From a virus: DNA of 64,000 nt. Made by a program: the position numbers and the translations under genes. Location: IMG/VR virus record IMGVR_UViG_3300009788_000093, positions 1 through 64,000 of that record; one strand, 5' to 3'. The notes beneath the pieces are model-generated. The model was not told the DNA's origin and made no database searches. It saw nothing but the letters and a program-made list of their open reading frames with translations. This document shows, in pieces, positions 1-64,000 of this stretch (its first letter is position 1; each line of letters opens with the position of its first letter).

Positions 1-110
1 GGTTCTAAAACAACGCTACTTAGATACCTGGGATGGCGTGTTGCCGAAGTTTGTTGGTGCTAGCGACATATCGCTATTGATGCAAGCGCCTGAGTAAGTT
101 AGGCACGGCG

Positions 111-163
111 AGCGGTATGCGCATTAGGGCATGGTTTTGCGGGTTCGAATCCCGCTACCGCTG
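111..163 (+). ncRNA. Armless tRNA-like element (acceptor plus T arm only)
   Basis: A 7-bp acceptor stem (AGCGGTA 111-117 with TACCGCT 156-162) and a perfect T arm (GCGGG, loop TTCGAAT, CCCGC) are present, with G as discriminator. Only 21 nt lie between acceptor and T arm, enough for a 4-bp ATGC/GCAT hairpin but not for D and anticodon arms. It is therefore not a canonical tRNA. It may be a tRNA-like structure, a decayed tRNA, or one end of a larger RNA. Confidence 0.5.
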
Positions 164-242
164 CGAACCGCGAGGGTGGGTGAAAGGCAAAAAGTCCTTT
201 CTCCAGGCGTACTACTAAGCTGAGTAGCCACCCGAGCGGTAG
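155..242 (+). ncRNA. Multi-stem structured RNA, function unknown
   Basis: Nested perfect stems: CTACCGCT 155-162 with AGCGGTAG 235-242 (8 bp), GGGTGG 174-179 with CCACCC 228-233, and inside them hairpins GAAAGG/CCTTTC (182-201) and CTACT/AGTAG (212-227). The outer stem uses the same bases as the acceptor 3' strand of the preceding tRNA-like element, so the two folds are mutually exclusive. Similar long stems follow other RNAs in the 18.8-22.2 kb region. Confidence 0.45.
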
Positions 243-268
243 AAAAAGGGTTTTTAGGAGGTAGTGAA

Positions 269-520
269 ATGAATGATCGAATGAAAGAACTATTAGAGAT
301 AGAGGAACGGTGGCACGCTGCGTCACCGGCCTTAGAACAACCGGCTGAGGTTTTATCGGAGCCTATTTTAGTCGGGGGGGAAGCGATAGGCCAGCTTGCT
401 TGGCTTAGTGACCCGGATGCTAACTTTGTTAGTCATGCTCGCCAAGACGTGGGTACACTTATCGGCGAAGTTATTAGGCTTAATGCTGAACTAAGTGGAT
501 GCGGGTGCGGTAGCAGTTGA
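269..520 (+). CDS. Hypothetical protein, 83 aa
   Basis: ATG start with AGGAGG at 256-261, 7 nt upstream, and the first gene after the RNA elements. It is acidic and soluble, with a short Cys/Gly tail (CGCGSS). I recognise no family. Its stop overlaps the TTG start of the next gene (TTGA), implying translational coupling. Confidence 0.7.
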   Translation: MNDRMKELLEIEERWHAASPALEQPAEVLSEPILVGGEAIGQLAWLSDPDANFVSHARQDVGTLIGEVIRLNAELSGCGCGSS

Positions 521-702
521 GGACATTAGGGTATCATCGGGAAATGGTGTTGGGTGTATTCGGTGAGGGGCCAGCGCTGGAATATCTAGATAAAGAAATA
601 AAAGAAGCATCGAATGGAGCGGATGAATTAGCAAAAATGGGCGAAGCAGAGATGGTCAATTTGTTGGGAAGGATGCAGTTTGGCAACGCGGAAGACACCT
701 AA
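517..702 (+). CDS. Hypothetical protein, 61 aa
   Basis: It starts at a TTG overlapping the previous stop; an in-frame ATG at 544 is the alternative start. It is a small, mostly helical acidic protein with no recognised domain. Its end overlaps the next gene by 23 nt. Confidence 0.6.
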   Translation: MRTLGYHREMVLGVFGEGPALEYLDKEIKEASNGADELAKMGEAEMVNLLGRMQFGNAEDT

Positions 703-1354
703 GGCCGGGTGGGAATATGAAGCCCCATATGGCAGTATCGATAAGGCTGCCAACAAGGTTGTTCATATGGCTAACGTGGAGGGTCAAACTTTCACTCTTA
801 TTTTTAACGAAAAGCGAATACAGGTTTCGCCGAAGAGCTTAGTCAAGGATGTCATTCAAGCGTATTGGGATATTGTTAATAGGGAACAGGAAGAATGGAA
901 TAAAACTCCGGAAGGTAAAGCTCATAAAGTTATGATGGCAGAGGCTGAGAAACGTACTGCGGAGTTCAAGAAAGAACCGCTACACTCTTTTGTAGTAAGG
1001 GGGGATAAGCAAGACGAGTGGCATAAACAAGTTGAGATGAACGACGATGATTATGGCAGTTGTTGTATCCGGTATATAGCTCGATGGGCGAATTATATGG
1101 AGCGGGAGTTGGCTAAAGGTGCTGAGTTGGAACAGATCGCTAAGGCTTGTGGCCACGAAGCAGACAAGGAAGGGATTACTGGATTCATGTACGGTGTGTC
1201 GGTTAATATCTTATCTCAGGTTTGGGTTCACGGCGAGGAATTAAGAAAGTGGCATAACCTTGATACTCAGATGGGTAACGAGGGTGAAAAGGCTAACGAA
1301 AACGGCGGTGTTCTTAATCCGGCGCTTATAGGTATTGGGGGGGGTGAAGATTGA
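680..1354 (+). CDS. Hypothetical protein, 224 aa
   Basis: TTG start preceded by a GGAAGG-type ribosome site. The protein is charged, soluble and rich in Lys/Glu/Trp, with a Gly-rich C-terminus (IGIGGGED). There is no membrane segment and no motif I can assign. It is translationally coupled on both sides: it overlaps the gene before, and the next start lies in its stop. Confidence 0.7.
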   Translation: MATRKTPKAGWEYEAPYGSIDKAANKVVHMANVEGQTFTLIFNEKRIQVSPKSLVKDVIQAYWDIVNREQEEWNKTPEGKAHKVMMAEAEKRTAEFKKEPLHSFVVRGDKQDEWHKQVEMNDDDYGSCCIRYIARWANYMERELAKGAELEQIAKACGHEADKEGITGFMYGVSVNILSQVWVHGEELRKWHNLDTQMGNEGEKANENGGVLNPALIGIGGGED

Positions 1355-1554
1355 TGTTGATTGCAATAATAATTATGGCTGCATTTATTGTAGCGCTTTC
1401 TGTTGCGGCATTTGATTTATTAAAATTGCTTCGAGAAAATGATAAGGAGCTTGCTGCGTTGGGCGATCAAATAGCTAAACTACATGACGAGGATGCACGC
1501 TTAGCGCAGCATAAGCACTTGCGGGGTAAGGTTGTTTTGCCGGACAAAGATTAG
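1351..1554 (+). CDS. Small membrane protein with coiled-coil tail, 67 aa
   Basis: TTG start inside the previous stop, with a G-rich ribosome site just upstream. Residues about 2-23 form one hydrophobic transmembrane helix, followed by a charged, probably coiled-coil helix to about residue 50. Such proteins can be holin-like or membrane anchors, but the context here does not decide. Confidence 0.65.
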   Translation: MMLIAIIIMAAFIVALSVAAFDLLKLLRENDKELAALGDQIAKLHDEDARLAQHKHLRGKVVLPDKD

Positions 1555-1582
1555 GCGAGTAGTGCTTGGGGTATAAGCAAGT

Positions 1583-1927
1583 ATGACTTTAACGAGTAAA
1601 CCAGCGTACAGAAGGCCATACAGAGTTTTCGTTAAGGCGGGAACATACTGGTTACCAAAGTTGCTTAAGGACGCTAATATGACACTCAGCAATGCAGAGG
1701 GGCGGCGTATGATTAAGCAGCGCGGGGGTTTATGGATAGATTGCAAGGAGTCGGCAAAGGCTGTGGCTCCTGGTAATGAGACCGTTATTCATGATAGGCT
1801 AGAGAAAGTTTATCCTTTTCTAGACGGGGAAGAAATTGAACTTAAGCCTGGTTGGGCAATTTGTGTAGGCAGGAAGATAGATGATGCGGCTTGCCATAGA
1901 GTAGTTGCCATGAAGGAGAAGGGCTAA
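1583..1927 (+). CDS. Stand-alone S4 RNA-binding domain resembling the TyrRS C-terminus
   Basis: Residues about 22-55 read LPKLLKDANMTLSNAEGRRM and continue IKQRGGLWID. This matches the S4 signature of bacterial tyrosyl-tRNA synthetase C-termini (pattern S-N-A-E-x-R-R-L/M-I-x-x-R/G-G). A later segment, LKPGWAICVGRK, resembles the closing strand L-x-x-G-x-x-x-x-x-G-K. No catalytic synthetase domain accompanies it. S4 domains bind structured RNA, and in TyrRS this one contacts the tRNA-Tyr long variable arm. The phage also carries a tRNA-Tyr gene near 21.5 kb. A role as an RNA chaperone or decoy is inference. Confidence 0.65.
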   Translation: MTLTSKPAYRRPYRVFVKAGTYWLPKLLKDANMTLSNAEGRRMIKQRGGLWIDCKESAKAVAPGNETVIHDRLEKVYPFLDGEEIELKPGWAICVGRKIDDAACHRVVAMKEKG

Positions 1928-2305
1928 TTGATGCATAGGTTAGTTATAGATGAATATGGTCAGGTTGAGAACTGCGTTGAGTCGGCGCTGTGGATTCACG
2001 AACGGGTCGTTGGTCTTTGCGAGCCAGTTGCTATCTCGTTATCGCTTGGCAACATGACCCGGTTTGAGATGAGCTTTGTGCCGCTGTCGGCAGCCATACC
2101 TCTTGACGTTATTTACGAAGACGGTTCAGGCACGGGTGTTCAAATTAATATAGATAGGCACTTATCATATTCGTTGCCAGTAGGCTCTGAGATGGGTGAG
2201 GCTGGTTACTTGGCTAGTAAGTGGAGGCTAATGAGGGGCGATGCTGAGGCGTTGTTGCCGTTCTTTAATACGGTATTAACGGGGAGGGATTGCTATGCCA
2301 GTTGA
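1928..2305 (+). CDS. Hypothetical protein, 125 aa
   Basis: TTG-ATG double start (1928 or 1931) with AAGGAG at about 1914-1919. The predicted fold is mixed alpha/beta without membrane segments. I recognise no family. It overlaps the next gene by 11 nt. Confidence 0.65.
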   Translation: MMHRLVIDEYGQVENCVESALWIHERVVGLCEPVAISLSLGNMTRFEMSFVPLSAAIPLDVIYEDGSGTGVQINIDRHLSYSLPVGSEMGEAGYLASKWRLMRGDAEALLPFFNTVLTGRDCYAS

Positions 2306-2789
2306 TATAGATAGATTTGTTGAAGATGTAGTTATAAAGCAGGCCAAAGAATTCCTTGTGGACGGCCAAAATTTGATGCCGGTGTTCTTTATGATAGGCG
2401 ATACTTTGGATAAAGAAGTAGGCGTACTTCCTGTGCTTATGGATTTGAATGAGCCGGGGGCCAAACAAAAGCTTGTCAGAGAAATAAGAAAGATAGTGGA
2501 TGAAGAAAGCTTTCATACTGTGTTGTTTGTTTCGGATGCTCACTTTAAGCAGTTTGAGAGTGAAACGTGGGAAGAGGCGTTAGTTGAGCGAGATAAAATA
2601 AAAGGCAGGCTATCTGAAGACCCAACTAGCCGGGAAGCCATAATCGTGGCGCGTGTAACGGCACGTAGCAGCTCAAGTACCATGATAGAATATAAACGAA
2701 CTGACGATGGCATTGAGTTTAATGAACCCATGGCAAACGATAAAACTCATAGCACGTGGATAACTAATATATGGCGGGATGTGAATTAA
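2295..2789 (+). CDS. Hypothetical protein, 164 aa
   Basis: ATG start behind a GGGGAGGG ribosome site. The protein is soluble and alpha/beta, with segments such as DGQNLMPVFFMIGD and HTVLFVSDAHFK suggesting buried strands. I recognise no catalytic motif. Its stop overlaps the next ATG (TAATG). Confidence 0.7.
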   Translation: MPVDIDRFVEDVVIKQAKEFLVDGQNLMPVFFMIGDTLDKEVGVLPVLMDLNEPGAKQKLVREIRKIVDEESFHTVLFVSDAHFKQFESETWEEALVERDKIKGRLSEDPTSREAIIVARVTARSSSSTMIEYKRTDDGIEFNEPMANDKTHSTWITNIWRDVN

Positions 2790-2980
2790 TGACGCTCAAG
2801 AGCTTCTCGGGAGGTTTTATAGTTGCAGTTGCTATCGGCCTTATATCGTATGCAGCTTATCTTGATGAAGGGTTATCAGTAGGGCTTATTATAGCCGGGT
2901 TAAGTTATGGGACTTTTGGTTTAATTATGATATTGATAGATAGTAATGATTCAGATGGAAACGAGGAAGGGGGAGAATAA
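2789..2980 (+). CDS. Two-helix small membrane protein, 63 aa
   Basis: The ATG is taken at 2789 because it sits in the previous stop codon. Residues about 8-27 and 32-53 are hydrophobic helices separated by a short acidic turn (DEG), followed by an acidic tail (DSNDSDGNEEGGE). This two-helix hairpin layout is common to phage inner-membrane proteins. Function unknown. Confidence 0.65.
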   Translation: MTLKSFSGGFIVAVAIGLISYAAYLDEGLSVGLIIAGLSYGTFGLIMILIDSNDSDGNEEGGE

Positions 2981-2981
2981 T

Positions 2982-3350
2982 ATGTGGCCATTTGATCCAC
3001 CGATTTGTAGGCATTATTGGGAAGCTATAAGCACTACGTTTACGCCACCACTTAATCGCGGGGTGACCGGGAATATTTCGGGAGAGCGTATGGCGAAGTA
3101 TGTTTATGGCTTTACTACGGTAGTATCAAAGTGTACTGGTTGCGGCGAATTAACTACTGAACAATTTGTTGGGGAAATCGTATTGCCAGATTTTGCCGGG
3201 ACTCAACATAAGACCAAAGAAGTAGAAAACACTGGGCAATATAAGGATATTGGAGATACGACTAAGACGGTCGGTCATATTGTCAAGGGTAAGAAAGCTA
3301 AGGAATCGGAACCGGGGCCAGAAGAACCAACTAAACTTAAGCCGGTTTAA
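2982..3350 (+). CDS. Hypothetical protein with CxxC knuckle, 122 aa
   Basis: The start at 2982 is chosen for its GAAGGGGGAG ribosome site. The N-terminal half contains C-R-H and a single SKCTGCGEL knuckle, suggestive of a small zinc site. The C-terminal 45 residues are Lys/Glu-rich and probably disordered. No known family recognised. Confidence 0.65.
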   Translation: MWPFDPPICRHYWEAISTTFTPPLNRGVTGNISGERMAKYVYGFTTVVSKCTGCGELTTEQFVGEIVLPDFAGTQHKTKEVENTGQYKDIGDTTKTVGHIVKGKKAKESEPGPEEPTKLKPV

Positions 3351-3407
3351 GTTTGAAGGTAATAGGGTACGAAGTATTGTAGTAATAGTAGCGGAGGGAG
3401 GAGCTAG

Positions 3408-4013
3408 ATGAAGAAGGAAAATGACGATGAATTTGCAGGCATAGTTAAGGCTTCAAGGAGTACGGGCGATAGTGGCGGCGCTGAGATTAAAGGTGGCGCT
3501 GAGGATACGCTCGGGCTCGATGTTTATTTAGCGGGTGCTGAGGAGATCCAGGATGACGACTTTTTTGGTAGCCTTGAGATCTGGGACGAAGAGGTTGATG
3601 GCAAGCGCGATGTAGTTTGCGAATCACTCGATAAAGGTATTGAGCGGATCATGAGGGCGTCGCGCCATTATATGCAGTGCCACCTTGAGACGGAGCTAAA
3701 GCTGAAGCTGCGGAACAACAACGACCTTACGTTGACGCGGAAAGCGCGGAAGTTTAGCCAGATAGCAAAGATCCTCATGCAAGCTACGTGGCTGGAAATC
3801 AACGATCATTATGAGTGTTGGGAAACTGACACAACGGCCATACGGCTGCGCAACGGTAAGATCGTTGTCATATCGTTTGAGGATAACGGTATGGAAGATA
3901 TGTTGGAAAAATTTAAGAAATTTATGAAGAGTCGCGGCGGTGGAATGAGCGGTGGCTTCTTCGGCGGCGACTTAGATGACCTTAAGCGCATGATGGACGG
4001 AATGGACGATTAG
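3408..4013 (+). CDS. Hypothetical protein, 201 aa
   Basis: Strong GGAGGGAGGAG ribosome site before ATG 3408. The first 70 residues are acidic and low-complexity. The middle is basic and helical, and the C-terminus is Gly/Met/Asp-rich. The gene uses more GC-rich codons than its neighbours. I recognise no family; the strong ribosome site suggests abundant expression. Confidence 0.7.
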   Translation: MKKENDDEFAGIVKASRSTGDSGGAEIKGGAEDTLGLDVYLAGAEEIQDDDFFGSLEIWDEEVDGKRDVVCESLDKGIERIMRASRHYMQCHLETELKLKLRNNNDLTLTRKARKFSQIAKILMQATWLEINDHYECWETDTTAIRLRNGKIVVISFEDNGMEDMLEKFKKFMKSRGGGMSGGFFGGDLDDLKRMMDGMDD

Positions 4014-4015
4014 GC

Positions 4016-4285
4016 GTGGCTAAGCAGATATGGAAATTCCCACTGCCGGTTGCGGATAGCTTTGAGTTAACTATGCCGGTTGGGGCGGTTATCATACAAG
4101 TTCACGAGCAAAAGGGTGAGGGGATGCTTTGGGCTGTAGTTGATACCGACCCTGAAGTTGCGGAAGTGGTTCGTAAGTTTCGAGTGTTTGGTACGGGGCA
4201 TGATTTGCCTGATTTAATATATATAGGTACGTGGCAAATGGCAGGCGGTACGTTTATCTGGCATTTGTTTGAAGAGGAGGGATAA
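4016..4285 (+). CDS. DUF7352-like phage protein, 89 aa
   Basis: GTG start two bases after the previous stop. The pattern WKFPLPVADSFELTMPVGA near the start and YIGTWQMAGGTFIWHLFE at the end resembles small beta-rich phage proteins I associate with DUF7352. No function is known for the family. The assignment is from memory of the pattern. Confidence 0.6.
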   Translation: MAKQIWKFPLPVADSFELTMPVGAVIIQVHEQKGEGMLWAVVDTDPEVAEVVRKFRVFGTGHDLPDLIYIGTWQMAGGTFIWHLFEEEG

Positions 4286-4287
4286 CG

Positions 4288-4425
4288 TTGGTTCTAACTT
4301 GTACGTGTAAGCATTCTGGTCAGGATAAGCTGCACGGCAAAGGCAGGCGGGTTCACAATTCTACCGATAAAGGATATCGGTGTACCGTTTGTGGGAAAGA
4401 TCAAAGTATGGGAGGAAAGACGTAA
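4288..4425 (+). CDS. Zinc-ribbon miniprotein, 45 aa
   Basis: TTG start right after the previous gene, behind GAGGAGGGAT. Four cysteines occur as CTC...CTVC, a plausible zinc ribbon. It belongs to the many Cys-rich miniproteins of this arm. The gene ends directly at the next ATG (4426). Confidence 0.6.
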   Translation: MVLTCTCKHSGQDKLHGKGRRVHNSTDKGYRCTVCGKDQSMGGKT

Positions 4426-4842
4426 ATGGGTTTTACACAGTTCAAGACAGATAGTCAAAGAGGGGTCCGTGGCAACAGTGAAGAGGCCAGGGCAATACCT
4501 AATTGCCGGATTACTAGGGCTGGGGCAGCTTCATTTAACCTAGCGGCGTCCCAGCTGTTTACCGACAATGGTATTGATGGTCACGTTAACCTCTTTACTG
4601 ACAGCGGGCGTAAGGCGGTCGGGTTGAAGGTTGTGCCTAATGGTGACGATTTAGGGCACAGCCGGAAGATCAGCAAAATACGGAGCAGTAAAAACAAGAC
4701 AATTCGGCAAGTAGGAATCGGCGTCGTTTTGTCGGCCCAGAAGTTGCGTGACACACGGGGCAACGGCAAGCACTATAAAGTCACGTATGATAAGCGCTCT
4801 AAAATGGTTGTCATCGACTTCGATAAGGTCGTTAGCGCTTAG
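4426..4842 (+). CDS. Hypothetical basic protein, 138 aa
   Basis: ATG start directly abutting the previous gene, behind GGGAGG at about 4409-4414. The protein is basic with several Lys/Arg/Ser runs (RKISKIRSSKNKTIRQ) and a beta-rich C-terminus. Nucleic-acid binding is possible but not shown. No family recognised. Confidence 0.65.
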   Translation: MGFTQFKTDSQRGVRGNSEEARAIPNCRITRAGAASFNLAASQLFTDNGIDGHVNLFTDSGRKAVGLKVVPNGDDLGHSRKISKIRSSKNKTIRQVGIGVVLSAQKLRDTRGNGKHYKVTYDKRSKMVVIDFDKVVSA

Positions 4843-4859
4843 TTTTATTTCTAAGAGTT

Positions 4860-4908
4860 AGCGCAGCCTCTACGGTTTAGCCGTGAGCTTCAATGCGAAA
4901 GAGGCGCT
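4860..4908 (+). promoter_or_regulatory. Hairpin sequestering the ribosome site of the next gene
   Basis: AGCGC-AG-CCTC (4860-4870) pairs with GAGGCGCT (4901-4908), which ends one base before ATG 4909 and includes its only Shine-Dalgarno-like GAGG. An inner hairpin ACGG/CCGT sits in the loop. This geometry would block translation until the stem is opened. The regulatory role is inference. Confidence 0.45.
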
Positions 4909-5118
4909 ATGAAACTACCAAAGATATTTAGGAAAGTTGAGCCCGAAGTAGATACGCCGGTTGAAGATAGGCCGGAGTATTGTGGAGAATGTACGTCGTT
5001 TTCTACGGCGGGTTCGTTTGCCCCTAATGTTCTGGGAACCTGTAGTAAGCGCGGGATGATGATTGCTATAAAATTAGAACCGAAGAGTGTTAAGTGCACT
5101 ACGGGAGTACGAGCATGA
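4909..5118 (+). CDS. Cys-rich small protein, 69 aa
   Basis: ATG start just after a ribosome-site-masking hairpin. Cysteines in CGECTSF, GTCSKRG and KCTTG form a CxxC...C...C pattern seen again in several window genes (10649, 16589, 17813). Probably a zinc-binding miniprotein; function unknown. Confidence 0.65.
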   Translation: MKLPKIFRKVEPEVDTPVEDRPEYCGECTSFSTAGSFAPNVLGTCSKRGMMIAIKLEPKSVKCTTGVRA

Positions 5119-5492
5119 AACTAGAATTAGCAAAGAGACTGAAAGAGGCGGGGTATGAGTCGGGGTCTCTTTATGGTTGGGATAAGGAAACCGAGCAAAG
5201 AGCGGATTGGGCAAGCTATATAGTTTCTCCTGGTTTCCCACAAGAAATGGCAGACAAATTAAGGGACAGGTGGATATCTGAACCTGATACTGATGAATTG
5301 TGGGAGGCGCTTAAGCCCCTGTGCGCCGCCAAACGGCTACGACTTGAATTGGTTTGGGGCAACAACATTGGGCACCATGCTTGTGCTTATCTTGTAGGCG
5401 AACCGGCTGAGTTTTCATGTCAAGGCGACTCCCCAGCCGAAGCTTTAGCTGAGTTGTGGATTGCGATAAACAATAACGACAGAAAGGGTTGA
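5115..5492 (+). CDS. Paralogue family A protein (EAGY...LW.AL), 125 aa
   Basis: The ATG at 5115 overlaps the previous stop (ATGA). It begins MKLELAKRLKEAGYESG and ends in a SPAEALAELWIAINN helix. The same framing, an N-terminal LxEAGY and a C-terminal A-x-LW-x-x-L, recurs in the genes at 9790, 13871 and 14804. It is probably a small alpha/beta domain used repeatedly by this phage. Function unknown. Confidence 0.65.
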   Translation: MKLELAKRLKEAGYESGSLYGWDKETEQRADWASYIVSPGFPQEMADKLRDRWISEPDTDELWEALKPLCAAKRLRLELVWGNNIGHHACAYLVGEPAEFSCQGDSPAEALAELWIAINNNDRKG

Positions 5493-5498
5493 AGTAAC

Positions 5499-5675
5499 AT
5501 GATAGGGGAAATAATTGTATCGTTTTTTGCGATTGCGAATCTTGGTTGGTGGTTGGGATTTCGTAACTCTGATCAATATCGAATACGAGTAACAACACCG
5601 GGAAATCTATGGGCTTCTGGATTTAGCGCAGGTGTGTTTATGTGTATGGTTATTCCTAGGGGAATATATGGATAA
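5499..5675 (+). CDS. Small membrane protein, 58 aa
   Basis: ATG start after a weak ribosome site (AAAGGGTTGAAG). Hydrophobic segments lie at residues about 3-21 and about 38-54, with a polar loop between. It overlaps the following gene by 8 nt. Function unknown. Confidence 0.5.
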   Translation: MIGEIIVSFFAIANLGWWLGFRNSDQYRIRVTTPGNLWASGFSAGVFMCMVIPRGIYG

Positions 5676-6117
5676 TGGTGAACAAGTAAACACCCTCAAA
5701 CAACTGATTGAGTTGGCGCTTGATAATGGCTGGGGGATGTTTGGGCACAAAGTTGAAGGTAATTGTCGAGGGGAACCAATCTTTAGCTATAAGCTTCACA
5801 GCGGCCTTCATCTTGGTGCACAGCTTCAAATAACCGTAAGAGATTTTGGTGGTTCTGAAAATTACTTTTACTACTTAGAAAAAATTATATTTGATGTTGA
5901 TTTTGCTAAGGCGATTTTTGGTGAGGAAGATGAATGGCATACGACTTTATGTACTTGCAATGGTATGGACTTTCATATATTTGGGCCTGATGTTCATAGA
6001 CCTAGTTGTGCTAGAGCTTCCGCAAGCCGGGGCTTTAAATATCACATTCGAGAATATGCACCGATGGGTAATGAGGAGCGGTTGGAGTATTTGAGGAAGT
6101 GGATGGAGGGTGGCTAA
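5668..6117 (+). CDS. Hypothetical protein, 149 aa
   Basis: The start is taken at ATG 5668 (GGGG ribosome site, overlap with the previous gene) rather than an upstream GTG. The protein is soluble and mixed alpha/beta, with Cys/His residues in CTCNGMDFHIF and RPSCAR that could bind a metal. No family recognised. Confidence 0.65.
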   Translation: MDNGEQVNTLKQLIELALDNGWGMFGHKVEGNCRGEPIFSYKLHSGLHLGAQLQITVRDFGGSENYFYYLEKIIFDVDFAKAIFGEEDEWHTTLCTCNGMDFHIFGPDVHRPSCARASASRGFKYHIREYAPMGNEERLEYLRKWMEGG

Positions 6118-6394
6118 GGGGATTGTTGAAGCTTGGGTTGAGCCAATTGAAGAATGGGCTAACTTAAGGCATAAATGCCATAAGGTTCAAAATAGTGTTG
6201 GGTGGTGCACTGATAGGGAGCAGCAGAAGTTATTTTCTGCGCATTGCGGAAGGTGTGCGGCGTATAAAGAACAAAAGCCTTGGTGGAAAAGAATGATGGG
6301 ATTTAAGGTACACGGGTTTATGCCATTTTGGGGGATAGTTGGCGGCGTTGGGTGGCAGTTAATATGGTGGTTGTGGTTGGTGAAGTTGTTATGA
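6110..6394 (+). CDS. Cys-motif protein with C-terminal membrane helix, 94 aa
   Basis: GTG start overlapping the previous gene. A cytosolic-type N-terminal half has HKCH...WC...HCGRC, a possible zinc site. A C-terminal Trp-rich hydrophobic helix spans residues about 70-94. Probably tail-anchored. Function unknown. Confidence 0.6.
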   Translation: MAKGIVEAWVEPIEEWANLRHKCHKVQNSVGWCTDREQQKLFSAHCGRCAAYKEQKPWWKRMMGFKVHGFMPFWGIVGGVGWQLIWWLWLVKLL

Positions 6395-6705
6395 GTGAAG
6401 AGATCCCCGAGGGTTGGGAAGTTGCTGAGTATAATGTTGAGGGCGGCAAGAAGGTAAGGATGCCATATGACCCTAAGGCACTTTGTATTGAGTGCGGGTT
6501 GCCGGTTGAGGCTGCATCAATGGGCGGAACGAAAGTTTGTCCGTGGTGTGATATGGGCAAATATCGGGATGGAACTAATTGGGGCTTAGAAAAAGTGAAT
6601 GTTGATAAGATGGTTGAGGGGATATCTGATTTTATTGGAATTGATAAAGGGGCTGTAAGGGAAGTTGTAATGAAAGTTGTTGAGGAAATGGAGCTTGATG
6701 AATAG
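6391..6705 (+). CDS. Zinc-ribbon protein, 104 aa
   Basis: The ATG at 6391 lies in the previous stop (ATGA). Residues about 30-60 carry CIECGLP and CPWCDMG, a classic CxxC...CxxC zinc ribbon. The rest is an acidic helical C-terminus (VREVVMKVVEEMELDE). Function unknown. Confidence 0.65.
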   Translation: MSEEIPEGWEVAEYNVEGGKKVRMPYDPKALCIECGLPVEAASMGGTKVCPWCDMGKYRDGTNWGLEKVNVDKMVEGISDFIGIDKGAVREVVMKVVEEMELDE

Positions 6706-6916
6706 CCCAGGAAGGCCTGATGTAAAGGGGGTACGGTATAGAGCTGAGCAGTTTCTAGAGGATAAGGAGCATCCTGTGTTGGGGGCGATTAAGGATGATG
6801 CTCTTGCGATGGCGGATTATATTGAATATTTGGAAGGGACGTTGGAAGCAATTGGTGTAAAGGTTGATGCTATTTATGATCGGATGATGGAGGAGGCTGA
6901 AAGTGCCGGAGTATAG
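6698..6916 (+). CDS. Small helical protein, 72 aa
   Basis: The ATG at 6698 overlaps the previous reading frame. It is acidic and all-helical, with the segment ALAMADYIEYLEGTLEAIGV resembling a coiled coil. A related short protein lies at 14640 (IAYIKELEGHIVLVDKAL). No known family. Confidence 0.55.
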   Translation: MNSPGRPDVKGVRYRAEQFLEDKEHPVLGAIKDDALAMADYIEYLEGTLEAIGVKVDAIYDRMMEEAESAGV

Positions 6917-6995
6917 CAAAGGATTTTGGGCAGGCATATTTATGTCTAATGTTATGTGGTTTGTTGCGGTGGTTGTTCTTAAGTTATTTAATTGA
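6903..6995 (+). CDS. Single-pass membrane miniprotein, 30 aa
   Basis: GTG start behind GGAGGC at about 6891-6896, overlapping the end of the previous gene. The sequence is almost entirely one hydrophobic helix (about residues 9-28). Such miniproteins are frequent in this arm. Its stop codon falls in the -35 box of the next promoter. Confidence 0.4.
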   Translation: MPEYSKGFWAGIFMSNVMWFVAVVVLKLFN

Positions 6996-7020
6996 CTTCT
7001 GTATTAGAATGGAATAGTAT
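6992..7020 (+). promoter_or_regulatory. Sigma70-type promoter
   Basis: TTGACT at 6992-6997 and TAGTAT at 7015-7020 are separated by exactly 17 nt, followed by an AT-rich stretch with a second possible TATAAT near 7050. This is the best promoter match in the left arm. It lies 136 nt upstream of the cell-wall hydrolase gene, after an operon end. Confidence 0.65.
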
Positions 7021-7155
7021 ATCTTACTAATAGAATATTAATAACATAATAGTATATAATAGGAGAACTCTTTACTAAAATAGAGAGAGATATCCGAAAG
7101 CCGAACCTATGCCCCTCAATCGAGTTAGGGCACCACTGTTTTTAAGGAGGACTTT
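7021..7155 (+). promoter_or_regulatory. Long untranslated leader of the hydrolase gene
   Basis: A 135-nt leader with a TGCCC/GGGCA hairpin (about 7109-7131, 13-nt loop) and an AAGGAGG ribosome site at 7145-7151. It contains GCCGAACC, which recalls part of the ydaO c-di-AMP riboswitch, but the rest of that consensus is not visible. I therefore call it only a structured leader. Confidence 0.35.
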
Positions 7156-7878
7156 ATGTCCCTACGAGAACAAAAACAAACCCGCAAGCAACGCCGGATA
7201 GCTATGGCAAAGAAGCTAGCAACAGGTGCAGTAATACTCTTAGCGTTTGCTACGTTAGCAAGAGTTGCCGACCGTCCACCTGAAGTCAATCCAGATTTAA
7301 CAACGCAACTTGAAGAAATCAAAGAGGAGCTAAAAACACTGAAGCGTCAACAGAAAACGATGCAGGGGGATATTGATAAATTGAAAGACACTACCAAGGA
7401 ACCTGAGTGGTTGAAAAACGAACAGTCCCGAAGTAAGTTGCGCAGCCGTCGCCGGGTCTTAGCTGATGCTCGTGGGGGGAATTGGATAGGCCGTATTGAT
7501 CAGTACTTGGCTGGCACGCCTTTGGCCGGTCAAGGAAGAACCTTTTTCATGGCCGCCGTCGACAACGGTTTGCCACCCAACCTATCTGCCGGGATAGCTA
7601 AGCGGGAGTCTCAATTGGGGCGACACATACCACCGGGGAGTCATAACCCGTTCGGCATGACGGCAGGAACAGCGCCGGGATACGGTGTAGTCAGCGCACG
7701 AGGGCCGGATGGGACTAGGCCATATCAGGCATTTCCTAGCTGGGAGACGGCCATTCGCGAGCACGCTGAGTTTATCGCTAGGCATTGGGGCGCAGTAAGT
7801 AGCCCAAGGCAAATGCGCGGGTACGCTATGGACCCAGCTTGGGCAAATGGAGTGGTAGCTAGTATGGGGGAAATTTAG
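7156..7878 (+). CDS. Membrane-anchored cell-wall hydrolase (glucosaminidase/lysozyme-like)
   Basis: ATG with AAGGAGG 5 nt upstream, behind its own promoter. Residues about 18-38 form a transmembrane anchor after a very basic N-terminus, and residues 45-78 form a coiled coil. A catalytic-type domain spans about 110-240. Its GLPPNLSAGIAKRESQLGRH, HNPFGMTA and YQAFPSWETAIREHAEFIAR resemble GH73/lysozyme-like domains: the glutamate in KRES would be the general acid, and N-P-F/Y-G is the family's structural motif. It probably cleaves peptidoglycan glycan strands, as part of lysis or virion entry. It is not next to an obvious holin. Confidence 0.7.
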   Translation: MSLREQKQTRKQRRIAMAKKLATGAVILLAFATLARVADRPPEVNPDLTTQLEEIKEELKTLKRQQKTMQGDIDKLKDTTKEPEWLKNEQSRSKLRSRRRVLADARGGNWIGRIDQYLAGTPLAGQGRTFFMAAVDNGLPPNLSAGIAKRESQLGRHIPPGSHNPFGMTAGTAPGYGVVSARGPDGTRPYQAFPSWETAIREHAEFIARHWGAVSSPRQMRGYAMDPAWANGVVASMGEI

Positions 7879-7938
7879 GTTTAGCCTTCAAGGTGATAGG
7901 GTAAATACTCTGAAAAGGAATCAACCGTAGGGGGAAGA

Positions 7939-8712
7939 ATGAAGAACGGAGAGAAGGTCAAAGCCGAGGTCTTGAGGATATGTGAGGGTTTGGCATCAGA
8001 AGGTTGGCTGTCTTATGAAGAGTTGCGTGAAGGGCTCGAGGACACAGTATACCTTGACAAAGCTATTACTATTCTTAAAACCTCCATGAAGGAGATCACC
8101 GAGACCAGGGCCGGAACGCCGAAGAAACAAGGTTTGCAATTGACCGGCAAGAAAATCACCCAAAAACGTATTAAAGAAGTATTAGCTGAATGGGGATTGG
8201 CTAGTGGTGGGCCACGTGAAAAACCGTGGAAAGATTGGCAAGATGTCACAATGACTATCCGCTTTAAGACTCCATGCCTTTCCGGAATGCCTGATGAAGG
8301 CAAAACGAAAGAAGAAAAGCGGAATATGTTATTTGATCGTAATGCAGCAGGGCAGCTTATCTTTCGAAGCGGTCATTGGCGAGGCTTATTGGGGAAGGCA
8401 ATTGAATTCTTGGATGATTTCCCTAAGTATGGTAAAGACAAGATCATGTTCGACCCGCACCCGGTAACTGTTAATGGTCAAATGATTAAACAAACCCGCA
8501 TTTGCCCGAAGGGTACCGGGTTCACCTATCATGAGGCGTTGGCGGAAGGGGCGGAAATAGTAGTTGATATAACGATTCCCACCTCACGCATCACAATTGA
8601 GGATTTCGCAAATATGATGGCCAAAGCTGGTAAGTTCGTCGGCTTTTCAATAGCTGGTAGCGGTCAAGGGTTTGGCAAGTTTGAAATAGTCAATCTGGAG
8701 GTGAATGGATAG
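7939..8712 (+). CDS. Unknown protein with RAMP (Cas7-like) resemblance, 257 aa
   Basis: ATG with AGGGGGAAG upstream. Residues 1-90 are helical. From about residue 98 a domain reads MTIRFKTPCLSGMP, then GQLIFRSGHWRGLLGKAIE, and finishes SIAGSGQGFGKFEIVNLEV. This order recalls RAMP-superfamily proteins such as Cas7/Csm3: a beta strand, a G/P-S-x-x-(K/R)-G-x-x-(R/K) helix start, and a C-terminal Gly-rich G-x-G-x-x-G-F/Y-G-x-x-x loop. No Cas genes accompany it. The resemblance is visual only and needs structure prediction. Confidence 0.35.
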   Translation: MKNGEKVKAEVLRICEGLASEGWLSYEELREGLEDTVYLDKAITILKTSMKEITETRAGTPKKQGLQLTGKKITQKRIKEVLAEWGLASGGPREKPWKDWQDVTMTIRFKTPCLSGMPDEGKTKEEKRNMLFDRNAAGQLIFRSGHWRGLLGKAIEFLDDFPKYGKDKIMFDPHPVTVNGQMIKQTRICPKGTGFTYHEALAEGAEIVVDITIPTSRITIEDFANMMAKAGKFVGFSIAGSGQGFGKFEIVNLEVNG

Positions 8713-9048
8713 CACATAGTTAATGCACCGCATTACAGGTCAGGGTACAACAAGGCATGTCATTGCATTCCAACCTAGTCAATCATAGCTTACAACGGAA
8801 CTCACAACATTCAAACGTAGCACAAACTAATGCACAACACTAATATGTCAAGTTATCACAATGGAGTACATAATACAGAGAATACACCTCAATTTACTAA
8901 AGGAGATGGTACACCAATCTATTGCACGCCACATCAACAGATTTCAGCACAACGAACTTCAACTCAACGCAGGTAAACGCAAACCAGCATAAGCCCATGA
9001 TACGTCAAGCCATCACGGCTCAGGATATAGCAAGTTAAGCTAGGTAAT
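8713..9048 (+). other. 336-nt non-coding, C/A-rich, G-poor stretch
   Basis: No open reading frame of useful length is seen on either strand. The + strand is unusually rich in CA and CAAC words and poor in G, unlike the G-rich coding strands around it, with little obvious hairpin potential. It sits between a gene end and a GC-rich hairpin. A Rho-utilisation region or a protein-binding region are possible readings, neither proven. Confidence 0.4.
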
Positions 9049-9070
9049 GGTGGGGGTTTCGGCCCCCACC
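9049..9070 (+). terminator. GC-rich hairpin, possible terminator or translational block
   Basis: GGTGGGGG (9049-9056), a 6-nt loop TTTCGG and CCCCCACC (9063-9070) form a perfect 8-bp stem. The expected T-run is absent (CCTTTAGGGG follows), and the next ribosome site AAAAGGAG begins 10 nt later. It may terminate weakly or shield the downstream start. Confidence 0.45.
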
Positions 9071-9093
9071 CCTTTAGGGGAAAAGGAGATATT

Positions 9094-9516
9094 TTGAAGA
9101 AACCATCTAAAATGTCAGTAGCTAAACAGTATTGTCAGGCGATATATGATGAGCATGGTCATATCACTCAAGACTTGCTGGTTGCTTATGATGAACGTCA
9201 CGGTAAGCAATTGCTTACTTGGAACGATAAAGAGGCAGCACGAAAGTTTCGTATTGATGAGGCTGGGGAATGGATTGCGAAGATTGCTCTTGATCGTCAG
9301 GAGGGTAAGGCTAGGAGAGTTTATGTTAATGCTGTTAAGAATAACGTTCGAGCCTATTTTCCAGTTGAAGACATTGTAGCGAATGATCAGGCGTATAACT
9401 CAGCATGCCGTATATTCTTGTCGCAAATCGAAGGGTTGACAAGGCAATATAGTTATCTTGAAGAGGCAAGGGCAGTAGCTGAAACGGTAGAAGGGTTAAA
9501 AAGTAGGGCAGGTTAA
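9094..9516 (+). CDS. Hypothetical protein, 140 aa
   Basis: TTG start with AAAAGGAGA upstream, the first gene after the CA-rich stretch. It is charged and mainly helical, with no membrane segment. The N-terminal segment SVAKQYCQAIYDEHGHITQDLL could form a small helix-turn-helix. I recognise no family with confidence. Confidence 0.65.
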   Translation: MKKPSKMSVAKQYCQAIYDEHGHITQDLLVAYDERHGKQLLTWNDKEAARKFRIDEAGEWIAKIALDRQEGKARRVYVNAVKNNVRAYFPVEDIVANDQAYNSACRIFLSQIEGLTRQYSYLEEARAVAETVEGLKSRAG

Positions 9517-9519
9517 GAT

Positions 9520-9669
9520 ATGAGCTTCTTAGAATCAATTGGGTGGATTACGTTAGGTGCAGTTTATGGCAGCTGGATGCAAGAACGCATCCCTCTTCAT
9601 AGGGGTGGTCGTTGGCTTCTAGGGGTAGTTGGCTTCGCTTTATTGGTAATTGCCGCAGTAATGGAATAG
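9520..9669 (+). CDS. Small membrane protein, 49 aa
   Basis: ATG start one codon after the previous stop. Two hydrophobic segments (about residues 5-19 and 31-47) flank a basic loop (QERIPLHRGGRW). Size and topology resemble small holin-like or membrane-remodelling phage proteins. Function unknown. Confidence 0.5.
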   Translation: MSFLESIGWITLGAVYGSWMQERIPLHRGGRWLLGVVGFALLVIAAVME

Positions 9670-9672
9670 AAT

Positions 9673-9735
9673 GTGGACGACGACGAAATCACCATACTCA
9701 TAGTTATTTTCCTTATTCTTATCTTCTTTCAATAG
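9673..9735 (+). CDS. Possible 20-residue membrane peptide
   Basis: GTG start 4 nt after the previous stop. The sequence is DDDE followed by an uninterrupted hydrophobic helix to the C-terminus. It is very short and has only a weak ribosome site, so it may be spurious. It is included because similar TM miniproteins recur at gene junctions here. Confidence 0.3.
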   Translation: MDDDEITILIVIFLILIFFQ

Positions 9736-9789
9736 GCTTAAATTTTGGTAGTTGGGGGTATATATAACTAAAGCGATTGCGGGGGGATT

Positions 9790-10059
9790 ATGAAAGACCA
9801 GGAAGTATGCAAGTTATTAGCAGAAGCAGGTTATAGGCAACATGGTCTTGACGCTTTCGAGGGACCACCTTATTGGCACCCTAGCACTATTGATCTTTAT
9901 TATTATCTTAAGAAACGTATGAGGGCTGACACACAAATAGACCTAAAGATAATGTCAAATCAGGTTGTTTTGAGTTGCGGTGATTACACTTCAATCAGTA
10001 ATTCGCTTTGGCAAGCATTGGCATTATTAGTGGTTGAGTTAGATGGGAAAGGGGATTGA
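9790..10059 (+). CDS. Paralogue family A protein, 89 aa
   Basis: ATG behind GCGGGGGGAT. The N-terminal third is nearly the same as that of the gene at 13871: LAEAGYRQHG(L/F)DAFEGP followed by PYWHP. Both end in NSLWQ(A/V)LALL.ELD-type helices. The central 35 residues differ sharply, which suggests a conserved frame around a diversified middle. Function unknown. Confidence 0.65.
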   Translation: MKDQEVCKLLAEAGYRQHGLDAFEGPPYWHPSTIDLYYYLKKRMRADTQIDLKIMSNQVVLSCGDYTSISNSLWQALALLVVELDGKGD

Positions 10060-10172
10060 TGAAAGACAACGTCATAGTACACCTAAGAACGGGAGAGTCC
10101 ATTAAGGGGATTACCGCTAATTGGCAAACTGCTGGCGACCTGGGGAGCACTCACCTAATTTTGGTGGTTTAA
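10059..10172 (+). CDS. Small hypothetical protein, 37 aa
   Basis: The ATG overlaps the last base of the previous stop (TGATG), behind AAAGGGGAT. The sequence (NVIVHLRTGESIKGIT...HLILVV) looks like a short beta sheet resembling a trimmed phage SH3-like fold. No family recognised. Confidence 0.5.
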   Translation: MKDNVIVHLRTGESIKGITANWQTAGDLGSTHLILVV

Positions 10173-10237
10173 ACTGATACAGCTTCAATGGAAATACCTA
10201 GTCATTCAATCAATTATTTGGAGCGGGTGATTTAATT

Positions 10238-10375
10238 ATGGATATCAATGAAACGGTTATTTGGGCACTGATAGCTATTGCAGGGGTCATTTTGATGCTA
10301 GGCATCGGCGCAATAGCAGCGATTATATTTGTGGTTAGGCTACCGGCTTGGGGGAAGAGTGTTGATGAAAATTAA
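10238..10375 (+). CDS. Single-pass membrane protein, 45 aa
   Basis: ATG preceded by GGAGCGGGTG at about 10220-10229. Residues about 7-34 form a long hydrophobic helix, with a short charged C-terminus (RLPAWGKSVDEN). It overlaps the following lipoprotein gene by 11 nt, so the two may act together in the envelope. Confidence 0.55.
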   Translation: MDINETVIWALIAIAGVILMLGIGAIAAIIFVVRLPAWGKSVDEN

Positions 10376-10613
10376 AAAGCTTATAATAATTGCCTTGTTT
10401 ATTGGGGCGTCGTTAGCAGTTCAAGGTTGCGAAACCCCGAAGGAAAGGACGGAAAGACTACATGTTCCTGCCTCAGAAATGGTGCCATATGGGGCGGAGA
10501 ATGTTGTGGAGTTATTGCCAGAAATGATTATGTACGAAATTCACGGTAAGTGCTTCATTATAGACAACAGGTTTTATGAACCGACCTTGAAGAACTGCGA
10601 CAAATATAAATGA
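10365..10613 (+). CDS. Predicted lipoprotein, 82 aa
   Basis: The ATG at 10365 is chosen because it gives a clean type II signal peptide: KIKK, a hydrophobic stretch, then the lipobox LAVQGC with the modified Cys at about residue 22. The mature part is about 60 residues with two further Cys. Small phage lipoproteins act as outer spanins or superinfection-exclusion factors. The overlapping upstream membrane protein fits a two-component envelope function, but this is inference. Confidence 0.65.
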   Translation: MKIKKLIIIALFIGASLAVQGCETPKERTERLHVPASEMVPYGAENVVELLPEMIMYEIHGKCFIIDNRFYEPTLKNCDKYK

Positions 10614-10648
10614 GTTTAGTTTACGCACATTGGGGGTAGGAATTAGGT

Positions 10649-10831
10649 ATGACTGAAATTATAAGGCCAGATATATGCGGCGAATGTAGATATCATTGTA
10701 TTAGAGATCCGGAGATATTAAAGGAAATGGAGCCCGGAACGCCTAATCAAATATGTTGCGTTGACCCAGATATAAGAATACGGGGGAGGGCGTTACCGGC
10801 TTGCCATCGAGGGGTGAAGAAGGGTGATTGA
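10649..10831 (+). CDS. Cys-rich small protein, 60 aa
   Basis: ATG start behind TGGGGGTAGG. Motifs CGECRYHC, QICCVD and ACHRG give seven cysteines/histidines arranged like the zinc miniproteins at 4909, 16589 and 17813. It overlaps the next gene by 8 nt. Function unknown. Confidence 0.6.
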   Translation: MTEIIRPDICGECRYHCIRDPEILKEMEPGTPNQICCVDPDIRIRGRALPACHRGVKKGD

Positions 10832-11006
10832 CCTAACCTCAGATCAATGGTTTTTTGTTGTGTGGTTTTTGGGGCTTACAATGCTTATGGTTGGTTCATA
10901 TTTTTGGATGGAACGATACAGGAAAAAGTCTGATGAACTTTGGAAAGAATTAATGGACGGGCTTATAGATAGCTGGCGGGAAAACCGTAATGAGGAGTTG
11001 CAGTGA
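10824..11006 (+). CDS. Single-pass membrane protein, 60 aa
   Basis: GTG start within the previous gene end, behind GGGGTGAAGAAGG. An N-terminal membrane helix at residues about 9-28 is followed by a charged, probably coiled-coil cytosolic helix. Function unknown. Confidence 0.55.
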   Translation: MIDLTSDQWFFVVWFLGLTMLMVGSYFWMERYRKKSDELWKELMDGLIDSWRENRNEELQ

Positions 11007-11371
11007 TACCGAAGTATAGAGCGTGGGATACAGTTCAAAACCAGATGTTTAATACAGGTTTTCATATATCCCCGCATAACGGGGTGGCTTTATCCCTAAA
11101 ATATATTGGTAAAGATTCTGAAGGTTGGTATCGTAATGATGACCTTATCCTCATGCAGTCCACCGGCCTACACGACAAGAACGGGGTTGAGATATTTGAG
11201 GGGGATATTGTTTATTTTGATAAAGTTAACTGGAAAGTTATCTGGATGGACTATCAGTGGTTCTATCTAAGCCCAAAGGATCAGCGAGAAGAGTTTCCTG
11301 GGTTCAGTCATGTTAAAGTCATCGGTAATATACACGAAAATCCGGAGTTGATGGAAGCAGCCCAGGTTTAA
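11003..11371 (+). CDS. YopX family protein
   Basis: GTG start overlapping the previous stop (GTGA), behind AGGAGTTG. The family pattern is clear: KYRAWD at the N-terminus, LMQSTGLHDKNGVEIFEGD in the centre, and VIGNIHENPEL at the end. YopX proteins (PF09643) are about 120-140 aa and common in phages of Bacillota. No biochemical function is established. It lies just upstream of the four-gene tandem array. Confidence 0.9.
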   Translation: MIPKYRAWDTVQNQMFNTGFHISPHNGVALSLKYIGKDSEGWYRNDDLILMQSTGLHDKNGVEIFEGDIVYFDKVNWKVIWMDYQWFYLSPKDQREEFPGFSHVKVIGNIHENPELMEAAQV

Positions 11372-11401
11372 TATGAATTTGGGGGGGGTATAAATAGTAG
11401 T

Positions 11402-11857
11402 ATGGGATTCACTAAACCAAACACAGAAAGCATTGAATATAAAAGACTCTGGCGAAACCTCAACCAAGAGCAACGGGATTGTTTAGTCAAATATAATCGG
11501 ATCCCAGTACGGGGCAGGGATGGCCGTCTATTTGTAATTCCTTATTCAAGGTTTAATGATGGGGAGTATTGGGGTTCAAGGGCATTCGTCCATATGTCAG
11601 TACAACAATTTACTAGAACTAGAGACGGCAGGGATATCTTTAACTTTGTTCGCTGTGGGGGAATTGAGTATACTCACGCAGCCTCGAATGTGTTAGCGCT
11701 TAAGCTTTCGTTGGAGTCAATGAAGCAAAGGGATTATCTCACACAAAGCAATGATATGCCTGCTGGGTTTAGTTGGCCGCTAGAAAGGGGCATGACTTTT
11801 GAGGAAACGCTTGAGGTAGAAGTAGATAGTATTCCCTTACTCGGGGAGGAACCGTAA
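11402..11857 (+). CDS. Tandem paralogue family B, copy 1 (151 aa)
   Basis: ATG 11402. Conserved frame: FTKPNTES...YKRLWRNLNQEQR at the N-terminus, LVKYNRIPV, VIPYSRF, VSVQ-type strand, CGG, AxNVL.IK, GMT-EET/ETLEVEVDSIPLLGE at the C-terminus. Three more copies follow head to tail. The Cys-Gly-Gly and the repeated aromatic/basic residues could bind a ligand, but I know no family with this pattern. Confidence 0.75.
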   Translation: MGFTKPNTESIEYKRLWRNLNQEQRDCLVKYNRIPVRGRDGRLFVIPYSRFNDGEYWGSRAFVHMSVQQFTRTRDGRDIFNFVRCGGIEYTHAASNVLALKLSLESMKQRDYLTQSNDMPAGFSWPLERGMTFEETLEVEVDSIPLLGEEP

Positions 11858-12360
11858 TGAGTTTTACTAAACCAGACCCCAATAACATAGTCTATAAAAG
11901 GCTTTGGCGGAAGCTAAATGAAGAGCAACGAGAATGCCTTGTTAAGTATAATCGTATCCCCGTTTATACGGAAGATGGGCGTCTCTTTGTAATACCTTAT
12001 TCTAGATTTCACGATCAAATGCTTAAGATGAGACATGTTAATTATTTTTACCAGGTATCGGTGCAGCAGTTCCGTAAGTGGCCTGATGGAATATACAAGC
12101 TTTACTACATTCATTGTGGAGGGTTAGAGAAGACTGAGGCAGCTGCTAACGTGTTGGGAATAAAACTTTGCCTGGAAACAGATCCAGACCTTTATACTGA
12201 GGAATGTCGACCAATCAACACCAGACTTCATGGGGAATTTGAAGTAGGTATGACCCTAGAAGAAACATACGAAGTGCCGATAGATAGTATCCTCATATTA
12301 GGGGAAAAACCACCGCGTACAGTATCAGCGGTTAATAAGTTGCGGGGCCAATTATCATGA
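11857..12360 (+). CDS. Tandem paralogue family B, copy 2 (167 aa)
   Basis: ATG overlaps the previous stop (TAATG). It shares FTKP, YKRLWRKLNEEQRECLVKYN, VIPYSRFHD, CGG, AAANVLGIK and MTLEETYEVPIDSI with its neighbours, and carries an extra C-terminal tail of about 15 residues (PPRTVSAVNKLRGQLS). Function unknown. Confidence 0.75.
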   Translation: MSFTKPDPNNIVYKRLWRKLNEEQRECLVKYNRIPVYTEDGRLFVIPYSRFHDQMLKMRHVNYFYQVSVQQFRKWPDGIYKLYYIHCGGLEKTEAAANVLGIKLCLETDPDLYTEECRPINTRLHGEFEVGMTLEETYEVPIDSILILGEKPPRTVSAVNKLRGQLS

Positions 12361-12815
12361 GCTTTACTAAGCCGAACACGGAAAGCGTAGCCTATAAACG
12401 ACTCTGGCGTAACTTGAATGAGGAACAGCGGGAATGCTTAGTCAAGCACAACCGAATCCCGGTTTATACGAAGAAGGGGAATCTTTTGGTGATTCCTTAT
12501 TCACGGTTTCATGATCATCGGCTTCAGTCTAGAGGCGACCCATTTGATCATGTCTCGGTACAGTTGTTTAAGAAGGATGAAAATGGGGTACATAGGTTCT
12601 GTCGACTTTATTGTGGAGGGGCGGATGAAACCGAAGCAGCTGCTAATGTGTTAGGTATAAAGCTTTTACTAGAATCGAAAGAAACTGAACTCTATGCGCA
12701 AGCGGCTCATTTACTTGGTCAACTATGGAGTGGAAGGTTTAAAGAAGGTATGACCTTAGAAGAAACATATGAGATAGAGGTAGATAGTATTCCATTTTTA
12801 GGGGAAAAACCATGA
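12357..12815 (+). CDS. Tandem paralogue family B, copy 3 (152 aa)
   Basis: ATGA overlap with copy 2. It has the same conserved frame, with the central region after VIPYSRFHD and the segment after LGIK most variable. Function unknown. Confidence 0.75.
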   Translation: MSFTKPNTESVAYKRLWRNLNEEQRECLVKHNRIPVYTKKGNLLVIPYSRFHDHRLQSRGDPFDHVSVQLFKKDENGVHRFCRLYCGGADETEAAANVLGIKLLLESKETELYAQAAHLLGQLWSGRFKEGMTLEETYEIEVDSIPFLGEKP

Positions 12816-13306
12816 GGGGAAAATTCACCAAACCAAATACGGAAAGCCCTGAATACAAAATGTTATGGGCTAATTTGAATGAAGAGCAACGTGAGTCTTT
12901 AGTTAAATATAATCGCATATCTGTGCGCGGGGCAAATGGCAAACTTTATGTGATACCGTATTCGAGGTTTCACGATCATGAGCTTAATAGCCCTAATAAT
13001 TTTTATCACGCATCTGTGCAAGAGTTTTATAAGGCGGTTGGTGTAGACGGCAAAGATCTTTATTGTAATCTTCGCTGCGGGGGGATAAAGTTTACTCATG
13101 CTGCTATGAATGTATTAGGAATAAAATTTTCGTTAGAATCGAAAAGCGAGTGTGAGTATCTTATGGCGAGCGCTGGCCTTGATTATGACTTCAATGGACG
13201 ATACCTCAGGAGGGGTATGACCTTAAGGGAAACTTATGAGGTAGAGGTAGACAGCATTCCTTTGTTGGGGGAATTGCCACGGGTCATGGTTGCGGCTAAT
13301 GGCTAG
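12812..13306 (+). CDS. Tandem paralogue family B, copy 4 (164 aa)
   Basis: ATGA overlap with copy 3. It keeps the frame (FTKPNTES, LNEEQRESLVKYNRI, VIPYSRFHDH, CGG, NVLGIK, MTLRETYEVEVDSIPLLGE) and adds a short C-terminal tail. It overlaps the phosphoesterase gene by 8 nt, so all four copies and the phosphoesterase are probably co-translated. Confidence 0.75.
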   Translation: MRGKFTKPNTESPEYKMLWANLNEEQRESLVKYNRISVRGANGKLYVIPYSRFHDHELNSPNNFYHASVQEFYKAVGVDGKDLYCNLRCGGIKFTHAAMNVLGIKFSLESKSECEYLMASAGLDYDFNGRYLRRGMTLRETYEVEVDSIPLLGELPRVMVAANG

Positions 13307-13874
13307 AACATTCATAACTACGGATACACACTTTGGCCATGAACTTATGGTCGATGTTTGCGGTCGGCCTGTAGACTTTGATAGGCGCATTGAAGAGAGG
13401 TTGTTGCATTTAACTAATAATGATCTCCTCATTCATCTGGGAGATATCAGCTTAAGCCGGGAAAAGAATCAGGACGTTCACCGGCGGTACATTGAGCCGT
13501 TGCCTTGCCATAAGGTATTGGTTAGGGGTAATCACGATAGGGAAACTAATAGCTGGTACTTAGAACATGGATGGGATTTCGTTTGCGATAATTTTGTTGA
13601 TAGGATTATGGGAGATTTGGTATTATTTTCGCATGTTCTTATGGAAATGCCTTCAGGTATTGATGTAAACATATATGGCCATTTCCACAATAACCCCTTC
13701 AAGGTAATACGTGAATATGATAGGCTGCTCCTCGAGCGGCTAACGGAGCATCACATTTGCCTATCGCTAGAGGATATGAATTATCAACCGTTATTACTCG
13801 ATGACGTTTTAAAATCCTACTATACGGGTAAGAAAGTACCAGGGGTTAGATTAGTAAGCGAGGAGAGAGCGTGA
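13299..13874 (+). CDS. Calcineurin-like metallophosphoesterase
   Basis: ATG 13299 overlaps the previous gene. The dimetal motifs are all visible in order: D-x-H in TTDTHFGH (residues about 8-13), GD in LIHLGDIS, GNHD in VRGNHD, a lone His in LFSHVLMEM, and GHFH in NIYGHFHNN. Phage members of this family hydrolyse phosphoesters of nucleic acids, nucleotides or phosphoproteins. The substrate here cannot be read from sequence. Its length (191 aa) is typical for small single-domain members. Confidence 0.9.
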   Translation: MARTFITTDTHFGHELMVDVCGRPVDFDRRIEERLLHLTNNDLLIHLGDISLSREKNQDVHRRYIEPLPCHKVLVRGNHDRETNSWYLEHGWDFVCDNFVDRIMGDLVLFSHVLMEMPSGIDVNIYGHFHNNPFKVIREYDRLLLERLTEHHICLSLEDMNYQPLLLDDVLKSYYTGKKVPGVRLVSEERA

Positions 13875-14131
13875 ACGATCAAGATATATGTAAGTCGTTA
13901 GCGGAAGCAGGTTATCGCCAACACGGCTTTGATGCTTTTGAGGGTCCACCTTATTGGCATCCAAATATTGAGGATCTTAGCTATAAGTTAAACGACATAA
14001 CTGGTCGAGAGCAAATTTCGTTAAATTTCGGAAAAACTAATGCAAGGGCTAGGTACGAGGATATCATGGTAACGGGTAACTCGCTTTGGCAAGTATTAGC
14101 TTTGCTGTATATAGAATTGAGCAGGATATGA
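13871..14131 (+). CDS. Paralogue family A protein, 86 aa
   Basis: GTGA overlap with the phosphoesterase, behind GAGGAGAG. Closest to the gene at 9790: LAEAGYRQHGFDAFEGP with PYWHP following, and a C-terminal NSLWQVLALLYIEL helix, with a different middle. Function unknown. Confidence 0.65.
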   Translation: MNDQDICKSLAEAGYRQHGFDAFEGPPYWHPNIEDLSYKLNDITGREQISLNFGKTNARARYEDIMVTGNSLWQVLALLYIELSRI

Positions 14132-14424
14132 TGAAGCCAGATGCACCACCCTGTATAAAGTGTGGACGTTATTCTTGGGGGAAACCAAACGGGGCGCGTC
14201 GCGAGGATCATTATTGCCTTGTTAAAATAAGAAACGACTACAGTGAAATTACTGGGGAAACCGATAAAGTACAAGTGATGGCTCGTTGTGAAGGAGTCAG
14301 GGGTACTGAACGATGCGAGCATATAATGCCTAAAATTAAGGTGCCCAAAATACCAAAGGTCAGTTTCTGGGGAATAGTGAATAAGCTTACGGGGGGCAAG
14401 GATGATAACCAAATCGATTCGTAG
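14128..14424 (+). CDS. Cys-rich small protein, 98 aa
   Basis: The ATG at 14128 sits in the previous stop (ATGATGA). CIKCGRY...HYC and RCEGVRG...RCEH give two Cys/His clusters consistent with zinc binding. The Lys/Pro-rich region then leads to a FWGIVNKLTGG tail; FWxWVN-type tails also end the gene at 17813. Function unknown. Confidence 0.6.
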   Translation: MMKPDAPPCIKCGRYSWGKPNGARREDHYCLVKIRNDYSEITGETDKVQVMARCEGVRGTERCEHIMPKIKVPKIPKVSFWGIVNKLTGGKDDNQIDS

Positions 14425-14647
14425 AATATTATTGCTTATAGTGACATTATGTATCATAAGTACGGTAGCAATATCCAGCAGTATAAACTCAGTTCCAGGG
14501 TATCAGGAAATACAATACCCCGAAGCAGCTGAAGCCCTATTAACGCTCGGTATGTGGCCGGTAGCTATAATGTTCATGGCGCTAGGTGTCATAGTAGCAC
14601 TAGAGGGCATTGATATAGTGCTTGAGGTGGCGAACAAGGATGGATAG
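14402..14647 (+). CDS. Two-pass small membrane protein, 81 aa
   Basis: ATG within the end of the previous gene, behind GGGGGGCAAGG. An N-terminal basic start and hydrophobic helix (about 8-25) could be an uncleaved signal anchor, and a second helix lies at about 49-72. Function unknown. Confidence 0.6.
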   Translation: MITKSIRRILLLIVTLCIISTVAISSSINSVPGYQEIQYPEAAEALLTLGMWPVAIMFMALGVIVALEGIDIVLEVANKDG

Positions 14648-14807
14648 GCCGGATATTGAGGGAATAGAGGAACTTACGCAATTAAGGGATTTGTTTGATG
14701 GGCCTACGATTGATGCCTTACAAGTTCGCATCCTTATTGCATATATCAAGGAGCTTGAAGGGCATATTGTATTGGTCGATAAAGCCTTAAAGGGTGAGGG
14801 CGCATGA
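14640..14807 (+). CDS. Small helical protein, 55 aa
   Basis: ATG overlaps the previous gene, behind GAGGTGGCGAACAAGG. It is acidic and all-helical, and ends IAYIKELEGHIVLVDKALKG, like the C-terminal part of the gene at 6698. It overlaps the next start (ATGA). Function unknown. Confidence 0.55.
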   Translation: MDRPDIEGIEELTQLRDLFDGPTIDALQVRILIAYIKELEGHIVLVDKALKGEGA

Positions 14808-15160
14808 AGCTTGAATTAGTCCAAGAGTTAAAGGAATTGGGGTACCCGCAGGAAACAGAAAAGAATTGGTATTTTGTTGATGGCGAAGTATGGGCCGAGG
14901 TTCCAGAAGGGTATTATGAGGCTTGTGAATATACCGATTGGATAGCAGCGCCATCTTTAGAAGAACTCATTGAGGAACTTGGGGATAAGTTTGAGAGGCT
15001 ATTGAGGTATGATGATAGGCTTGAAGGCTTATTTCAAGCATGGACGACTACCGAAGAAACCGCTAAATTACCGAAAGGAAAATGGCGAGGATGGGGCAAC
15101 ACCCCAACGGAAGCAGTAGCCAAACTATGGATAGAACTACGGAAGGGAGGGTGCATTTAA
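14804..15160 (+). CDS. Paralogue family A protein, 118 aa
   Basis: ATGA overlap with the previous gene. MKLELVQELKELGYPQE at the start and TPTEAVAKLWIELRKG at the end match the framing of the gene at 5115 (MKLELAKRLKEAGY...SPAEALAELWIAI). The middle is acidic and aromatic (WYFVDGEVWAEVPEGYYEAC). Function unknown. Confidence 0.65.
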   Translation: MKLELVQELKELGYPQETEKNWYFVDGEVWAEVPEGYYEACEYTDWIAAPSLEELIEELGDKFERLLRYDDRLEGLFQAWTTTEETAKLPKGKWRGWGNTPTEAVAKLWIELRKGGCI

Positions 15161-15429
15161 TGGACGATACAAGAAAAGCTTGGACAGGCGTAAGCATAAG
15201 CACGGAAATGAAGCTATCCGGGGATGAACGTATAAGCGTTCCCGAGGAGTCGCAAGAGCCCTTAGTTGAGCATTTAAAAGAACCGTTTATGGCTGCATTC
15301 GCTCAAGCCTACAAAGAGGTGGGCAAGACGGTAAAAGAGGGTAAGATCCCTAATCGCATTGAGATGGTTATAACCCTTGATATGAAAGAGGTTGAAGGGG
15401 GGAGTACAGGTGCTGCCCGATTCCACTGA
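15160..15429 (+). CDS. Hypothetical protein, 89 aa
   Basis: ATG 15160 overlaps the previous stop (TAATG) behind GGAAGGGAGG. It is soluble and acidic, with a beta-strand-like C-terminal RIEMVITLDMKEV. No family recognised. Confidence 0.6.
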   Translation: MDDTRKAWTGVSISTEMKLSGDERISVPEESQEPLVEHLKEPFMAAFAQAYKEVGKTVKEGKIPNRIEMVITLDMKEVEGGSTGAARFH

Positions 15430-15880
15430 GCCGGAACGTACCGGCCTAGAAAAGCTTATTGACTCTCAGAAAGCCTTAGAACACGTAGCAGCCCACGGTT
15501 GGTCTAAGCCGAAAGGTGAAAAGCTATTCAGCGCTAAGGTAAAGCAGGATAGCTCTAAGACTAATCATGATCCTGATGCAGTCGCTAGGCTAGATATGTT
15601 TTACGATAAGGCATTAGCCTTGATTGCTGAGTATGGTAATGATTTTCCTGATGCCCCTATATATTGGCAGGGGCTTTATGAATACTTCGAAGAAAACGAT
15701 GACCAAAAGAATTTACGCAAACTAGATAAGAAGCTGACGGAGATAGCTGACGATATAAATGGCTGGCTTATAGACCGGCAAATACAAGTATTAGGCTGCA
15801 CCCCTCCGGACGATTGCCATACGATAGATAGAGTATGCGGCCATAACACCGTAAGGGGATGTACATTAAAAAGGAAATAA
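15410..15880 (+). CDS. Hypothetical protein, 156 aa
   Basis: The GTG at 15410 is preferred because AAGGGGGGAG lies 6 nt upstream. Charged, helical middle; the C-terminus is Cys/His-rich (GCTPPDDCHTIDRVCGHN...GCTLKRK), probably a small metal or disulfide site. Function unknown. Confidence 0.6.
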   Translation: MLPDSTEPERTGLEKLIDSQKALEHVAAHGWSKPKGEKLFSAKVKQDSSKTNHDPDAVARLDMFYDKALALIAEYGNDFPDAPIYWQGLYEYFEENDDQKNLRKLDKKLTEIADDINGWLIDRQIQVLGCTPPDDCHTIDRVCGHNTVRGCTLKRK

Positions 15881-15895
15881 ATATTTTACCTTTAT

Positions 15896-16321
15896 GTGCG
15901 AATAAGGTTATACTCAAGCTGTTGGGGTGTTTACCTACCCTTAAAACTCATGGCTAATGCTAATGTGGGCGAAATAAGAATGGCCTATCGTAATCCAAAT
16001 AATAATTTCTTGAATATTGATGCGGAGATTTATGTTGATGGGGAATGGTTGCGATTAGAGCCTTACGAGCCTAAGCCCAAAGACGCTCAATACTACAAAA
16101 CTCACTGCGGTCCATGGTTGGCTACTATGCAAGTAGATATGGGTTCAGGCGATTACTACTATTGGGTAGAGGGTAATTTAGTTAGTATGATGAAGTCTGA
16201 GTGCGCAATACAGAATCTTTATAATCGGCAACCGGGCGAAGAAGGTGAACTTTCCATATTCAAGAAACACCGTCAATGGCTTATGGACGAATACGGGATA
16301 AGTTGCGCTAAGTACGTTTAA
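15896..16321 (+). CDS. Hypothetical protein, 141 aa (start uncertain)
   Basis: The frame is open from GTG 15896, but no good ribosome site precedes it; ATG 15950 (MANANVGEIRM) is an alternative. The protein is soluble and beta-rich, with many Tyr/Trp and some Cys. No family recognised. Confidence 0.5.
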   Translation: MRIRLYSSCWGVYLPLKLMANANVGEIRMAYRNPNNNFLNIDAEIYVDGEWLRLEPYEPKPKDAQYYKTHCGPWLATMQVDMGSGDYYYWVEGNLVSMMKSECAIQNLYNRQPGEEGELSIFKKHRQWLMDEYGISCAKYV

Positions 16322-16349
16322 GCTTTTGGGGTTGGGGTATAGATATTAT

Positions 16350-16592
16350 ATGAGTGATAAAGTAAAAATAATCTACTTCCGAGAAAACTTTTTGCAATCA
16401 GTGCTTGCTGACTTAGCTACGTTTATAATCATGGGCGCAAGCATCACCTTGAACGAACTATTTGTGGGCTCAAAATTTCTTAATGGCTTAATAGTGGTTA
16501 TGCTTATTCTATTTATCATCACGAAAACTAATGATAAGAAGCATACGTTCTACAGTAAAGAAGACTTCCTAAAATACTTGGATGAAGAATGA
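16350..16592 (+). CDS. Small membrane protein, 80 aa
   Basis: ATG 16350, with GGGGTTGGGGT upstream. Two hydrophobic helices lie at about residues 16-34 and 39-59, with a charged C-terminus (TNDKKHTFYSKEDFLKYLDEE). Function unknown. Confidence 0.55.
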   Translation: MSDKVKIIYFRENFLQSVLADLATFIIMGASITLNELFVGSKFLNGLIVVMLILFIITKTNDKKHTFYSKEDFLKYLDEE

Positions 16593-16861
16593 GTAAGCCA
16601 GTACCGACTGGAGAAGTCATATGCGGGGGTTGTAAGTGGGCTAGGCCGGATGGTTGCCATTTACATTTCGCTAAGATGACTAATCAAGAAGTGGCTGACG
16701 TAGTGTTTGATGGAGACCTTGAAAAAGTTCGCACTTATACTTATGGGGGTTTAGCTTATTACAATACAGGCTCTGACCCCGCGCAAGCACAAGCGCTTAA
16801 TGGCACAGGTCGATGCGGACACTACCAACGTCCTTGGTGGAAGGTGCTTACATGTACTTAG
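16589..16861 (+). CDS. Cys-rich zinc protein, paralogue of 17813 gene (90 aa)
   Basis: ATGA overlap. CGGCKWARPDGCHLHF, then MTNQEVADVVFDGDLEK, a Tyr-rich segment and GRCGHYQRP closely parallel the gene at 17813 (CGNCDHMDIKGCMLNY, MSDQEVANVRFDGDVEK, GDCGHFKNR). The four Cys and His suggest one zinc site. Function unknown. Confidence 0.65.
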   Translation: MSKPVPTGEVICGGCKWARPDGCHLHFAKMTNQEVADVVFDGDLEKVRTYTYGGLAYYNTGSDPAQAQALNGTGRCGHYQRPWWKVLTCT

Positions 16862-16980
16862 CAGACGCCTGGTTAGTAGAAGCCACTGAAACAGTGACTA
16901 ACACCAATATTAATATTGGCCTTCCTTGGTGGGGTTGGTTAATTGTCATAGCGGTTATAATTGGTTTCTTTAGTGATTAA
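16852..16980 (+). CDS. Single-pass membrane miniprotein, 42 aa
   Basis: ATG inside the end of the previous gene, behind TGGTGGAAGG. The N-terminal half is polar and Thr/Asn-rich. Residues about 24-41 form one hydrophobic helix. It ends in a TAATG overlap with the next gene. Function unknown. Confidence 0.5.
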   Translation: MYLADAWLVEATETVTNTNINIGLPWWGWLIVIAVIIGFFSD

Positions 16981-17198
16981 TGGCTAGGCAACGAGTATGC
17001 GATATATGTGGCGATTCCGGTCAAATAGTGACATTTAAGTTAAGGCGTAAATGGCGACTTATAAAATGGTTTCATATTATGGATTTACCGGGCGCAGATA
17101 TGCGAAATTGGAAAAAGCAAGATATTTGCGATAAGTGTATGAATGGGATCTTAGAGGGAATTGGCCAAAAACTAACGAGGCGGTGGCCTGCCAATTAA
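16980..17198 (+). CDS. Zinc-finger miniprotein, 72 aa
   Basis: TAATG overlap. CDICGDSG and CDKCMNG knuckles about 40 residues apart, with a basic region between, form a treble-clef-like or zinc-ribbon arrangement. Function unknown. Confidence 0.6.
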   Translation: MARQRVCDICGDSGQIVTFKLRRKWRLIKWFHIMDLPGADMRNWKKQDICDKCMNGILEGIGQKLTRRWPAN

Positions 17199-17547
17199 AT
17201 TAAATATTTGCTCTGCCTGTAATGGAAGCGGTCGGAAGATAGTAGATACTGTTTGCTCCGCCTGCAACGGCACCGGGAAGAAGGCAGAGGAACGAAAAGA
17301 GAGGTTAGTTGGGGCAGCCAGGGGGCCACTTAATCCTATCCCGCCAGGTTTAGCCGATACTTCGGTAGTAATAAACTGTTGCTGGGTGTGTGAGTATAGG
17401 CAAGGGATATGGAGCGCAACACATCCTGATCAACAAAAGTGTTTGAAACAGCATTTTATATATGGTGAGTATCAAGCAGGAAGCATCAACCTGTTTAAGC
17501 TGAACTGTAAATCTGACTTCCAACTAAAAAAGGAGCTGGCCGGGTGA
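17194..17547 (+). CDS. DnaJ-type zinc-finger protein with ATT start, 117 aa
   Basis: This frame has no ATG, GTG or TTG at its beginning. It opens at ATT 17194, which overlaps the previous TAA stop, with GAGGCGGTGG 8-10 nt upstream. Two CxxCxGxG repeats (CSACNGSG, CSACNGTG) are the hallmark of the DnaJ central zinc domain, which binds zinc and helps hold unfolded substrates. A further CCWVC lies mid-protein. No J-domain is present. An adaptor-like zinc protein is the safest reading. Confidence 0.6.
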   Translation: MKLNICSACNGSGRKIVDTVCSACNGTGKKAEERKERLVGAARGPLNPIPPGLADTSVVINCCWVCEYRQGIWSATHPDQQKCLKQHFIYGEYQAGSINLFKLNCKSDFQLKKELAG

Positions 17548-17630
17548 GCTTCATTAAGGTATTTCTCTTCGGGTTCTCCCTCGGCGTTATAACCTTAGGC
17601 GTATATTTATCTTGGGTGGGCGCAATTTGA
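17544..17630 (+). CDS. Single-pass membrane miniprotein, 28 aa
   Basis: GTGA overlap with the zinc-finger gene, behind AAAAAGGAGCTGG. Nearly the whole sequence is one hydrophobic helix. Its stop overlaps the next TTG. Function unknown. Confidence 0.45.
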   Translation: MSFIKVFLFGFSLGVITLGVYLSWVGAI

Positions 17631-17788
17631 GCATGCGGCTAAAGTTAACAAGAGTATATTCAGGGAAACCACCATATAACAAACGATACATAAATCCTCG
17701 GGAACCGACTAAGGGGTCGACGAAGCGACTTTTAGAGTGGTATGAGTCGAAGATGTCTTTTGACTCTCCGAAGGAGCTGGCCCGGTAA
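17627..17788 (+). CDS. Small basic protein, 53 aa
   Basis: TTGA overlap, with GGGTGGGCG upstream. The N-terminal two-thirds are Lys/Arg/Pro-rich (MRLKLTRVYSGKPPYNKR), with a helical end (SPKELAR). The tail resembles the C-terminus of the 17194 protein (KKELAG). Function unknown. Confidence 0.5.
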   Translation: MSMRLKLTRVYSGKPPYNKRYINPREPTKGSTKRLLEWYESKMSFDSPKELAR

Positions 17789-17812
17789 GCCGGGAAATGA
17801 TGGGGGAAATAA

Positions 17813-18124
17813 ATGCCTGATAAGGTTATGTGTGGCAACTGTGATCACATGGATATCAAGGGTTGCATGTTAAATTATAGTGAAATGAGTGACCAAGAAG
17901 TTGCCAACGTAAGGTTTGATGGGGATGTCGAAAAACTCTATACTTTTGCCTATCGGGGCTTAGATTATCATTATTCTGGAGAGCCTAGTCAAGAAGAAAC
18001 ACTCAATAAAAATGGTGATTGCGGCCATTTCAAAAATAGAAGACGATATAAAATAACAAAATCGCCGGAACCAAAGAAACCGAAGAAGAGTTTTTGGGAT
18101 TGGGTTAATAGCTTTAATGCCTAA
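17813..18124 (+). CDS. Cys-rich zinc protein, paralogue of 16589 gene (103 aa)
   Basis: ATG with GGGGGAAA upstream. It shares the CxxC, QEVA.V.FDGD.EK and CGH blocks with the gene at 16589 and adds a Lys/Pro linker and a FWDWVNSF tail. Function unknown. Confidence 0.65.
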   Translation: MPDKVMCGNCDHMDIKGCMLNYSEMSDQEVANVRFDGDVEKLYTFAYRGLDYHYSGEPSQEETLNKNGDCGHFKNRRRYKITKSPEPKKPKKSFWDWVNSFNA

Positions 18125-18545
18125 CTCATACAACCATGACGACGGTTGCCCGATATGCGGCGCTAAGGAATGTGAGCGCGGTAGTGATATCAATTGTGAC
18201 ATTTGCCACACTAAATGTTGTCACCCCAATAAAAAGGAATGGCATTGGACTCAGGGTGAACTAGATAGGGCTGAGCGGGAAGCTGAAGAAGTAGCTAAAT
18301 TCTTTGAGCCAGCAATAATGACCGAGCAAAGTCAAGCCATAACGATAGATGAAGCTTTTGAAATGGTTGAAGGTTTATTACTAGGGGGTGGGAATATGGC
18401 TGAAGCATATTGTATGAAGTGTAAGGAAAAGCGTGAGATTCAGGATCCCGAGGACGTGGTTATGAAGAACGGGCGTAACGCAACAAGGGGTGTTTGCGCG
18501 ATTTGCGGCACTGCGGTTTTTAAGATAAATAAGAAAACAGATTAA
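18117..18545 (+). CDS. DUF5679-containing zinc protein, 142 aa
   Basis: ATG overlapping the previous stop. The N-terminal region has CPICGAKEC and CDICHTKCCH zinc knuckles. The C-terminal 49 residues read AYCMKCKEKREI, VVMKNGR and GVCAICGTAVFKI, the DUF5679 pattern (two CxxC around MKNGR). A nested ATG at 18396 behind CTAGGGGGTGGG could produce the DUF5679 domain alone. The family has no known function. Confidence 0.75.
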   Translation: MPNSYNHDDGCPICGAKECERGSDINCDICHTKCCHPNKKEWHWTQGELDRAEREAEEVAKFFEPAIMTEQSQAITIDEAFEMVEGLLLGGGNMAEAYCMKCKEKREIQDPEDVVMKNGRNATRGVCAICGTAVFKINKKTD

Positions 18546-18548
18546 GCT

Positions 18549-18660
18549 TCACCCCGGCGTAAGTTAATTGTAATGTAAACACATAGCACCCTGGCGGGTG
18601 CTCGTTAAAGGTTTTGCTACCTAGCATTTTGGTTACTTGCCCACAACAGCCGGGGTGATA
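18549..18660 (+). ncRNA. Structured intergenic RNA
   Basis: TCACCCCGGC (about 18549-18558) pairs perfectly with GCCGGGGTGA (about 18651-18660), enclosing a hairpin AGCACCC/GGGTGCT near 18586-18603. No gene lies here. It sits at the boundary between the small-gene arm and the RNA region. Terminator, processing site or independent RNA cannot be told apart by eye. Confidence 0.4.
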
Positions 18661-18851
18661 AACAAATTCTACGAATTAGGTTTAGGATTGATTCGTTCGG
18701 GTATAAATTAAATAGCCACCGGAAAGGCAAATGTAACCGATTGGTGTTGGGGGCAGACTGATTCGGGGCTGACTGAGAGCGGCGGGAAATTCAAAAATTG
18801 CTTTGCTTCTTCTCCTGCTGGACGGGACAACCATCGCCGCCGCTCTCGCTC
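18661..18851 (+). other. Non-coding stretch with long stem-loop
   Basis: No gene is seen. GAGAGCGGCGG near 18775-18785 pairs with CCGCCGCTCTC near 18836-18846, directly 5' of the tmRNA-like element. This leaves a loop of about 50 nt. Confidence 0.4.
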
Positions 18852-18930
18852 GGGGATAGATTTGGTATCGACGGGAGTTAAGGCCAACAATGGCAGCGTC
18901 CGGACGTGGGTTCGAATCCCGCTATCTCCA
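18852..18930 (+). ncRNA. tmRNA-like RNA reduced to the tRNA-like domain
   Basis: The 5' end GGGGATAGATTTGGTATCGA followed by CGGG matches the conserved tmRNA 5' end (GGGGxTGATTxTGGATTCGACGGG). The 3' part CGGACGTGGGTTCGAATCCC matches the tmRNA 3' end (CGGACGCGGGTTC...CTCCCGC). GGGGATA pairs with TATCTCC and the T arm is intact. Only about 26 nt connect the halves, folding as GACG/CGTC and GCCA/TGGC. A real tmRNA has about 300 nt there with the tag frame and pseudoknots. This is therefore tag-less, 79 nt long. It could be a ribosome-binding decoy or a degenerate tmRNA; it is not circularly permuted. Confidence 0.65.
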
Positions 18931-19168
18931 CTGACCTGGTGAGGAACAGTGAAAAGGTATGGACGAGTAGCTGTTAGGGAGCGACTGATGGCCTCAGTCG
19001 CCAGAGAGCATGGGGTAGCTGAGCCGTCCATGCGGTGAATATAGCTATTGGGTAATCAGGTCTTAATATCCCCAATTGGCTGAAGAGCTTACAGGAGGGG
19101 GTGGACGTTTTCTAGGTAACTAGGGAATAACACACTTTATACGAATTAAAATAGGAAAGTACGAGGTA
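18931..19168 (+). other. Structured non-coding spacer
   Basis: No gene is seen. ATGGACG (about 18959-18965) pairs with CGTCCAT (about 19025-19031) around a hairpin GCGACTGA/TCAGTCGC. The remainder is AT-rich with no recognisable element. It separates two tRNA-like elements. Confidence 0.4.
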
Positions 19169-19235
19169 GGCATCGCTTGTCAGTTGAGGTGAAACTGTCG
19201 ATTTTAAGGAGCGGGTTCAGTTCCCGTCGGTGCCA
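19169..19235 (+). ncRNA. Non-cloverleaf tRNA-like element
   Basis: The acceptor GGCATCG/CGGTGCC (7 bp, one wobble) and T arm GCGGG-TTCAGTT-CCCGT are intact. The 35 nt between form one hairpin CAGTT/AACTG with a 7-nt loop lacking U33, plus an unpaired segment, so no D plus anticodon cloverleaf can be drawn. It may be a decayed tRNA or a tRNA-like structure, like the element at 111-163. Confidence 0.5.
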
Positions 19236-19344
19236 CGAATTCTAGTGAGGCGTGAGCGTGAAGGCTAAGCGCAGTAATGGGGGATGGTATGGCTCAGGCA
19301 TGCTACAACTTGAGAAGGAAAGAGCCAGGTAGCTAGGATTTTAA

Positions 19345-19417
19345 TGCGAAGTAGCTCTAGCGGTAGAGCAGGGGCTTGAAGAGCCTTGTGACGCTGGTTC
19401 GATTCCAGCCTTCGCAG
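19345..19417 (+). tRNA. tRNA-Phe(GAA)
   Basis: Full cloverleaf: acceptor TGCGAAG/CTTCGCA, D arm GCTC/GAGC, anticodon loop TTGAAGA, T arm GCTGG/CCAGC. No CCA is encoded, as in all tRNAs of this cluster. First canonical tRNA of the array. Confidence 0.92.
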
Positions 19418-19598
19418 CAACGGCTCAGCTGCAAACTGATGAGGCTGAACAAGGCCAATAATGCAGGAGCCGATGGTTGCCCAGACCTTGGCAGACTGGA
19501 GGGAAAGCGCAAGCAGTGAGCGTTAGTAACCAGCGAGCCGAAACTGGGAACCCATTCGGGAGAGCGAGTAAGGACAGCTCTATAAAAACAGTCCCTTT
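19418..19598 (+). other. Structured spacer between tRNA-Phe and tRNA-Thr
   Basis: 181 nt without a gene. It contains several pairable blocks, for example CGGCTC 19421-19426 with GAGCCG 19467-19472. A CTGATGAG word resembles a hammerhead core, but the required GAA after stem II is missing. Confidence 0.35.
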
Positions 19599-19673
19599 GC
19601 TACCGTAGCTCAATTTGGCTAGAGCAGCTGCCTTGTAAGCAGCAGGTTACAGGTTCGAGTCCTGTGGGTAGCT
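19599..19673 (+). tRNA. tRNA-Thr(TGT)
   Basis: Acceptor GCTACCG/GGGTAGC (last pair G-G mismatched), anticodon stem GCTGC/GCAGC with loop CTTGTAA, T arm ACAGG/CCTGT. The next gene starts 3 nt downstream. Confidence 0.92.
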
Positions 19674-19675
19674 CT

Positions 19676-19921
19676 ATGAGAATGACAGCATTAAGAAGAG
19701 GGGACGTTGTCCAGCTTAACCCTAATAAGGTTGAGAATTTAGCTTTCTCAGCTTGCTTCATGGTGATAACTGATCCTAAACCGTGGGGCGCTCAAGGGTA
19801 TGTTCAAGACATAGGAACTAGCAGTCAACCAGGTGGCATAGCATATTATCGAGCAAAATGGGAAGAAATGGAGCTTATAGGTAGCGCTGAGTGGACGGTA
19901 GGCGAGGCTGAGGCTATATGA
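19676..19921 (+). CDS. Hypothetical protein, 81 aa
   Basis: ATG 19676 lies immediately after tRNA-Thr, so it is leaderless relative to the processed tRNA; ATG 19682 is an alternative start. The protein is small and beta-rich (MTALRRGDVVQLNP...MVITDPKPWGAQGYVQ), like SH3-type folds. No family recognised. Confidence 0.6.
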   Translation: MRMTALRRGDVVQLNPNKVENLAFSACFMVITDPKPWGAQGYVQDIGTSSQPGGIAYYRAKWEEMELIGSAEWTVGEAEAI

Positions 19922-20133
19922 ATAGTCAATTAGGTAGAACATACGAGCTTATTGCACGTGATGATAGATTAAAGCGTTATTTAGCTCACATTGAAACGCT
20001 ACGAGACCCTATATTTGCGGTTCAACTTGAGGGCATCGTCAAACACTTCGACTTGGACGTTTCTGAGTGCAGGACGAAAGCATCATGTTCTAAGTGTGAA
20101 CGTCGCGAACGTTGCGCAGGTAAAGTAGCATGA
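19918..20133 (+). CDS. Cys-rich small protein, 71 aa
   Basis: ATGA overlap with the previous gene. A helical N-terminus is followed by CRTKASCSKCERRERCAG, four Cys in 15 residues, probably a zinc knuckle. Function unknown. Confidence 0.6.
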   Translation: MNSQLGRTYELIARDDRLKRYLAHIETLRDPIFAVQLEGIVKHFDLDVSECRTKASCSKCERRERCAGKVA

Positions 20134-20144
20134 GGAGGTGAGGC

Positions 20145-20306
20145 ATGTTTAACGAAACACCAGCATTAATTGGTTTAGCTGTTTTGTCTACGGGTATATT
20201 TATGATGTTAATGGCAGCGATAAATGGTCAATATAAAAAAGCGGGGAGCAGCATTAATGGGGGCAACGCAAAAGAGAAAGCCGAAGATAGCGACAACCGG
20301 GCTTAG
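20145..20306 (+). CDS. Single-pass membrane protein, 53 aa
   Basis: ATG behind TGAGGAGGTGAGG, one of the best ribosome sites of the region. Residues about 6-26 form a membrane helix, followed by a polar Lys/Asp/Asn tail. It overlaps the next gene by 50 nt in another frame. Function unknown. Confidence 0.55.
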   Translation: MFNETPALIGLAVLSTGIFMMLMAAINGQYKKAGSSINGGNAKEKAEDSDNRA

Positions 20307-20562
20307 CGAGGAAGTAGTTAAGCCAACGACCAAGGTTACAGTGCCAGACGTGACTAAGGCTATTAAAAAAACTGATGCCGCACTAGCCAAGGTAGATAAC
20401 GTCAAGAAGACGGTTAAGCGTCGAGTTTATAAGAATAAGAGAATAAAAGTTTGTAGCACTTGTGGCAAAGAGGGTTGTGAGTGGCCAGACCGGGCGGGGA
20501 GTAATTACTGGGTATACAAAATAGTCAAAACTTGGTCATTAGAAGATGTAGAGGGGGATTAG
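20257..20562 (+). CDS. Basic protein with C-terminal CxxC, 101 aa
   Basis: The ATG at 20257 is supported by GCGGGGAGCAGC upstream, despite the 50-nt overlap. The N-terminal 60 residues are Lys/Thr/Val-rich and resemble a disordered nucleic-acid-binding tail. The C-terminus has CSTCGKEGCEW. Function unknown. Confidence 0.55.
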   Translation: MGATQKRKPKIATTGLSEEVVKPTTKVTVPDVTKAIKKTDAALAKVDNVKKTVKRRVYKNKRIKVCSTCGKEGCEWPDRAGSNYWVYKIVKTWSLEDVEGD

Positions 20563-20697
20563 ATGCTAGTCGGATTTGTTATGGGTTTCTTTGTATTTGC
20601 CTTAATTGTCATAGTGGCGCTTATGGTTTTTGAGAAATCTAAAATAAAAACAAATGAAACGAAGCACATCAAATATGAAGCTGATAACCGAGAATAG
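20563..20697 (+). CDS. Single-pass membrane protein, 44 aa
   Basis: ATG directly after the previous stop, with GAGGGGGAT upstream. Residues about 2-23 form a membrane helix followed by a charged tail. Function unknown. Confidence 0.55.
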   Translation: MLVGFVMGFFVFALIVIVALMVFEKSKIKTNETKHIKYEADNRE

Positions 20698-21091
20698 AGA
20701 TAAACTCTACATCAAGCAAGCAGTAGCTATGAGCATGCTTGAGGAGGCGATACGTGTATTCCCTAGAGAGGCTTGTGGTATGCTAGGCGGGTCACGGCGT
20801 AGGGTCGCTAAAGTATATCCTACAAAGAACCTGGAAAAGGGTAACATGACTTACGAAGTTGACCCGGTTGAGGCGTTTAACGTTATCAAGCAAATGCGTG
20901 AAGAGGGTAATGAGCTTATTGCTAGTTGGCACTCACACCCAATGAGTGAAGCTTACCCCTCAATGATAGATACGGCTAAAGCAGTTGACGCTGGCCTCGT
21001 TTACGTGATCGTATCCTTATCTGATATCGATATAAGGGCATACTATATTGAAGGCGATTGGATCAAGGAACTTGAAGTTATTATTGAATAA
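20654..21091 (+). CDS. JAMM/MPN metalloprotease (Mov34/M67 family)
   Basis: The JAMM motif is complete: Glu in FPREACGMLGG (about residue 38), then H-S-H-P in ASWHSHPMSEAYPSMIDTAK with the following Ser and Asp. Zinc isopeptidases of this family remove ubiquitin-like modifiers or sulfur-carrier tails. Phage versions are usually fused to tail protein K/NlpC, whereas this 145-aa copy stands alone, far from the tail genes. Start ATG 20654, or 20678 (MKLITENRD), which trims 8 residues; both overlap the previous gene. No ubiquitin-like partner is seen in the window. Confidence 0.85.
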   Translation: MKRSTSNMKLITENRDKLYIKQAVAMSMLEEAIRVFPREACGMLGGSRRRVAKVYPTKNLEKGNMTYEVDPVEAFNVIKQMREEGNELIASWHSHPMSEAYPSMIDTAKAVDAGLVYVIVSLSDIDIRAYYIEGDWIKELEVIIE

Positions 21092-21128
21092 AGGTTTATT
21101 ATTGGGGATAGCGGGGTAAGAACTACCT

Positions 21129-21365
21129 ATGTTAATACTTTTGAGAATCTCTTTAAGTTTATTTTTAGGTGGCGGAGCAGCGTTGACGTTAGCGGCTGCC
21201 CTTCAAGGAGAGCGTATTGTTGGCGCAATAGGTTGCCTGATAATCGTCCTCGCAAGTGGCTTCATATATATTGGCGAACTAGTCAAAGAACACCAGAAGT
21301 GGTTGGCCATTAGCCGTGAAAAAGAACTTACCAATTGGAAGAACGAATTACGTGGGCGATTATGA
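21129..21365 (+). CDS. Two-pass small membrane protein, 78 aa
   Basis: ATG behind TAGCGGGGTAAG. Hydrophobic helices at about residues 2-23 and 30-51 are followed by a charged, coiled-coil-like tail ending KNELRGRL. It ends 9 nt before tRNA-Ala. Function unknown. Confidence 0.6.
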   Translation: MLILLRISLSLFLGGGAALTLAAALQGERIVGAIGCLIIVLASGFIYIGELVKEHQKWLAISREKELTNWKNELRGRL

Positions 21366-21374
21366 AATCAGTAA

Positions 21375-21447
21375 GGGTGTATAGCTCAATTGGGAGAGCA
21401 GTGGCTTTGCAAGCCAAAGGTTGTAGGTTCAAGTCCTATTACATCCA
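21375..21447 (+). tRNA. tRNA-Ala(TGC)
   Basis: Acceptor GGGTGTA/TACATCC, D arm GCTC/GAGC, anticodon loop TTTGCAA, T arm GTAGG/CCTAT. Start of the main tRNA run. Confidence 0.92.
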
Positions 21448-21545
21448 CAAGGGGGGCTGCAAGACCCCCGAGATAGGTTAGTGAGGTTGTGGGACGAGGG
21501 ATCGTGGGTCGTGAGGCTAACGATGATTAGCTAATCTATCGACAT
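21448..21545 (+). other. Structured spacer, tRNA-Ala to tRNA-Tyr
   Basis: A hairpin GGGGG/CCCCC at about 21452-21469, then GATAGGTTAG (21472-21481) paired with CTAATCTATC (21531-21540, one wobble) just before the next tRNA. No gene. Confidence 0.5.
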
Positions 21546-21625
21546 AGGAGCGCTGGGTATTGGTGAACCCAAGTGCCTGTAAAGCACCCGTTGCGGCTGT
21601 GTAGGTTCAACTCCTACCGCTCCTA
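21546..21625 (+). tRNA. tRNA-Tyr(GTA)
   Basis: Acceptor AGGAGCG/CGCTCCT, anticodon stem AGTGC/GCACC with loop CTGTAAA, T arm GTAGG/CCTAC. The longer variable region is as expected for bacterial tRNA-Tyr. Confidence 0.9.
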
Positions 21626-21628
21626 CAA

Positions 21629-21689
21629 GCTCAACCCTTTCGTATGCATGCGGATGGGGGGAGTCCCGTCATGCCTCCGTGGGTTGGGC
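21629..21689 (+). other. Spacer stem between tRNA-Tyr and tRNA-Ile
   Basis: GCTCAACCC (21629-21637) pairs with GGGTTGGGC (21681-21689), 9 bp with one wobble, starting 3 nt after tRNA-Tyr. No gene is present up to 21743. Confidence 0.5.
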
Positions 21690-21743
21690 GAGGTGCAACA
21701 CGTTCGATAAGGTGTTTGTGGATGTATCCCATGCGGGACGCCA

Positions 21744-21815
21744 GGAATGGTAGCTCAGTGGTAGAGCGGCAAGCTGATAACTTGTAGGTCGGAGGTTCGA
21801 TTCCTTCACGTTCCA
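21744..21815 (+). tRNA. tRNA-Ile(GAT)
   Basis: Acceptor GGAATGG/ACGTTCC (last pair mismatched, one wobble), D arm GCTC/GAGC, anticodon loop CTGATAA, T arm GGAGG/CCTTC. Confidence 0.9.
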
Positions 21816-21818
21816 CAA

Positions 21819-21875
21819 GGTGAGAGGCCGGGTAAAAGTAGCATATACTTCTCCGCCGGAAAGTCCCCTCTCGCC
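21819..21875 (+). other. Spacer stem between tRNA-Ile and tRNA-Trp
   Basis: GGTGAGAG (21819-21826) pairs with CTCTCGCC (21868-21875), 8 bp with one wobble, spanning almost the whole spacer. Confidence 0.5.
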
Positions 21876-21879
21876 GTAT

Positions 21880-21950
21880 GCGCTACAGCGTAGGCTGTGC
21901 CAGACCGTCTCCAAAACGGTCTTGACCGGGTTCGAATCCTGGGTGGCGTG
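21880..21950 (+). tRNA. tRNA-Trp(CCA)
   Basis: Acceptor GCGCTAC/GTGGCGT (with G-T pairs), anticodon stem ACCGT/ACGGT with loop CTCCAAA, T arm CCGGG/CCTGG. The D arm is short. Confidence 0.88.
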
Positions 21951-21953
21951 CTA

Positions 21954-22032
21954 GAGGAACTGGGAAAAAGATAGATTCACCTCTTCTTACTTACTCCTAG
22001 TTTGGTCGCTTTGGGTTCCGACCCAGTTCCTC
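21954..22032 (+). other. Spacer stem between tRNA-Trp and tRNA-Gly
   Basis: GAGGAACTGGG (21954-21964) pairs perfectly with CCCAGTTCCTC (22022-22032), 11 bp, 3 nt after one tRNA and 4 nt before the next. It looks like an RNase III-type processing stem (inference). Confidence 0.55.
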
Positions 22033-22036
22033 TTAT

Positions 22037-22108
22037 GCGACTATCGCACAATGGTAGTGCTGCAGCCTTCCAAGCTGTTATTTGGGGGTTCGAGTCCCTC
22101 TAGTCGCT
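22037..22108 (+). tRNA. tRNA-Gly(TCC)
   Basis: Acceptor GCGACTA/TAGTCGC, D arm GCAC/GTGC, anticodon loop CTTCCAA, T arm GGGGG/CCCTC. Confidence 0.92.
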
Positions 22109-22110
22109 CT

Positions 22111-22154
22111 GGTCGGGAGTTTTTTGGGACTCACCTCGCTTTCTTCTCCCGACC
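22111..22154 (+). other. Spacer stem between tRNA-Gly and tRNA-Ser(TGA)
   Basis: GGTCGGGAG (22111-22119) pairs perfectly with CTCCCGACC (22146-22154), 9 bp with a pyrimidine-rich loop, filling the spacer. Confidence 0.55.
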
Positions 22155-22158
22155 TTTA

Positions 22159-22251
22159 GGAAGAATGGCAGAGTCTGGATTATTGCGGCGGTCTTGAAAA
22201 CCGTTGGTCCGTAGCGATACGGGTCCGTGGGTTCGAATCCTACTTCTTCCT
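22159..22251 (+). tRNA. tRNA-Ser(TGA)
   Basis: Class II tRNA: acceptor GGAAGAA/TTCTTCC, anticodon stem GCGGT/ACCGT with loop CTTGAAA, long variable arm with CCGTA/TACGG, T arm GTGGG/CCTAC. Confidence 0.92.
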
Positions 22252-22253
22252 CT

Positions 22254-22326
22254 GTGGCCGTATCCAATAGGTAACGGAACGGGGCCGTGACCCCCGGTTA
22301 TGTGGGTTCAAATCCCATCGGTCACC
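22254..22326 (+). tRNA. tRNA-His(GTG)
   Basis: Acceptor GTGGCCG/CGGTCAC with discriminator C73, as in bacterial tRNA-His. The anticodon stem CGGGG/CCCCG encloses loop CCGTGAC. Position 33 is C, not the near-universal U, which is unusual. No G-1 is encoded. Confidence 0.82.
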
Positions 22327-22330
22327 CCAG

Positions 22331-22402
22331 ACCATCGTAGCTCAATGGTAGAGCAGCACCCTGTTAAGGTGACGGTTCCAGGTTCGAGTCCTGGGGATGG
22401 TG
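22331..22402 (+). tRNA. tRNA-Asn(GTT)
   Basis: Acceptor ACCATCG/GGATGGT (last pair G-G), D arm GCTC/GAGC, anticodon loop CTGTTAA, T arm CCAGG/CCTGG. Confidence 0.92.
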
Positions 22403-22556
22403 CGATAGCGGCGACAAGCCCGTATTATGTCAATGCATCACGCTAGAGTGCGCTCCTGAAATAGCGGCTCATAGAATATCGCCCTGGTATGTGATGTGTT
22501 CAAGTCTCGGGTATAGTTCAGGCTCCCTGCCCGAGGCAACCAAGGGCTTAGTGTTT
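22403..22556 (+). ncRNA. Structured spacer RNA with CGACAAGCCCGT motif
   Basis: 154 nt without a gene. It carries CGACAAGCCCGT (22412-22423), repeated exactly at 22809-22820 in the other long spacer of this array. A CTCGGG/CCCGAG hairpin lies near 22505-22535. The shared core in two non-coding segments suggests a small repeated RNA element of unknown role. Confidence 0.4.
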
Positions 22557-22641
22557 GGAAAGATGGCTGAGAGGTTTAAGGCGCTGGTTTGCTAAACCAG
22601 AGGGGAGAAATCCTCCGTAGGTTCGAATCCTGCTCTTTCCG
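22557..22641 (+). tRNA. tRNA-Ser(GCT)
   Basis: Class II: acceptor GGAAAGA/TCTTTCC, anticodon stem CTGGT/ACCAG with loop TTGCTAA, long variable arm, T arm GTAGG/CCTGC. Confidence 0.92.
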
Positions 22642-22647
22642 CGTTAT

Positions 22648-22721
22648 CTGGATGTAGCTCAGTTTGGTGGAGCGCTCGGTTTGGGGCCGAGAAGACGGAG
22701 GTTCGAATCCTTCCATCCGGA
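22648..22721 (+). tRNA. tRNA-Pro(TGG)
   Basis: Acceptor CTGGATG/CATCCGG, D arm GCTC/GAGC, anticodon stem CTCGG/CCGAG with loop TTTGGGG, T arm GGAGG/CCTTC. Confidence 0.92.
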
Positions 22722-22743
22722 CTTAGGTTTATATTCCCGTTAT

Positions 22744-22800
22744 AGGGGTATAAAGTAATTGGTAGTGCGGCGTGTGAGAAACGCTGAAGTTCTACGTTAT
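22744..22800 (+). pseudogene. Degenerate tRNA-like element, anticodon GAG (Leu-like)
   Basis: AGGGGTA-TA, a D-loop-like AATTGGTAG, and a good anticodon arm GGCGT/ACGCT with loop GTGAGAA (anticodon GAG, T33 present) are seen. No T arm or matching acceptor 3' strand follows, so this is a broken tRNA or only the 5' portion of one. Confidence 0.4.
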
Positions 22801-23007
22801 AAGTTGGCCGACAAGCCCGTTAGTATGCGCCCATAGGTAGCGAGGGAAGCGGGTAGTCGAGGGCGAAAGTCTTAAATTTGCAGACCTTTAAATGCTGCCC
22901 GCCAGAGAAAACCATGGTACTGGTTGGGGACTTATCTTCGGATGGGAGCGGTGTAAGTCCGTCAGAAAACGCCAACAAGTCGGTTTGAATCCGGCCACCA
23001 CCAACAT
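22801..23007 (+). ncRNA. Structured spacer RNA ending in a T-arm-like hairpin
   Basis: It contains CGACAAGCCCGT (22809-22820, shared with 22412-22423). A GGACTTA/TAAGTCC stem (about 22929-22961) follows, then GTCGG-TTTGAAT-CCGGC (about 22979-22995) shaped like a T arm. No acceptor partner is found. A short open frame here is taken as spurious because it runs through tRNA-Leu. Confidence 0.35.
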
Positions 23008-23080
23008 AGGCTGGTATTCCAACGGCAGAGAAACTGGTTTTAGAAACCAGGTAGTGAGAGTTCGAATCTCTCCTAGCCTA
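23008..23080 (+). tRNA. tRNA-Leu(TAG), atypical short variable loop
   Basis: Acceptor AGGCTGG/CTAGCCT, anticodon stem CTGGT/ACCAG with loop TTTAGAA, T arm GAGAG/CTCTC. The variable region is only 5 nt (GTAGT), whereas bacterial tRNA-Leu normally has a long class II arm. Charging specificity is therefore uncertain. Confidence 0.8.
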
Positions 23081-23086
23081 CTTTGC

Positions 23087-23158
23087 AGGCGAGTAACTCA
23101 GCGGTAGAGTGGTAGGTTTACATCTTACTGGTCGGGGGTTCGATCCCCTCCTTGCCTA
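23087..23158 (+). tRNA. tRNA-Val(TAC)
   Basis: Acceptor AGGCGAG/CTTGCCT, anticodon stem GTAGG/CTTAC with loop TTTACAT, T arm GGGGG/CCCTC. Confidence 0.9.
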
Positions 23159-23176
23159 CTGCAGAAAGGAATATAT

Positions 23177-23623
23177 ATTAAGATTTGTGGACCGTATATT
23201 AGGTCGGATGGGCGAAAGCAATTAATCATTAAGTTTGCTGACGGAAGAAGAACTACTAAATCTTATCCAAGATATTTGATGGAACAGCATTTAGGCAGGG
23301 AGTTGACGGCGGATGAAACAGTAGACCATATCAATCGGGACTTCACGGATGATCGAATTGAAAACCTAAGAATAGTAAGCCATAAGCAGCATGGGCTAGA
23401 GGATGCTAGAAGGGCTAAGCGGATAAAGGTCAACTGTATTTGGTGCGGGGAAGAGCTTCTTAGAGTTCCGTGTAAGGTGCGGGCAAATGCTAAACAAGGA
23501 AAGGCTGGCCCTTTTTGTGAAAGTTGCGGAGGTAAATATGGTCAACAAATACGGGCCGGGGCGATTGATAAATTAGCCCCACAGCCAAGCGTAGAAACTG
23601 AATATTATTATTTAGATAAATAA
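23177..23623 (+). CDS. HNH homing endonuclease with ATT start, 148 aa
   Basis: The frame is coherent well upstream of the first TTG (23276): it encodes KICGPYIRSDGRKQLIIKFA and YPRYLMEQHLGRELT before the HNH core. The only plausible start is ATT 23177, 8 nt after AGAAAGGA. The core ETVDHINRDFTDDRIENLRIVSHKQH carries the HNH pattern D-H-I-N...N-L-R-x-x-x-x-x-x-H. A C-terminal zinc ribbon follows (CIWCGEE...CESCGG). Phage HNH enzymes of this kind nick DNA and home into neighbours. It sits between tRNA-Val and tRNA-Leu, a classic location for such intruders. Confidence 0.8.
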   Translation: MKICGPYIRSDGRKQLIIKFADGRRTTKSYPRYLMEQHLGRELTADETVDHINRDFTDDRIENLRIVSHKQHGLEDARRAKRIKVNCIWCGEELLRVPCKVRANAKQGKAGPFCESCGGKYGQQIRAGAIDKLAPQPSVETEYYYLDK

Positions 23624-23627
23624 TTTT

Positions 23628-23709
23628 GGGCTGGTGGTGGAATTGGAATACACAACAGGTTTAAGCCCTGTTGCCTTCGGGATTGAGGGTTCGACTCCCT
23701 CCCGGCCCA
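23628..23709 (+). tRNA. tRNA-Leu(TAA)
   Basis: Class II: acceptor GGGCTGG/CCGGCCC, anticodon stem ACAGG/CCTGT with loop TTTAAGC, variable arm with TGCCTTCGGGA, T arm GAGGG/CCCTC. Confidence 0.92.
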
Positions 23710-23743
23710 CAGGTTTAATGTTGAAATATAGAATGGGGGAAAT

Positions 23744-24448
23744 GTGTTTGCGCTAAAGAATGTGACGGAGCGGATATCGAGTGAAGAAATAAACACGGAG
23801 GTGTTACAGCTTGAGTTGGCGGTTGAGCAAGCAAAGGAACTTCAAATACCGACTTCTCGTTATGATCACGAATTAAAAACAATTGAAATTAAGCTACTTG
23901 TTGCCAACATACAAAACAATAACGATAAATTTTGTGTTCCACTTGAGAATATTTTGTTAGAGGGAGGGACTGAAAGATACGATAGCACCCCGATATATGG
24001 CTTACTGGCTAATAAGGAAAGAGTATTCTGTAAATACAAAGGTCGAACTACACGGCGGTTTAATCGAACCCCTTTGAAAGATTTCACCGAAGAAAGAGGG
24101 ATGGTTCCAGCGGATATCCTTATGACTATAAATAAGTGGAAACAAGAATTAGGTGTAAAGGTAAATGATTGTACTTTTACTGTGTATACTCCTAATTATG
24201 ATCACTCAATACGTTACTCAGACCCACTTATAGTTATAGAGTTTGCGACTGGTCAAAAATATGCAATTGCTGAGTGGGAAGAATTTTACGATTACAAGCC
24301 AAGCTTGGGGAATATACGGATAAACGCAATTGATCATTTGCGGGTATTTTGTAGGGAGCACCCTGATGGGGTCGGAATAACTGCTGTTATTTCTGGCATA
24401 GCCTTATTATTTGGATTAGTCTTTGCTGTTCCTTTATTATTTTATTAA
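23744..24448 (+). CDS. Unknown tail-anchored membrane protein, 234 aa
   Basis: GTG start behind ATGGGGGAAAT. The cytosolic region has a helical N-terminus (EEINTEVLQLELAVEQAKEL) and a mixed beta domain. One C-terminal membrane helix spans about residues 210-234 (TAVISGIALLFGLVFAVPLL). I recognise no family. It sits inside the tRNA array, its stop abutting tRNA-Arg(TCT) directly. Confidence 0.7.
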   Translation: MFALKNVTERISSEEINTEVLQLELAVEQAKELQIPTSRYDHELKTIEIKLLVANIQNNNDKFCVPLENILLEGGTERYDSTPIYGLLANKERVFCKYKGRTTRRFNRTPLKDFTEERGMVPADILMTINKWKQELGVKVNDCTFTVYTPNYDHSIRYSDPLIVIEFATGQKYAIAEWEEFYDYKPSLGNIRINAIDHLRVFCREHPDGVGITAVISGIALLFGLVFAVPLLFY

Positions 24449-24520
24449 GGGTTATTAGCTCAAAGGACAGAGCATCGGGTTTCTACCCCGAGAGTCAGGG
24501 TTCGAATCCTTGATAGCCCA
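24449..24520 (+). tRNA. tRNA-Arg(TCT)
   Basis: Acceptor GGGTTAT/ATAGCCC, anticodon stem TCGGG/CCCGA with loop TTTCTAC, T arm CAGGG/CCTTG. Acceptor and D-arm sequence are nearly identical to the next tRNA, suggesting duplication. Confidence 0.92.
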
Positions 24521-24521
24521 C

Positions 24522-24593
24522 GGGTTATTAGCTCAATGGAGAGAGCACCGGACTACGAATCCGGGAGTATAGGTTCGAATCCTTTATAGCCCA
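24522..24593 (+). tRNA. tRNA-Arg(ACG)
   Basis: Acceptor GGGTTAT/ATAGCCC, anticodon stem CCGGA/TCCGG with loop CTACGAA, T arm TAGG/CCTT. The A34 in ACG normally needs TadA editing to inosine. Confidence 0.92.
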
Positions 24594-24597
24594 CTGA

Positions 24598-24670
24598 GGG
24601 TCATTAGCTCATCAGGTAGAGCATCGGACTTTTAATCCGGTGGTGCGAGGTTCGAGACCTCGATGGCCTA
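24598..24670 (+). tRNA. tRNA-Lys(TTT)
   Basis: Acceptor GGGTCAT/ATGGCCT (two G-T pairs), anticodon stem TCGGA/TCCGG with loop CTTTTAA, T arm CGAGG/CCTCG. Confidence 0.92.
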
Positions 24671-24683
24671 CTAGATTTAACAA

Positions 24684-24756
24684 GGCAATATAGCTTAGTG
24701 GCTAAAGCACCACCCTGTCACGGTGGGGGACGTGGGTTCGAATCCCATTATTGTCG
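24684..24756 (+). tRNA. tRNA-Asp(GTC)
   Basis: Acceptor GGCAATA/TATTGTC, anticodon stem CCACC/GGTGG with loop CTGTCAC, T arm GTGGG/CCCAT, discriminator G as usual for Asp. Confidence 0.92.
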
Positions 24757-24796
24757 CAAAGGTTTAGGAATTGGTTAACCGGGGGATAAACTAAAT

Positions 24797-24895
24797 ATGG
24801 ATAGATTAAACATAAGCATTCTTATTTTGTCGATAGGATTAGGGGCAACTAGCGCTGCTTTAGTAATACACATAATGTGGGGGAGTCACTTATAA
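24797..24895 (+). CDS. Single-pass membrane miniprotein, 32 aa
   Basis: ATG behind CCGGGGGATAAAC, between two tRNAs. Apart from MDRLN and WGSHL at the ends it is one hydrophobic helix. Function unknown. Confidence 0.5.
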   Translation: MDRLNISILILSIGLGATSAALVIHIMWGSHL

Positions 24896-24901
24896 ATTCA
24901 T

Positions 24902-24974
24902 AGCGGAGTAGAGCAGTGGACAGCTCGCCAGCCTCATAAGCTGTAGGTCGCCGGTTCGAATCCGGCCTCCGCCA
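24902..24974 (+). tRNA. tRNA-Met(CAT), possibly initiator or tRNA-Ile2
   Basis: Anticodon stem CCAGC/GCTGT with loop CTCATAA, T arm GCCGG/CCGGC. In the acceptor, A1 faces C72, an unpaired first position reminiscent of initiator tRNA, but the three G-C pairs of the initiator anticodon stem are absent. It could equally be elongator Met or a lysidine-type Ile tRNA. Confidence 0.85.
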
Positions 24975-25091
24975 CTAGGGTAAAGGTTCGGCAACTAGTT
25001 CAGAACGACACAAGACCACGGAAACCGTTGCGTTGCTGGCTGAGGGCATACTTGGAATAGCTTTCTAGGGTGCACCTACTATCCCTTTTAT
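24975..25091 (+). other. Structured spacer, tRNA-Met to tRNA-Glu
   Basis: 117 nt with no gene. AGGG near the start and CCCT near the end can pair, and internal GGCAAC/GTTGC blocks suggest folding as in the other long spacers. Confidence 0.35.
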
Positions 25092-25164
25092 GGCGCTATC
25101 ATCTAACGGCTAGGATCCAAGATTTTCAATCTTGTCAAGGCGGGTTCGATTCCCCCTAGCGCTG
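25092..25164 (+). tRNA. tRNA-Glu(TTC)
   Basis: Acceptor GGCGCTA/TAGCGCT, anticodon stem CAAGA/TCTTG with loop TTTTCAA, T arm GCGGG/CCCCC with one C-C mismatch. Confidence 0.9.
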
Positions 25165-25172
25165 CTGTTTAT

Positions 25173-25244
25173 GGCTACGTGGCCGAGTGATTAGGCAACG
25201 GTTTGCAAAACCGTTCCACGCTGGTTTGAATCCAGCCGTAGCTT
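25173..25244 (+). tRNA. tRNA-Cys(GCA)
   Basis: Acceptor GGCTACG/CGTAGCT, anticodon stem ACGGT/ACCGT with loop TTGCAAA, T arm GCTGG/CCAGC. Last tRNA of the array. Confidence 0.92.
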
Positions 25245-25348
25245 CTATCGGATAGCGAGGTCGTGCTCTTGCTTTTAGCTTTTACGGGCTCCGATGTTTG
25301 AGGTCCAAGGGGGTTGATAACCCTTTAAGGATCCGGTTACGAATTTAG

Positions 25349-25390
25349 AAAAGGCTCGACGGGCGTCAGACCGTTGGGCTTTTTCTTTTT
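25349..25390 (+). terminator. Intrinsic terminator of the tRNA region
   Basis: AAAAGGCTCGACGG (25349-25362) pairs over 14 positions (three wobbles) with CCGTTGGGCTTTTT (25371-25384) around an 8-nt loop, followed by further Ts. It ends the RNA region before the sugar cassette. Confidence 0.8.
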
Positions 25391-25416
25391 AGGTTAAAAT
25401 AGTGCAAGACTGTTTG

Positions 25417-25776
25417 ATTAACGGCTAGGCAGATAGGTAGGCAGAAAGAGAGACAGGAATGATCGTAAAGGTAAAAGAAAGTGGGGTAGACGACCAAACG
25501 GTTTGGCATTATTTTGAAACTGAATCGTTTAGTAGTCACTCACACCCAAGGGCGGTAGTTGAAAGTGAATGGCGCGAATATGAACTTTATGCACCAACAC
25601 CGGCAGACCAGAGAGTTGAGAATGATTGTTCACATATGGCGGTAATAAGCCTTAGTAAGGTAGGCGAAGAAAAACGCAAACTTATTGCAGCTGAAATCGG
25701 TTCTATTTTTGTAATGAGCGATGAAGGAAAAACTGTAGAAAGAATTTAACGGCCTAACTTCTGCCTAGCCGTTAAT
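25417..25776. repeat. 17-bp perfect inverted repeat flanking one gene
   Basis: ATTAACGGCTAGGCAGA at 25417-25433 is the exact reverse complement of TCTGCCTAGCCGTTAAT at 25760-25776. The two arms bracket the complete 25459-25749 gene and its ribosome site. They could be ends of a small cassette or a long-range mRNA stem. Confidence 0.75.
25459..25749 (+). CDS. Hypothetical protein, 96 aa, inside an inverted repeat
   Basis: ATG behind GAGAGACAGGA. It is acidic and soluble, with a beta start (MIVKVKESGVDDQTVWHYFE) and helical end. No family recognised. It lies alone between the tRNA terminator and the sugar operon, framed by the 17-bp inverted repeat. Confidence 0.65.
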   Translation: MIVKVKESGVDDQTVWHYFETESFSSHSHPRAVVESEWREYELYAPTPADQRVENDCSHMAVISLSKVGEEKRKLIAAEIGSIFVMSDEGKTVERI

Positions 25777-25790
25777 TTAATTGGGGGATT

Positions 25791-26006
25791 ATGGTTAGAG
25801 AAATCAAACCAATGGACGAACGCTACCGGGAATCAGTGATAGACCTTCTTGATGAGGCCGGGAAGCAAGGCTACACAAACGTCATAGTAATTGGTTTCAA
25901 GGACGATAAGATATACACAGCGTTGACGAAGAATGAACTACTGCAAACGCTAGGGGCATTAAGGCTAGCCGAGATTGAAATTATAAATGAATCAAGGGGG
26001 ATATAA
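25791..26006 (+). CDS. Hypothetical protein, 71 aa
   Basis: ATG behind TTGGGGGATT. A helical N-terminus leads to a NVIVIGFKDDKIY strand-turn-strand and the helix TLGALRLAEIEI. This looks like small phage proteins of unknown function that present a V-x-V-I-G strand. First gene before pseB; possibly co-transcribed. Confidence 0.6.
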   Translation: MVREIKPMDERYRESVIDLLDEAGKQGYTNVIVIGFKDDKIYTALTKNELLQTLGALRLAEIEIINESRGI

Positions 26007-26008
26007 GC

Positions 26009-26974
26009 GTGCTGGAAGGACTTAACGTATTAATCACAGGAGGCACAGGCTCATTCGGTAAGGCGTTTATAAAGAAAGCATTAAAGCAACGCGCTAAAAA
26101 GGTTGTTATCTACAGCCGGGATGAACTGAAGCAAGAACAAATGCGTCAAACTGGCTTCCCGGATACCTCAATTGATCCCGACAGCCGGTTACGTTACTTC
26201 TTAGGTGATGTCCGGGATCCAGGGCGCTTAAGGATAGCGCTTCATGATATCGATATTGTTATTCATGCGGCAGCGTTGAAGCAAGTGCCGGCAATTGAAT
26301 ATAACCCTTATGAGGGTGTGAACACTAATATAATAGGCTCTCAGAACGTCCTAGAAGCGGCCATAACGTGCAGAGTTAAGAAGTTAGTGGCGCTATCTAC
26401 TGATAAAGCTGTAAACCCTATAAATGCATATGGGGCGTCCAAGCTAATGGCTGAAAAATTGTTCATTCAGGGTAACGCTTATGCTAGCGGAACATCAACT
26501 AGGATATCGGTTGTGCGATACGGTAATGTGGTGGGGAGCCGGGGTAGCGTTGTCCCCAAGTTTAAGGAACAAAAGAAAAAGGGTTTGCTCACAATAACGG
26601 ATGTTAAGATGACCCGGTTCTGGATAACACTCGACCAAGCTACCGACTTTGTACTTGAAGCGCTAGATACTATGGTCGGCGGCGAAATATTTGTTCCCAA
26701 GATTCCTAGTTGCAACATTATGCAATTAGCTCAGACTATTGGGCCGGATTGTAATATTGAGGTTTCAGGAATTAGGCCAGGGGAAAAGCTTCACGAAGTT
26801 TTGATAGCTGAAGGAGAAACAGCGATCAGTCAGGAAAATAGATACGTGGTGCTGCCATCACATACCTGGTTTGAACGGGGTAGCATAGAGGGTAAGCCGT
26901 TCAAAGGGTCTTATGCAAGTGACAAGAATGAGTTATTTTTAACAGGCGACCAAATAGGGAGCTTGATTAAATGA
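26009..26974 (+). CDS. pseB: UDP-GlcNAc 4,6-dehydratase, inverting (PseB-like)
   Basis: GTG start, 321 aa, typical length. The N-terminal Rossmann nucleotide motif is ITGGTGSFGKAFI. The next blocks, SRDELKQ, LGDVRD, HAAALKQVPAIEYNP and ALSTDKAVNP, are hallmarks of PseB/FlaA1-type dehydratases. In this group Lys in STDK and the YGASK Tyr/Lys complete the active site. The family converts UDP-GlcNAc to the 4-keto-6-deoxy-L-arabino sugar, the first step to pseudaminic acid. First enzyme of the cassette. Confidence 0.9.
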   Translation: MLEGLNVLITGGTGSFGKAFIKKALKQRAKKVVIYSRDELKQEQMRQTGFPDTSIDPDSRLRYFLGDVRDPGRLRIALHDIDIVIHAAALKQVPAIEYNPYEGVNTNIIGSQNVLEAAITCRVKKLVALSTDKAVNPINAYGASKLMAEKLFIQGNAYASGTSTRISVVRYGNVVGSRGSVVPKFKEQKKKGLLTITDVKMTRFWITLDQATDFVLEALDTMVGGEIFVPKIPSCNIMQLAQTIGPDCNIEVSGIRPGEKLHEVLIAEGETAISQENRYVVLPSHTWFERGSIEGKPFKGSYASDKNELFLTGDQIGSLIK

Positions 26975-27102
26975 TGGCTTATAGTGATCAGCATTGGGGA
27001 ATTTTTAGAATAGGGGTAGAAATTATTCCAGCAGATAAAGCTTTGTTCATAGATCTAGGGTTTTTCACAATAGGCTTTCATAAAAAAGGTGCAGTAGGTT
27101 GA
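26971..27102 (+). CDS. Small hypothetical protein, 43 aa
   Basis: ATGA overlap with pseB and TTGA overlap with pseC. This double coupling argues that it is real. The sequence (WGIFRIGVEIIPADKALFID) looks like a beta hairpin. Function unknown. Confidence 0.5.
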   Translation: MMAYSDQHWGIFRIGVEIIPADKALFIDLGFFTIGFHKKGAVG

Positions 27103-28172
27103 TACCATATAATCATCAAAATATTGACCAGGATGACATTAAGGCGGTAGCGGAAACTCTAAGGTCAGATTTTCTCACCACTGGCCCAAAGGTTGAAGAA
27201 TTCGAAAAAGCCTTTGCTGCTAAAATTGGCAGTGAATATACATTAGCTGTAAGTTCGGGGACGGCAGCCTTACATTGTGCAATGGCAGCTATTGAGATTG
27301 GGGTGGGGGATGAAGTTATCACACCAGCTATTACGTTTGTGGCTAGTGCTAATTGTGTGGCTTACATGGGAGCAGTACCAGTTTTTGCTGATGTTGCGGC
27401 AGATACGCTTCTAATAGATCTTGAGGATATCGAGCGCAAGATAACTGCGAAGACAAAAGCTGTTATCGCCGTCGACTTTGCCGGGCAACCTTGCAACTAC
27501 TTAGGGCTAAGGCAGTTGGCTGATAAGCATAACCTATGGTTAATTGACGATGCTTGCCATTCACTAGGGGCCGACTACCTAAAAATACCTCATGCTTTTT
27601 GGGGCCATATAAATTGCTTCTCATTTCACCCAGTTAAGTCGATAACTACCGGCGAAGGGGGTATGGTTTCTTTTGAGCATTCTGATGCTGAAGCACTTTA
27701 TGAGCGAGCTAAGCAATTTCGTAATCACGGTAGAAGTGAGCGCGGTATGGAAACCCTGGGCTTCAATTATCGGCTTTCAGATATCAGTTGCGCCTTGGGA
27801 ATTAATCAATTAAAAAGGCTTGACCACTTCATAGATAAAAGGAGTAAGATAGCTAATAGATACAATGATGCTTTCTCACAAGTTACGGGGGTAACGCCAT
27901 TGACGCAGCTCGGGGGATGTAAAAGTTCTCATCACCTTTACGTTATTAGGTGTAAAAAAAGAAACAAATTAAGGCAACACTTAAAAAATAAAGGGATAGG
28001 TAGCCAGGTACATTATAGAGCATTGACCTTGGAGCCTTATTATCATAACCCAGGGAGTTGCTTAATTTCCGAAAAAGTATGCAAAGAAGTATTAAGTATC
28101 CCAATATACCCTGGCCTAACAAACAAACAAGTTGATTATATAATTGAGGTTATAGTGGATTATGCAAGTTAA
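27099..28172 (+). CDS. pseC: UDP-4-keto-sugar aminotransferase (PseC-like)
   Basis: TTG start in a TTGA overlap, 357 aa. Fold-type I PLP enzyme of the DegT/DnrJ/EryC1 family: PYNHQNIDQDDIKAVAETLR near the start, SSGTAAL PLP-phosphate loop, DDACHSLG, and the Schiff-base lysine in SFHPVKSITTGEGG. RFRNHG-like and NYRLSDI segments also match. PseC transfers an amino group to C4, the second step of CMP-pseudaminate synthesis. It directly follows pseB, as in known Pse operons. Confidence 0.9.
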   Translation: MIPYNHQNIDQDDIKAVAETLRSDFLTTGPKVEEFEKAFAAKIGSEYTLAVSSGTAALHCAMAAIEIGVGDEVITPAITFVASANCVAYMGAVPVFADVAADTLLIDLEDIERKITAKTKAVIAVDFAGQPCNYLGLRQLADKHNLWLIDDACHSLGADYLKIPHAFWGHINCFSFHPVKSITTGEGGMVSFEHSDAEALYERAKQFRNHGRSERGMETLGFNYRLSDISCALGINQLKRLDHFIDKRSKIANRYNDAFSQVTGVTPLTQLGGCKSSHHLYVIRCKKRNKLRQHLKNKGIGSQVHYRALTLEPYYHNPGSCLISEKVCKEVLSIPIYPGLTNKQVDYIIEVIVDYAS

Positions 28173-28814
28173 GGGGAGAAGGGTTTCTGGATTTAAGGGC
28201 AAGAAGCATACTGAAGAAAGTAAAGCAAAAATGAAGGAAGCACATAAGGGTAAAAAGCTTTCTAATAAGCAGAAACAGAATATTTCTATTGGCTTAAAAG
28301 GGTATTGGGGGGGTTGTTCAAAAGAAGAACGAGTAATAAGGCTTTTGCCAGCTTTTAACAATGGTGCTAAAAAGTTTTGGGCTAACGCTTCACCAGAAGA
28401 CAAGCAAGAACGGTTAGATTTGCTGCACAAAGGTGGTAACGAATGGTGGGGTAGCTTATCAATAGGGCAAAAAAGAGAGCATACTCAAAAAGCATTTAAG
28501 GTAGCACAAATATCAAGCCCATCATCTATAGAAACAGCTATCCATAAAGTTCTAAATGACCTCAACATTACTTATGAAGCAGATAAACAAATTGGCTCAT
28601 ATTTCCAGATATCTTCATCCCTTGTTGCAACCTAGTAATAGAATGCGACGGGGACTATTGGCATAACTTACCGGGGAGACAAGAAAACGACGCTCAAAGA
28701 GATAATTTTATGGGGGCACATGGGTATAAAGTTATTAGAATTTGGGAGCGAGATATTAGGAAGGATGCGCAACAAGCTTTATTGTGTGCGATCAACAAGG
28801 GGGAAATAGCTTGA
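28162..28814 (+). pseudogene. Frameshifted NUMOD3/Vsr-like homing endonuclease
   Basis: The intact N-terminal part has NUMOD3 DNA-binding repeats (KGKKHTEESKAKMKEAHKGKK). The frame then breaks at 28605-28606, where CC stands against CCC in the intact homologue at 29895. After restoring one base, the sequence continues with the nuclease core ([20 protein letters not shown]) and stops at 28812-28814. That stop overlaps the TTG start of the next gene, as expected of the original layout. A 71-nt block (28598-28668) is otherwise identical to 30418-30489. Sequencing error cannot be excluded. Confidence 0.85.
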
Positions 28815-29872
28815 AAATTGGTAATAGGGAAATCGGTAGCGGCGCACCCTTATTTATCGTAGCTGAGGCAGGATCGACATCAAAAGGTAGCCTGGAAATA
28901 GCAAAGAAGTTGATCGATGCAGCAGTAGATGCTTCTTGTGATGCTATTAAGTTCATTATGTCAAACCCGGAAGAACTGATAGCCGACTTTACACTTCAGT
29001 ATGAAGATAAATCTCTGGTTCAGGTCATATTGTCTTATTGGGTGCCTGACGAAGACTGGCGCAAGGTAGCTGCTTACTGCAAAGAGCGGGGTATTATTTT
29101 TTATGTTTCGGTTGGAACAATAGACTACATTCCTTTAGCTGAAGAGCTTGAAGTCCCTTGCTACAAAATAGGCGGCTGGGACACTACCAATAAATACCTG
29201 ATTGAAGCAGTATTGGAAACAGGCAAGCCGATACAATTCGATATTGGGGCAGTTAATAGCTCCGAAGTTGTTGCGCTAGTTGAGCAAATTATTGAAACAA
29301 AGGGCAGGCAGTGGTTTCAACGTAATGTAATATTTGTTTATGAGTCACACTCACCTAATGCGTCCGAACTCAACTTAAAGACTATTCCTTACCTCAAAGA
29401 TAGATACGACATAGCGGTAGGTTACAGTGCTGATTGGGCAGATTGGGATCCGGACGGCTTAGCGGTAAGTTTAGGTGCCGTTTTGATAGAGAAAAGGATT
29501 AAACTCAACAACGACGATCCTGGGGGCCACCATCAAACTAAAGCTATTGAGGCTAAGAAGTTCAAAGAATATGTTTATTGGCTACAAAGTGCTTCCTACG
29601 AATTTAGTCCAAGGTTCCCCCGGCTAGAGATGTTAGGTGATTATGGTTTGTTTCCCTCTATGGCAGATGTTTCGCAGCGTGAATTATGGTTTGTAAGTTT
29701 GGTCTTTAACCGGGACGTTAAAGCCGGTGAGGTTATCACAAGAGAAATGCTGGCTGCGAAGAGGCCGGGCAATGGTCTTTCACCTTACCTCGATTATTTA
29801 TTCATTGGTAAAAGGGCTAGTCGTGATGCTAAAAATAATGAGCAATTGACTTATGACTCGGTGACTTCATGA
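28811..29872 (+). CDS. NeuB/PseI-family nonulosonate synthase with SAF domain, divergent
   Basis: TTG 28811 is chosen for the TTGA overlap and the GGGGGAAAT ribosome site; 353 aa. N-terminal TIM-barrel blocks FIVAEAGSTSKGSLEIAKKL and DAIKFIM resemble NeuB (IAExGxNHxGxxxxA, VKFQ). A C-terminal SAF/antifreeze-like domain starts near residue 285 (FNRDVKAGEVITREMLAAKR). The family condenses phosphoenolpyruvate with a 6-carbon sugar. Deviations: STSKG replaces NHNG, and DPGGHHQTKAIE replaces the usual GPDHxxSLxP. Substrate or activity may therefore differ from canonical PseI. Confidence 0.8.
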   Translation: MKIGNREIGSGAPLFIVAEAGSTSKGSLEIAKKLIDAAVDASCDAIKFIMSNPEELIADFTLQYEDKSLVQVILSYWVPDEDWRKVAAYCKERGIIFYVSVGTIDYIPLAEELEVPCYKIGGWDTTNKYLIEAVLETGKPIQFDIGAVNSSEVVALVEQIIETKGRQWFQRNVIFVYESHSPNASELNLKTIPYLKDRYDIAVGYSADWADWDPDGLAVSLGAVLIEKRIKLNNDDPGGHHQTKAIEAKKFKEYVYWLQSASYEFSPRFPRLEMLGDYGLFPSMADVSQRELWFVSLVFNRDVKAGEVITREMLAAKRPGNGLSPYLDYLFIGKRASRDAKNNEQLTYDSVTS

Positions 29873-29894
29873 TTGAAATTGAGGAAGTTTAATT

Positions 29895-30632
29895 GTGAGT
29901 TGGTCAAAAGGTAGACCAATGCCTGAAGAAACTAAGAAAAAGATAAGTGAGTCGAGCAAAGGTAAAAAGCATTCTGAAGAAACTAAGAATCGTATGAGTG
30001 TTGCGCATAAAGGGAAAAAGTTTTCTAAAGAACATTGTGAAAAGATTAGGGAACGAATGACTGGGAATACTCCTTGGAACAAAGGGCGGAAAGGGGTGTA
30101 TTCAGAAGAAACTATAGAAAAACTTAAGCAAGCAGGTAGGCAAAAAACTTTTACTCAAGAACATCGACAAAATATAAGTAAGGCCAACAAGGGTCGGGAT
30201 GGCTGCTTTAAGGGGCATAAACATACTAATGCCGCTAAAAATAAAATGAGTATTGCTGGCAAAAAAGTATGGGCTGCTAGGGATATTCATGAGCGAAGAG
30301 ATTATTTAGAAAATGCTTGGTTGGCGCGAACCGCCAATCCATCTTCAATCGAAATAGCTATTTGTAAAGAATTGGGGCTTCTCAATATAACGCACCAAAT
30401 TGGCAAACGTATTAGTCCATATTTCCCAGATATCTTCATCCCTTGTTGCAACCTAGTAATAGAATGCGACGGGGACTATTGGCATAACTATCCTGATGGA
30501 AGGGAATCAGATAGAAAGCGTGATGCTTATATGAAAGATAAAGGCTATAAGGTAATTAGGCTTTGGGAGAGAGATATTAGAAAAAATGCTAGACAAGCTT
30601 TGTTGGAGGGGATGAAAATTATTAATGCATAA
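29895..30632 (+). CDS. Freestanding homing endonuclease, NUMOD3 repeats plus Vsr-like nuclease
   Basis: GTG start, 245 aa. Residues about 3-140 contain five or six NUMOD3 repeats (pattern G-K/R-x-x-S/T-E-E-T-K-x-K-I/M-S). The C-terminal 85 residues read [36 protein letters not shown] and [11 protein letters not shown], the EDxHD/Vsr-like PD-(D/E)xK nuclease pattern. Such enzymes cleave a target DNA to spread their own gene. It sits between the two synthase genes; a broken homologue lies 1.7 kb upstream and a third nuclease of the same type is inside the intein. Confidence 0.85.
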
Positions 30633-31350
30633 AGTCGGGACTGCGCCTATACTTATAGCCGAAATTGGCCTAAATCATAATGGGTTAATTGAATTAGCCA
30701 AAGAAACTATCAATGCAGCGGTTAGCGCTGGGGCTAATTACGTTAAATTTCAACATGCACCCCCAGAAGATTTTGATAGTAGCGGTATGCATAATGGTGA
30801 AAGTTTATTTGATTTATTTAAGCGTCATGAATTTTCATTAGGGCAATGGCAAGAAATAAAAGAACATTGTGAATTAGTAGGTATTCCGTTTTTTGTTACC
30901 ACTGTTAGCGCCCGAGGTGTCAAGGAGATGGTTGACTTAGGTGTATGCGCCTTAAAAGTTGCATCAGATATGATATTCAATACTGAAATGATAAAAGAAA
31001 TGCATCGTCAAAATCTACCGATTGTTATATCAATGGGTCATGTAGCAGATTTAAACAACCTTCACGAAATAGCTAATCCAGAAGATTTAATTCTTCATTG
31101 CGAATCACAATATCCTTGCATTTACCCCAAATTGTGGAAAATACGAGCAATACAAAACATGGGATATACTTGCGGGTACAGCAATCATGTAGCGGGAAAA
31201 CAAGGAGTAGATGTTTGCATACGTGCCACTGAATTAGGGGCAGTAGCTATTGAAGTCCATTTTACGCTTGAACATGAAGCTGATGGGCCAGATCATTGGT
31301 GGTCCTTAGATACTACTGAGCTTAAACAGCTTAAGGCGACAATAGGCTGA
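30625..31350 (+). CDS. NeuB/PseI-family synthase, catalytic barrel only
   Basis: ATG overlapping the endonuclease end, 241 aa. It carries the canonical family blocks: [59 protein letters not shown] and [20 protein letters not shown]. The Glu, His and GPDH residues of the metal/PEP site are all present. It lacks the C-terminal SAF domain that normally covers the active site of the partner subunit. It could pair with the SAF-bearing neighbour at 28811, or act alone. Confidence 0.85.
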
Positions 31351-31553
31351 TGGCGGAAGTAGTAACTGGAGATGCAAGAGAATATATATTATCTGGAGAA
31401 ATGAAAAAAGGGGACTTAGTTTCGTATATATCGAGTGAGAAAAAAGTGGTTGTTTATATAGAAGGTGGTTTTGGCGTATTTAATGAAGCTGATATTAGGT
31501 TAATAGCAGAAGAATTATTGAATTTTGCTGATGAAATAAGGATTACACATTGA
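31350..31553 (+). CDS. Hypothetical protein, 67 aa
   Basis: ATG overlapping the last base of the previous gene (TGATG). It is acidic, with beta strands (VVVYIEGGFGVF) then a helix (IRLIAEELLNFADEI). It is co-translated with the acetyltransferase (TTGA overlap). No family recognised. Confidence 0.6.
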   Translation: MAEVVTGDAREYILSGEMKKGDLVSYISSEKKVVVYIEGGFGVFNEADIRLIAEELLNFADEIRITH

Positions 31554-31984
31554 TTCGCCTCGCCAAGAAGACTGATATGCGGACGGTGTTTAATTGGCGG
31601 AACATGCCCGATATGATAAGCGTAACAACTACGCAAAAGGCGGTAAGCTGGGAGCAACATTTAATATATTACCCAGTTGCCATAGCAAGTGACGAGGTTT
31701 TGTATTATATAATTGAGCCTAATGTTGGTTTCATCCGGTTTGATAGGGTGGATGAGGAAGCTGTTGTCTCCATATATATCAGCGAAGATCACAGGGGTGG
31801 CGGCGTAGCAATAACCGCAATTAATATGGGGGTTAGGGAAGTTTTTGAAAAGTGGCGCATCATTAAGGTTGTTGCGGTCATTCGGGAGGAAAACGAGCGC
31901 AGTATAGGGGCTTTCCGTAAATGCGGTTTCTACCCGGAGGGTAAACATGAGCCTGAAGGCCACATAAGAATGGCAATATTTTAA
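31550..31984 (+). CDS. pseH: GNAT N-acetyltransferase (PseH-like)
   Basis: TTG start, 144 aa. GNAT fold: MIRLAKKTDMRTVFNWRNMP at the N-terminus, GFIRFDRVDEEAVVSIYI strands, acetyl-CoA loop DHRGGGVAITAI, and IREENERSIGAFRKCGFYPEG at the C-terminus. Members acting on nucleotide sugars share the LRxWRN-type start seen here. In a Pse cassette the expected role is N4-acetylation of the PseC product. The role is assigned mainly by context. Confidence 0.7.
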   Translation: MIRLAKKTDMRTVFNWRNMPDMISVTTTQKAVSWEQHLIYYPVAIASDEVLYYIIEPNVGFIRFDRVDEEAVVSIYISEDHRGGGVAITAINMGVREVFEKWRIIKVVAVIREENERSIGAFRKCGFYPEGKHEPEGHIRMAIF

Positions 31985-31994
31985 TGGGGGTTAA

Positions 31995-32567
31995 ATGAGG
32001 AAAATTCCAACAATTTTTGACAGAGATTATGGTGACGGCAAACGAGGCAAGCATTATGTAATCGATAAAAGACTTGTTGACTTGCCGGAAGGTGCCGTGG
32101 CTACTGAGAAACTAGATGGCACTAATGTCCGCGTGACTATTCGGGCAGGACGTTGCGTCAGATTAGAGAAACGTCGCAATCCCAGGAAGGAGCAAAAGGC
32201 AGAGGGGATAGTTGATCCTTGGTATACTGATGCCGAATCACTTGATCCCGCCGATCAACACATGTGGGTAGCAGTAAATAATACAAACTTTACCAATACA
32301 TCGGATGGTGAATGGTCGGGCGAAGCAATTGGTCCCAAAATTCAGGGTAATCCGCTTACGTTAGATAAACCATTTATATTTCTGTTTTCGGATCCGCGCA
32401 TGCGTGAGGGCTTAGAGTTGTACGTCGCATCTACAGATTTCGACGATTTACATACATTATTAAACGATTGCAGGAGTATCTATAACCCTAGGGTCAGAAT
32501 TGAAGGAATCGTTTGGTGGTATGAAGGTATTCCGGTCGGCAAGATCAAGGTGGGTGACTTTGAGTAA
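31995..32567 (+). CDS. RNA ligase-like nucleotidyltransferase
   Basis: ATG behind ATGGGGGTTA, 190 aa. Nucleotidyltransferase motifs appear in order: motif I EKLDGTNVRV with the AMP-accepting lysine (about residue 39), LEKRRNP, GEWSGEAIGPKIQGNP (motif III/IIIa-like), RIEGIVWW (motif IV), and VGKIKVGDF (motif V, KxK). This is the pattern of T4 Rnl-type and DUF5565-like RNA ligases. With a 22-tRNA array nearby, repair of cleaved tRNAs is a natural hypothesis. It interrupts the sugar genes, so it may be an insertion. Confidence 0.8.
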   Translation: MRKIPTIFDRDYGDGKRGKHYVIDKRLVDLPEGAVATEKLDGTNVRVTIRAGRCVRLEKRRNPRKEQKAEGIVDPWYTDAESLDPADQHMWVAVNNTNFTNTSDGEWSGEAIGPKIQGNPLTLDKPFIFLFSDPRMREGLELYVASTDFDDLHTLLNDCRSIYNPRVRIEGIVWWYEGIPVGKIKVGDFE

Positions 32568-32763
32568 AATTGTTGGATCTCTTAATTATCATATTGCTCT
32601 TTACGAAGAAGGTTTAATTAGGAAGGTCGCAAAAGAAATTGCTGACAAAAATTATTGCATCCAGTGTATCGCTTGCAGTTGTGAAGATGGTTGTGAGAGT
32701 GAAGGCTTTGCTGAACTATTTATCAAAGAGTTAGCGAAAGCGGCTAATGATACCCCACAATAA
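32560..32763 (+). CDS. Cys-rich small protein, 67 aa
   Basis: TTG 32560 overlaps the end of the ligase gene behind AAGGTGGG. The cluster CIQCIACSCEDGCE (five Cys in 14 residues) follows a helical region. It overlaps the next aminotransferase by 17 nt. Probably zinc-binding; function unknown. Confidence 0.55.
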   Translation: MSKIVGSLNYHIALYEEGLIRKVAKEIADKNYCIQCIACSCEDGCESEGFAELFIKELAKAANDTPQ

Positions 32764-33742
32764 ACCGCTTTTCGGTGAGGCGGAAATGTTGGCCGCTCAA
32801 GAGGTTATAGCCAGCGGTTTCTTGGCTTCTGGGCCTGCGTGCGAAACACTTGAATATGTATGGGCTAAATCGGTTAAGGCAACAGCTTCTGCTACTGTCT
32901 CCAGCGGCCTGACAGCGCTCAGGTTGGGTTTAAAGGCGCTAGGGGTACTAGCGGGTGACGAAGTAATTATATCAGCTTACAATTGTGTTGCGTTGCACAA
33001 TGCAATCCTCACGATCGGGGCTGTTCCGGTGTTAGCCGATATAGATGGCGATACACTTTGCCTTGATCCGTACTCGGTAACGGCTAAAGTAACGCCTAAA
33101 ACTCGTGCCATTATAGCGGTTCACATGTTTGGGCATGAGGCCAAGATTAAGCCGCTGAGGAATCTAGGCATTCCAGTTATTGAGGATATGTGTCATACCT
33201 TAGTCGAGCAAACTGCTGATTTGGCTATCACAAGCTTTTATCCCACTAAATTTATAGGTTCAACTGGCGGGGGCATTGTAAGTGGCAGCGAGGAGCTAAT
33301 CGATAAAGTCAAAGACCTCAGGACTTACGGTAATAAGCCACCATCGTTAAAGCAAAATGACCTTTTCAACGATGTAGGTGCTGCGATTGCCCTTAGTAAG
33401 ATGTCAAAGCTTATTTGGGAGATGGACTTAAAACGTAAGGTGGCCGACTATTATGATCCACTGCTAGAGAACTATCAAGCTTGTAATGCCAAATTACCTT
33501 ATAGGTACACGGTAAGGCTGGAGAAACATCACCTAACGACTGACGTTGTTGCAGCCATGCAAGAGCGCGGCGTAATGGCAATGGCACCTGTAACTGATTA
33601 TCGACTGTGGGTTGATTGGCCTAAGGATTTGCCAGAAGTTGACGAGGCATTTAGGCATATAATTTCGCTGCCGTATTACGTTACAATAACCAAAGAAGAG
33701 CAGAATGAAGTCGTCAGAGTATTGGGGGAATGCATTGCCTGA
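32747..33742 (+). CDS. Second DegT/DnrJ/EryC1 aminotransferase
   Basis: ATG start, 331 aa. MIPHNKPLFGEAEMLAAQEV is the family opening, with SSGLTALRLGLKALGV, IEDMCHTLVE and the catalytic lysine in SFYPTKFIGSTGGG. It is shorter than PseC and clearly a separate paralogue. A second PLP sugar aminotransferase implies an extra amino-sugar step or a second product. The substrate is not predictable by eye. Confidence 0.85.
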   Translation: MIPHNKPLFGEAEMLAAQEVIASGFLASGPACETLEYVWAKSVKATASATVSSGLTALRLGLKALGVLAGDEVIISAYNCVALHNAILTIGAVPVLADIDGDTLCLDPYSVTAKVTPKTRAIIAVHMFGHEAKIKPLRNLGIPVIEDMCHTLVEQTADLAITSFYPTKFIGSTGGGIVSGSEELIDKVKDLRTYGNKPPSLKQNDLFNDVGAAIALSKMSKLIWEMDLKRKVADYYDPLLENYQACNAKLPYRYTVRLEKHHLTTDVVAAMQERGVMAMAPVTDYRLWVDWPKDLPEVDEAFRHIISLPYYVTITKEEQNEVVRVLGECIA

Positions 33743-33896
33743 AAATGAAGAAGAATTTGGAATAACGGAATTGAAGATAGCCGCAGTTCAGTTACACGAA
33801 ATGTTCGTAGAATATATGAACGCAGGATTTAACAGGGTTGAAGCATTTGAGTTAATAAGAACGGTGCTAATTGAATTGATGCCACAAAATGACTGA
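33735..33896 (+). CDS. Small helical protein, 53 aa
   Basis: TTG 33735 with GGGGGAA upstream overlaps the aminotransferase stop. All-helical: ITELKIAAVQLHEMFVEYMN then VEAFELIRTVLIELM. Similar short helical proteins occur in many phages with unknown role. Overlaps the methyltransferase start. Confidence 0.55.
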   Translation: MPENEEEFGITELKIAAVQLHEMFVEYMNAGFNRVEAFELIRTVLIELMPQND

Positions 33897-34527
33897 CATA
33901 GCTAAGTTCTATGATAAGCTTGCAATGAAGCATGGCGCAACGCCTAAAGCAGTGGATGCCGGTAATCAGCGCTTGTTAGATGCCCGGTATAAGGCATTGA
34001 GTGAAGTTTGCGATCTGAATGGTAAGAGCGTTCTAGACGTGGGCTGTAATTATGGTGGGCTGGGGCGTTATCTTTCAACTAGGGGTATGACGGTCAGCAA
34101 CTACACCGGCATAGATATTTCTCTGAGGGCAATTCAAGTTGGTAATAAGGAAAACCATGACCTTAACCTTATTCATGCCGACCTAGAGACGTATTGGCCA
34201 GTAGATTTGTTAACCGGCGGCCAAAAGCAATATGACGTGGTGTTAGCTCAAGGCATTTTCTATAAGTTACCCAACAACGAAGAGGGCGGCAAAAAGGTTT
34301 TAGAGTTAATCAGTCATATGGCTAGGCTATCTAAGTTTGCAGTAGCGTTTACTTCAGTTTGGTCAGGTATGATGAGAACTGAAAAAATACCTGGGGTTAC
34401 TTGGTTGTCACCCCATTCAATACTAGGCTATCTTTATACTATGACACCATATGTTGTCTTAAGAACGGACTACATAGATCCTGATGATGCTGATTTTTGT
34501 TGCTACGCCTATAAGGGTAAGCCATGA
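33889..34527 (+). CDS. Class I SAM-dependent methyltransferase
   Basis: ATG start, 212 aa. The SAM motif I is VLDVGCNYGGLGRYL, followed by TGIDIS (motif II acidic residue), HADLE (motif III) and YDVVLAQGIFY (motif IV). It lacks the recognisable NPPY-type catalytic motif of DNA methylases, so a sugar or small-molecule substrate fits the operon. Placed between aminotransferase and pseG with overlaps on both sides. Confidence 0.8.
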   Translation: MTDIAKFYDKLAMKHGATPKAVDAGNQRLLDARYKALSEVCDLNGKSVLDVGCNYGGLGRYLSTRGMTVSNYTGIDISLRAIQVGNKENHDLNLIHADLETYWPVDLLTGGQKQYDVVLAQGIFYKLPNNEEGGKKVLELISHMARLSKFAVAFTSVWSGMMRTEKIPGVTWLSPHSILGYLYTMTPYVVLRTDYIDPDDADFCCYAYKGKP

Positions 34528-35348
34528 GTAACATCGCAATTCGGTGCGACGCCGACGACGGCCAAAAGTTCGGCCAAGGTCATGCTATGCGGTGCTTTGC
34601 TTTAGCTCAGGCAATTAGAGCTAAGAATGCTACCCCCGTATTTATAATGGGTCAGAATACTGAGTTCATCAGCGAACTTATAAATGATGCGGGCATGTTT
34701 TGTGTTTTGATAGACGCTGATCATGACGTGGGTCAAACAGTTGGGATAGCTAAGGGTTTTCATGCAGAGTATATCGTTGTTGACAGTTACAAGCTAGGGC
34801 TTGATTACTGCGCAAAGTTAATGGGTCATGAACTGAAGGTAGTCGCTATTGACGATAATGCAGACCCAATGTTCCGCGAGGACATTTGGAAAGCGAGAAA
34901 GAGGCCATTCAGGGTTAGGCCGCAAATTAAACGTGTATTTGTTAGGGTTGATGATAGTTTTTCTGATACCGTTGACTCAGCTTTGGATGAATTAGGGTTA
35001 CAAAGAGTTGATCCTGGCGGCGCAGATATAATTACTAATATGCAGTCATCAGATATCGCGATTAGCGCGGGGGGGATTACGGCGTGGGAGTTGGCTTTAT
35101 TAGGTGTACCCAGCTTACTGGTTACTGATTCACCCGAACAAACTGTTAATTGTATGAAGCTTAATAAAGCGGGGGCAGCAGTAAGCTTGGGGTGGATTAG
35201 GGAAATCCCGGTTGAGCGGATAGTTGGGAATATTAATAGACTAAAAAACTCAAGGGTGAGAAGTCAAATGACCGCAGCTGCTTACCGAAAAGTTAGAGGT
35301 AACGGCACAGACTATTACTTGAAGCAATTAGGGCTATTGGGGGGTTAA
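34524..35348 (+). CDS. pseG: UDP-sugar hydrolase (PseG-like)
   Basis: ATGA overlap, 274 aa. GT-B-like family signature near the N-terminus, IRCDADDGQKFGQGHAMRCFALA, with the conserved G-x-G-H-x-x-R-C in which the His is catalytic in PseG. The C-terminal half has SAGGITAWELALLGVPSLLV, the UDP-binding region. PseG removes UDP from the diacetamido sugar to feed the synthase. Its length is slightly below well-known PseG proteins. Confidence 0.85.
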   Translation: MSNIAIRCDADDGQKFGQGHAMRCFALAQAIRAKNATPVFIMGQNTEFISELINDAGMFCVLIDADHDVGQTVGIAKGFHAEYIVVDSYKLGLDYCAKLMGHELKVVAIDDNADPMFREDIWKARKRPFRVRPQIKRVFVRVDDSFSDTVDSALDELGLQRVDPGGADIITNMQSSDIAISAGGITAWELALLGVPSLLVTDSPEQTVNCMKLNKAGAAVSLGWIREIPVERIVGNINRLKNSRVRSQMTAAAYRKVRGNGTDYYLKQLGLLGG

Positions 35349-36109
35349 TGACGGAGAAAGCGTACAGATTCTCAGAATCAACTAGGTCAACAGAAGAACA
35401 ATCATATTCGGGGGAAATGGAGCAATTTATCACCGATTGCGAATATTCTGGTTATGAGAAAATGCAAAACTTTCCACTATTTACGGCAAGGCAAGACTTA
35501 ACACGTTACTTAACTAAGTACGAAATATTCAAGCGAGCCTTAAATGTTCAAGGTTCAATTGTTGAGTGCGGGGTATTATTCGGTGGTGGATTACTTTGGT
35601 GGGCGCATCTTTCTGCTATCATGGAGCCGGTAAATATGCAACGTCAAATTATTGGGTTCGATACTTTTGATGGTATTACGCAATTATCAGTTCAAGACAT
35701 AGCTGAAGGTAAATCTGTTGAGGCCAAAGAAGACGGCTTCAAGGTAGATAGTAAGGCAACGATAGAGCAGGCGGTTAAACTATATGACAAGAATCGCACA
35801 ATTGGGCACCTGCCAAAAGTTGAAATCGTTAAAGGGGATGCTTGCGAAACTATCCCAGAGTATATCAAGAATAATCAGCACTTAATAATCTCAACTTTAT
35901 TCTGCGACTTCGATATATATGCCCCCACAAAAACGGCTCTCCAACATTTAGTTCCCAGAATGCCTAAAGGTGCAATTATAGCTTTCGATGAACTTAACTT
36001 AAGGGCATGGCCGGGGGAAACTCGGGCTGTTTTGGAAGAACTAGATATCAACAACCTTAAAGTCGAGCGTCTACCATGGGGAGGTTCGATTAGTTTTGCT
36101 GAGCTCTAA
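35348..36109 (+). CDS. TylF/MycF-type O-methyltransferase
   Basis: ATG overlapping the previous stop (TTAATG), 253 aa. GSIVECGVLFGGG (SAM loop), IGFDTFDGI, CDFDIYAPTKTALQHLVPRM and GAIIAFDELN match the TylF family, Mg-dependent enzymes that methylate sugar hydroxyls of macrolides and polysaccharides. It suggests that the phage sugar, or one it builds on, is O-methylated. Confidence 0.85.
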   Translation: MTEKAYRFSESTRSTEEQSYSGEMEQFITDCEYSGYEKMQNFPLFTARQDLTRYLTKYEIFKRALNVQGSIVECGVLFGGGLLWWAHLSAIMEPVNMQRQIIGFDTFDGITQLSVQDIAEGKSVEAKEDGFKVDSKATIEQAVKLYDKNRTIGHLPKVEIVKGDACETIPEYIKNNQHLIISTLFCDFDIYAPTKTALQHLVPRMPKGAIIAFDELNLRAWPGETRAVLEELDINNLKVERLPWGGSISFAEL

Positions 36110-36275
36110 TAGTTGCGCTAAATGCGGAGCAGATATGGAAAGACCTGCTCAACCGGGGGATGGTTTATTCAGCATCTTTAGTGTTGAAGAAACCGTTAAC
36201 TTTAATCATGTTTGCCCTGATTGCACTAAGCGATTACTCCACTGGATGAGCACTGAGCCGGGGTGTTTCGTGTGA
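36096..36275 (+). CDS. Zinc-ribbon miniprotein, 59 aa
   Basis: TTG start with GGGGAGG at about 36078-36084, overlapping the TylF end. CAKCGAD and CPDCTK knuckles 35 residues apart form a zinc ribbon. It overlaps the WbqC-like gene. Function unknown. Confidence 0.6.
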   Translation: MLSSNSCAKCGADMERPAQPGDGLFSIFSVEETVNFNHVCPDCTKRLLHWMSTEPGCFV

Positions 36276-36964
36276 TATTGGTATCACAGCAACCACTTTA
36301 TCTGTCTGGTTGGTTGGGTTCAATAAATAAAATTGCTCAAGCCGACGTCTTTGTAATATTGGATACAGTTCAATATGCCCCTAGAAGCTTCAATAACCGC
36401 AACAAGATTCGCACCAAACACGGCTGGCAATGGCTTACGGTTCCAGTTCTTAGCAAGGGATACCGAGATAAACAGTTCATAGACATAGAAATAGATAATT
36501 CCACGGACTGGAGACGTAAGCATTTAAAGGCGATAGAACTTGCTTACAACAAAGCGAAGTTCTTTGATTTATATTACCCGCAACTTGAAACCATTTACGC
36601 AACTCCGTGGGGTCATCTCTCCAGAATAAATCAAACTATGCTCCGTTGGGTGCTAACTCAACTAGGGATAACCACCAGAATATTGCAAGCTTATTCATTG
36701 AGTATTTTTGGTGTTGGTTGCGAACGGGTTGTTGATATGTGCGACAAGATACCAGGTGTTGAAATCTTCTTAGTCGGGGCTGGTGCTGAACCCTATACGG
36801 ATATTGAAGGGCTTAAGGCCATCGGAGTTGAAACGGTATTTCAAGGTTATAATCATCCGGTTTATGAACAAGTATATCCAAATTTCGAAGAGGGAATGTG
36901 CATCATCGACCTTTTGATGAATGAAGGCCCAAATAGTTTAAGAATACTTAGGGGGGTTACATGA
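36263..36964 (+). CDS. WbqC-like protein
   Basis: GTG 36263 (GTG 36272 is equally possible), 233 aa. The N-terminal pattern is clear for WbqC (PF08889): SQQPLYLSGWLGSINKIAQADVFVILDTVQ, then RNKIRT and WLTVPV. WbqC genes sit in O-antigen and capsule clusters and have been proposed to act on nucleotide-sugar or amino-sugar modification. No reaction is firmly established. Confidence 0.85.
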   Translation: MFRVILVSQQPLYLSGWLGSINKIAQADVFVILDTVQYAPRSFNNRNKIRTKHGWQWLTVPVLSKGYRDKQFIDIEIDNSTDWRRKHLKAIELAYNKAKFFDLYYPQLETIYATPWGHLSRINQTMLRWVLTQLGITTRILQAYSLSIFGVGCERVVDMCDKIPGVEIFLVGAGAEPYTDIEGLKAIGVETVFQGYNHPVYEQVYPNFEEGMCIIDLLMNEGPNSLRILRGVT

Positions 36965-37134
36965 TACGAACATTTACTTGCTTTATATGTAAGGAAACGC
37001 ATGAAGCTGCCTGGGGCGAAGAAGAACGTGATGCAGAAGCTGAAGAAGTATTTGGAGGTTCAATTTATAAAGACGGCCCAATGGTTCAAGTTTGCGATCG
37101 TTGTTATACAACAGTCATGGGGAGTAGGAATTGA
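36961..37134 (+). CDS. Zinc-ribbon miniprotein, 57 aa
   Basis: ATGA overlap with the WbqC-like gene and TTGA overlap with the cytidylyltransferase gene. CFICKET and CDRCYT knuckles lie about 40 residues apart. Function unknown. Confidence 0.6.
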   Translation: MIRTFTCFICKETHEAAWGEEERDAEAEEVFGGSIYKDGPMVQVCDRCYTTVMGSRN

Positions 37135-37793
37135 TTGCTCTGATTCCAGCTAAAGGTACGAGCGAGCGCGTACCCGGTAAAAACATGAGGCTTTTAGGCG
37201 GTAAGCCGCTCGTGCAGTGGACCATTGAAGCGGCCATAGATAGCGAGGTTTTCGAAAAGGTAGTCGTTTCCTCAGATAGTAGTGAAATTTTATCATTAGC
37301 TGCAGAATTTGGATGTATCCTACATAATAGGCCACCTGATTACGCTAAACCACTTTCAACAATATTTGAAGTTTGTACAGATATCGTTGAGCAAATGAGG
37401 CCAGATAGTTTTGCAATGCTTTCACCTACTAGCCCGTTTAGGGATTCAGCAATGATTCAATATGCACACTTAGACTTCGAACACTTGAACTTAGATTGCT
37501 TAATGTCAGTAACTGACTATGAATATCCCCCGCAGTGGGCGTTGAGGGCAGAAGGAAATTACCTAATGCCTGATAGTCCGATAGGCTACAAAACTAAGAG
37601 GCAAGACTTAGGGTTCTTAGGTAAACACGACGGCAGCATAATTATGTGTAATACAGATAAGTTCTTAGAAGTAGATGATTGGATTAAAATGAGGACATCT
37701 CCATATTATTTACCAGAAGAAAAAGCGGTTGACATAGATACAGAATTGGATTTATTATGGGCGGAATTTTTATTGTCCGACGGGGGAAAATAA
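37131..37793 (+). CDS. pseF: CMP-nonulosonate cytidylyltransferase (PseF/NeuA-like)
   Basis: TTG start, 220 aa. The nucleotide-binding start is IALIPAKGTSERVPGKNMRL (consensus IPARxGSKRxPxKN), then PLVQWTIEAA, VVSSDSSEI, LSPTSPFRD and a C-terminal KAVDIDTELDLLWAE with the metal-binding D-x-D. The family joins CTP to a nonulosonic acid, giving the CMP-sugar used by transferases. It is the last activation step of the pathway. Confidence 0.9.
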   Translation: MIALIPAKGTSERVPGKNMRLLGGKPLVQWTIEAAIDSEVFEKVVVSSDSSEILSLAAEFGCILHNRPPDYAKPLSTIFEVCTDIVEQMRPDSFAMLSPTSPFRDSAMIQYAHLDFEHLNLDCLMSVTDYEYPPQWALRAEGNYLMPDSPIGYKTKRQDLGFLGKHDGSIIMCNTDKFLEVDDWIKMRTSPYYLPEEKAVDIDTELDLLWAEFLLSDGGK

Positions 37794-37794
37794 C

Positions 37795-38481
37795 ATGAGT
37801 ATAATGCAAGATATTCTAGTAATAGCGGCTCACCCTGATGATGAGGTGTTAGGGTGCGGGGCTACTATTAAACGATTTACGATGGAAGGGGAGCGGGTTC
37901 ATATATTTTGGCTCGGGAATGGGCTTGCGGCTAGGGGGGCAATTGACCCCGAAGAAGAAGAAATGCTAAAACAAGCACAAGGTAATGTTTGTAGGTTATT
38001 AGGGGCTTTCCCTATTTTAGACTCAGAAGAACACAATGTTCTACCGGACAACAAATTTGACTCAATTCCTCTGCTAGATATAGTAAAGAGAATAGAGGCA
38101 GTAATTGAGGCCATTCAACCGGAAATTATATTTACTCATTCTTCGAAGGATTTGAACGTTGATCATAGGATGGTAGCTTACGCAACTATAACGGCCACAA
38201 GGCCATGCTCTTGCAACGTGAGGGAGATATACCAATATGAGGTTCCCTCTAGTACCGAGTGGGCTTATGGCTCGCACGGTGACTTTCGCCCTAATCATTA
38301 TATTGATGTTCATGGAACTATAAATAGTAAATTAACTGCAATGGCCCTTTATGATACAGAAGTTAGGGAAGAGCCGCACCCAAGAAGCTTAAATAATCTA
38401 GAAGCACTTGCCATAGTCAGGGGAAGTGAATGCGGGTTTAAGTCGGCTGAGGCTTTCGAGGCATTAAGGACAACAAGATGA
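37795..38481 (+). CDS. PIG-L/LmbE-family N-deacetylase
   Basis: ATG start, 228 aa. The zinc motif AHPDDEVLGCGA is present with the second metal His in THSSKDLNVDHRMVA. Family members deacetylate GlcNAc-containing or acetamido sugars. Here it could free an amino group on the nonulosonate or a precursor for other acylation (inference). Its stop overlaps the TerS start. Confidence 0.88.
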   Translation: MSIMQDILVIAAHPDDEVLGCGATIKRFTMEGERVHIFWLGNGLAARGAIDPEEEEMLKQAQGNVCRLLGAFPILDSEEHNVLPDNKFDSIPLLDIVKRIEAVIEAIQPEIIFTHSSKDLNVDHRMVAYATITATRPCSCNVREIYQYEVPSSTEWAYGSHGDFRPNHYIDVHGTINSKLTAMALYDTEVREEPHPRSLNNLEALAIVRGSECGFKSAEAFEALRTTR

Positions 38482-39089
38482 ATGAAAAGAAAGTTCTAAC
38501 ACCACAACAACAAATATTTATTAATGAATACTTAGACCACTTTGATATTAAGCGTGCAGCCGATGAAGCTGGCTACATTGATGGTTATTATGAAATGATT
38601 GCCACTCCAGTAGTTCAAACCGCACTTGCTGAGGCCATCAAAAAGAGAATTGGCAAAGGCGAGGTTAGCGAGGAAAAGGTTCTTATTGAGTTAGGCAAGA
38701 TAGCCTTCACTAGCATGAACGACTTTGTTTCTTGGGATAATAATGGTGTTAAAGTTAAAGACTCAAAAACACTTAGCGAAGAGTTGGCATCTTGTGTCCA
38801 GGAGATAAATATCTCACCCACCGGCAGAATGAAAATTAAGCTCTATGATAAAAAACCGGCGCTGGAATTACTCACCCGGATCTTCGGGATGCTTAAAGAC
38901 AAAGTTGAACATACTGGAACGATCGATCACTTACATCATAAATATGATGATTTCACAGACGAGGAGTTAGATCAGGAACTCCAGAGGTTGGTGGCCGAGG
39001 CGCAGGCGGTGGAAAATGTCAACGGCAACAAGCAGGGTGCAAAAAGAAATAGCAGTCGGGCTAACGGAAGTAAAAAGAGCAAGAGCTAG
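38478..39089 (+). CDS. terS: Terminase small subunit
   Basis: ATGA overlap with the deacetylase gene, 203 aa. The N-terminal LTPQQQIFINEYLDHFDIKRAADEAGY is the Terminase_2/XtmA DNA-recognition helix-turn-helix. The VLIELGKIAFTSMNDFV and DKKPALELLTRIFG segments follow as in that family. The C-terminus is Lys/Ser-rich. It recognises the pac or cos site and loads TerL. Confidence 0.9.
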   Translation: MNEKKVLTPQQQIFINEYLDHFDIKRAADEAGYIDGYYEMIATPVVQTALAEAIKKRIGKGEVSEEKVLIELGKIAFTSMNDFVSWDNNGVKVKDSKTLSEELASCVQEINISPTGRMKIKLYDKKPALELLTRIFGMLKDKVEHTGTIDHLHHKYDDFTDEELDQELQRLVAEAQAVENVNGNKQGAKRNSSRANGSKKSKS

Positions 39090-40524
39090 CCGTAAGCTAC
39101 TTCATTTTACTCATTACACCAAGCCGGATTACCAAGCCGGTTGGGTTCACGAGGAGATAGCTGAACGCTTAGATCAGTTTTTAAAAGATGTGGAGGCTAA
39201 GCGCTCGCCGCGATTGATGATATTTATGCCGCCACGGCACGGAAAAACGGAGCTGGTTTCTAGGCGTTTGCCTGCTTTGGCGTTCGGGCTAAATCCGGAC
39301 CTCCAGATTATAGCTACAAGCTATGGGGCTGATTTTGCCGCCGGTATTAACCGGAACGTTCAACGCATTATAGATTCCGAAGAATACAAAAACCTATTTC
39401 CTGACACTATGTTAGCTGGCACTAAAATGCGGAGAATTAATCACAGTGGCGCTAGGGGTTATTTGCGGACTACCGATATTTTTGAAATAGTGGGACACCA
39501 TGGTATGTATCGTAGTACCGGCGTCGGTGGCGGTATTACTGGGATGGGCGCTGATATTCTTATTTTAGATGACCCCATAAAAGATGCGGAACAAGCTGAC
39601 AGTACAACCTACCGCGAGAAAACGTGGGAATGGTATTTATCTACAGCTTATACCAGGTTAAGCCCAGGTGGTGGCGTCCTCTTGTGCGTAACAAGGTGGA
39701 ACGAAGATGACCTACCAGGTAGGTTACTTGAGGCACAAAAAGTCGGCGGAGACCAGTGGGATTGTATTGCCTATCCTGCTATGGCAGAGCAAAAGGAGGC
39801 TCATAGGAAAGTTGGTGAAGCTCTTCATGAAGAAAGGTGGCCACTAGAAAGATTACAAGCTATTAAGGGTTCTTACAAGGGCACGTATGGCGCTAGAATG
39901 TGGGCGTCACTCTACCAACAAAGACCATCACCGTCCGAAGGTGGCATCCTAAAACGAGCATGGTGGAAATTCTTTGATGAACCGCCTATGCCTATGGAGG
40001 AAATAATCCAGTCTTGGGATTGTTCTTTTAAAGATTTAAAAACCAGTTCTTATGTTGTAGGGCAAATTTGGGGACGTAAGGGCGCTAATAAGTATTTATT
40101 AGATCAAGTTCGAGACCAAATGGACTTCCCGGCTACAATTGCAGCCATCAGAATGATGACTAGGAAGTGGCCGAAAGCTAGGGGGAAATTGATTGAAGAT
40201 AAGGCTAATGGCATTGCTGTCATACAGGTCTTAAAAAATGAAATACCGGGAATTATTCCTGTAGAGCCCAAGGGCGGTAAGGAAGCTAGAGCGCAAGCTA
40301 TCAGTTGGGATATTGAAGCTGGTAATGTTTTTCTTCCTAATAACGCTCAGTGGGCACATGATTTTGTTGAAGAGTGTGCGCTATTTCCTAATGGTGCTCA
40401 CGATGACCAAGTTGACGCTATGTCCCAAGCCTTAGTGAGGTTGGGCAGCAAGAGGAGTTATGCCAATGTTAGTCTTAGTGGAAATGAAGATTTTGCAAGA
40501 GAAAGTCCCAATTATGTATTTTAG
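39016..40524 (+). CDS. terL: Terminase large subunit
   Basis: 502 aa; ATG 39016 overlaps TerS by 74 nt, so a later start is possible. ATPase motifs: Walker A MPPRHGKT (about residue 73), Walker B ILILDDP, coupling motif TRWNEDD. Nuclease domain: SWDCSFKD, IEDKANG and GAHDDQVDAMSQA carry the acidic metal ligands. It powers DNA packaging and cuts the genome. Confidence 0.95.
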   Translation: MSTATSRVQKEIAVGLTEVKRARASRKLLHFTHYTKPDYQAGWVHEEIAERLDQFLKDVEAKRSPRLMIFMPPRHGKTELVSRRLPALAFGLNPDLQIIATSYGADFAAGINRNVQRIIDSEEYKNLFPDTMLAGTKMRRINHSGARGYLRTTDIFEIVGHHGMYRSTGVGGGITGMGADILILDDPIKDAEQADSTTYREKTWEWYLSTAYTRLSPGGGVLLCVTRWNEDDLPGRLLEAQKVGGDQWDCIAYPAMAEQKEAHRKVGEALHEERWPLERLQAIKGSYKGTYGARMWASLYQQRPSPSEGGILKRAWWKFFDEPPMPMEEIIQSWDCSFKDLKTSSYVVGQIWGRKGANKYLLDQVRDQMDFPATIAAIRMMTRKWPKARGKLIEDKANGIAVIQVLKNEIPGIIPVEPKGGKEARAQAISWDIEAGNVFLPNNAQWAHDFVEECALFPNGAHDDQVDAMSQALVRLGSKRSYANVSLSGNEDFARESPNYVF

Positions 40525-40536
40525 AGGAATATAAAT

Positions 40537-42024
40537 ATGACGGACAAAAAAGATAGAGTATTGAAGCTCGATACAGGTGAGGTCGGCAAAACCGGCCTAA
40601 ATATTTTTGATGGTCGGCTTTTTGAGGAGCAGTTACGGCAGCTTCAAAGTGAAACTGAACGACGCAGGGTTTATAAAGAAATGCAAGCCAATGACCCCAC
40701 AATTGGTGCTATCCTTTTTGCTATTGAGATGCTTATTCGGCAAGTCCCCTGGACGTTTCAAGCAGCAAGCGATGACCCTAAGGATATTGAAGCTAAGGAG
40801 TTTATGGAGGGCGTTATTAATGATATGTCACAATCCTGGGAAGATACTTTGGCTGAAATTCTATCATTCCTACCTTGGGGCTGGTCATATCATGAGATTG
40901 TCTATAAGTTTAGAAACGGGCGGGATAAGAACGCAAGTAAGCGCAGCCGGTTTAATGACGGGAAAATTGGTTGGCGGAAATTGCCTATTCGGTCACAGGA
41001 CTCACTAGATCACTGGGAAATGGATGATGAGGGCGGAGTAAATGCCATGATTCAAAACCCACCGCCTGAATACCAACTTCTTACGATCCCAATAACAAAG
41101 GCGCTATTGTTCCGAACGAGCGTTCATAAGGGTAGCCCTGAAGGTGAATCTATCTTGAGGAGCATATATCAATCCTGGTTCCTAAAGAAGCGCATTCAAA
41201 CTTTTGAAGCTATCGGCATTGAACGTGATTTGGCTGGCTTCCCGGTTTTAACTGTTCCGTCAGAATGGACGGATGCTAATGCTCCGCAAGGGCTAAAAAA
41301 CGCTTATGCAGATGCCAAAACTATTGTGCAAAACATTAAGCGTGACGAGCAGGAGGGCGTAGTCCTTCCCGCTATTTTCGATGATAACAACAACAAACTA
41401 TTAGAGCTTGCATTGCTCAATTCAGGCGGTAAGCGGAATTTTGATACAGAGGCGATTATCAATCGCTATGACCAGCGTATTGCGATGACAGTATTAGCGG
41501 ACTTTATCTTCTTGGGCACGAAGTCGGTAGGCTCATTTGCCCTTAGTAGCTCTAAGACTGAGATGTTTGCCGCCGCTATTGGTGCTTGGACTAATATGAT
41601 TGCGGACGTATTTAACCGGCACGCAATACCACGGTTGTTTGAACTTAACGGCGAAAACCTTGAGGAACTACCGAAGTTAGTTCCGGGCGATATTGAAACG
41701 CCAGACTTAGCTGAACTCGGTGCTTATCTTGGCAACCTTACTGGCGTAGGGATTAACCTGCAAGGTGATGTCGAGCTTGAAAATTACTTACGGGATGTTG
41801 CTGGTTTACCTATGGCTCCTGAAGACGAAGATAGGGTTATTCCGGCTGCCGCAGAAGTGCCTGAGGAAGGTGTAGCGACTACTAAACCTAAGCCGAAACC
41901 TAAGCCTAAAACAGAACCCAAGGAAGAACCGAAAACACCTCAACCTGACGGCAAGGAAGAGTTGGTCGAAGCAGTTAAGGTAATGAAAAGTGCAGTCCTT
42001 AGTGCCTTAAAATCTGATGAATAA
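40537..42024 (+). CDS. Portal protein (DUF935/Mu gp29-like)
   Basis: ATG behind TAGAGGAAT, 495 aa. ANDPTIGAILFAIEMLIRQVPW, the FLPWGWSYHEIVYK segment and HKGSPEGESILRSIYQSWFLKK match DUF935-type portals. The C-terminus is a Pro/Lys/Glu-rich, probably disordered tail (KPKPKPKPKTEPKEEPK). It forms the dodecameric ring at the packaging vertex. Position between TerL and MuF is canonical. Confidence 0.92.
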   Translation: MTDKKDRVLKLDTGEVGKTGLNIFDGRLFEEQLRQLQSETERRRVYKEMQANDPTIGAILFAIEMLIRQVPWTFQAASDDPKDIEAKEFMEGVINDMSQSWEDTLAEILSFLPWGWSYHEIVYKFRNGRDKNASKRSRFNDGKIGWRKLPIRSQDSLDHWEMDDEGGVNAMIQNPPPEYQLLTIPITKALLFRTSVHKGSPEGESILRSIYQSWFLKKRIQTFEAIGIERDLAGFPVLTVPSEWTDANAPQGLKNAYADAKTIVQNIKRDEQEGVVLPAIFDDNNNKLLELALLNSGGKRNFDTEAIINRYDQRIAMTVLADFIFLGTKSVGSFALSSSKTEMFAAAIGAWTNMIADVFNRHAIPRLFELNGENLEELPKLVPGDIETPDLAELGAYLGNLTGVGINLQGDVELENYLRDVAGLPMAPEDEDRVIPAAAEVPEEGVATTKPKPKPKPKTEPKEEPKTPQPDGKEELVEAVKVMKSAVLSALKSDE

Positions 42025-45000
42025 ACTTGCCCTTTTAAAAGCATTTGATGATTTTATAGAAAAAGTCGAACCGGCTTGGCAGAAGTTTAATGATATTGCT
42101 GACGAATACCTTCCTGCTGTTCAGGAAGCGACGGAACAGGCTTTAGGCTTATTTGAAAAAGACGTTAGGATGGGGTTCCTTGAGGGAGCCTTAAAAGTTC
42201 AAGATCCTATCGGGGCCGAGATAGCGATTAACTTCGCGGGTATGGAGAAAAAGCTTATGCCTGTTGCGAAGGTATTAGTGGAAACTTTAATGGATGGCGC
42301 AGAAGCTTCAGTTGAGGATATCTTTGCCGTATCTAGGGGTGCTGAAGGTGTTACTCCGGCTATCGAGAAGCATGGATCAAGTGACGATCCTAATTATGGG
42401 AGGTATCATCCGGGAGCAGCTGCCCCGATAACTGTTTTCCATGGAACCGTGAGTAAGTATTTTAATTCAATCAACAATAAAGGAATAAAGTTTAAGCCAC
42501 CTCAACGAACAGGAGATACGGAAGCTTGGAAGGAATTGGGTGTTGATTGGTATGAGGGTGAAAATGGTCAAGCGGTTTTTGTAACCAAGGACTTCAAGGC
42601 AGCTAAAGGAATGGCTAATTTTGCTACAGAAGCATATGAGGAGCGTACCGGAAGATCAAGTATCCCTATTATTTTAAGAGTTGAATTACCTCAAAGCATA
42701 GGAGCTAAGTTAAAACAAGATGAGAATCTTGCCGCAGGCTTGAAGCTTATAGGGCAAGATATTAAGCCTGAATGGATAAAATCTTCGAGTCGTGAAGGTA
42801 ATGATGGTGTTTGGCGTGGTTCCCGATTCCGGAAGGCTGATAACACAACCTTGTTCATGCTGGCCCTAATTGACTTACTGCCTCCTATCGAAATTGAAAA
42901 AGCCGATGCACTCCTCGGCGTAGATGTTGCTGCTGGGTTGGGCATATCTTTTGAGCAAGCTGAGAGGTGGGCTGCTGAGAATGCGGCCATAATGGTTACT
43001 GCTGTTACTGAGCAAACGAAGTTAGGCGTGCGGAGCATTATAGCAAGATCTATAAATGAAGGTATTGTTCCGAAAGCCGCAGCTAGGGAAATACGACAAA
43101 TAGTTGGCCTTACGGACAGACAAGCTAATGCCGTAATAAATTTCAAGCGTGACCTCGAAGATCAAATGGCTAGGGGAAAAAGCCCGTTCAAGACAGTACC
43201 GCTAACGCAAGAACGCATCGACCGGATGACAGAAAAATTCCGTAAAAAGCACTTGAAACTACGATCTGAGATGATTGCTAGAACCGAAACCATACGCTCC
43301 TCAAATATGGGGCAACAAGCTATCTGGGAGCAAGCAGCTGATAGGGGCTTAATAGATGAAAGCGTAGCCGTTAGACGATGGGTGGTCACCCCAGACGATC
43401 GTCTTTGCGACTTTTGCAGACCTATGGATGGGCAAATTGTTCCACTAAGGGGTTTATTTGAGTCTGGAACAGTGGAACTTCAAAGAGGTGGAACTAGAGC
43501 GTTTAACCCAACACTGACGCCACCGCTACACCCACAATGCTTAGTTAGTTATAAGACGCCTATTTTTACGTCAAAGGGCTGGAAGCAAGTAGGGCAAATT
43601 AAAGTTGATGATTTAGTTCTTACGCATAAAGGTAGGTTTCGCAAGGTAACTAAGCTTATTCAAACGCCTAAGCAAACCCCAACTATTGTAAAGATTAAAT
43701 TGTATGGTTGCGCGACTTTGACCTTGACTGATAATCACCCAATTTTAATCGACGGGGAGTGGGTTGAGGCTAAGGATGCGAAACCAGGCCAAAAGATTAA
43801 GTATATGGCGGCTAAGTGTGTTCGTTGTGGTAAAGATATCCCGATGGATAATAAGTATTGTTCTGATAGGTGTTGCAGCCTTGATATAACTGATAGGCAG
43901 TGGAAGTCGGAAGAACATAGGCGGTTAATATCAGCAAAAACTTCAGCTCAATTACGCAGAGAATACAGCAACGGAACAAGGGACGGCGCTGCCATTACCA
44001 AGAAAGCTCATGAAGCTACTAGGGAAATGGCTGCCGAAGGAAAACACCCTTTTCAACAAGATTGGGTAATTGAGAAAAATAAGCTTGTAACAAATTTACC
44101 TCAACACAGAAAAGCAAGTTCTGAACGTATGAAGAAAAATAACCCTAGTTTGATCCCAGAAGTTCGTAAATGTATGACCGAATCTTACAAGAAAACTATG
44201 CTTGCGCACCCAGAAAAGCACCCTAATTCCATTATGGCTCAAAAAGGGTTTATGAGTTCCCTTGAAAAAAGAATGAAGATAATATTGGATGAATTAGGCT
44301 TGGAATATGTACCCCAGCAACCTATACTAAATTATTTTGTCGATTTTGGATTGCCGAAATATAAAGTTGCTATCGAAGTAGATGGTAATTATTGGCATCA
44401 AGATAAGGAAAAAGATTCGGTCAGACAAGTAAAAATAGAAAAAGAAGGATGGACTGTTTTAAGGTTTTCAGAAGATGAAATGAAGGATGAAAGTTTAGTT
44501 AAAGATGAAGCAAAAAGAATCCTCATGAATCATAATGAAGAATATTCTTTTGTAGAAGTTGAAATAACTAAGGTTGAGAAATATCAACCTACACGAAAAA
44601 TTAAATTATTCAATTTTTCCGTAGAAGAAGATGAATCTTATATAGCTAAAGGGTTTGTTGTTCATAATTGCCGTTGCGCCATGGTATTAGATATCTCACC
44701 AACGGGAGTTATTGCAGGGGTGGATAAGCCAACCCCTATTGCCACATTACCTAAGAAGTTTAGCGATTTTAAAAACGTGCGAGAAAACTTAAGGTCAGGA
44801 TCAAATGTTTCTCGTGTGGCTGAGTTCAACGACGAAGAGTGGTTTCTAAAAAGACCGGGAGATACTGAAGTAATCAGCGAAATTGTATCATCAAAGATAG
44901 GTAAATATTTTGGCGTGAATGTGCCAGCAGTAGTTTCCTTCAAGCATAGAGGAGATTGGTGGGTGGCAACAAAATCATTGAAAGAAAAGTTCCCTGGAGC

Positions 45001-45469
45001 CAGAACAGCAAGAATGTTTGAGAAAAATGTGCCAGAAGGGATAAAATTCACAAGCGAAATATCAAAAAATGTAGGCTGGCAGAGAATGAAGCTTTTTGAT
45101 GTTTTCATAGGAAACGAAGATCGTCATTTAGGAAATTATATGATTGTCGGTTCAAAGGGAAATATTAATGAGATAGAAAATATATTGGCTATCGATCATG
45201 GCCTAGCTACTTTTGGTGAAGATATTGCGGTCAATGTTCCTGCAATATTTTCCTCTCCTAGCCTTAGGTCGCGCTTAACTCCAGATTTATTGGAAATGCG
45301 ATCCGAAATAATTGTTTTATTAAATAATGTAACGCAAGAATTGTCTGATGATTGGGTTTCCGATATTCCTGAGGAATTACTTATTGATGCATTTGGTGTT
45401 GGCGGAGATTTGTTTGATGCAGGACATTTCGTTTTTCGGGCTAAAACGTTATTGGAGATATTAACATGA
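42017..45469 (+). CDS. MuF head protein fused to ART-like and HipA-like kinase domains, intein-split
   Basis: 1150 aa precursor; ATG overlaps the portal end. Domains in order: helical N-terminus (about 1-115). ART-like domain (about 118-280) with VFHGTVSKYFNSI, GQAVFVTKDFKAAKGMA. MuF helical/head domain (about 300-507), ending CDFCRPMDGQIVP...LHPQ. Intein (508-884). Remaining MuF CRC (885-887). Kinase-like domain (about 905-1140) with EEWFLKRPG (Lys), GNEDRHLGNYM (catalytic Asp) and AIDHGLA (metal Asp), as in HipA/PI3K-type kinases. Splicing would leave 773 aa. MuF proteins are packaged and some carry toxins; a dual ART plus kinase effector is inference. Confidence 0.85.
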   Translation: MNKLALLKAFDDFIEKVEPAWQKFNDIADEYLPAVQEATEQALGLFEKDVRMGFLEGALKVQDPIGAEIAINFAGMEKKLMPVAKVLVETLMDGAEASVEDIFAVSRGAEGVTPAIEKHGSSDDPNYGRYHPGAAAPITVFHGTVSKYFNSINNKGIKFKPPQRTGDTEAWKELGVDWYEGENGQAVFVTKDFKAAKGMANFATEAYEERTGRSSIPIILRVELPQSIGAKLKQDENLAAGLKLIGQDIKPEWIKSSSREGNDGVWRGSRFRKADNTTLFMLALIDLLPPIEIEKADALLGVDVAAGLGISFEQAERWAAENAAIMVTAVTEQTKLGVRSIIARSINEGIVPKAAAREIRQIVGLTDRQANAVINFKRDLEDQMARGKSPFKTVPLTQERIDRMTEKFRKKHLKLRSEMIARTETIRSSNMGQQAIWEQAADRGLIDESVAVRRWVVTPDDRLCDFCRPMDGQIVPLRGLFESGTVELQRGGTRAFNPTLTPPLHPQCLVSYKTPIFTSKGWKQVGQIKVDDLVLTHKGRFRKVTKLIQTPKQTPTIVKIKLYGCATLTLTDNHPILIDGEWVEAKDAKPGQKIKYMAAKCVRCGKDIPMDNKYCSDRCCSLDITDRQWKSEEHRRLISAKTSAQLRREYSNGTRDGAAITKKAHEATREMAAEGKHPFQQDWVIEKNKLVTNLPQHRKASSERMKKNNPSLIPEVRKCMTESYKKTMLAHPEKHPNSIMAQKGFMSSLEKRMKIILDELGLEYVPQQPILNYFVDFGLPKYKVAIEVDGNYWHQDKEKDSVRQVKIEKEGWTVLRFSEDEMKDESLVKDEAKRILMNHNEEYSFVEVEITKVEKYQPTRKIKLFNFSVEEDESYIAKGFVVHNCRCAMVLDISPTGVIAGVDKPTPIATLPKKFSDFKNVRENLRSGSNVSRVAEFNDEEWFLKRPGDTEVISEIVSSKIGKYFGVNVPAVVSFKHRGDWWVATKSLKEKFPGARTARMFEKNVPEGIKFTSEISKNVGWQRMKLFDVFIGNEDRHLGNYMIVGSKGNINEIENILAIDHGLATFGEDIAVNVPAIFSSPSLRSRLTPDLLEMRSEIIVLLNNVTQELSDDWVSDIPEELLIDAFGVGGDLFDAGHFVFRAKTLLEILT
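43538..44668 (+). other. Intein with Vsr-like homing endonuclease in the MuF gene
   Basis: 377 residues. First residue Cys508 (CLVSYKTPIFTSKGWKQVGQ, block A-like). Block B-like LTDNHPILIDGEWVEAKD follows, then a C-terminal ENEDSYIAKG-like block (EEDESYIAKGFVVHN), Asn884 and +1 Cys885. The flanks rejoin as HPQ-CRC, the conserved MuF motif. The central insert has a Cys-rich knuckle (CVRCGKD...CSDRCC), NUMOD-like helices and SLEKRMKIILDELG...VAIEVDGNYWHQ...GWTVLRFSEDEM. That is the same EDxHD/Vsr-like nuclease type as the freestanding genes at 28162 and 29895. Confidence 0.92.
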
Positions 45470-45771
45470 TGTATTTCTCATTCATGAAGTTCTTTCCTAG
45501 TGAGGGAGCAGGTAAGGCGCTACTACTTACAGACGACGAAGGCAATGGATTTATATCCTTAGATGGTAAGACCTTCAGCGAAGACCCGGTTATAGATTTC
45601 ATTATGGAAACCGAGCGATATAAAAAGGGCGGTCCATTAAGAAAGCTTGAATGGCTACAGCAAGGGTTTCAAAATGTAGCATTCATGTCAATGGCTAATA
45701 TCGCTAAAGGTAGTTTAGAAAACGCTCTCGAAACACTATGGGTACAACTACAAGGATGGGAGCCTGAATGA
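45466..45771 (+). CDS. Hypothetical protein, 101 aa
   Basis: ATGA overlap with the MuF fusion gene. Beta-rich N-terminus (LLLTDDEGNGFISLDGKTF), then helices (QNVAFMSMANIAKGSLENAL). The tight coupling suggests a partner or immunity-like role for the kinase or ART domain, which is untested. Confidence 0.65.
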   Translation: MMYFSFMKFFPSEGAGKALLLTDDEGNGFISLDGKTFSEDPVIDFIMETERYKKGGPLRKLEWLQQGFQNVAFMSMANIAKGSLENALETLWVQLQGWEPE

Positions 45772-45947
45772 CAACAGTGAAGCCATCAACGGTCGGAATG
45801 GAAGCAATAAGGTGCTATGATTGTGATAAGTTGTTGGGGTATACAGATGGACGTGTAAGCATTAAGTGTAGTAGATGTGGTGCGATTAATATTTATGTTA
45901 TTACATGTGCGCCTAAAGGAGTTGAACTTCTGCTTACAAATAGATAG
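45768..45947 (+). CDS. com: Com-like zinc-finger protein, 59 aa
   Basis: ATGA overlap. IRCYDCDKLLGYTDGRVSIK followed by CSRCGAIN matches the Mu Com family (PF10122: RC-x-x-C-x-x-L, IKCPRCG-x-x-N). In Mu, Com binds mom mRNA and activates its translation. No mom homologue is recognisable in this window, so the target must be elsewhere or different. Confidence 0.8.
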   Translation: MTTVKPSTVGMEAIRCYDCDKLLGYTDGRVSIKCSRCGAINIYVITCAPKGVELLLTNR

Positions 45948-45956
45948 ATAAAATAT

Positions 45957-45984
45957 TTGCTTATTAAAATAATCGGACTATAAT
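45957..45984 (+). promoter_or_regulatory. Sigma70-type promoter
   Basis: TTGCTT (45957-45962), 16-nt spacer, perfect TATAAT (45979-45984). It lies directly after the com-like gene and upstream of the protease-scaffold-capsid genes, and would start at about 45991, only about 15 nt before a terminator hairpin. Confidence 0.7.
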
Positions 45985-46004
45985 GAATTCCAGAGGACCA
46001 TTAG

Positions 46005-46049
46005 AGACCCAGCGAATTGTTGACTAAAGACAATTCGGTGGGTCTTTTT
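46005..46049 (+). terminator. Strong intrinsic terminator
   Basis: AGACCCAGCGAATTGT (46005-46020) pairs with ACAATTCGGTGGGTCT (46030-46045) at 15 of 16 positions around a 9-nt loop, followed by TTTT. With the promoter just upstream it would yield an RNA of about 55-60 nt, or act as an attenuator for the capsid operon. Confidence 0.88.
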
Positions 46050-46069
46050 CTATTTATAGGAGTTTATAA

Positions 46070-46246
46070 GTGCGAATACGTGATATTCCTAAAGAATGGT
46101 TAGCAACAACAGATGAAGATAGGGCTAAACAATTCTTGCAAGCCAAACAAATTATCAAACGAATTAAAGAAGACGAAGCGAACAATGTTCCAATACCAGC
46201 AATTAAAGGGTTTGAACTAACCTTAATATCGAAGGACTTAATTTAA
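46070..46246 (+). CDS. Small hypothetical protein, 58 aa
   Basis: GTG behind ATAGGAG, the first gene after the terminator. Helical and charged (IPKEWLATTDEDRAKQFLQAKQ). Its stop abuts the GTG of the protease gene. Function unknown. Confidence 0.55.
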   Translation: MRIRDIPKEWLATTDEDRAKQFLQAKQIIKRIKEDEANNVPIPAIKGFELTLISKDLI

Positions 46247-46735
46247 GTGTTCAATAAATTGAAAAGCATAGTGAAGACAATAAGGAAGCACAAGTCAAAT
46301 ACTAATGAATCGAGGGAAATGGATAAATCAGATACTTGGTCAACACAATTTGATATTGCTAAAACAGATGAAGATAGGCAATTGGTATTCGGTTGGCTAT
46401 CGGTAGCGGTTGATAAGGCTGGTGAGGTTATTATCGATAGCCAGGGCGACATTATTGAAGAAGAAGTTTTAGAAAAGGCAGCATATGACTTTACTCTAGA
46501 TGCTCGCAGAGCTGGGGCTATGCATAAGCGCATAGATGGGATAGGCCGCTTAGTAGAATCAATGGTTTTTACGGTTGAAAAACAAGAAGCTCTAGGCATT
46601 CCTGAAGGAACCTTGCCAGTTGCGTGGTGGATCGGTTTCAAAATCGATGACTCAGACACCTGGGCTAAAGTGAAAAGTGGGGAATATTCAGCCTTCAGTA
46701 TCGGGGGAAAAGCAGTCCGAGAGGAGGTGAGCTAG
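46247..46735 (+). CDS. Prohead protease, XkdF-like
   Basis: GTG start, 162 aa. RQLVFGWLSVAVDKAGEVII, DSQGDIIEEEVLEKAAYDF, GAMHKRI (His), LPVAWWIGFKI and GEYSAFSIGGKAVRE (Ser) match the XkdF/S78-like capsid protease family with a His/Ser active site. It would cleave the scaffold and capsid precursors during maturation. Located directly before the scaffold gene. Confidence 0.85.
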   Translation: MFNKLKSIVKTIRKHKSNTNESREMDKSDTWSTQFDIAKTDEDRQLVFGWLSVAVDKAGEVIIDSQGDIIEEEVLEKAAYDFTLDARRAGAMHKRIDGIGRLVESMVFTVEKQEALGIPEGTLPVAWWIGFKIDDSDTWAKVKSGEYSAFSIGGKAVREEVS

Positions 46736-46736
46736 G

Positions 46737-47777
<1,041 letters not shown>

Positions 47778-48176
47778 ATGTCTTACGAAATTAAAGGATT
47801 TACTCTTGGAACGTTGCGTGCGCCGACTACTGCTTTTGGCAATCGGCAATATTACGGAGTGAATGCTTCTAGTTCGGAAGGTTTTATTAAGGTTGCTGTA
47901 GGTAACGCTTCTTCAAGTGGTTCACCTATTGGTATTCTGCAAAATGCTCCTCAAGTTGCTAATGAGGCTGCTGAAATTATGGTGATGGGTGTTAGTAAGG
48001 CGTTTGCTCTTACGGCAGTTAGTGCCGGGGCAAACTTCATCTTTAGCACTAGCGGGGCAATTGCCTCTAGTACCGCAGCTGGAGCCTTGACAACAAGTTG
48101 GGGGCCAGTGCTTGAAAGCGCTTCATCAGGTGAATATGCAACAGTGTTGCTACGACCTGTTGATCGGAGCACGTAA
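47778..48176 (+). CDS. Capsid decoration protein (DUF2190-like), 132 aa
   Basis: ATG directly after the scaffold stop, behind GAGAGGAGCG. IKGFTLGTLRAPTTAFGNRQYY, PIGILQNAPQVANEAAEIMV and a C-terminal ATVLLRP resemble DUF2190 decoration proteins: beta-rich, Ala/Ser-rich trimers that stabilise the capsid. Confidence 0.78.
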   Translation: MSYEIKGFTLGTLRAPTTAFGNRQYYGVNASSSEGFIKVAVGNASSSGSPIGILQNAPQVANEAAEIMVMGVSKAFALTAVSAGANFIFSTSGAIASSTAAGALTTSWGPVLESASSGEYATVLLRPVDRST

Positions 48177-48178
48177 GA

Positions 48179-48331
48179 ATGACTAATTTTGTTCCACCTA
48201 AAGGCGACCTCCTAGGAGTAGCTTTGAACGGTATCCCCCATGCCGGGGTGGAACGATTAATTTTTTCGAACAGTAATGGGTTCCGCTTCGGGGGAAGAAG
48301 TGGATTGAAAATTAACAAAGGAGTGAATTAA
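48179..48331 (+). CDS. Small hypothetical protein, 50 aa
   Basis: ATG two bases after the decoration gene. Gly/Asn-rich (NGFRFGGRSGLKINKGVN). It may be a minor virion component. Its stop abuts the capsid gene start. Confidence 0.5.
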   Translation: MTNFVPPKGDLLGVALNGIPHAGVERLIFSNSNGFRFGGRSGLKINKGVN

Positions 48332-49291
48332 ATGCCACAACCGCATCGCGGGCAAGTGCATGTCGATAGGCCGCTGACGAATATCAGCATTGCTTATCGG
48401 CAAGACGCTTCACAGTTCATCGCGGAAAAAGTTTTTCCACGTGTTTCTGTAAGCAAGCAGAGCGATCAATACTTTGTCTATGACATTGGTGATTGGTATC
48501 GTTCTGATACCCAACGCCGAGCACCAGGCTCGGAATCCGCTGGGTCGGGATGGGCAATCACAACAGATAGCTATTTCTGTGACGTGTTTGCTATCCACAA
48601 AGATGTAGATGACCAAACTCGTGCGAATGCAGATTCGCCGATTGAACTAGATAGGGATTCTACTGAGTTCATCACTCAAGATATGATGATTAAAAAAGAA
48701 ACAGAGTGGACAACTGCTTTCTTCACAACAAGTTTGTGGACAGGAAGTACAACCGGCACGGACATTACGCCGGGTGATCTCTGGGATACCGTTGCTAGCA
48801 CGCCTATCGACGATATTCAAGAACAACGGCAATCAATCGCCGAGAAGACAGGCTTTATGCCTAACACGTTAGTGTTGGGGCCAGAAGTCTACAAGGAACT
48901 TCGGGAACATGCCGATATCCTTGATCGGATTAAGTACACACAAAGAGGAATTGTTACCGAGGATATTTTGGCGGCATTGTTTGATGTTAGCCGGGTTTTC
49001 GTTCCTCTGGCAACGCGGAACACTGCAAATGAGAATGCTACCGATGTCATGGACTTCATCTATGGCAAGAGTGCGTTCCTTTGCTATAGTGCACCGTCAC
49101 CGGGTGTCATGCGTCCGAGTGCAGGCTACACATTTACTTGGAGTGGTTTAGGCGCAAATGCTACTGGTCAAGCTGTTACTCGGTTCCGCCAGGAACACCT
49201 TAAGAGTGACCGCATCGAGCTTGAAGCTGCATTTGACCAAAAGCTAGTGGCCGCTGACCTGGGTGTATTCTTCTCAGCTGTAGTTAGTTAA
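48332..49291 (+). CDS. Major capsid protein
   Basis: ATG behind AAAGGAGTG, 319 aa. RPLTNISIAYRQDASQFIAE and VFPRVSVSKQSDQYFVYDI open a HK97-type/E-family capsid. VLGPEVYKELREHADILDRI and FRQEHLKSDRIELEAAFDQKLVAA are typical P- and A-domain blocks. Codon use is more GC-rich than in neighbouring genes, as often seen in highly expressed genes. Confidence 0.92.
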   Translation: MPQPHRGQVHVDRPLTNISIAYRQDASQFIAEKVFPRVSVSKQSDQYFVYDIGDWYRSDTQRRAPGSESAGSGWAITTDSYFCDVFAIHKDVDDQTRANADSPIELDRDSTEFITQDMMIKKETEWTTAFFTTSLWTGSTTGTDITPGDLWDTVASTPIDDIQEQRQSIAEKTGFMPNTLVLGPEVYKELREHADILDRIKYTQRGIVTEDILAALFDVSRVFVPLATRNTANENATDVMDFIYGKSAFLCYSAPSPGVMRPSAGYTFTWSGLGANATGQAVTRFRQEHLKSDRIELEAAFDQKLVAADLGVFFSAVVS

Positions 49292-49304
49292 GGGGGGTTG
49301 TAAC

Positions 49305-49826
49305 ATGGGAACACAAAAATTCTTCAGGGACAGTTACTTTACTGGGAATTCTAGTTTTGCTGGTAATGTTACGGTTGACGGGACACTGACGGCGACTAGC
49401 GGTTTTACAGCGTCGGATGTGGTGACCCTTACAACGGGGTTAGTCGTTCCGGTGGTAACCGCTGGCTCTAGCGAGAGTATTCCGCAGACCGGGTTAGTTA
49501 ATTTTAACTCGACAGGTAAAGGGACAAATCTTCACCTGTTTACAGGTGCTCCAGTAGCAGGACAGACAGTGACTCTTTTCAATCAGTTGATGTCAGGGTC
49601 ATCGTCAATCAACAAGTGCATTACGTCTACTGAGTTTGGCGCAGTCACTATCGTTTCAACCGGAATTATTAACGGTCGAAGCGTCACGATTGGGACACCA
49701 GGCACAGCAGCAAACGGCAACGGAGCGTATGCAGTTCTGATTGGTCTTTCGACAAGCCAATTTGGATTGATTGGCGGCGAGCCAAGTTCAGGCGTATTTG
49801 TAACAACTTCAACATCAACAGGGTAA
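49305..49826 (+). CDS. Virion-associated beta protein, 173 aa
   Basis: ATG behind AAGGGGGGTTG. Thr/Ser/Gly-rich all-beta sequence (GNSSFAGNVTVDGTLTATSG) like head-fibre or decoration proteins. Probably on the capsid surface given its place right after the major capsid gene. Confidence 0.6.
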   Translation: MGTQKFFRDSYFTGNSSFAGNVTVDGTLTATSGFTASDVVTLTTGLVVPVVTAGSSESIPQTGLVNFNSTGKGTNLHLFTGAPVAGQTVTLFNQLMSGSSSINKCITSTEFGAVTIVSTGIINGRSVTIGTPGTAANGNGAYAVLIGLSTSQFGLIGGEPSSGVFVTTSTSTG

Positions 49827-49867
49827 ATTCGATTCCTAAAGGGGGAAAGGCTTGCGGGGGCAAGCCG

Positions 49868-50878
49868 ATGATTATGGAAAATGTAGTGACAAAAGAAAGA
49901 TTAGTACAAACACAACCCGAGGGGGCTACTTCTACCCCAGTAGAAGAGCCTCCTTCGGGCGCTGTGGTTGCTCTACCGATTAACGAGACTCAATCAATTG
50001 TTATTAAACAACGGAAAAAGGTTATTATCTTAGGCTTTGCACCAGATACTAGAAATATGGCACCAGTTGATGACCCAACTTTTGATGTATGGCCATTGAA
50101 TGAGCTTTACCTGGAAATGCCAATATTGCGGGAATATGCTACTGGCTGGTTTCAACTTCACGGTTCAGAGCCGTCTACAATTCGAGATCCGCAACAGAAA
50201 TTAAGTTTATCGAAATTAAAGTGCCCAATTTGGATGTGGAACGTACACCCTGAGATTCCTAATTCGGTTAAGTATCCCAGGGAACAAATTATGAAGCACT
50301 TTGATACTTACGGTGAAGGCATGAATCCATTGATTTTACACGAACGTGATCGGGTTTACTTCACAAACACTATTAGCTGGATGATAGTTCTAGCTATTTA
50401 TTTGCAATATGAGGAAATTCATATTTACGGTGTCAATATGGCTCAAGACCAAGAATATCAACACCAACGACCAAGTTGCGAAATGTATATCGGCTGGGCC
50501 AGGGGTAGGGGAATTAAGGTTCATTTGCCACATGAATCTGATCTTTGTCGATCATGGATGCTTTACGGGTACGACGATGATTCAGCTTACATGAAGAAGA
50601 TGTATGCTCGAGAGGGCGAGTTGCAACAACGCATAAATGCAGGGCAACAACAAATAGCCCAATTCCAGCAACAAATAGCTAATCTATCAGCTCAACAAAA
50701 TCAACTTATGGGCGCTAAGGAAAATGTTAAATATTGTATTGGCTTAGGTGCACCGGGAGGAACTAGCGACTTATTTAGAGAAGAAGTCAAACAAGAAGTA
50801 AAAGATAAGATTGAAGCGGAAGCTCTAAGGGAGAAGCAAGAAGCGGCTAGAAAAGCAGAAATTGAGGGGAAAGAATAA
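49868..50878 (+). CDS. DUF115/Maf-like Rossmann protein, 336 aa
   Basis: ATG behind GGGGGCAAGC. A disordered N-terminus (1-50) precedes a Rossmann-like core. KKVIILGFAPDTRN is the first strand-loop, and TNTISWMIVLAIYLQYEEIHIYGVNMAQD resembles the G-x-D core of DUF115/Maf proteins. A Gln-rich coiled coil (about 250-285) and a charged helix follow. Maf proteins transfer pseudaminic or legionaminic acid to flagellin, so with a Pse cassette present a virion glycosyltransferase is conceivable, but similarity is weak by eye. Confidence 0.45.
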   Translation: MIMENVVTKERLVQTQPEGATSTPVEEPPSGAVVALPINETQSIVIKQRKKVIILGFAPDTRNMAPVDDPTFDVWPLNELYLEMPILREYATGWFQLHGSEPSTIRDPQQKLSLSKLKCPIWMWNVHPEIPNSVKYPREQIMKHFDTYGEGMNPLILHERDRVYFTNTISWMIVLAIYLQYEEIHIYGVNMAQDQEYQHQRPSCEMYIGWARGRGIKVHLPHESDLCRSWMLYGYDDDSAYMKKMYAREGELQQRINAGQQQIAQFQQQIANLSAQQNQLMGAKENVKYCIGLGAPGGTSDLFREEVKQEVKDKIEAEALREKQEAARKAEIEGKE

Positions 50879-51267
50879 TGTATAGAGTTAAGCGTAAGCG
50901 CATTAAAACTAAAGATAGAACTATGCATGCTGGGGATACGTTTGAGGTCGCAGAGTTGGGGCTTAAGCCGGGGCCGAAGCTAGACCGTCTCCTAGATAGA
51001 TTAACAAGGTTGGATATGGTGATTGAAGTTGAGGGCAACAAGAAAGCTCCCGCATCGGTTGTTAATGTTGGAACGGTTGTTGTTGATTCGGGGCCTGAGC
51101 CAACGCCGGAAAACTTGCCTGAAGAGTTTCAACCGCAACAAAAGGCGGGGCTAACTTTAGGGGATTTAGAACATAAAGGTCCATGGTATTATCTGCCAAA
51201 TGGGGAAAAGGTTAAAGGCAAGAAAGCAGCGCTTGAAGCTTTGGTATCCTTGAATGGAGGTAATTGA
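50878..51267 (+). CDS. Hypothetical structural-region protein, 129 aa
   Basis: ATG overlaps the previous stop (TAATG). Basic N-terminus with an SH3-like THAGDTFEVAELGL-type segment (MHAGDTFEVAELGLKPGP). The C-terminal KGPWYYLPNGEKVKGKKAAL looks like a small peptide motif domain. Likely a connector-region accessory. Confidence 0.6.
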   Translation: MYRVKRKRIKTKDRTMHAGDTFEVAELGLKPGPKLDRLLDRLTRLDMVIEVEGNKKAPASVVNVGTVVVDSGPEPTPENLPEEFQPQQKAGLTLGDLEHKGPWYYLPNGEKVKGKKAALEALVSLNGGN

Positions 51268-51533
51268 GTATGTATATAGTGCAAAGAATGGCGGTTGATG
51301 TTGCCCCTAATATTGTTAGAAATGTTGGTGATGAGCTAACTAAAGATGATGTGAAGAAGGTCGGCAAAAAGCGCATGAAGTCTATGCTGGCCACTCGCAG
51401 GCTTATTGAGATTGAGGTCTTAGCTTCTGAGCCAGAAGTGAGTGTCATTTCCGAAATTAAGCTTGAACCTAGAGCTCAAACTGGGGCTGAAATTAAAGTT
51501 GCCTACAAGAAGAGTAAGGCTAAGGAAAGCTAA
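51264..51533 (+). CDS. Hypothetical structural-region protein, 89 aa
   Basis: TTGA overlap (ATG 51270 is an alternative start). Related in layout to the previous protein: Y-x-V-x-R-M/K start, basic middle, a Val/Ile-rich strand. Between capsid and connector genes. Function unknown. Confidence 0.6.
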   Translation: MSMYIVQRMAVDVAPNIVRNVGDELTKDDVKKVGKKRMKSMLATRRLIEIEVLASEPEVSVISEIKLEPRAQTGAEIKVAYKKSKAKES

Positions 51534-51961
51534 TGACCTTCTCATATAATGATGCTGATCTTTCCACTGACCTGAATAAGGTTAGGCGGTTAATCAATGA
51601 TGTGAATTCTAGCTCACCCTTCTTCACTGACGAAGAAGTTGGCTTCTTTATTGATCAGGATTCTAATATTTTTGGTGCAGCTTCAATTGCTTGTAGGGCT
51701 TTAGCTACGAGGTTCGCTAGCGGTGTAAGTAAATCTGTGGGCAAACTCAGCATTAGCTTAGAACAAAAGTTTGATCATTATGATGCGCTATCGACTCAAT
51801 ATGCTTCGCTGGCAACATCTAAGGGCGCTCCGCAAGTATTTGCCGGGGCTTTGACTAAGACCCAAAAGAATACTTTGGAATCTAATACCGATAGAGTCGA
51901 GCCAGCTTTCTATCGTGATATGTTTGACTTTGTTGGAAGGGTTTCGTCCTCACAGGATTAG
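51533..51961 (+). CDS. Head-tail connector (adaptor), 142 aa
   Basis: ATG in a TAATG overlap. The DLNKVRRLINDVNSSSPFFT, DEEVGFFIDQDSNIFGAASI and ACRALATRFA helices resemble HK97 gp6/SPP1 gp15-type adaptors that extend the portal ring. Position after the capsid genes fits. Confidence 0.8.
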   Translation: MTFSYNDADLSTDLNKVRRLINDVNSSSPFFTDEEVGFFIDQDSNIFGAASIACRALATRFASGVSKSVGKLSISLEQKFDHYDALSTQYASLATSKGAPQVFAGALTKTQKNTLESNTDRVEPAFYRDMFDFVGRVSSSQD

Positions 51962-51974
51962 GTGATTGACTTAA

Positions 51975-52301
51975 ATGACTTTTGAAAGCGAATACCTCGA
52001 CTGCATGCCGCATTCAATTGTGGTTAATGCATTTAGTTCAATAGATGCTTACGGTAAGACGGCGCACTCAACAGCAGGTACAACTTATTCGGGGTTGTTT
52101 CAACAAGATCAAAAACTGGTTAGGGCGTTAGATGGTGAAGAGAAGGTTTCTCATGCTAGCGCAATAATCAGCAGTAGCGGGGCGACCATAAACCCTGATG
52201 ATAAGATTACCCTTCCAGATGGGACTGTTCGGAAGATCATAGCAATTGCTACCCTTTATGACGAAGAAGGTCAGCATCATACAGAAATAATGTTTGGGTG
52301 A
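51975..52301 (+). CDS. Head-tail stopper, 108 aa
   Basis: ATG start. Small beta-barrel-like protein (DKITLPDGTVRKIIAIATLY and HTEIMFG end). Order and size match stopper proteins that follow the adaptor (SPP1 gp16/HK97 gp7-like). Assigned mainly by position. Confidence 0.65.
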   Translation: MTFESEYLDCMPHSIVVNAFSSIDAYGKTAHSTAGTTYSGLFQQDQKLVRALDGEEKVSHASAIISSSGATINPDDKITLPDGTVRKIIAIATLYDEEGQHHTEIMFG

Positions 52302-52304
52302 ATT

Positions 52305-52766
52305 ATGGCTAGAAATGTTTTAGGGAAAATGTTAACAATTACCGGGGATGACGAACTTATTCGGAAACTAAAGGATATTGATAGGCGGCACCCTAAGGTT
52401 ACGGAGGCATCTTTACTTAAGGTTGCTCAAGACATAATGAATGACTCAAAAGAAAACTTTGTCCCTAGGCGTGAAGGGATCCTGGAGGCTTCAGGGCACG
52501 TTGACCCACCTGAAAGAACAAGTGGAAGGGTTACGATTAAGATAGGTTACGGTGGGTCGGCAGCTCCTTACGCTTTGGCGATTCATGAAAACCCGAGGGC
52601 CGGTAAGACTCGCGGAGAAAGTCCGTCAGGTAAGAAATATAAAACTTGGGCGAAAGTTGGGGAGTGGAAGTACCTAGAAACTCCGGTGATGGAAGCCACT
52701 CTTGATTATCGGCAAAACATGGTTAAGACGGTAAACGAATTTCTACGCAGGCAGGCCATACAATGA
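52305..52766 (+). CDS. HK97 gp10-like tail/neck protein, 153 aa
   Basis: ATG start. The GDDELIRKLKDIDRRHPKVT helix, ASGHVDPPERTSGRVTIKIG and YALAIHENPRAGKTRG are the gp10/minor-tail pattern (Y-A-x-x-x-H-E). These proteins join head completion with tail attachment. Confidence 0.85.
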   Translation: MARNVLGKMLTITGDDELIRKLKDIDRRHPKVTEASLLKVAQDIMNDSKENFVPRREGILEASGHVDPPERTSGRVTIKIGYGGSAAPYALAIHENPRAGKTRGESPSGKKYKTWAKVGEWKYLETPVMEATLDYRQNMVKTVNEFLRRQAIQ

Positions 52767-53179
52767 TATTGGATGAGATTGCGAAATTGATAGTAGATAG
52801 TACAACAATGGCTCTTGGCACAAACATATTTAAGGGTTTTGAAAATAACAGGGCGCAGGATACTGCTACCTTTGTTCATGAAACTCAAGGTGCTGCGCCT
52901 ACAAGAATATTCGCTTCATCAACCCCGGCTTGGGAGAATCCTAGGATTCAAATTGTAGACCGTTCAAGCGATTATCAAACGGGCAGGGATGCGTCAGAAC
53001 TGAATTATAAAATATTGCAAGGACAAGTAAATGTTACATTAAAGCCATCGTCAAGTGCATCAGGGACAACATACTTAACGATTGACCCAGTTCAGTCCCC
53101 ATTTTATTTAGGCTTAGATGACAGCGACAGGCACACATTTGCTTGTAATTATCAAATATTTAAAAGCTTATCAACATAG
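52763..53179 (+). CDS. Tail terminator-like/minor capsid protein, 138 aa
   Basis: ATGA overlap. IFKGFENNRAQDTATFVHET, PRIQIVDRSSDYQTGRDASE and a beta-rich remainder resemble tail terminators of siphoviruses. Located just before the tail tube genes. Confidence 0.75.
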   Translation: MILDEIAKLIVDSTTMALGTNIFKGFENNRAQDTATFVHETQGAAPTRIFASSTPAWENPRIQIVDRSSDYQTGRDASELNYKILQGQVNVTLKPSSSASGTTYLTIDPVQSPFYLGLDDSDRHTFACNYQIFKSLST

Positions 53180-53189
53180 GAGGTGTTAA

Positions 53190-53918
53190 ATGGCTTTTGT
53201 ACATGGTAAAAATACGATTGTGTTGATGCAAGGCTTCAATATGTCCAACTATCTCAACTCTGTTGAAACGGATTTAACGGCAGATGTTAGCGAAATCACT
53301 GTTTTCAATAGCTCTACCGTAAAGAGTTATATTGGTGGCAACAAGGATGCTACCTTGAGTGCTGAAGGATTATTTGAAGGCAGTACGGCTGCCCCAAATG
53401 TAGATGCATTCATAAGCATAGTTCCCAGTTCTTCAGACGTTCTTTGGTCAATTTACCCAAATGGGACAACGCTCGGATCTTTCGGTAATGGAATAGCAAC
53501 TGTTCATACTGAATATTCGGTTACAGCTCCTGTAGATGATGTGGTTTCTATGACTGTAAGCGGGCAATCAGTTTCCGGTAGAGAGCGAATTGCCTCACTC
53601 AAATCTATTGCGTCAGAAACAGCTAATACTGGTGTTGGGACTGGGTTTGATGCTGGGGTCGGGAGCAGTTCTGACGCTAGCGGCGGGGTTGGATATTTGC
53701 AAAAATTAGAAAACCTGAGGAGCTTAACCTCTGCTACGATTCAACATTCTAACAACAACTCATCTTGGGATGCCTTAATCAGCTTTACGGCTACAACGGC
53801 GGTAACAGCAGAGCGGATTGCGGTTACTGGTGCAGTTAAAAGGTATACAAGAGCAATTTTTCAACAAGCAGCAAGCACATTGAACGGCTCATTCAATATG
53901 GGCTTCAACAGAAAGTAG
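53190..53918 (+). CDS. Tail tube protein 1, 242 aa
   Basis: ATG behind AGGAGGTG. AFVHGKNTIVLMQGFNMSNY, then LNSVETDLTADVSEITVFNS and YIGGNKDATLSAEGLFEG show the common tube fold. The same blocks occur in the next gene. The second half is a separate Ser/Ala-rich beta domain (about 140-242). Either this or its paralogue is the major tube subunit. Confidence 0.8.
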   Translation: MAFVHGKNTIVLMQGFNMSNYLNSVETDLTADVSEITVFNSSTVKSYIGGNKDATLSAEGLFEGSTAAPNVDAFISIVPSSSDVLWSIYPNGTTLGSFGNGIATVHTEYSVTAPVDDVVSMTVSGQSVSGRERIASLKSIASETANTGVGTGFDAGVGSSSDASGGVGYLQKLENLRSLTSATIQHSNNNSSWDALISFTATTAVTAERIAVTGAVKRYTRAIFQQAASTLNGSFNMGFNRK

Positions 53919-53928
53919 GAGGTAAGAA

Positions 53929-54357
53929 ATGGCTTTTCAACATGGTAAGAAAACGGGATTTCATGTTACTGATTCCTCAACAACTTTGAGGAACATTACT
54001 CAGTTTTTAAACTCGGTAGAAATCTCAAAAACTGGTGATACTGCGGAGGTCACAACTTTCAATACGACTAATGCGACTAAGGCGTATTTAGGCGGACTAA
54101 AGGATGCGACCCTTTCTCTTGAGGGAAAATGGGACGCAACAGTTGATGGCTACTTGGATGGGATCGTAGGTCTAGCGAAGACTTACTACCTCCAAGTCCC
54201 ATCTACAGATGCTTCAGCAGCAGATTTCGTTCAATACACGGGCACTTGCATTATGACGGCTTACAGTGGCCCGGCAGCTAGCGTTGATGACGCAGTTACA
54301 TTTACTGCAGACTTTCAACTTAGCGGATCGCAAGTAAGAACAGCAGGCTCAACGTAA
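53929..54357 (+). CDS. Tail tube protein 2, 142 aa
   Basis: ATG behind GTAGGAGGTAAG. AFQHGKKTGFHV, FLNSVEISKTGDTAEVTTFN and YLGGLKDATLSLEGKWD parallel the previous gene block by block, and the tube domain fills the whole protein. Its minimal size suggests it may be the main tube subunit, the larger paralogue being decorated. Confidence 0.82.
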   Translation: MAFQHGKKTGFHVTDSSTTLRNITQFLNSVEISKTGDTAEVTTFNTTNATKAYLGGLKDATLSLEGKWDATVDGYLDGIVGLAKTYYLQVPSTDASAADFVQYTGTCIMTAYSGPAASVDDAVTFTADFQLSGSQVRTAGST

Positions 54358-54387
54358 ACTAGATTACCTTAGGAGGGTAAAAGTAAA

Positions 54388-54744
54388 ATGGGGAAAAAAG
54401 ATATGCTCACGGTGGACCAGATCCTTGATTCTGTTGATTTCAAAGAAGAAGTAATTGAGATCAAGGAATGGGGGGGCAGCGTGAAAATTCGTTCGTTAAA
54501 TATCGAACAGATGCAACGCATTAGAAAGAATGCTTCTTTAGTGGAAGATGGAGAAATTGACGAAGAAAGGTTTGGCATGCTCCTATTTATTGAAGGAGTT
54601 TCTGAGCCTAAGTTTGATGAGTCTCATATCGAAAAACTTAAGACTAAAAACTTGATGGCTTATGGGCGAGTAATTACTAGGTTGCAAGAACTTTGTGGCC
54701 TTGGCGGGGACGAAGTAAAGGAAGCTAAAAAGCTTTTTACCTAA
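54388..54744 (+). CDS. Tail assembly chaperone (gpG-like), 118 aa
   Basis: ATG behind TTAGGAGGG. LTVDQILDSVDFKEEVIEIKEWGG, KIRSLNIEQMQRIRKNASL and FIEGVSEPKF resemble siphovirus tail assembly chaperones. It ends in a T-run that allows a -1 shift into the following frame. Located before the tape measure gene as expected. Confidence 0.85.
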   Translation: MGKKDMLTVDQILDSVDFKEEVIEIKEWGGSVKIRSLNIEQMQRIRKNASLVEDGEIDEERFGMLLFIEGVSEPKFDESHIEKLKTKNLMAYGRVITRLQELCGLGGDEVKEAKKLFT

Positions 54745-54911
54745 ACCCTGAGCTAATGTATGTTTTTGGTCTAGCTGAGCGCTTAGGGGGGACTGTATCT
54801 CAGCTGAAGGAAGGTATGAGTCAAATGGAATATCAATTGTGGATAATTTATGATGAAGTTAGGGCGAAGAAAGAAGAAGAAGCTATGAAGAAAGCTAGAA
54901 AGAAAAGTTAA
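54738..54911 (+). CDS. Tail assembly chaperone frameshift extension (gpGT-like)
   Basis: The -1 frame is open from the CTTTTTA at 54733-54739 to TAA 54909-54911. It encodes YLNPELMYVFGLAERLGG and a basic helical tail (RAKKEEEAMKKARKKS). A Phe-tRNA on TTT (54736-54738) can re-pair on TTT one base back, so K-L-F continues into Y-L-N. Internal ATG 54756 lacks a ribosome site. Chaperone pairs made by -1 shifting are the rule in siphoviruses. Confidence 0.75.
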   Translation, partial: YLNPELMYVFGLAERLGGTVSQLKEGMSQMEYQLWIIYDEVRAKKEEEAMKKARKKS

Positions 54912-54914
54912 CCA

Positions 54915-57900
54915 GTGGCCATTAATGTAGGTGCGTTAGAGGCAACTTTAGGCTTAGATTCAGCCCAATTTTCTAAGGGCTTAAATAGTGCTGCAACTAC
55001 AACCAAAGGGTTCTCCAGAAGGCTTCAGGCCGCCAGAACAGGTTCTTTTGCTCTTGCTGGCGGTATGGCTGCTTTGGGAGCAGCTTTCGTTGGCTTGACC
55101 ACATTTGGCTTCCAACAAGCTAGAACAATTCAAAATCAAGTTGCCGGAATTCAGGCTTTGACTAAAAACTCTAAAGAAGCCGGTAAGGTTCTTAATGACA
55201 TGGTTGAGTTTGTTCAAGGTAAACCATTTGATAGACTTGATGCTATTGGCGCTGCGAAAGACTTTTTGGCCATGGGTGGCGCGGTTGAAGACCTTGATGC
55301 TCAAATGGACTTATTGGCCAGGGGTGCTGTTTTAGGCGGTACTAGTTTGCAAGATGTTGGCGCAGTTTTAAATGTCGTTCAATCTCAAGGTCGAGCAATG
55401 ACCAACGAATTCAATATGATGAGCGCAAGAGTTCCTAGTTTTGCTAAGGCCATGGCCGAAGAATTCGGTGGAGATATGGAGAAAGTTCGAGAAGCTTTAG
55501 CTGATGGCGAAATATCGGCTGAAACTTTCACTAGAGTTCTCGATAAGTCACTAGATCCTAAAATTGTCGAAAAAGCTGGCAACACTATTGACCAACGATT
55601 GTCTTCTTTAAGCGCCAGATTTAGAGGGTTAGCATTTGATATCTTAGGCGTTGACTTTACGCAAATTGATGGAAGACCTTTGGTTACTCCGGGAAAACTC
55701 TTAGATAAGCTAATTGACGGATTTGAAGCATTAACCAAGTTTTTAAGCAGTGACAAACTGAAGGGAGCATTTAAGGGAATAGGTGACGCCATAGTTGGCG
55801 CAATCGATTTCCTACAAAAAAATAGCGCAACGATATTTGGACCATTTATGGCATTCTTAGCATTTGCTGCTGATAATAGCACAGCAGTAGCGGGGGCTAT
55901 TGGCGGAGCCCTTGTTCCTGCATTTCTAGCCATGGCTAGCGCGTTATGGGCTATGATGGCTCCGCTTATCCCCTTCATGATTGCGGGTGCAGCTCTTGCG
56001 CTGTTAGCTAAGCACATAATTGATAATTGGGACACTATTGGGCCTAAAATTATGCCTTCTATTGAGCAATTTGTTGCAGCTGCTAGTGATGGTTTCAACC
56101 TAATAGTAAATGATGTTGTCCCGGCATTGATTGAAATTTTTGAGGAAGTCGTAAGCGTTGTTGGCCCAATCATAGATGAAATTACAAAATTCATAAACGT
56201 ATTTGTTTCGGAAGCTTCTGACGATATAAGCGGTTTTAAAACTGCGTTCAAGACTATCAGCGCCATTATTGGAGACGTTGTTACATTTGCCAAACCACTT
56301 ATAAGAGATATTTCTAAGTTTATCGTTAAGAACTTAAGATTTGTCACTGATTGGGTTGACGAAAATTGGCCGCTCATCCAAAGAACAATTACTGTTGTGA
56401 TGAATCGGGTCAAGGCAGTTTGGGATGCAGTTTGGCCTGTCATTAAAACTACTATTATGGTTGTTTGGGAAATTATTAAAGAGGTTGTTCAGACTGGAAC
56501 CCGAGTTATTTTAGGCTTGATTAAAGGTGTTATGCAGTTAATTACAGGGGATTGGGAAGAAGGTTGGGCTACTATCCGCAAGGCTCTTTGGGAAGCTATT
56601 AAGGGTATTTTTAGGATCATAGCTAAACTTGTTGTTGGTGTTGTTCGGATAGGTATCGATATAGTTAAGGGTATCTGGAAGGGCATCTTGCAAACAGGCG
56701 GTTTCCTGAAGAGAAAGATCAGAAAATGGATAGGCGATAAGATAGATTTCATCAAGCGTTTATTCAGGATTTCTTCACCTTCTAAGGTCATGGAGGAAAT
56801 TGGTGAGTTTATTACCATAGGTTTAGCTGAAGGCATAGCCAGCAAGGGGGCCGAAGTTACAAAAGCTCTGGGAGGAATAACAAGTAAGCTGCTAGGTGGG
56901 CTCAATGGCGTTATTGATAAGGTTGTTCAACTTTCAGACTCCTTAATGGTACAAAAGGGAACTGCGGAAGAAGTAGCCAGGGCAGAACTTTCCCTACAAA
57001 GTGCCATTCTTGCTCACGGTGATGCTGTTGCAGCGTTGAATGAAACTAACATAGATGCCGAAAAGAATGAGAGTGACCGCAGGAAAGCATTAATTGCTGT
57101 TCAGCAAGCAGCCTTTGGGGTAACTGATGCTCAAAAAGCTCTAAATGATACGTTGTCCAAAATACCGGGGCCGGGAGTGTTGGATGCTATCAATGAAAGC
57201 CTATCCACAATGCAACAAAGAGCAACAGATATGATATCAGCATTTGATTCTGCGGCTAACGCTATTAAAAACTGGAAAGGAATATTGGATTCAGTTGATA
57301 AGCCTCAAGCAATAAGTGCTGATGAAATGCGTAAATTAGAACTTGGTGTCACTAAGGCTATATTGAGCCAAGTGGAAGCGCAAGAAGAACTTAACTTATT
57401 ATTAGATGTTGGCGAGGCTACGACTAATGAAATCTTAAAAGCTCAAATAGCCTTAGAGGAATCTATAATGTCAACCAAGGCAGCTGAGGAAGAGTTAGCT
57501 ACTGCACAACAAGGCAGGAGACCAGTAGAGGATTTAATCAATAACTTAGCTGGGCAAAATGACGCATTAAGGGCTTTTCAAAATACTATGGGTAAACTAA
57601 AAACCAAAGTTCCGGAAGATTTATTCAACGAATTATATGCTTTAGGCCCAGGTGCACTCTCAGATTTAGATGCTTTAGCTAAAGCTGCGCCTGAAAAATT
57701 AACTGAGTTTATTAATCAATGGAGCAAAAATCAAGTATTGAGTAATCAAGTTGGTTTTGCCGGGGCTGCTGCAGCTGGTGATTTTGGCGAAGAATTTGAG
57801 AATCATAACTTCTTCAAGAAACCCCCAGAAAATGTTGTAGCATTTATGGACGGCTTAAGGAAACTATCTGGCACTAAGGGCGTACAAATAGGCAAGAACT

Positions 57901-58322
57901 TGGTTAAAGGAATAAACGAAGGAATACAAGAATTATCTAATTGGTTGGGGAACAAAATCGGTGGCTTTGGGGAGAAAATGATAAGGCAGCTGAAGTCAGT
58001 CCTAGGTATCGCTTCACCTTCCAAAGAATTTGCTAAGATTGGTGCATTTATGACGGAAGGGTTGGCTTCAGGGATTAATAACACCGCCAATAACCCTAGG
58101 GAATCCGTAAGGTCGTTATTAAAAGATAATTTCAACACCTTATCGTTATCCGGGGCACAATTAGCGGGTGAAGGTGGCAGCGGAACAACTAATACGTTCA
58201 ATATAACCATTAATGCAAGCGGTAATGTTGATGGTAGGGGGTTGGCTGGCGATTTTATGGACGAAGTGAGGCGCATGACACGCTCTGCTAATCTAAGGAA
58301 GCGAGTAACAACTAATGGCTGA
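54915..58322 (+). CDS. Tail tape measure protein, 1135 aa
   Basis: GTG start. The N-terminal LEATLGLDSAQFSKGLNSAATTTK is typical. Tape-measure chaperone-like segment at about 80-230, hydrophobic region with putative membrane helices at about 300-360. Two SPSK motifs close repeats (RISSPSKVMEEIGEFI at about 617 and GIASPSKEFAKIGAFM at about 1034). Long helical stretches lie between. It sets tail length and enters the host envelope. Confidence 0.95.
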   Translation: MAINVGALEATLGLDSAQFSKGLNSAATTTKGFSRRLQAARTGSFALAGGMAALGAAFVGLTTFGFQQARTIQNQVAGIQALTKNSKEAGKVLNDMVEFVQGKPFDRLDAIGAAKDFLAMGGAVEDLDAQMDLLARGAVLGGTSLQDVGAVLNVVQSQGRAMTNEFNMMSARVPSFAKAMAEEFGGDMEKVREALADGEISAETFTRVLDKSLDPKIVEKAGNTIDQRLSSLSARFRGLAFDILGVDFTQIDGRPLVTPGKLLDKLIDGFEALTKFLSSDKLKGAFKGIGDAIVGAIDFLQKNSATIFGPFMAFLAFAADNSTAVAGAIGGALVPAFLAMASALWAMMAPLIPFMIAGAALALLAKHIIDNWDTIGPKIMPSIEQFVAAASDGFNLIVNDVVPALIEIFEEVVSVVGPIIDEITKFINVFVSEASDDISGFKTAFKTISAIIGDVVTFAKPLIRDISKFIVKNLRFVTDWVDENWPLIQRTITVVMNRVKAVWDAVWPVIKTTIMVVWEIIKEVVQTGTRVILGLIKGVMQLITGDWEEGWATIRKALWEAIKGIFRIIAKLVVGVVRIGIDIVKGIWKGILQTGGFLKRKIRKWIGDKIDFIKRLFRISSPSKVMEEIGEFITIGLAEGIASKGAEVTKALGGITSKLLGGLNGVIDKVVQLSDSLMVQKGTAEEVARAELSLQSAILAHGDAVAALNETNIDAEKNESDRRKALIAVQQAAFGVTDAQKALNDTLSKIPGPGVLDAINESLSTMQQRATDMISAFDSAANAIKNWKGILDSVDKPQAISADEMRKLELGVTKAILSQVEAQEELNLLLDVGEATTNEILKAQIALEESIMSTKAAEEELATAQQGRRPVEDLINNLAGQNDALRAFQNTMGKLKTKVPEDLFNELYALGPGALSDLDALAKAAPEKLTEFINQWSKNQVLSNQVGFAGAAAAGDFGEEFENHNFFKKPPENVVAFMDGLRKLSGTKGVQIGKNLVKGINEGIQELSNWLGNKIGGFGEKMIRQLKSVLGIASPSKEFAKIGAFMTEGLASGINNTANNPRESVRSLLKDNFNTLSLSGAQLAGEGGSGTTNTFNITINASGNVDGRGLAGDFMDEVRRMTRSANLRKRVTTNG

Positions 58323-60531
58323 TGTAATTATATTGGGGAATTTGACTTTAACCTCTTCGCCATATGGGGTTAAAGTAAATGGTCATGACTTCTTAGAACC
58401 TCAGCCTGAACTTACTATGAGGGCAAGGGCTTTTAGGGACGGAGACGTACTTGTTAAAAAAAGATATCCTAATGTCATACGGACAATACAATTAATTGTC
58501 TCAAGCTCAGATGGCACTAAAGATTCGCTTAATGGAAACCTAAGGGCTATTGAAACCGAACTACGTAAATTAGATGTTGGCGATTCTTTAGTTCTTCAAT
58601 ATACACCCAATGGCGGCTCAGTAGATAACTTTTCTGATGTTATTTCGGGGTCAAGGCAAACAAGATTAGAATGGTTTTATACAGAGAAGAATACTGCTAT
58701 TGAGGCTATCTTACACTTAGAATGTGAGCCGTTTTGGCGGGGAGAGCAAATAACAATTGCTCAACAAACATTTAGTCCAACCCCTGCCATCTTAGCTGCC
58801 TCTACAGTATCGGGAGACATAGAAACTCCTGTATTTGTTGAAATAGCTGCGTCTTCTAATGGGTTTGGTAATGACTTATATGTAGGAACTCGTAAGGCTC
58901 CTATTTCCGAAACCTTGTTCGACCCGTTGAAAGACTTTCAAGGTAACTCAAGTAACTCTACTGGGTTTACGCATAACGGAGAATTTTCCACTGTTGCTGT
59001 TACTTCGGCGTTTACTTCTGTTACGGGTGACAACGACGATTTGTACGCAGTTTCGTTTTCAACTGCTACGCCAGCGATAGGTTGGGCGGTTGGTGACGCC
59101 GGAGTCGTGTTTAAAACCACGAACGGGGCTAATACATGGTCGGAACAAACCTCAAATGTGGGGATTAGATTAACTGGTGTTCAAGCTCTAGGTGATAACA
59201 CTGTATTTGCTTGCGGGAAAAGTGGAGTAGTTATTAGGACTACTGATGGAGGAGCGACGTGGAGCCTTAAGGCCACTGGGACTTTAGTAGACTTTAACGC
59301 ATTAGTATTTAGCTCCTCAAATGTAGGGTGGGTTACTGGGAGCGGGGTAGCGTCATTTATCATGCGTACTACAGACGGATTTACTTCTACAGGGGCGATT
59401 ACAACTCAACTAGAAGGAGTACCTGGAACCCTTAATATTGTAGACATTACTGCTCCAACTTCTAATGTTTTATATGCTTGCGGGAATGATGAAGATTTTG
59501 GGGCAATCTTTAAAACTACTGGCAGCGGTGAGGCGGGGTCAACGTGGGTAAATGATTCCGGAAATGCTTTTGATTCATTACGAAGCATTAATGCCCCAAC
59601 TTCTAATGTAGTCTTTTCTTGTGGATCGTCAGGAACACTTGTTAGAACTACTGGGGGGGGCGGTTCTACGGGGTGGACAGCTCAAACCTCAAATGAAACT
59701 GGTGAGCTAAATAAAATTAGAATGAACTCCTCTAGTGTGGGGTGGTTTGCCGGTAACAACGGAGTTTTGCGGGTTACCGCTGACGGGTCAACGTGGACGG
59801 CCCAAGCTTCTGGTACGGGTTCTACTCTAATCGCAATTTATATAGTTGACGCTAATACTATTTATATAGTCGGGTTTGGATTCTTAGTAATTAAAACCGT
59901 AGACGGAGGCACAACATGGACTCAACCCGCTGCGGGGTGGTCTTTATCTTCGGTTCAGGATTATCGAGGACGTTATATAGTCTTTCTACGGTGTCGTTCA
60001 GAAACCCCTTCAAACACGGAAGTAAGGGCATCAGCGGGCTTTGCGGGCGGAACTGTAGTCACAAATGACACGGTAACAATGTTGAACAGTACAACGTTTC
60101 AAATACTGAACTTAGGCGAAATAAATGTTCCCATTACAAGGGTTTCAGACGAAATCAACCCGACACCTATTATTAAATTAGAAGCCAGGGGAACAACAGA
60201 AGGAAATCCCGACAAGAACTTTGATGCAGACATTGGAGTTTTATTACCGATAGACGGCGAAGCAGTTTTTATCGGTGGGAGCACAGCAAACGACGGTGCT
60301 ACTCAAGGACAAGCTATTACGTTGGATTCAGATATGAATGCTGTCAATAAGGGATTTCAAAGAGTAACTTGGAACGGTTCCCCACCTCTTTTGCGACCGG
60401 GCCTAAGGAATAATATTGTTATTCTTGAAACTTCTACAGGTTCGGCAACTAATAAACAAAAAGGTATAAATGACGCATTGGTGACGATGAAATATTTTGC
60501 TAGGTTCCTCTCGCCGGAGTCAAGCGGATGA
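58315..60531 (+). CDS. Distal tail protein with inserted Asp-box beta-propeller, 738 aa
   Basis: ATG overlapping the tape measure end. Residues about 1-200 are Dit/Sipho_tail-like (NGHDFLEPQPELTMRARAFR, RDGDVLVKKRYPN). Residues about 230-545 contain repeated Asp-box/Ycf48-type blades (FKTTNGANTWSEQ, IRTTDGGATWS, RVTADGSTWTAQ, IKTVDGGTTWT). A C-terminal beta domain follows (about 560-738). Dit forms the ring at the tail tip. The propeller is an unusual addition and could bind host glycans. Confidence 0.8.
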   Translation: MADVIILGNLTLTSSPYGVKVNGHDFLEPQPELTMRARAFRDGDVLVKKRYPNVIRTIQLIVSSSDGTKDSLNGNLRAIETELRKLDVGDSLVLQYTPNGGSVDNFSDVISGSRQTRLEWFYTEKNTAIEAILHLECEPFWRGEQITIAQQTFSPTPAILAASTVSGDIETPVFVEIAASSNGFGNDLYVGTRKAPISETLFDPLKDFQGNSSNSTGFTHNGEFSTVAVTSAFTSVTGDNDDLYAVSFSTATPAIGWAVGDAGVVFKTTNGANTWSEQTSNVGIRLTGVQALGDNTVFACGKSGVVIRTTDGGATWSLKATGTLVDFNALVFSSSNVGWVTGSGVASFIMRTTDGFTSTGAITTQLEGVPGTLNIVDITAPTSNVLYACGNDEDFGAIFKTTGSGEAGSTWVNDSGNAFDSLRSINAPTSNVVFSCGSSGTLVRTTGGGGSTGWTAQTSNETGELNKIRMNSSSVGWFAGNNGVLRVTADGSTWTAQASGTGSTLIAIYIVDANTIYIVGFGFLVIKTVDGGTTWTQPAAGWSLSSVQDYRGRYIVFLRCRSETPSNTEVRASAGFAGGTVVTNDTVTMLNSTTFQILNLGEINVPITRVSDEINPTPIIKLEARGTTEGNPDKNFDADIGVLLPIDGEAVFIGGSTANDGATQGQAITLDSDMNAVNKGFQRVTWNGSPPLLRPGLRNNIVILETSTGSATNKQKGINDALVTMKYFARFLSPESSG

Positions 60532-62063
60532 GTATAAACATTGTCACAAAAGATGGCGGCGGAAACCAATTTCACCCGGCGACTATTTATACTCTTAACT
60601 TTTCATACCTAATTGGTGCAGGTTGCGAGAAAGCAGAAATTCTATTACCTAACGAAATGGATTTACCTGAACAACTAGATGACCTTAGAATTTACGACAA
60701 TACCGAATTACTTTGGTTGGGGAGAATAGAGGATGAACCTCTTGTAACAGAAAGCGGAGAAGTTCTTATTACGGCGGTGGGGTACACATCCCACCTCAAG
60801 GATGAACTCGTACAAAAATTGTGGGTAGATACTGGATCGGCTAATTGGGATGTAACTCCTCCTGTGCCGTACCCTAACGGCAACAACTGGGATGGGACGG
60901 ATAGAGACAACAACAACCGTGTATTTATCAAAGTAAGGGATGGGACTTTACCCGCTCCTTCTTTTACGGGTCTTTATTATCGACTCTCTAATAGTGACGC
61001 AATCAATCAAGATATTTACAGTGTTGTGTTTGATTTTGAACTTGGAGGGGGAATTGGCACTAGTAGATTTGGCCGCCTAACTTCTTATGACGACGACATT
61101 ACAAACCCTGTTACAGAATTTAGCCTAGAAGGTGACCTTACAAATCAATCAGGATCAACAGATATTGTATTAACTGCGGGGAAAAAGGGTGTAGCTTTTC
61201 ACCTCGCTAATTCTGCTGTTATTACGGGGAATAGTTCAACGCATTTTAAGGGTACGAGTCTTCGGGTAAACGGTTCTTCAAATTTTACCGGCACCAATAC
61301 AGCAGATGATTTTATTAAGGATATTATTCCCGATTTCGCAACTGCGTTATCTACGGACTTTTCCGACATAGATACTGGCACAGCAACAATTACAGACTTC
61401 TTTGCGGAAAACCCTACCACTCCTTTAGAGCTGATAAAGAGAGCTGTTGTTGGGGAAGATTGGAAGACTGGTATTTACGAAGTCGGTTCAGACGATAAAC
61501 CTCGCTATCGGGCAACTGCAATATTAAGAGATACAATTGATTGGTTTATATCCGTAGACGACGGGTTATTAGATTTAGCTGGGAAATCAATTCAAGAAAT
61601 GTTTAATTCTGTCGTGGTGGAGTTTTTAACTTCTGACGGAAGAACTACTACTGTTACCCGCACTGCAATTATAGATTTATTTGATAACTTTGGAATTACC
61701 AAAGAAGCTCATATTAAAGTTAACACAACATCAACAACTGCTGCCGAAGAAGCAGGTGACCAATTTTTAACAGAATTTGGGAGACCTCGCGCAAAAGGGC
61801 AAATGATATTAAAGGGGCCGATTCTTTCTAAATTCGGCAATAAGCCTGCATGGTTTATCCGCCCTAATGATATTATTCAAATACATGATTTAGATGCTTC
61901 GCCTGCGACCTTAGGGGATATGTCTGCTTCAACAGTAACAAATGGCATAAATATATTTGAAGTTACAGCAGTAAGTGTAAATATATCAGGATCAGAAGAG
62001 TCGGTTACTATTCAGCTAGAAACACCTGCTTCACGTTTAGATTTTGAGCTGGTGAGCCGATGA
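60528..62063 (+). CDS. Tail tip/baseplate hub protein, 511 aa
   Basis: ATGA overlap with the Dit gene. N-terminal LNFSYLIGAGCEKAEILLPN, RIYDNTELLWLGRIEDEPLV and VGYTSHLKDELVQ resemble the gp27-like hub (Tal) fold. The middle has a beta insert (about 115-250) with DGTLPAPSFTG. No peptidase motif is seen. Confidence 0.75.
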   Translation: MSINIVTKDGGGNQFHPATIYTLNFSYLIGAGCEKAEILLPNEMDLPEQLDDLRIYDNTELLWLGRIEDEPLVTESGEVLITAVGYTSHLKDELVQKLWVDTGSANWDVTPPVPYPNGNNWDGTDRDNNNRVFIKVRDGTLPAPSFTGLYYRLSNSDAINQDIYSVVFDFELGGGIGTSRFGRLTSYDDDITNPVTEFSLEGDLTNQSGSTDIVLTAGKKGVAFHLANSAVITGNSSTHFKGTSLRVNGSSNFTGTNTADDFIKDIIPDFATALSTDFSDIDTGTATITDFFAENPTTPLELIKRAVVGEDWKTGIYEVGSDDKPRYRATAILRDTIDWFISVDDGLLDLAGKSIQEMFNSVVVEFLTSDGRTTTVTRTAIIDLFDNFGITKEAHIKVNTTSTTAAEEAGDQFLTEFGRPRAKGQMILKGPILSKFGNKPAWFIRPNDIIQIHDLDASPATLGDMSASTVTNGINIFEVTAVSVNISGSEESVTIQLETPASRLDFELVSR

Positions 62064-62110
62064 CCCCCTTATATGTCAATTCAAAGATTAAATTGAAAGT
62101 GGTGATTTAA

Positions 62111-62911
62111 GTGTCTTTTTGGGGAAACGAGGATTTCTTTTTCCATATAGCTTCAGGTCATATTGATGGCTATAGAATGTATTCAATACCGGGTCGTAAA
62201 AATTCATTGTCTCAAGTCATTTTGGATGATTTAACGCAAATTCCTAGTGCATTAATTTATGATGCTCCTGGGGGTGCTGTCAGTGCAGAAATTCTATCAG
62301 ATAGCAGTGCAGATGAAGCAGCTAGTTCCGGCGCTCGCACTATGGATCTACACTTTTTAGATGGTGACGGCATAGAGCAACAAGAAACCCTAATTATGAA
62401 TGGAACAACTCCTGTTCAAACTGCGTCTACTAACATAGATTTTATTCAATGGGCACACGTTAAAACAATTGGGGGAACAAGCAATGAAACTGCTGTAGGT
62501 AATATTTCTATAAGAAGTACAGATGGGGCAACAACTTGGGAATATATCGCGGCTGGTGGCAATCAATCACTAAGCGGTAGGTATAAAGTGCCTTCTGATA
62601 AAATTGGTTATGTTATGGGCTGGCAAGTAACTGGTATTTCTCAAAGAATTGATTGTCGACTGAGGGCCACAGTTGAACGTTTTGATAGATCATTAACAGC
62701 AGGTGTCTTCTTATTCCAAGATATTGTAGTTTTGAAAGATATGGCCAGTGGTTGGATCCCGTTTACTGTTCCATTAAAAATGCCTAGTGGGGCAGAAATT
62801 AAGATGTCGGCGATTTCTGCAGCTGCAGCTGGCGATGCAGGCGGTCAATTTGATATTATGCTTGTAGATGAGAATGCAAAATTCAATTTACGAACAATGA
62901 AATTAAGATAA
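62111..62911 (+). CDS. Tail structural protein, 266 aa
   Basis: GTG behind AAGTGGTGATTT. Beta-rich with an N-terminal WGNEDFFFHIASGHIDGYR and a jelly-roll-like C-terminal half (IRSTDGATTWEYIAAGGNQSL is Asp-box-like). Likely a tail-tip or fibre-base component by position. Confidence 0.6.
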   Translation: MSFWGNEDFFFHIASGHIDGYRMYSIPGRKNSLSQVILDDLTQIPSALIYDAPGGAVSAEILSDSSADEAASSGARTMDLHFLDGDGIEQQETLIMNGTTPVQTASTNIDFIQWAHVKTIGGTSNETAVGNISIRSTDGATTWEYIAAGGNQSLSGRYKVPSDKIGYVMGWQVTGISQRIDCRLRATVERFDRSLTAGVFLFQDIVVLKDMASGWIPFTVPLKMPSGAEIKMSAISAAAAGDAGGQFDIMLVDENAKFNLRTMKLR

Positions 62912-62923
62912 GGAGTGAATTAA

Positions 62924-63271
62924 ATGGCGTATGGTAGAAGAAATTACGGAATACTTGGAAGCATTAGGCTGCTTTCCTCAGCTGGATCAACCACAACTAG
63001 CTCAGGGGTTGCCTTGGGTGCAGCCTTTTCTAAGTTAGGGATGCAAGTTGTAACTTCGGCGTCTAGTGCTGCGGTGCAATTGCAAGTTAGTTTAACTGGC
63101 GGAGGCTCTTCGGAATGGCGAGTTGTTGATACTTGGGCAACTAGTTCTGGGGACGTTAGTGGTGATATTCTTTTCAATATTGATCAGCCGGTGACGTATG
63201 TGAGAGCCAATCTAATTAATCAAGCTACAACCGGCGCTGCAACCAGCGTTTGGGTATCGGCATCAAATTAA
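62924..63271 (+). CDS. Tail-associated beta protein, 115 aa
   Basis: ATG behind ATAAGGAGTG. All-beta, Ser/Ala/Val-rich. Its SSGVALGAAFSKLGMQVVTS and LQVSLTGGGSSEWRVVDTWA are like small receptor-region or carbohydrate-binding modules. Function inferred from location only. Confidence 0.55.
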   Translation: MAYGRRNYGILGSIRLLSSAGSTTTSSGVALGAAFSKLGMQVVTSASSAAVQLQVSLTGGGSSEWRVVDTWATSSGDVSGDILFNIDQPVTYVRANLINQATTGAATSVWVSASN

Positions 63272-63280
63272 GGAGAAGGC

Positions 63281-63535
63281 ATGGATGCATCATTTTTAGA
63301 ATATGGGGCACTAGGAGTTCTTGCGGCAGCATTGTATTTTCAGCACGTAAGGCAAACAAAATTAGATCAGATTAACGCTAAGCATGAAAGTGACTTACAA
63401 AAAATTGTAGCTAACCACTTAAGCCATATGGAACAAGCTACTTACAAAATGGGAAGAGCTTTCGAAAAACTTGCCGAAGTAATACAAAACTGTAAAATTA
63501 ACTCAACGCCAAAAACAAAAAAGAAAGAAGGGTAA
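63281..63535 (+). CDS. Holin-like membrane protein, 84 aa
   Basis: ATG behind AAGGAGAAGG. One N-terminal membrane helix (about residues 5-23, LEYGALGVLAAALYF), then a charged coiled coil and a Lys-rich tail. Layout resembles BhlA/UviB-type phage holins. A lysis role is likely but no endolysin is adjacent in the window. Confidence 0.6.
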   Translation: MDASFLEYGALGVLAAALYFQHVRQTKLDQINAKHESDLQKIVANHLSHMEQATYKMGRAFEKLAEVIQNCKINSTPKTKKKEG

Positions 63536-63538
63536 TAA

Positions 63539-64000
63539 ATGGCAATACAAAGACTAATATTTCCAGTTCAATCAGCCAAGATAGTAGGCTCAACTGTCGA
63601 TGGTGCTAACTATATTACCAATCCTGCAGGAATAGATGGAGGCCAAAATACATGGGCGCTCCTATTTGATGCTTCAACAGCAGAACAAGCTACGTGGACA
63701 TTTCAAATGCCTAGTAATTATACAGACAGTCCTTCCGCCAATATTCAATTTACTATGACATCAAGCTCAGGCTCAGTAGATTTTAATATTGACACTAAAG
63801 GGTTGTCGAGCGGGAACCCTAATTCTACGGTGCCTGGGTTTGCGACCGCCACAAGTTTTGCTGTCGCAGTTTCTTCTAGCGTAGGCTTTATTCAAGAAAT
63901 AACAGCTTCGCTTACTACTGGAACTTTAGCGGCAGATAGGTTTATCGTTTTAAGGTTATCCAGAGCTGTTGCTAGTTCTAGCGATACTGCTTCAGGTGAT
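63539..64000 (+). CDS. Structural beta protein, incomplete at window end
   Basis: ATG behind GAAAGAAGGG; the frame stays open to the window edge (at least 154 aa). Ser/Thr-rich beta sequence (TNPAGIDGGQNTWALLFDAS, WTFQMPSNYTDSPSANIQFT), probably a tail fibre or tail-tip decoration. Confidence 0.6.
   Translation, partial: MAIQRLIFPVQSAKIVGSTVDGANYITNPAGIDGGQNTWALLFDASTAEQATWTFQMPSNYTDSPSANIQFTMTSSSGSVDFNIDTKGLSSGNPNSTVPGFATATSFAVAVSSSVGFIQEITASLTTGTLAADRFIVLRLSRAVASSSDTASGD

What the first reader, a model, noticed from the sequence alone, without database searches (positions are those of the whole stretch)
21448..22154. Every long inter-tRNA spacer is closed by an end-to-end stem
Five consecutive spacers have complementary ends a few nt from the flanking tRNAs: GATAGGTTAG/CTAATCTATC, GCTCAACCC/GGGTTGGGC, GGTGAGAG/CTCTCGCC, GAGGAACTGGG/CCCAGTTCCTC, GGTCGGGAG/CTCCCGACC. 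The stems differ in sequence but keep the geometry, so structure is being preserved. They may be RNase III entry sites or circularisable spacer RNAs.
Basis: seen in the sequence. Interest (0 to 1): 0.65.

Follow-up and report, generated by a model that had tools for sequence, protein, structure and literature searches.

The report
Stem-closed spacer RNAs between phage tRNAs
In this phage's string of tRNA genes, three of the gaps between tRNAs would fold into RNA hairpins whose ends sit a fixed few bases from the neighbouring tRNAs, a pattern common in phage tRNA clusters but not in a sample of bacterial ones, so these gaps probably behave as small separate RNA units rather than as filler.

Summary
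Three consecutive spacers (Ile-Trp, Trp-Gly, Gly-Ser) are closed end to end by perfect 9, 12 and 9 bp stems, 2-3 nt after one tRNA and 3-4 nt before the next, each at p about 0.001 or less. In Ala-Tyr and Tyr-Ile a strong stem closes only part of the spacer. The other non-coding long spacers are not closed, so "every" is wrong. The pattern is general: in an IMG/VR survey 41 of 314 phage inter-tRNA spacers are closed (2.1 expected from shuffles), against 2 of 178 in bacteria (1.0 expected). The gaps are constant (0-2 nt and about 4 nt). In other phages closing stems carry compensatory changes. Some closed spacers there are missed tRNAs, others are Y RNAs (tRNA-mimicking Ro-binding RNAs); most are unidentified. 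The window's closed spacers show no Y-RNA motif, tRNA half, Ro gene or Rfam match, and no relative was found to test covariation directly. Best reading: small self-closed RNA units in the tRNA operon, released by ordinary tRNA end-processing. RNase III entry or circularisation has no specific support. By-product: a "TTACAGCAA" family of Y-RNA-like permuted tRNA mimics in phages without a detectable Ro gene.

The parts
21375..22251 (+). tRNA-Ala, Tyr, Ile, Trp, Gly, Ser: the part of the 22-tRNA array (19345-25245) that flanks the closed spacers; discriminator base followed by C, no encoded CCA
   Evidence: ARAGORN and Rfam RF00005; 3' ends listed
21451..21469 (+).
   Evidence: RNAfold
21472..21540 (+). 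Ala-Tyr spacer, second hairpin: 11 bp GATAGGTTAGT (21472-21482) / GCTAATCTATC (21530-21540), ends 5 nt before tRNA-Tyr; closes only the downstream two thirds of the spacer
   Evidence: one-end-anchored p 0.005
21629..21689 (+). Tyr-Ile spacer: 9 bp GCTCAACCC (21629-21637) / GGGTTGGGC (21681-21689), starts 3 nt after tRNA-Tyr, ends 54 nt before tRNA-Ile; closes only the upstream half
   Evidence: p 0.055
21819..21875 (+). Ile-Trp closed spacer: 9 bp GGTGAGAGG (21819-21827) / CCTCTCGCC (21867-21875), gaps 3 and 4 nt
   Evidence: MFE z -3.6; intact in the fold of tRNA-spacer-tRNA
21953..22033 (+). Trp-Gly closed spacer: 12 bp AGAGGAACTGGG (21953-21964) / CCCAGTTCCTCT (22022-22033), gaps 2 and 3 nt
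   Evidence: p 0.0005 or less
22111..22154 (+). Gly-Ser closed spacer: 9 bp GGTCGGGAG (22111-22119) / CTCCCGACC (22146-22154), gaps 2 and 4 nt
   Evidence: MFE z -4.6

Best explanation
The closed spacers are small self-contained RNA units (44-81 nt from stem end to stem end) that sit between tRNAs in one polycistronic tRNA transcript. Their terminal stem pairs the two ends of the spacer and leaves only the unpaired linkers that tRNA end-processing needs: 2-3 nt after the upstream tRNA and 3-4 nt before the downstream tRNA. The 3'-end processing of the upstream tRNA and RNase P cleavage of the downstream tRNA would then free the unit with paired ends, while the stem keeps spacer sequence from misfolding with the tRNAs. 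Shown: the stems, their improbability, their geometry, the same design in many other phages, its absence from a bacterial sample, and compensatory changes in closed spacers of other phages. Inferred: transcription as one RNA, the nucleases, release, and that the units of this window do the same as those of other phages. Whether the freed unit also has a job of its own is left open.
For: Three strict stems at p about 0.001 or less each. Survey of IMG/VR arrays: 62 strong terminal helices against 10 in shuffles and 7.8 with swapped halves, with the outer pair 0-2 nt from the upstream tRNA and 3-6 nt (mode 4) from the downstream tRNA. 41/314 phage spacers against 2.1 expected, bacterial tRNA operons 2/178 against 1.0 expected. 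108/898 against 5.8 over all phage loci held, of which 65 outside the window with no recognised tRNA part, gaps 0-2 (53 of 65) and 3-6 (52 of 65). Compensatory changes in closed spacers without a recognised tRNA part: L350/L385, 18 bp, 3 compensatory and 0 broken; L385/L377, 6 compensatory and 1 broken; L076/L057, 4 compensatory and 0 broken while the interior is 87% alike. Other ncRNAs do sit in such arrays: Y RNAs and GOLLD (L076).
Against: No relative with this array was found, so covariation of the window's own stems is untested. Ala-Tyr and Tyr-Ile do not fit the simple form, and Phe-Thr, Asn-Ser, Pro-Leu and Met-Glu are not closed, so the array does not need the feature everywhere. Other pairs of similar spacers break the stem (for example L324/L389, 6 of 10 pairs). 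No expression or cleavage data.
Confidence: 0.55

Rival explanations
1. The closed spacers are functional non-coding RNAs in their own right, tRNA mimics or Y-RNA-like scaffolds, for which the terminal stem is the protein-binding or end-protecting part.
For: In other phages part of the closed spacers are this: Y RNAs with a permuted tRNA-like module and a GGGYCGA..TCGGTTATC motif, in phages with a Ro (TROVE) gene, 10 of 10 tested; a second TTACAGCAA family has the same design.
Against: The window's closed spacers carry no T arm or tRNA half, no Ro-type motif near a tRNA and no TTACAGCAA, no Rfam match; no Ro gene was found in the 101-kb record, which may be incomplete. The five spacers share no clear common sequence.
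Confidence: 0.25
2. RNase III entry sites: the stem is cut to start processing of the tRNA precursor.
For: The stems are hairpins at the ends of inter-tRNA spacers, where an endonuclease could separate the tRNAs.
Against: Tight tRNA pairs in the same array need no such site (gaps of 0-12 nt). Perfect helices of 9-12 bp are short for RNase III (general knowledge). A stem that starts 2-3 nt from one tRNA and ends 3-4 nt from the next matches tRNA end-processing at least as well.
Confidence: 0.08
3. Circularisable spacer RNAs: the stem brings the ends together for ligation.
For: The ends are held together. The same record holds an Rnl2-type RNA ligase domain at 99378-99878.
Against: RNA ligase families are not tied to the permuted, closed elements in other phages: PF09511 in 1 of 20, RtcB in 1 of 20, and PF09414 in a minority of both groups. 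No splice-site motif in the window's spacers.
Confidence: 0.04
4. Remnants of tRNA genes or inserted inverted-repeat elements, with no present function.
For: Phage tRNA arrays gain and lose genes; the Pro-Leu and Asn-Ser spacers hold tRNA-like debris. The lengths are tRNA-like.
Against: Perfect 9-12 bp stems with constant gaps would not survive decay. The five stems are unrelated to each other, which argues against one mobile element. Compensatory changes occur in the class.
Confidence: 0.06
5. Chance.
For: None beyond the fact that two of the five claimed stems are not really end-to-end.
Against: Three consecutive stems at p about 0.001 or less each; 41 against 2.1 in other phages.
Confidence: 0.02

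Closest known systems
Bacterial and phage Y RNAs of the YrlA type (Rfam RF02553; Chen et al. 2014, RNA 20:1715, cited in PMC12282133 and PMC4726728)
   Same: Non-coding RNA whose 5' and 3' ends pair into a terminal stem; in phages such as Myrna and Phabba it lies inside the tRNA array between two tRNAs with the same small gaps.
   Different: Y RNAs carry a Ro-binding motif and a tRNA-like module and accompany a Ro gene. The window's spacers have none of these.
Circularly permuted tRNA genes of algae and archaea (PMC3978253, PMC3218864)
   Same: 3' half before 5' half with paired flanks: the order seen in the Y-RNA-like elements of other phages.
   Different: Not present in the window; in phages the permuted modules score as Y-RNA-like, so maturation to a tRNA is not implied.
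GOLLD RNA in phage tRNA arrays (Rfam RF02032)
   Same: Large structured RNA among phage tRNAs; found in L076, whose array also has two closed spacers.
   Different: About 400 nt, own family; no match in the window.
tRNA punctuation in mitochondrial transcripts (general knowledge)
   Same: Non-tRNA units freed by cutting out the flanking tRNAs.
   Different: Those units are mostly mRNAs and rRNAs and are not closed by terminal stems as a rule.

Membership tests
Y RNA (YrlA type) | 5' and 3' ends pair into a terminal stem | tested here: met
   Ile-Trp, Trp-Gly, Gly-Ser
Y RNA (YrlA type) | Ro-binding motif (GGGYCGA..TCGGTTATC as seen in phage Y RNAs) by the stem | tested here: not met
   Only one GGTTATC[TG] in the window and not within 300 nt of a tRNA
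Y RNA (YrlA type) | tRNA-like module (T arm, acceptor, D arm in permuted order) | tested here: not met
Y RNA (YrlA type) | Ro/TROVE gene in the same genome | tested here: not met
   PF05731 absent from the 101-kb record, which may be incomplete
Circularly permuted tRNA gene | 3' half followed by 5' half with complementary acceptor strands | tested here: not met
RNase III processing site | Cleavage within the stem by RNase III | not testable with these tools
   Needs an experiment
Any Rfam 15 family | Match at the gathering score | tested here: not met
   In the array only tRNA and one tmRNA match; none in the closed spacers
Closed inter-tRNA spacer class of phages (defined here) | Terminal helix of at least 7 bp with outer pair within 6 nt of both flanking tRNAs, above shuffles | tested here: met
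   Three of the five spacers
Closed inter-tRNA spacer class of phages (defined here) | Compensatory changes among relatives | tested here: inconclusive
   Seen in other phages; no relative of this array found

The most novel reading that the evidence does not exclude
Phage tRNA operons carry an unrecognised set of small non-coding RNAs, closed by a terminal stem and spaced like tRNAs, freed by tRNA processing and acting in the infected cell independently of Ro, for instance as tRNA mimics or decoys; the three closed spacers here are members.
Probability: 0.2. Interest if true: 0.75.

Novelty: new variant of a known kind. Interest (0 to 1): 0.5.

Why it matters
Spacers in phage tRNA clusters are usually treated as filler. 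If many of them are closed RNA units, phages may carry a set of small RNAs that annotation misses, and the fixed gaps give a direct rule for how polycistronic tRNA transcripts are laid out for processing. The rule can be tested in cultured phages: Mycobacterium phage Asterius has an 18-bp closed spacer between tRNA-Asp and tRNA-Met in a region that is at least 95% identical in most of about 190 related records.

Tried and rejected
(1) Finding relatives of this array for a direct covariation test: the JAB-like protein (one weak hit), the major-capsid-like protein (29 loci, none with an array like this one), the 234-aa ORF, a concatenation of five neighbouring ORFs, and a Ser-His junction 20-mer; none gave a homologous array. 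(2) For a while I read the permuted tRNA modules of other phages as a new class of circularly permuted tRNA genes. Corrected when a Sebata element proved to lie beside a Ro gene, Ro/TROVE was found in 10 of 10 phages of the TCGGTTATC family, and RF02553 gave sub-threshold matches. (3) Phage RNA ligase as partner of the permuted elements: not consistently present. (4) Anti-Shine-Dalgarno mimicry: one of five spacers (Gly-Ser, p 0.001), and none of 65 closed spacers in other phages, so probably incidental. (5) Covariation from C1 mycobacteriophages: too similar to be informative. (6) Annotated phage survey: about a dozen groups looked at; closed spacers in Asterius, Phabba, Kela, CeilingFan and KIL3, none in A511, phi38:1, Gary and RBC63 at p 0.05.

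Full report
Context. The window is bases 1-64000 of a 101,279-bp linear virus record. It holds 22 tRNA genes at 19345-25245 by ARAGORN, confirmed by Rfam. The finding concerns the stretch from tRNA-Ala to tRNA-Ser.

Observation. All five pairs of arms are present. Three spacers are closed end to end: Ile-Trp (9 bp), Trp-Gly (12 bp) and Gly-Ser (9 bp), with 2-3 nt between the upstream tRNA and the stem and 3-4 nt between the stem and the downstream tRNA. Against dinucleotide shuffles and against random same-length segments of the window each has p between 0.0003 and 0.0011, and two of the three keep their stem intact when folded with both flanking tRNAs (in Trp-Gly the fold pairs the flanking tRNAs with each other around the intact stem). 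In Ala-Tyr a first GGGGG/CCCCC hairpin precedes an 11-bp hairpin; in Tyr-Ile the 9-bp stem closes only the first half of the spacer. The non-coding spacers Phe-Thr, Asn-Ser, Pro-Leu and Met-Glu have no significant closing stem, so the title claim 'every' does not hold.

Is it general? I took 120 IMG/VR loci in which two T loops lie at the distance of a tRNA pair with a spacer of roughly 50-80 nt and measured all inter-tRNA spacers in them. 62 strong terminal helices were found against 10 expected from shuffles and 7.8 from swapped halves, with the outer pair concentrated 0-2 nt after the upstream tRNA and 3-6 nt (mode 4) before the downstream tRNA. With a stricter definition, 41 of 314 phage spacers are closed (2.1 expected). 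Bacterial genomes sampled with the same pattern gave 2 of 178 (1.0 expected). So the feature is common in phage arrays and not seen above chance in this bacterial sample. Over all phage loci held, 108 of 898 distinct spacers are closed (5.8 expected; this larger set includes loci chosen by motif and so is not an unbiased rate). Of these, 65 outside the window have no recognised tRNA part and keep the same gaps.

What are the closed spacers of other phages? Some are canonical tRNAs missed by ARAGORN (9 of 108). Some contain a tRNA in permuted order: T arm and 3' acceptor strand first, then 5' acceptor strand and D arm. The anticodon stem, not used in the selection, is restored across the split in 91 of 156, against 47 with swapped halves. 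I first took these for permuted tRNA genes. The evidence then pointed elsewhere: an element in phage Sebata lies next to a Ro gene; the motif GGGYCGA..TCGGTTATC resembles the Ro-binding motif of Y RNAs (from memory); 10 of 10 phages of this family tested have a Ro/TROVE gene; and elements of Myrna, Sebata and SM23 match Rfam YrlA below its gathering score (37-40 bits). Y RNAs that mimic tRNAs are known from bacteria and mycobacteriophages (Chen et al. 2014, cited in PMC12282133). These closed spacers are therefore a known kind.

A second family carries TTACAGCAA next to the closing stem. In 45 of 49 strict permuted members the stem is at least 6 bp directly at the motif, with 26 different arm sequences and all Watson-Crick types at several pairs. 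For all 113 entries 80 have at least 6 bp, against 27 with swapped arms. None of 9 phages of this family tested has a TROVE gene, and one member (L304) matches YrlA over its whole length at 48.9 bits, below the gathering score of 69. Cultured relatives appear to include Enterococcus phages (by similarity only, the elements there were not checked one by one). I found no description of it in the open-access library.

Covariation in closed spacers without a recognised tRNA part: L350/L385, 18 bp with 3 compensatory and 0 broken; L385/L377 with 6 compensatory and 1 broken; L076/L057 with 4 compensatory and 0 broken, interior 87% alike. Other pairs break the stem, so not all are conserved.

Back to the window. 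Its closed spacers contain no T arm, tRNA half, Ro motif or TTACAGCAA, no Rfam match, share little sequence with one another, and no TROVE gene was found in the record. They belong to the unidentified part of the class. No relative of this array could be found, so selection on these particular stems is inferred from the class.

Mechanism. The constant gaps suggest a layout in which tRNAs and closed units alternate, each with paired ends and short single-stranded linkers that the tRNA 3'-end machinery and RNase P can use. The unit would be freed with paired ends. This is inference; the steps shown are the structure, its improbability, its geometry, its distribution and, in other phages, its covariation. 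RNase III entry and circularisation have no specific support.

Verdict. A real feature, correctly noticed in outline but overstated, belonging to a wider phage pattern of which one part is known (Y RNAs) and the larger part is not identified.

Noticed in passing
L304:3655-3779; L318:4030-4190; L288-L406 (IMG/VR loci): A family of Y-RNA-like, permuted tRNA-mimic RNAs with TTACAGCAA beside a strongly covarying closing stem, in phages where no Ro/TROVE gene was found (0 of 9); sub-threshold match to Rfam YrlA in L304.
   Followed up: partly
L087:3747-3810, L087:4184-4237, L074:2111-2175: Short closed spacers with the same ACAGCAA motif and, by eye, only an anticodon-arm-like hairpin inside.
   Followed up: partly
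L282:6672-6814 (Mycobacterium phage Phabba); L529 (Sebata): Y-RNA-like elements that are not annotated as such; in Sebata a hypothetical protein is annotated over it, next to a Ro gene.
   Followed up: yes
L350/L385/L377 and L076/L057 spacers: Related structured RNAs of 110-130 nt with compensatory closing stems in tRNA arrays and no Rfam match at E 0.001 in the spacer; possible new RNA families.
   Followed up: partly
window 18852-18933: Match to the Rfam tmRNA model (54.6 bits) of only 82 nt: tRNA-like ends of a tmRNA without a messenger part.
   Followed up: no
window 19169-19235: Sub-threshold tRNA match (25.4 bits) that looks as if it lacks a normal D arm.
   Followed up: no
window 22404-22556 and 22723-23007: Asn-Ser and Pro-Leu spacers share CGACAAGCCCGT and hold tRNA-like debris (a T arm at about 22979-22995 without a matching 5' half).
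   Followed up: partly
window 24797-24895: A 32-codon ORF (MDRLNISILILSIGLGATSAALVIHIMWGSHL) preceded by GGGGG fills most of the Asp-Met spacer; looks like a small membrane peptide.
   Followed up: no
window 19345-25245: No tRNA-Gln among the 22; no encoded CCA, but the base after the discriminator is C in nearly all.
   Followed up: partly
window 22109-22158: The Gly-Ser loop GGACTCACCTCGCTTTCTT resembles the 3' tail of 16S rRNA (p 0.001); not seen in closed spacers of other phages.
   Followed up: yes
G000:C1:99378-99878 (outside the window): Rnl2-type RNA ligase domain (PF09414, 65.5 bits) in the same virus record.
   Followed up: no
window 42017-45469 and 23276-23623: By eye, an intein-like insert in a head-protein ORF, and an HNH-like ORF inside the tRNA array.
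   Followed up: no
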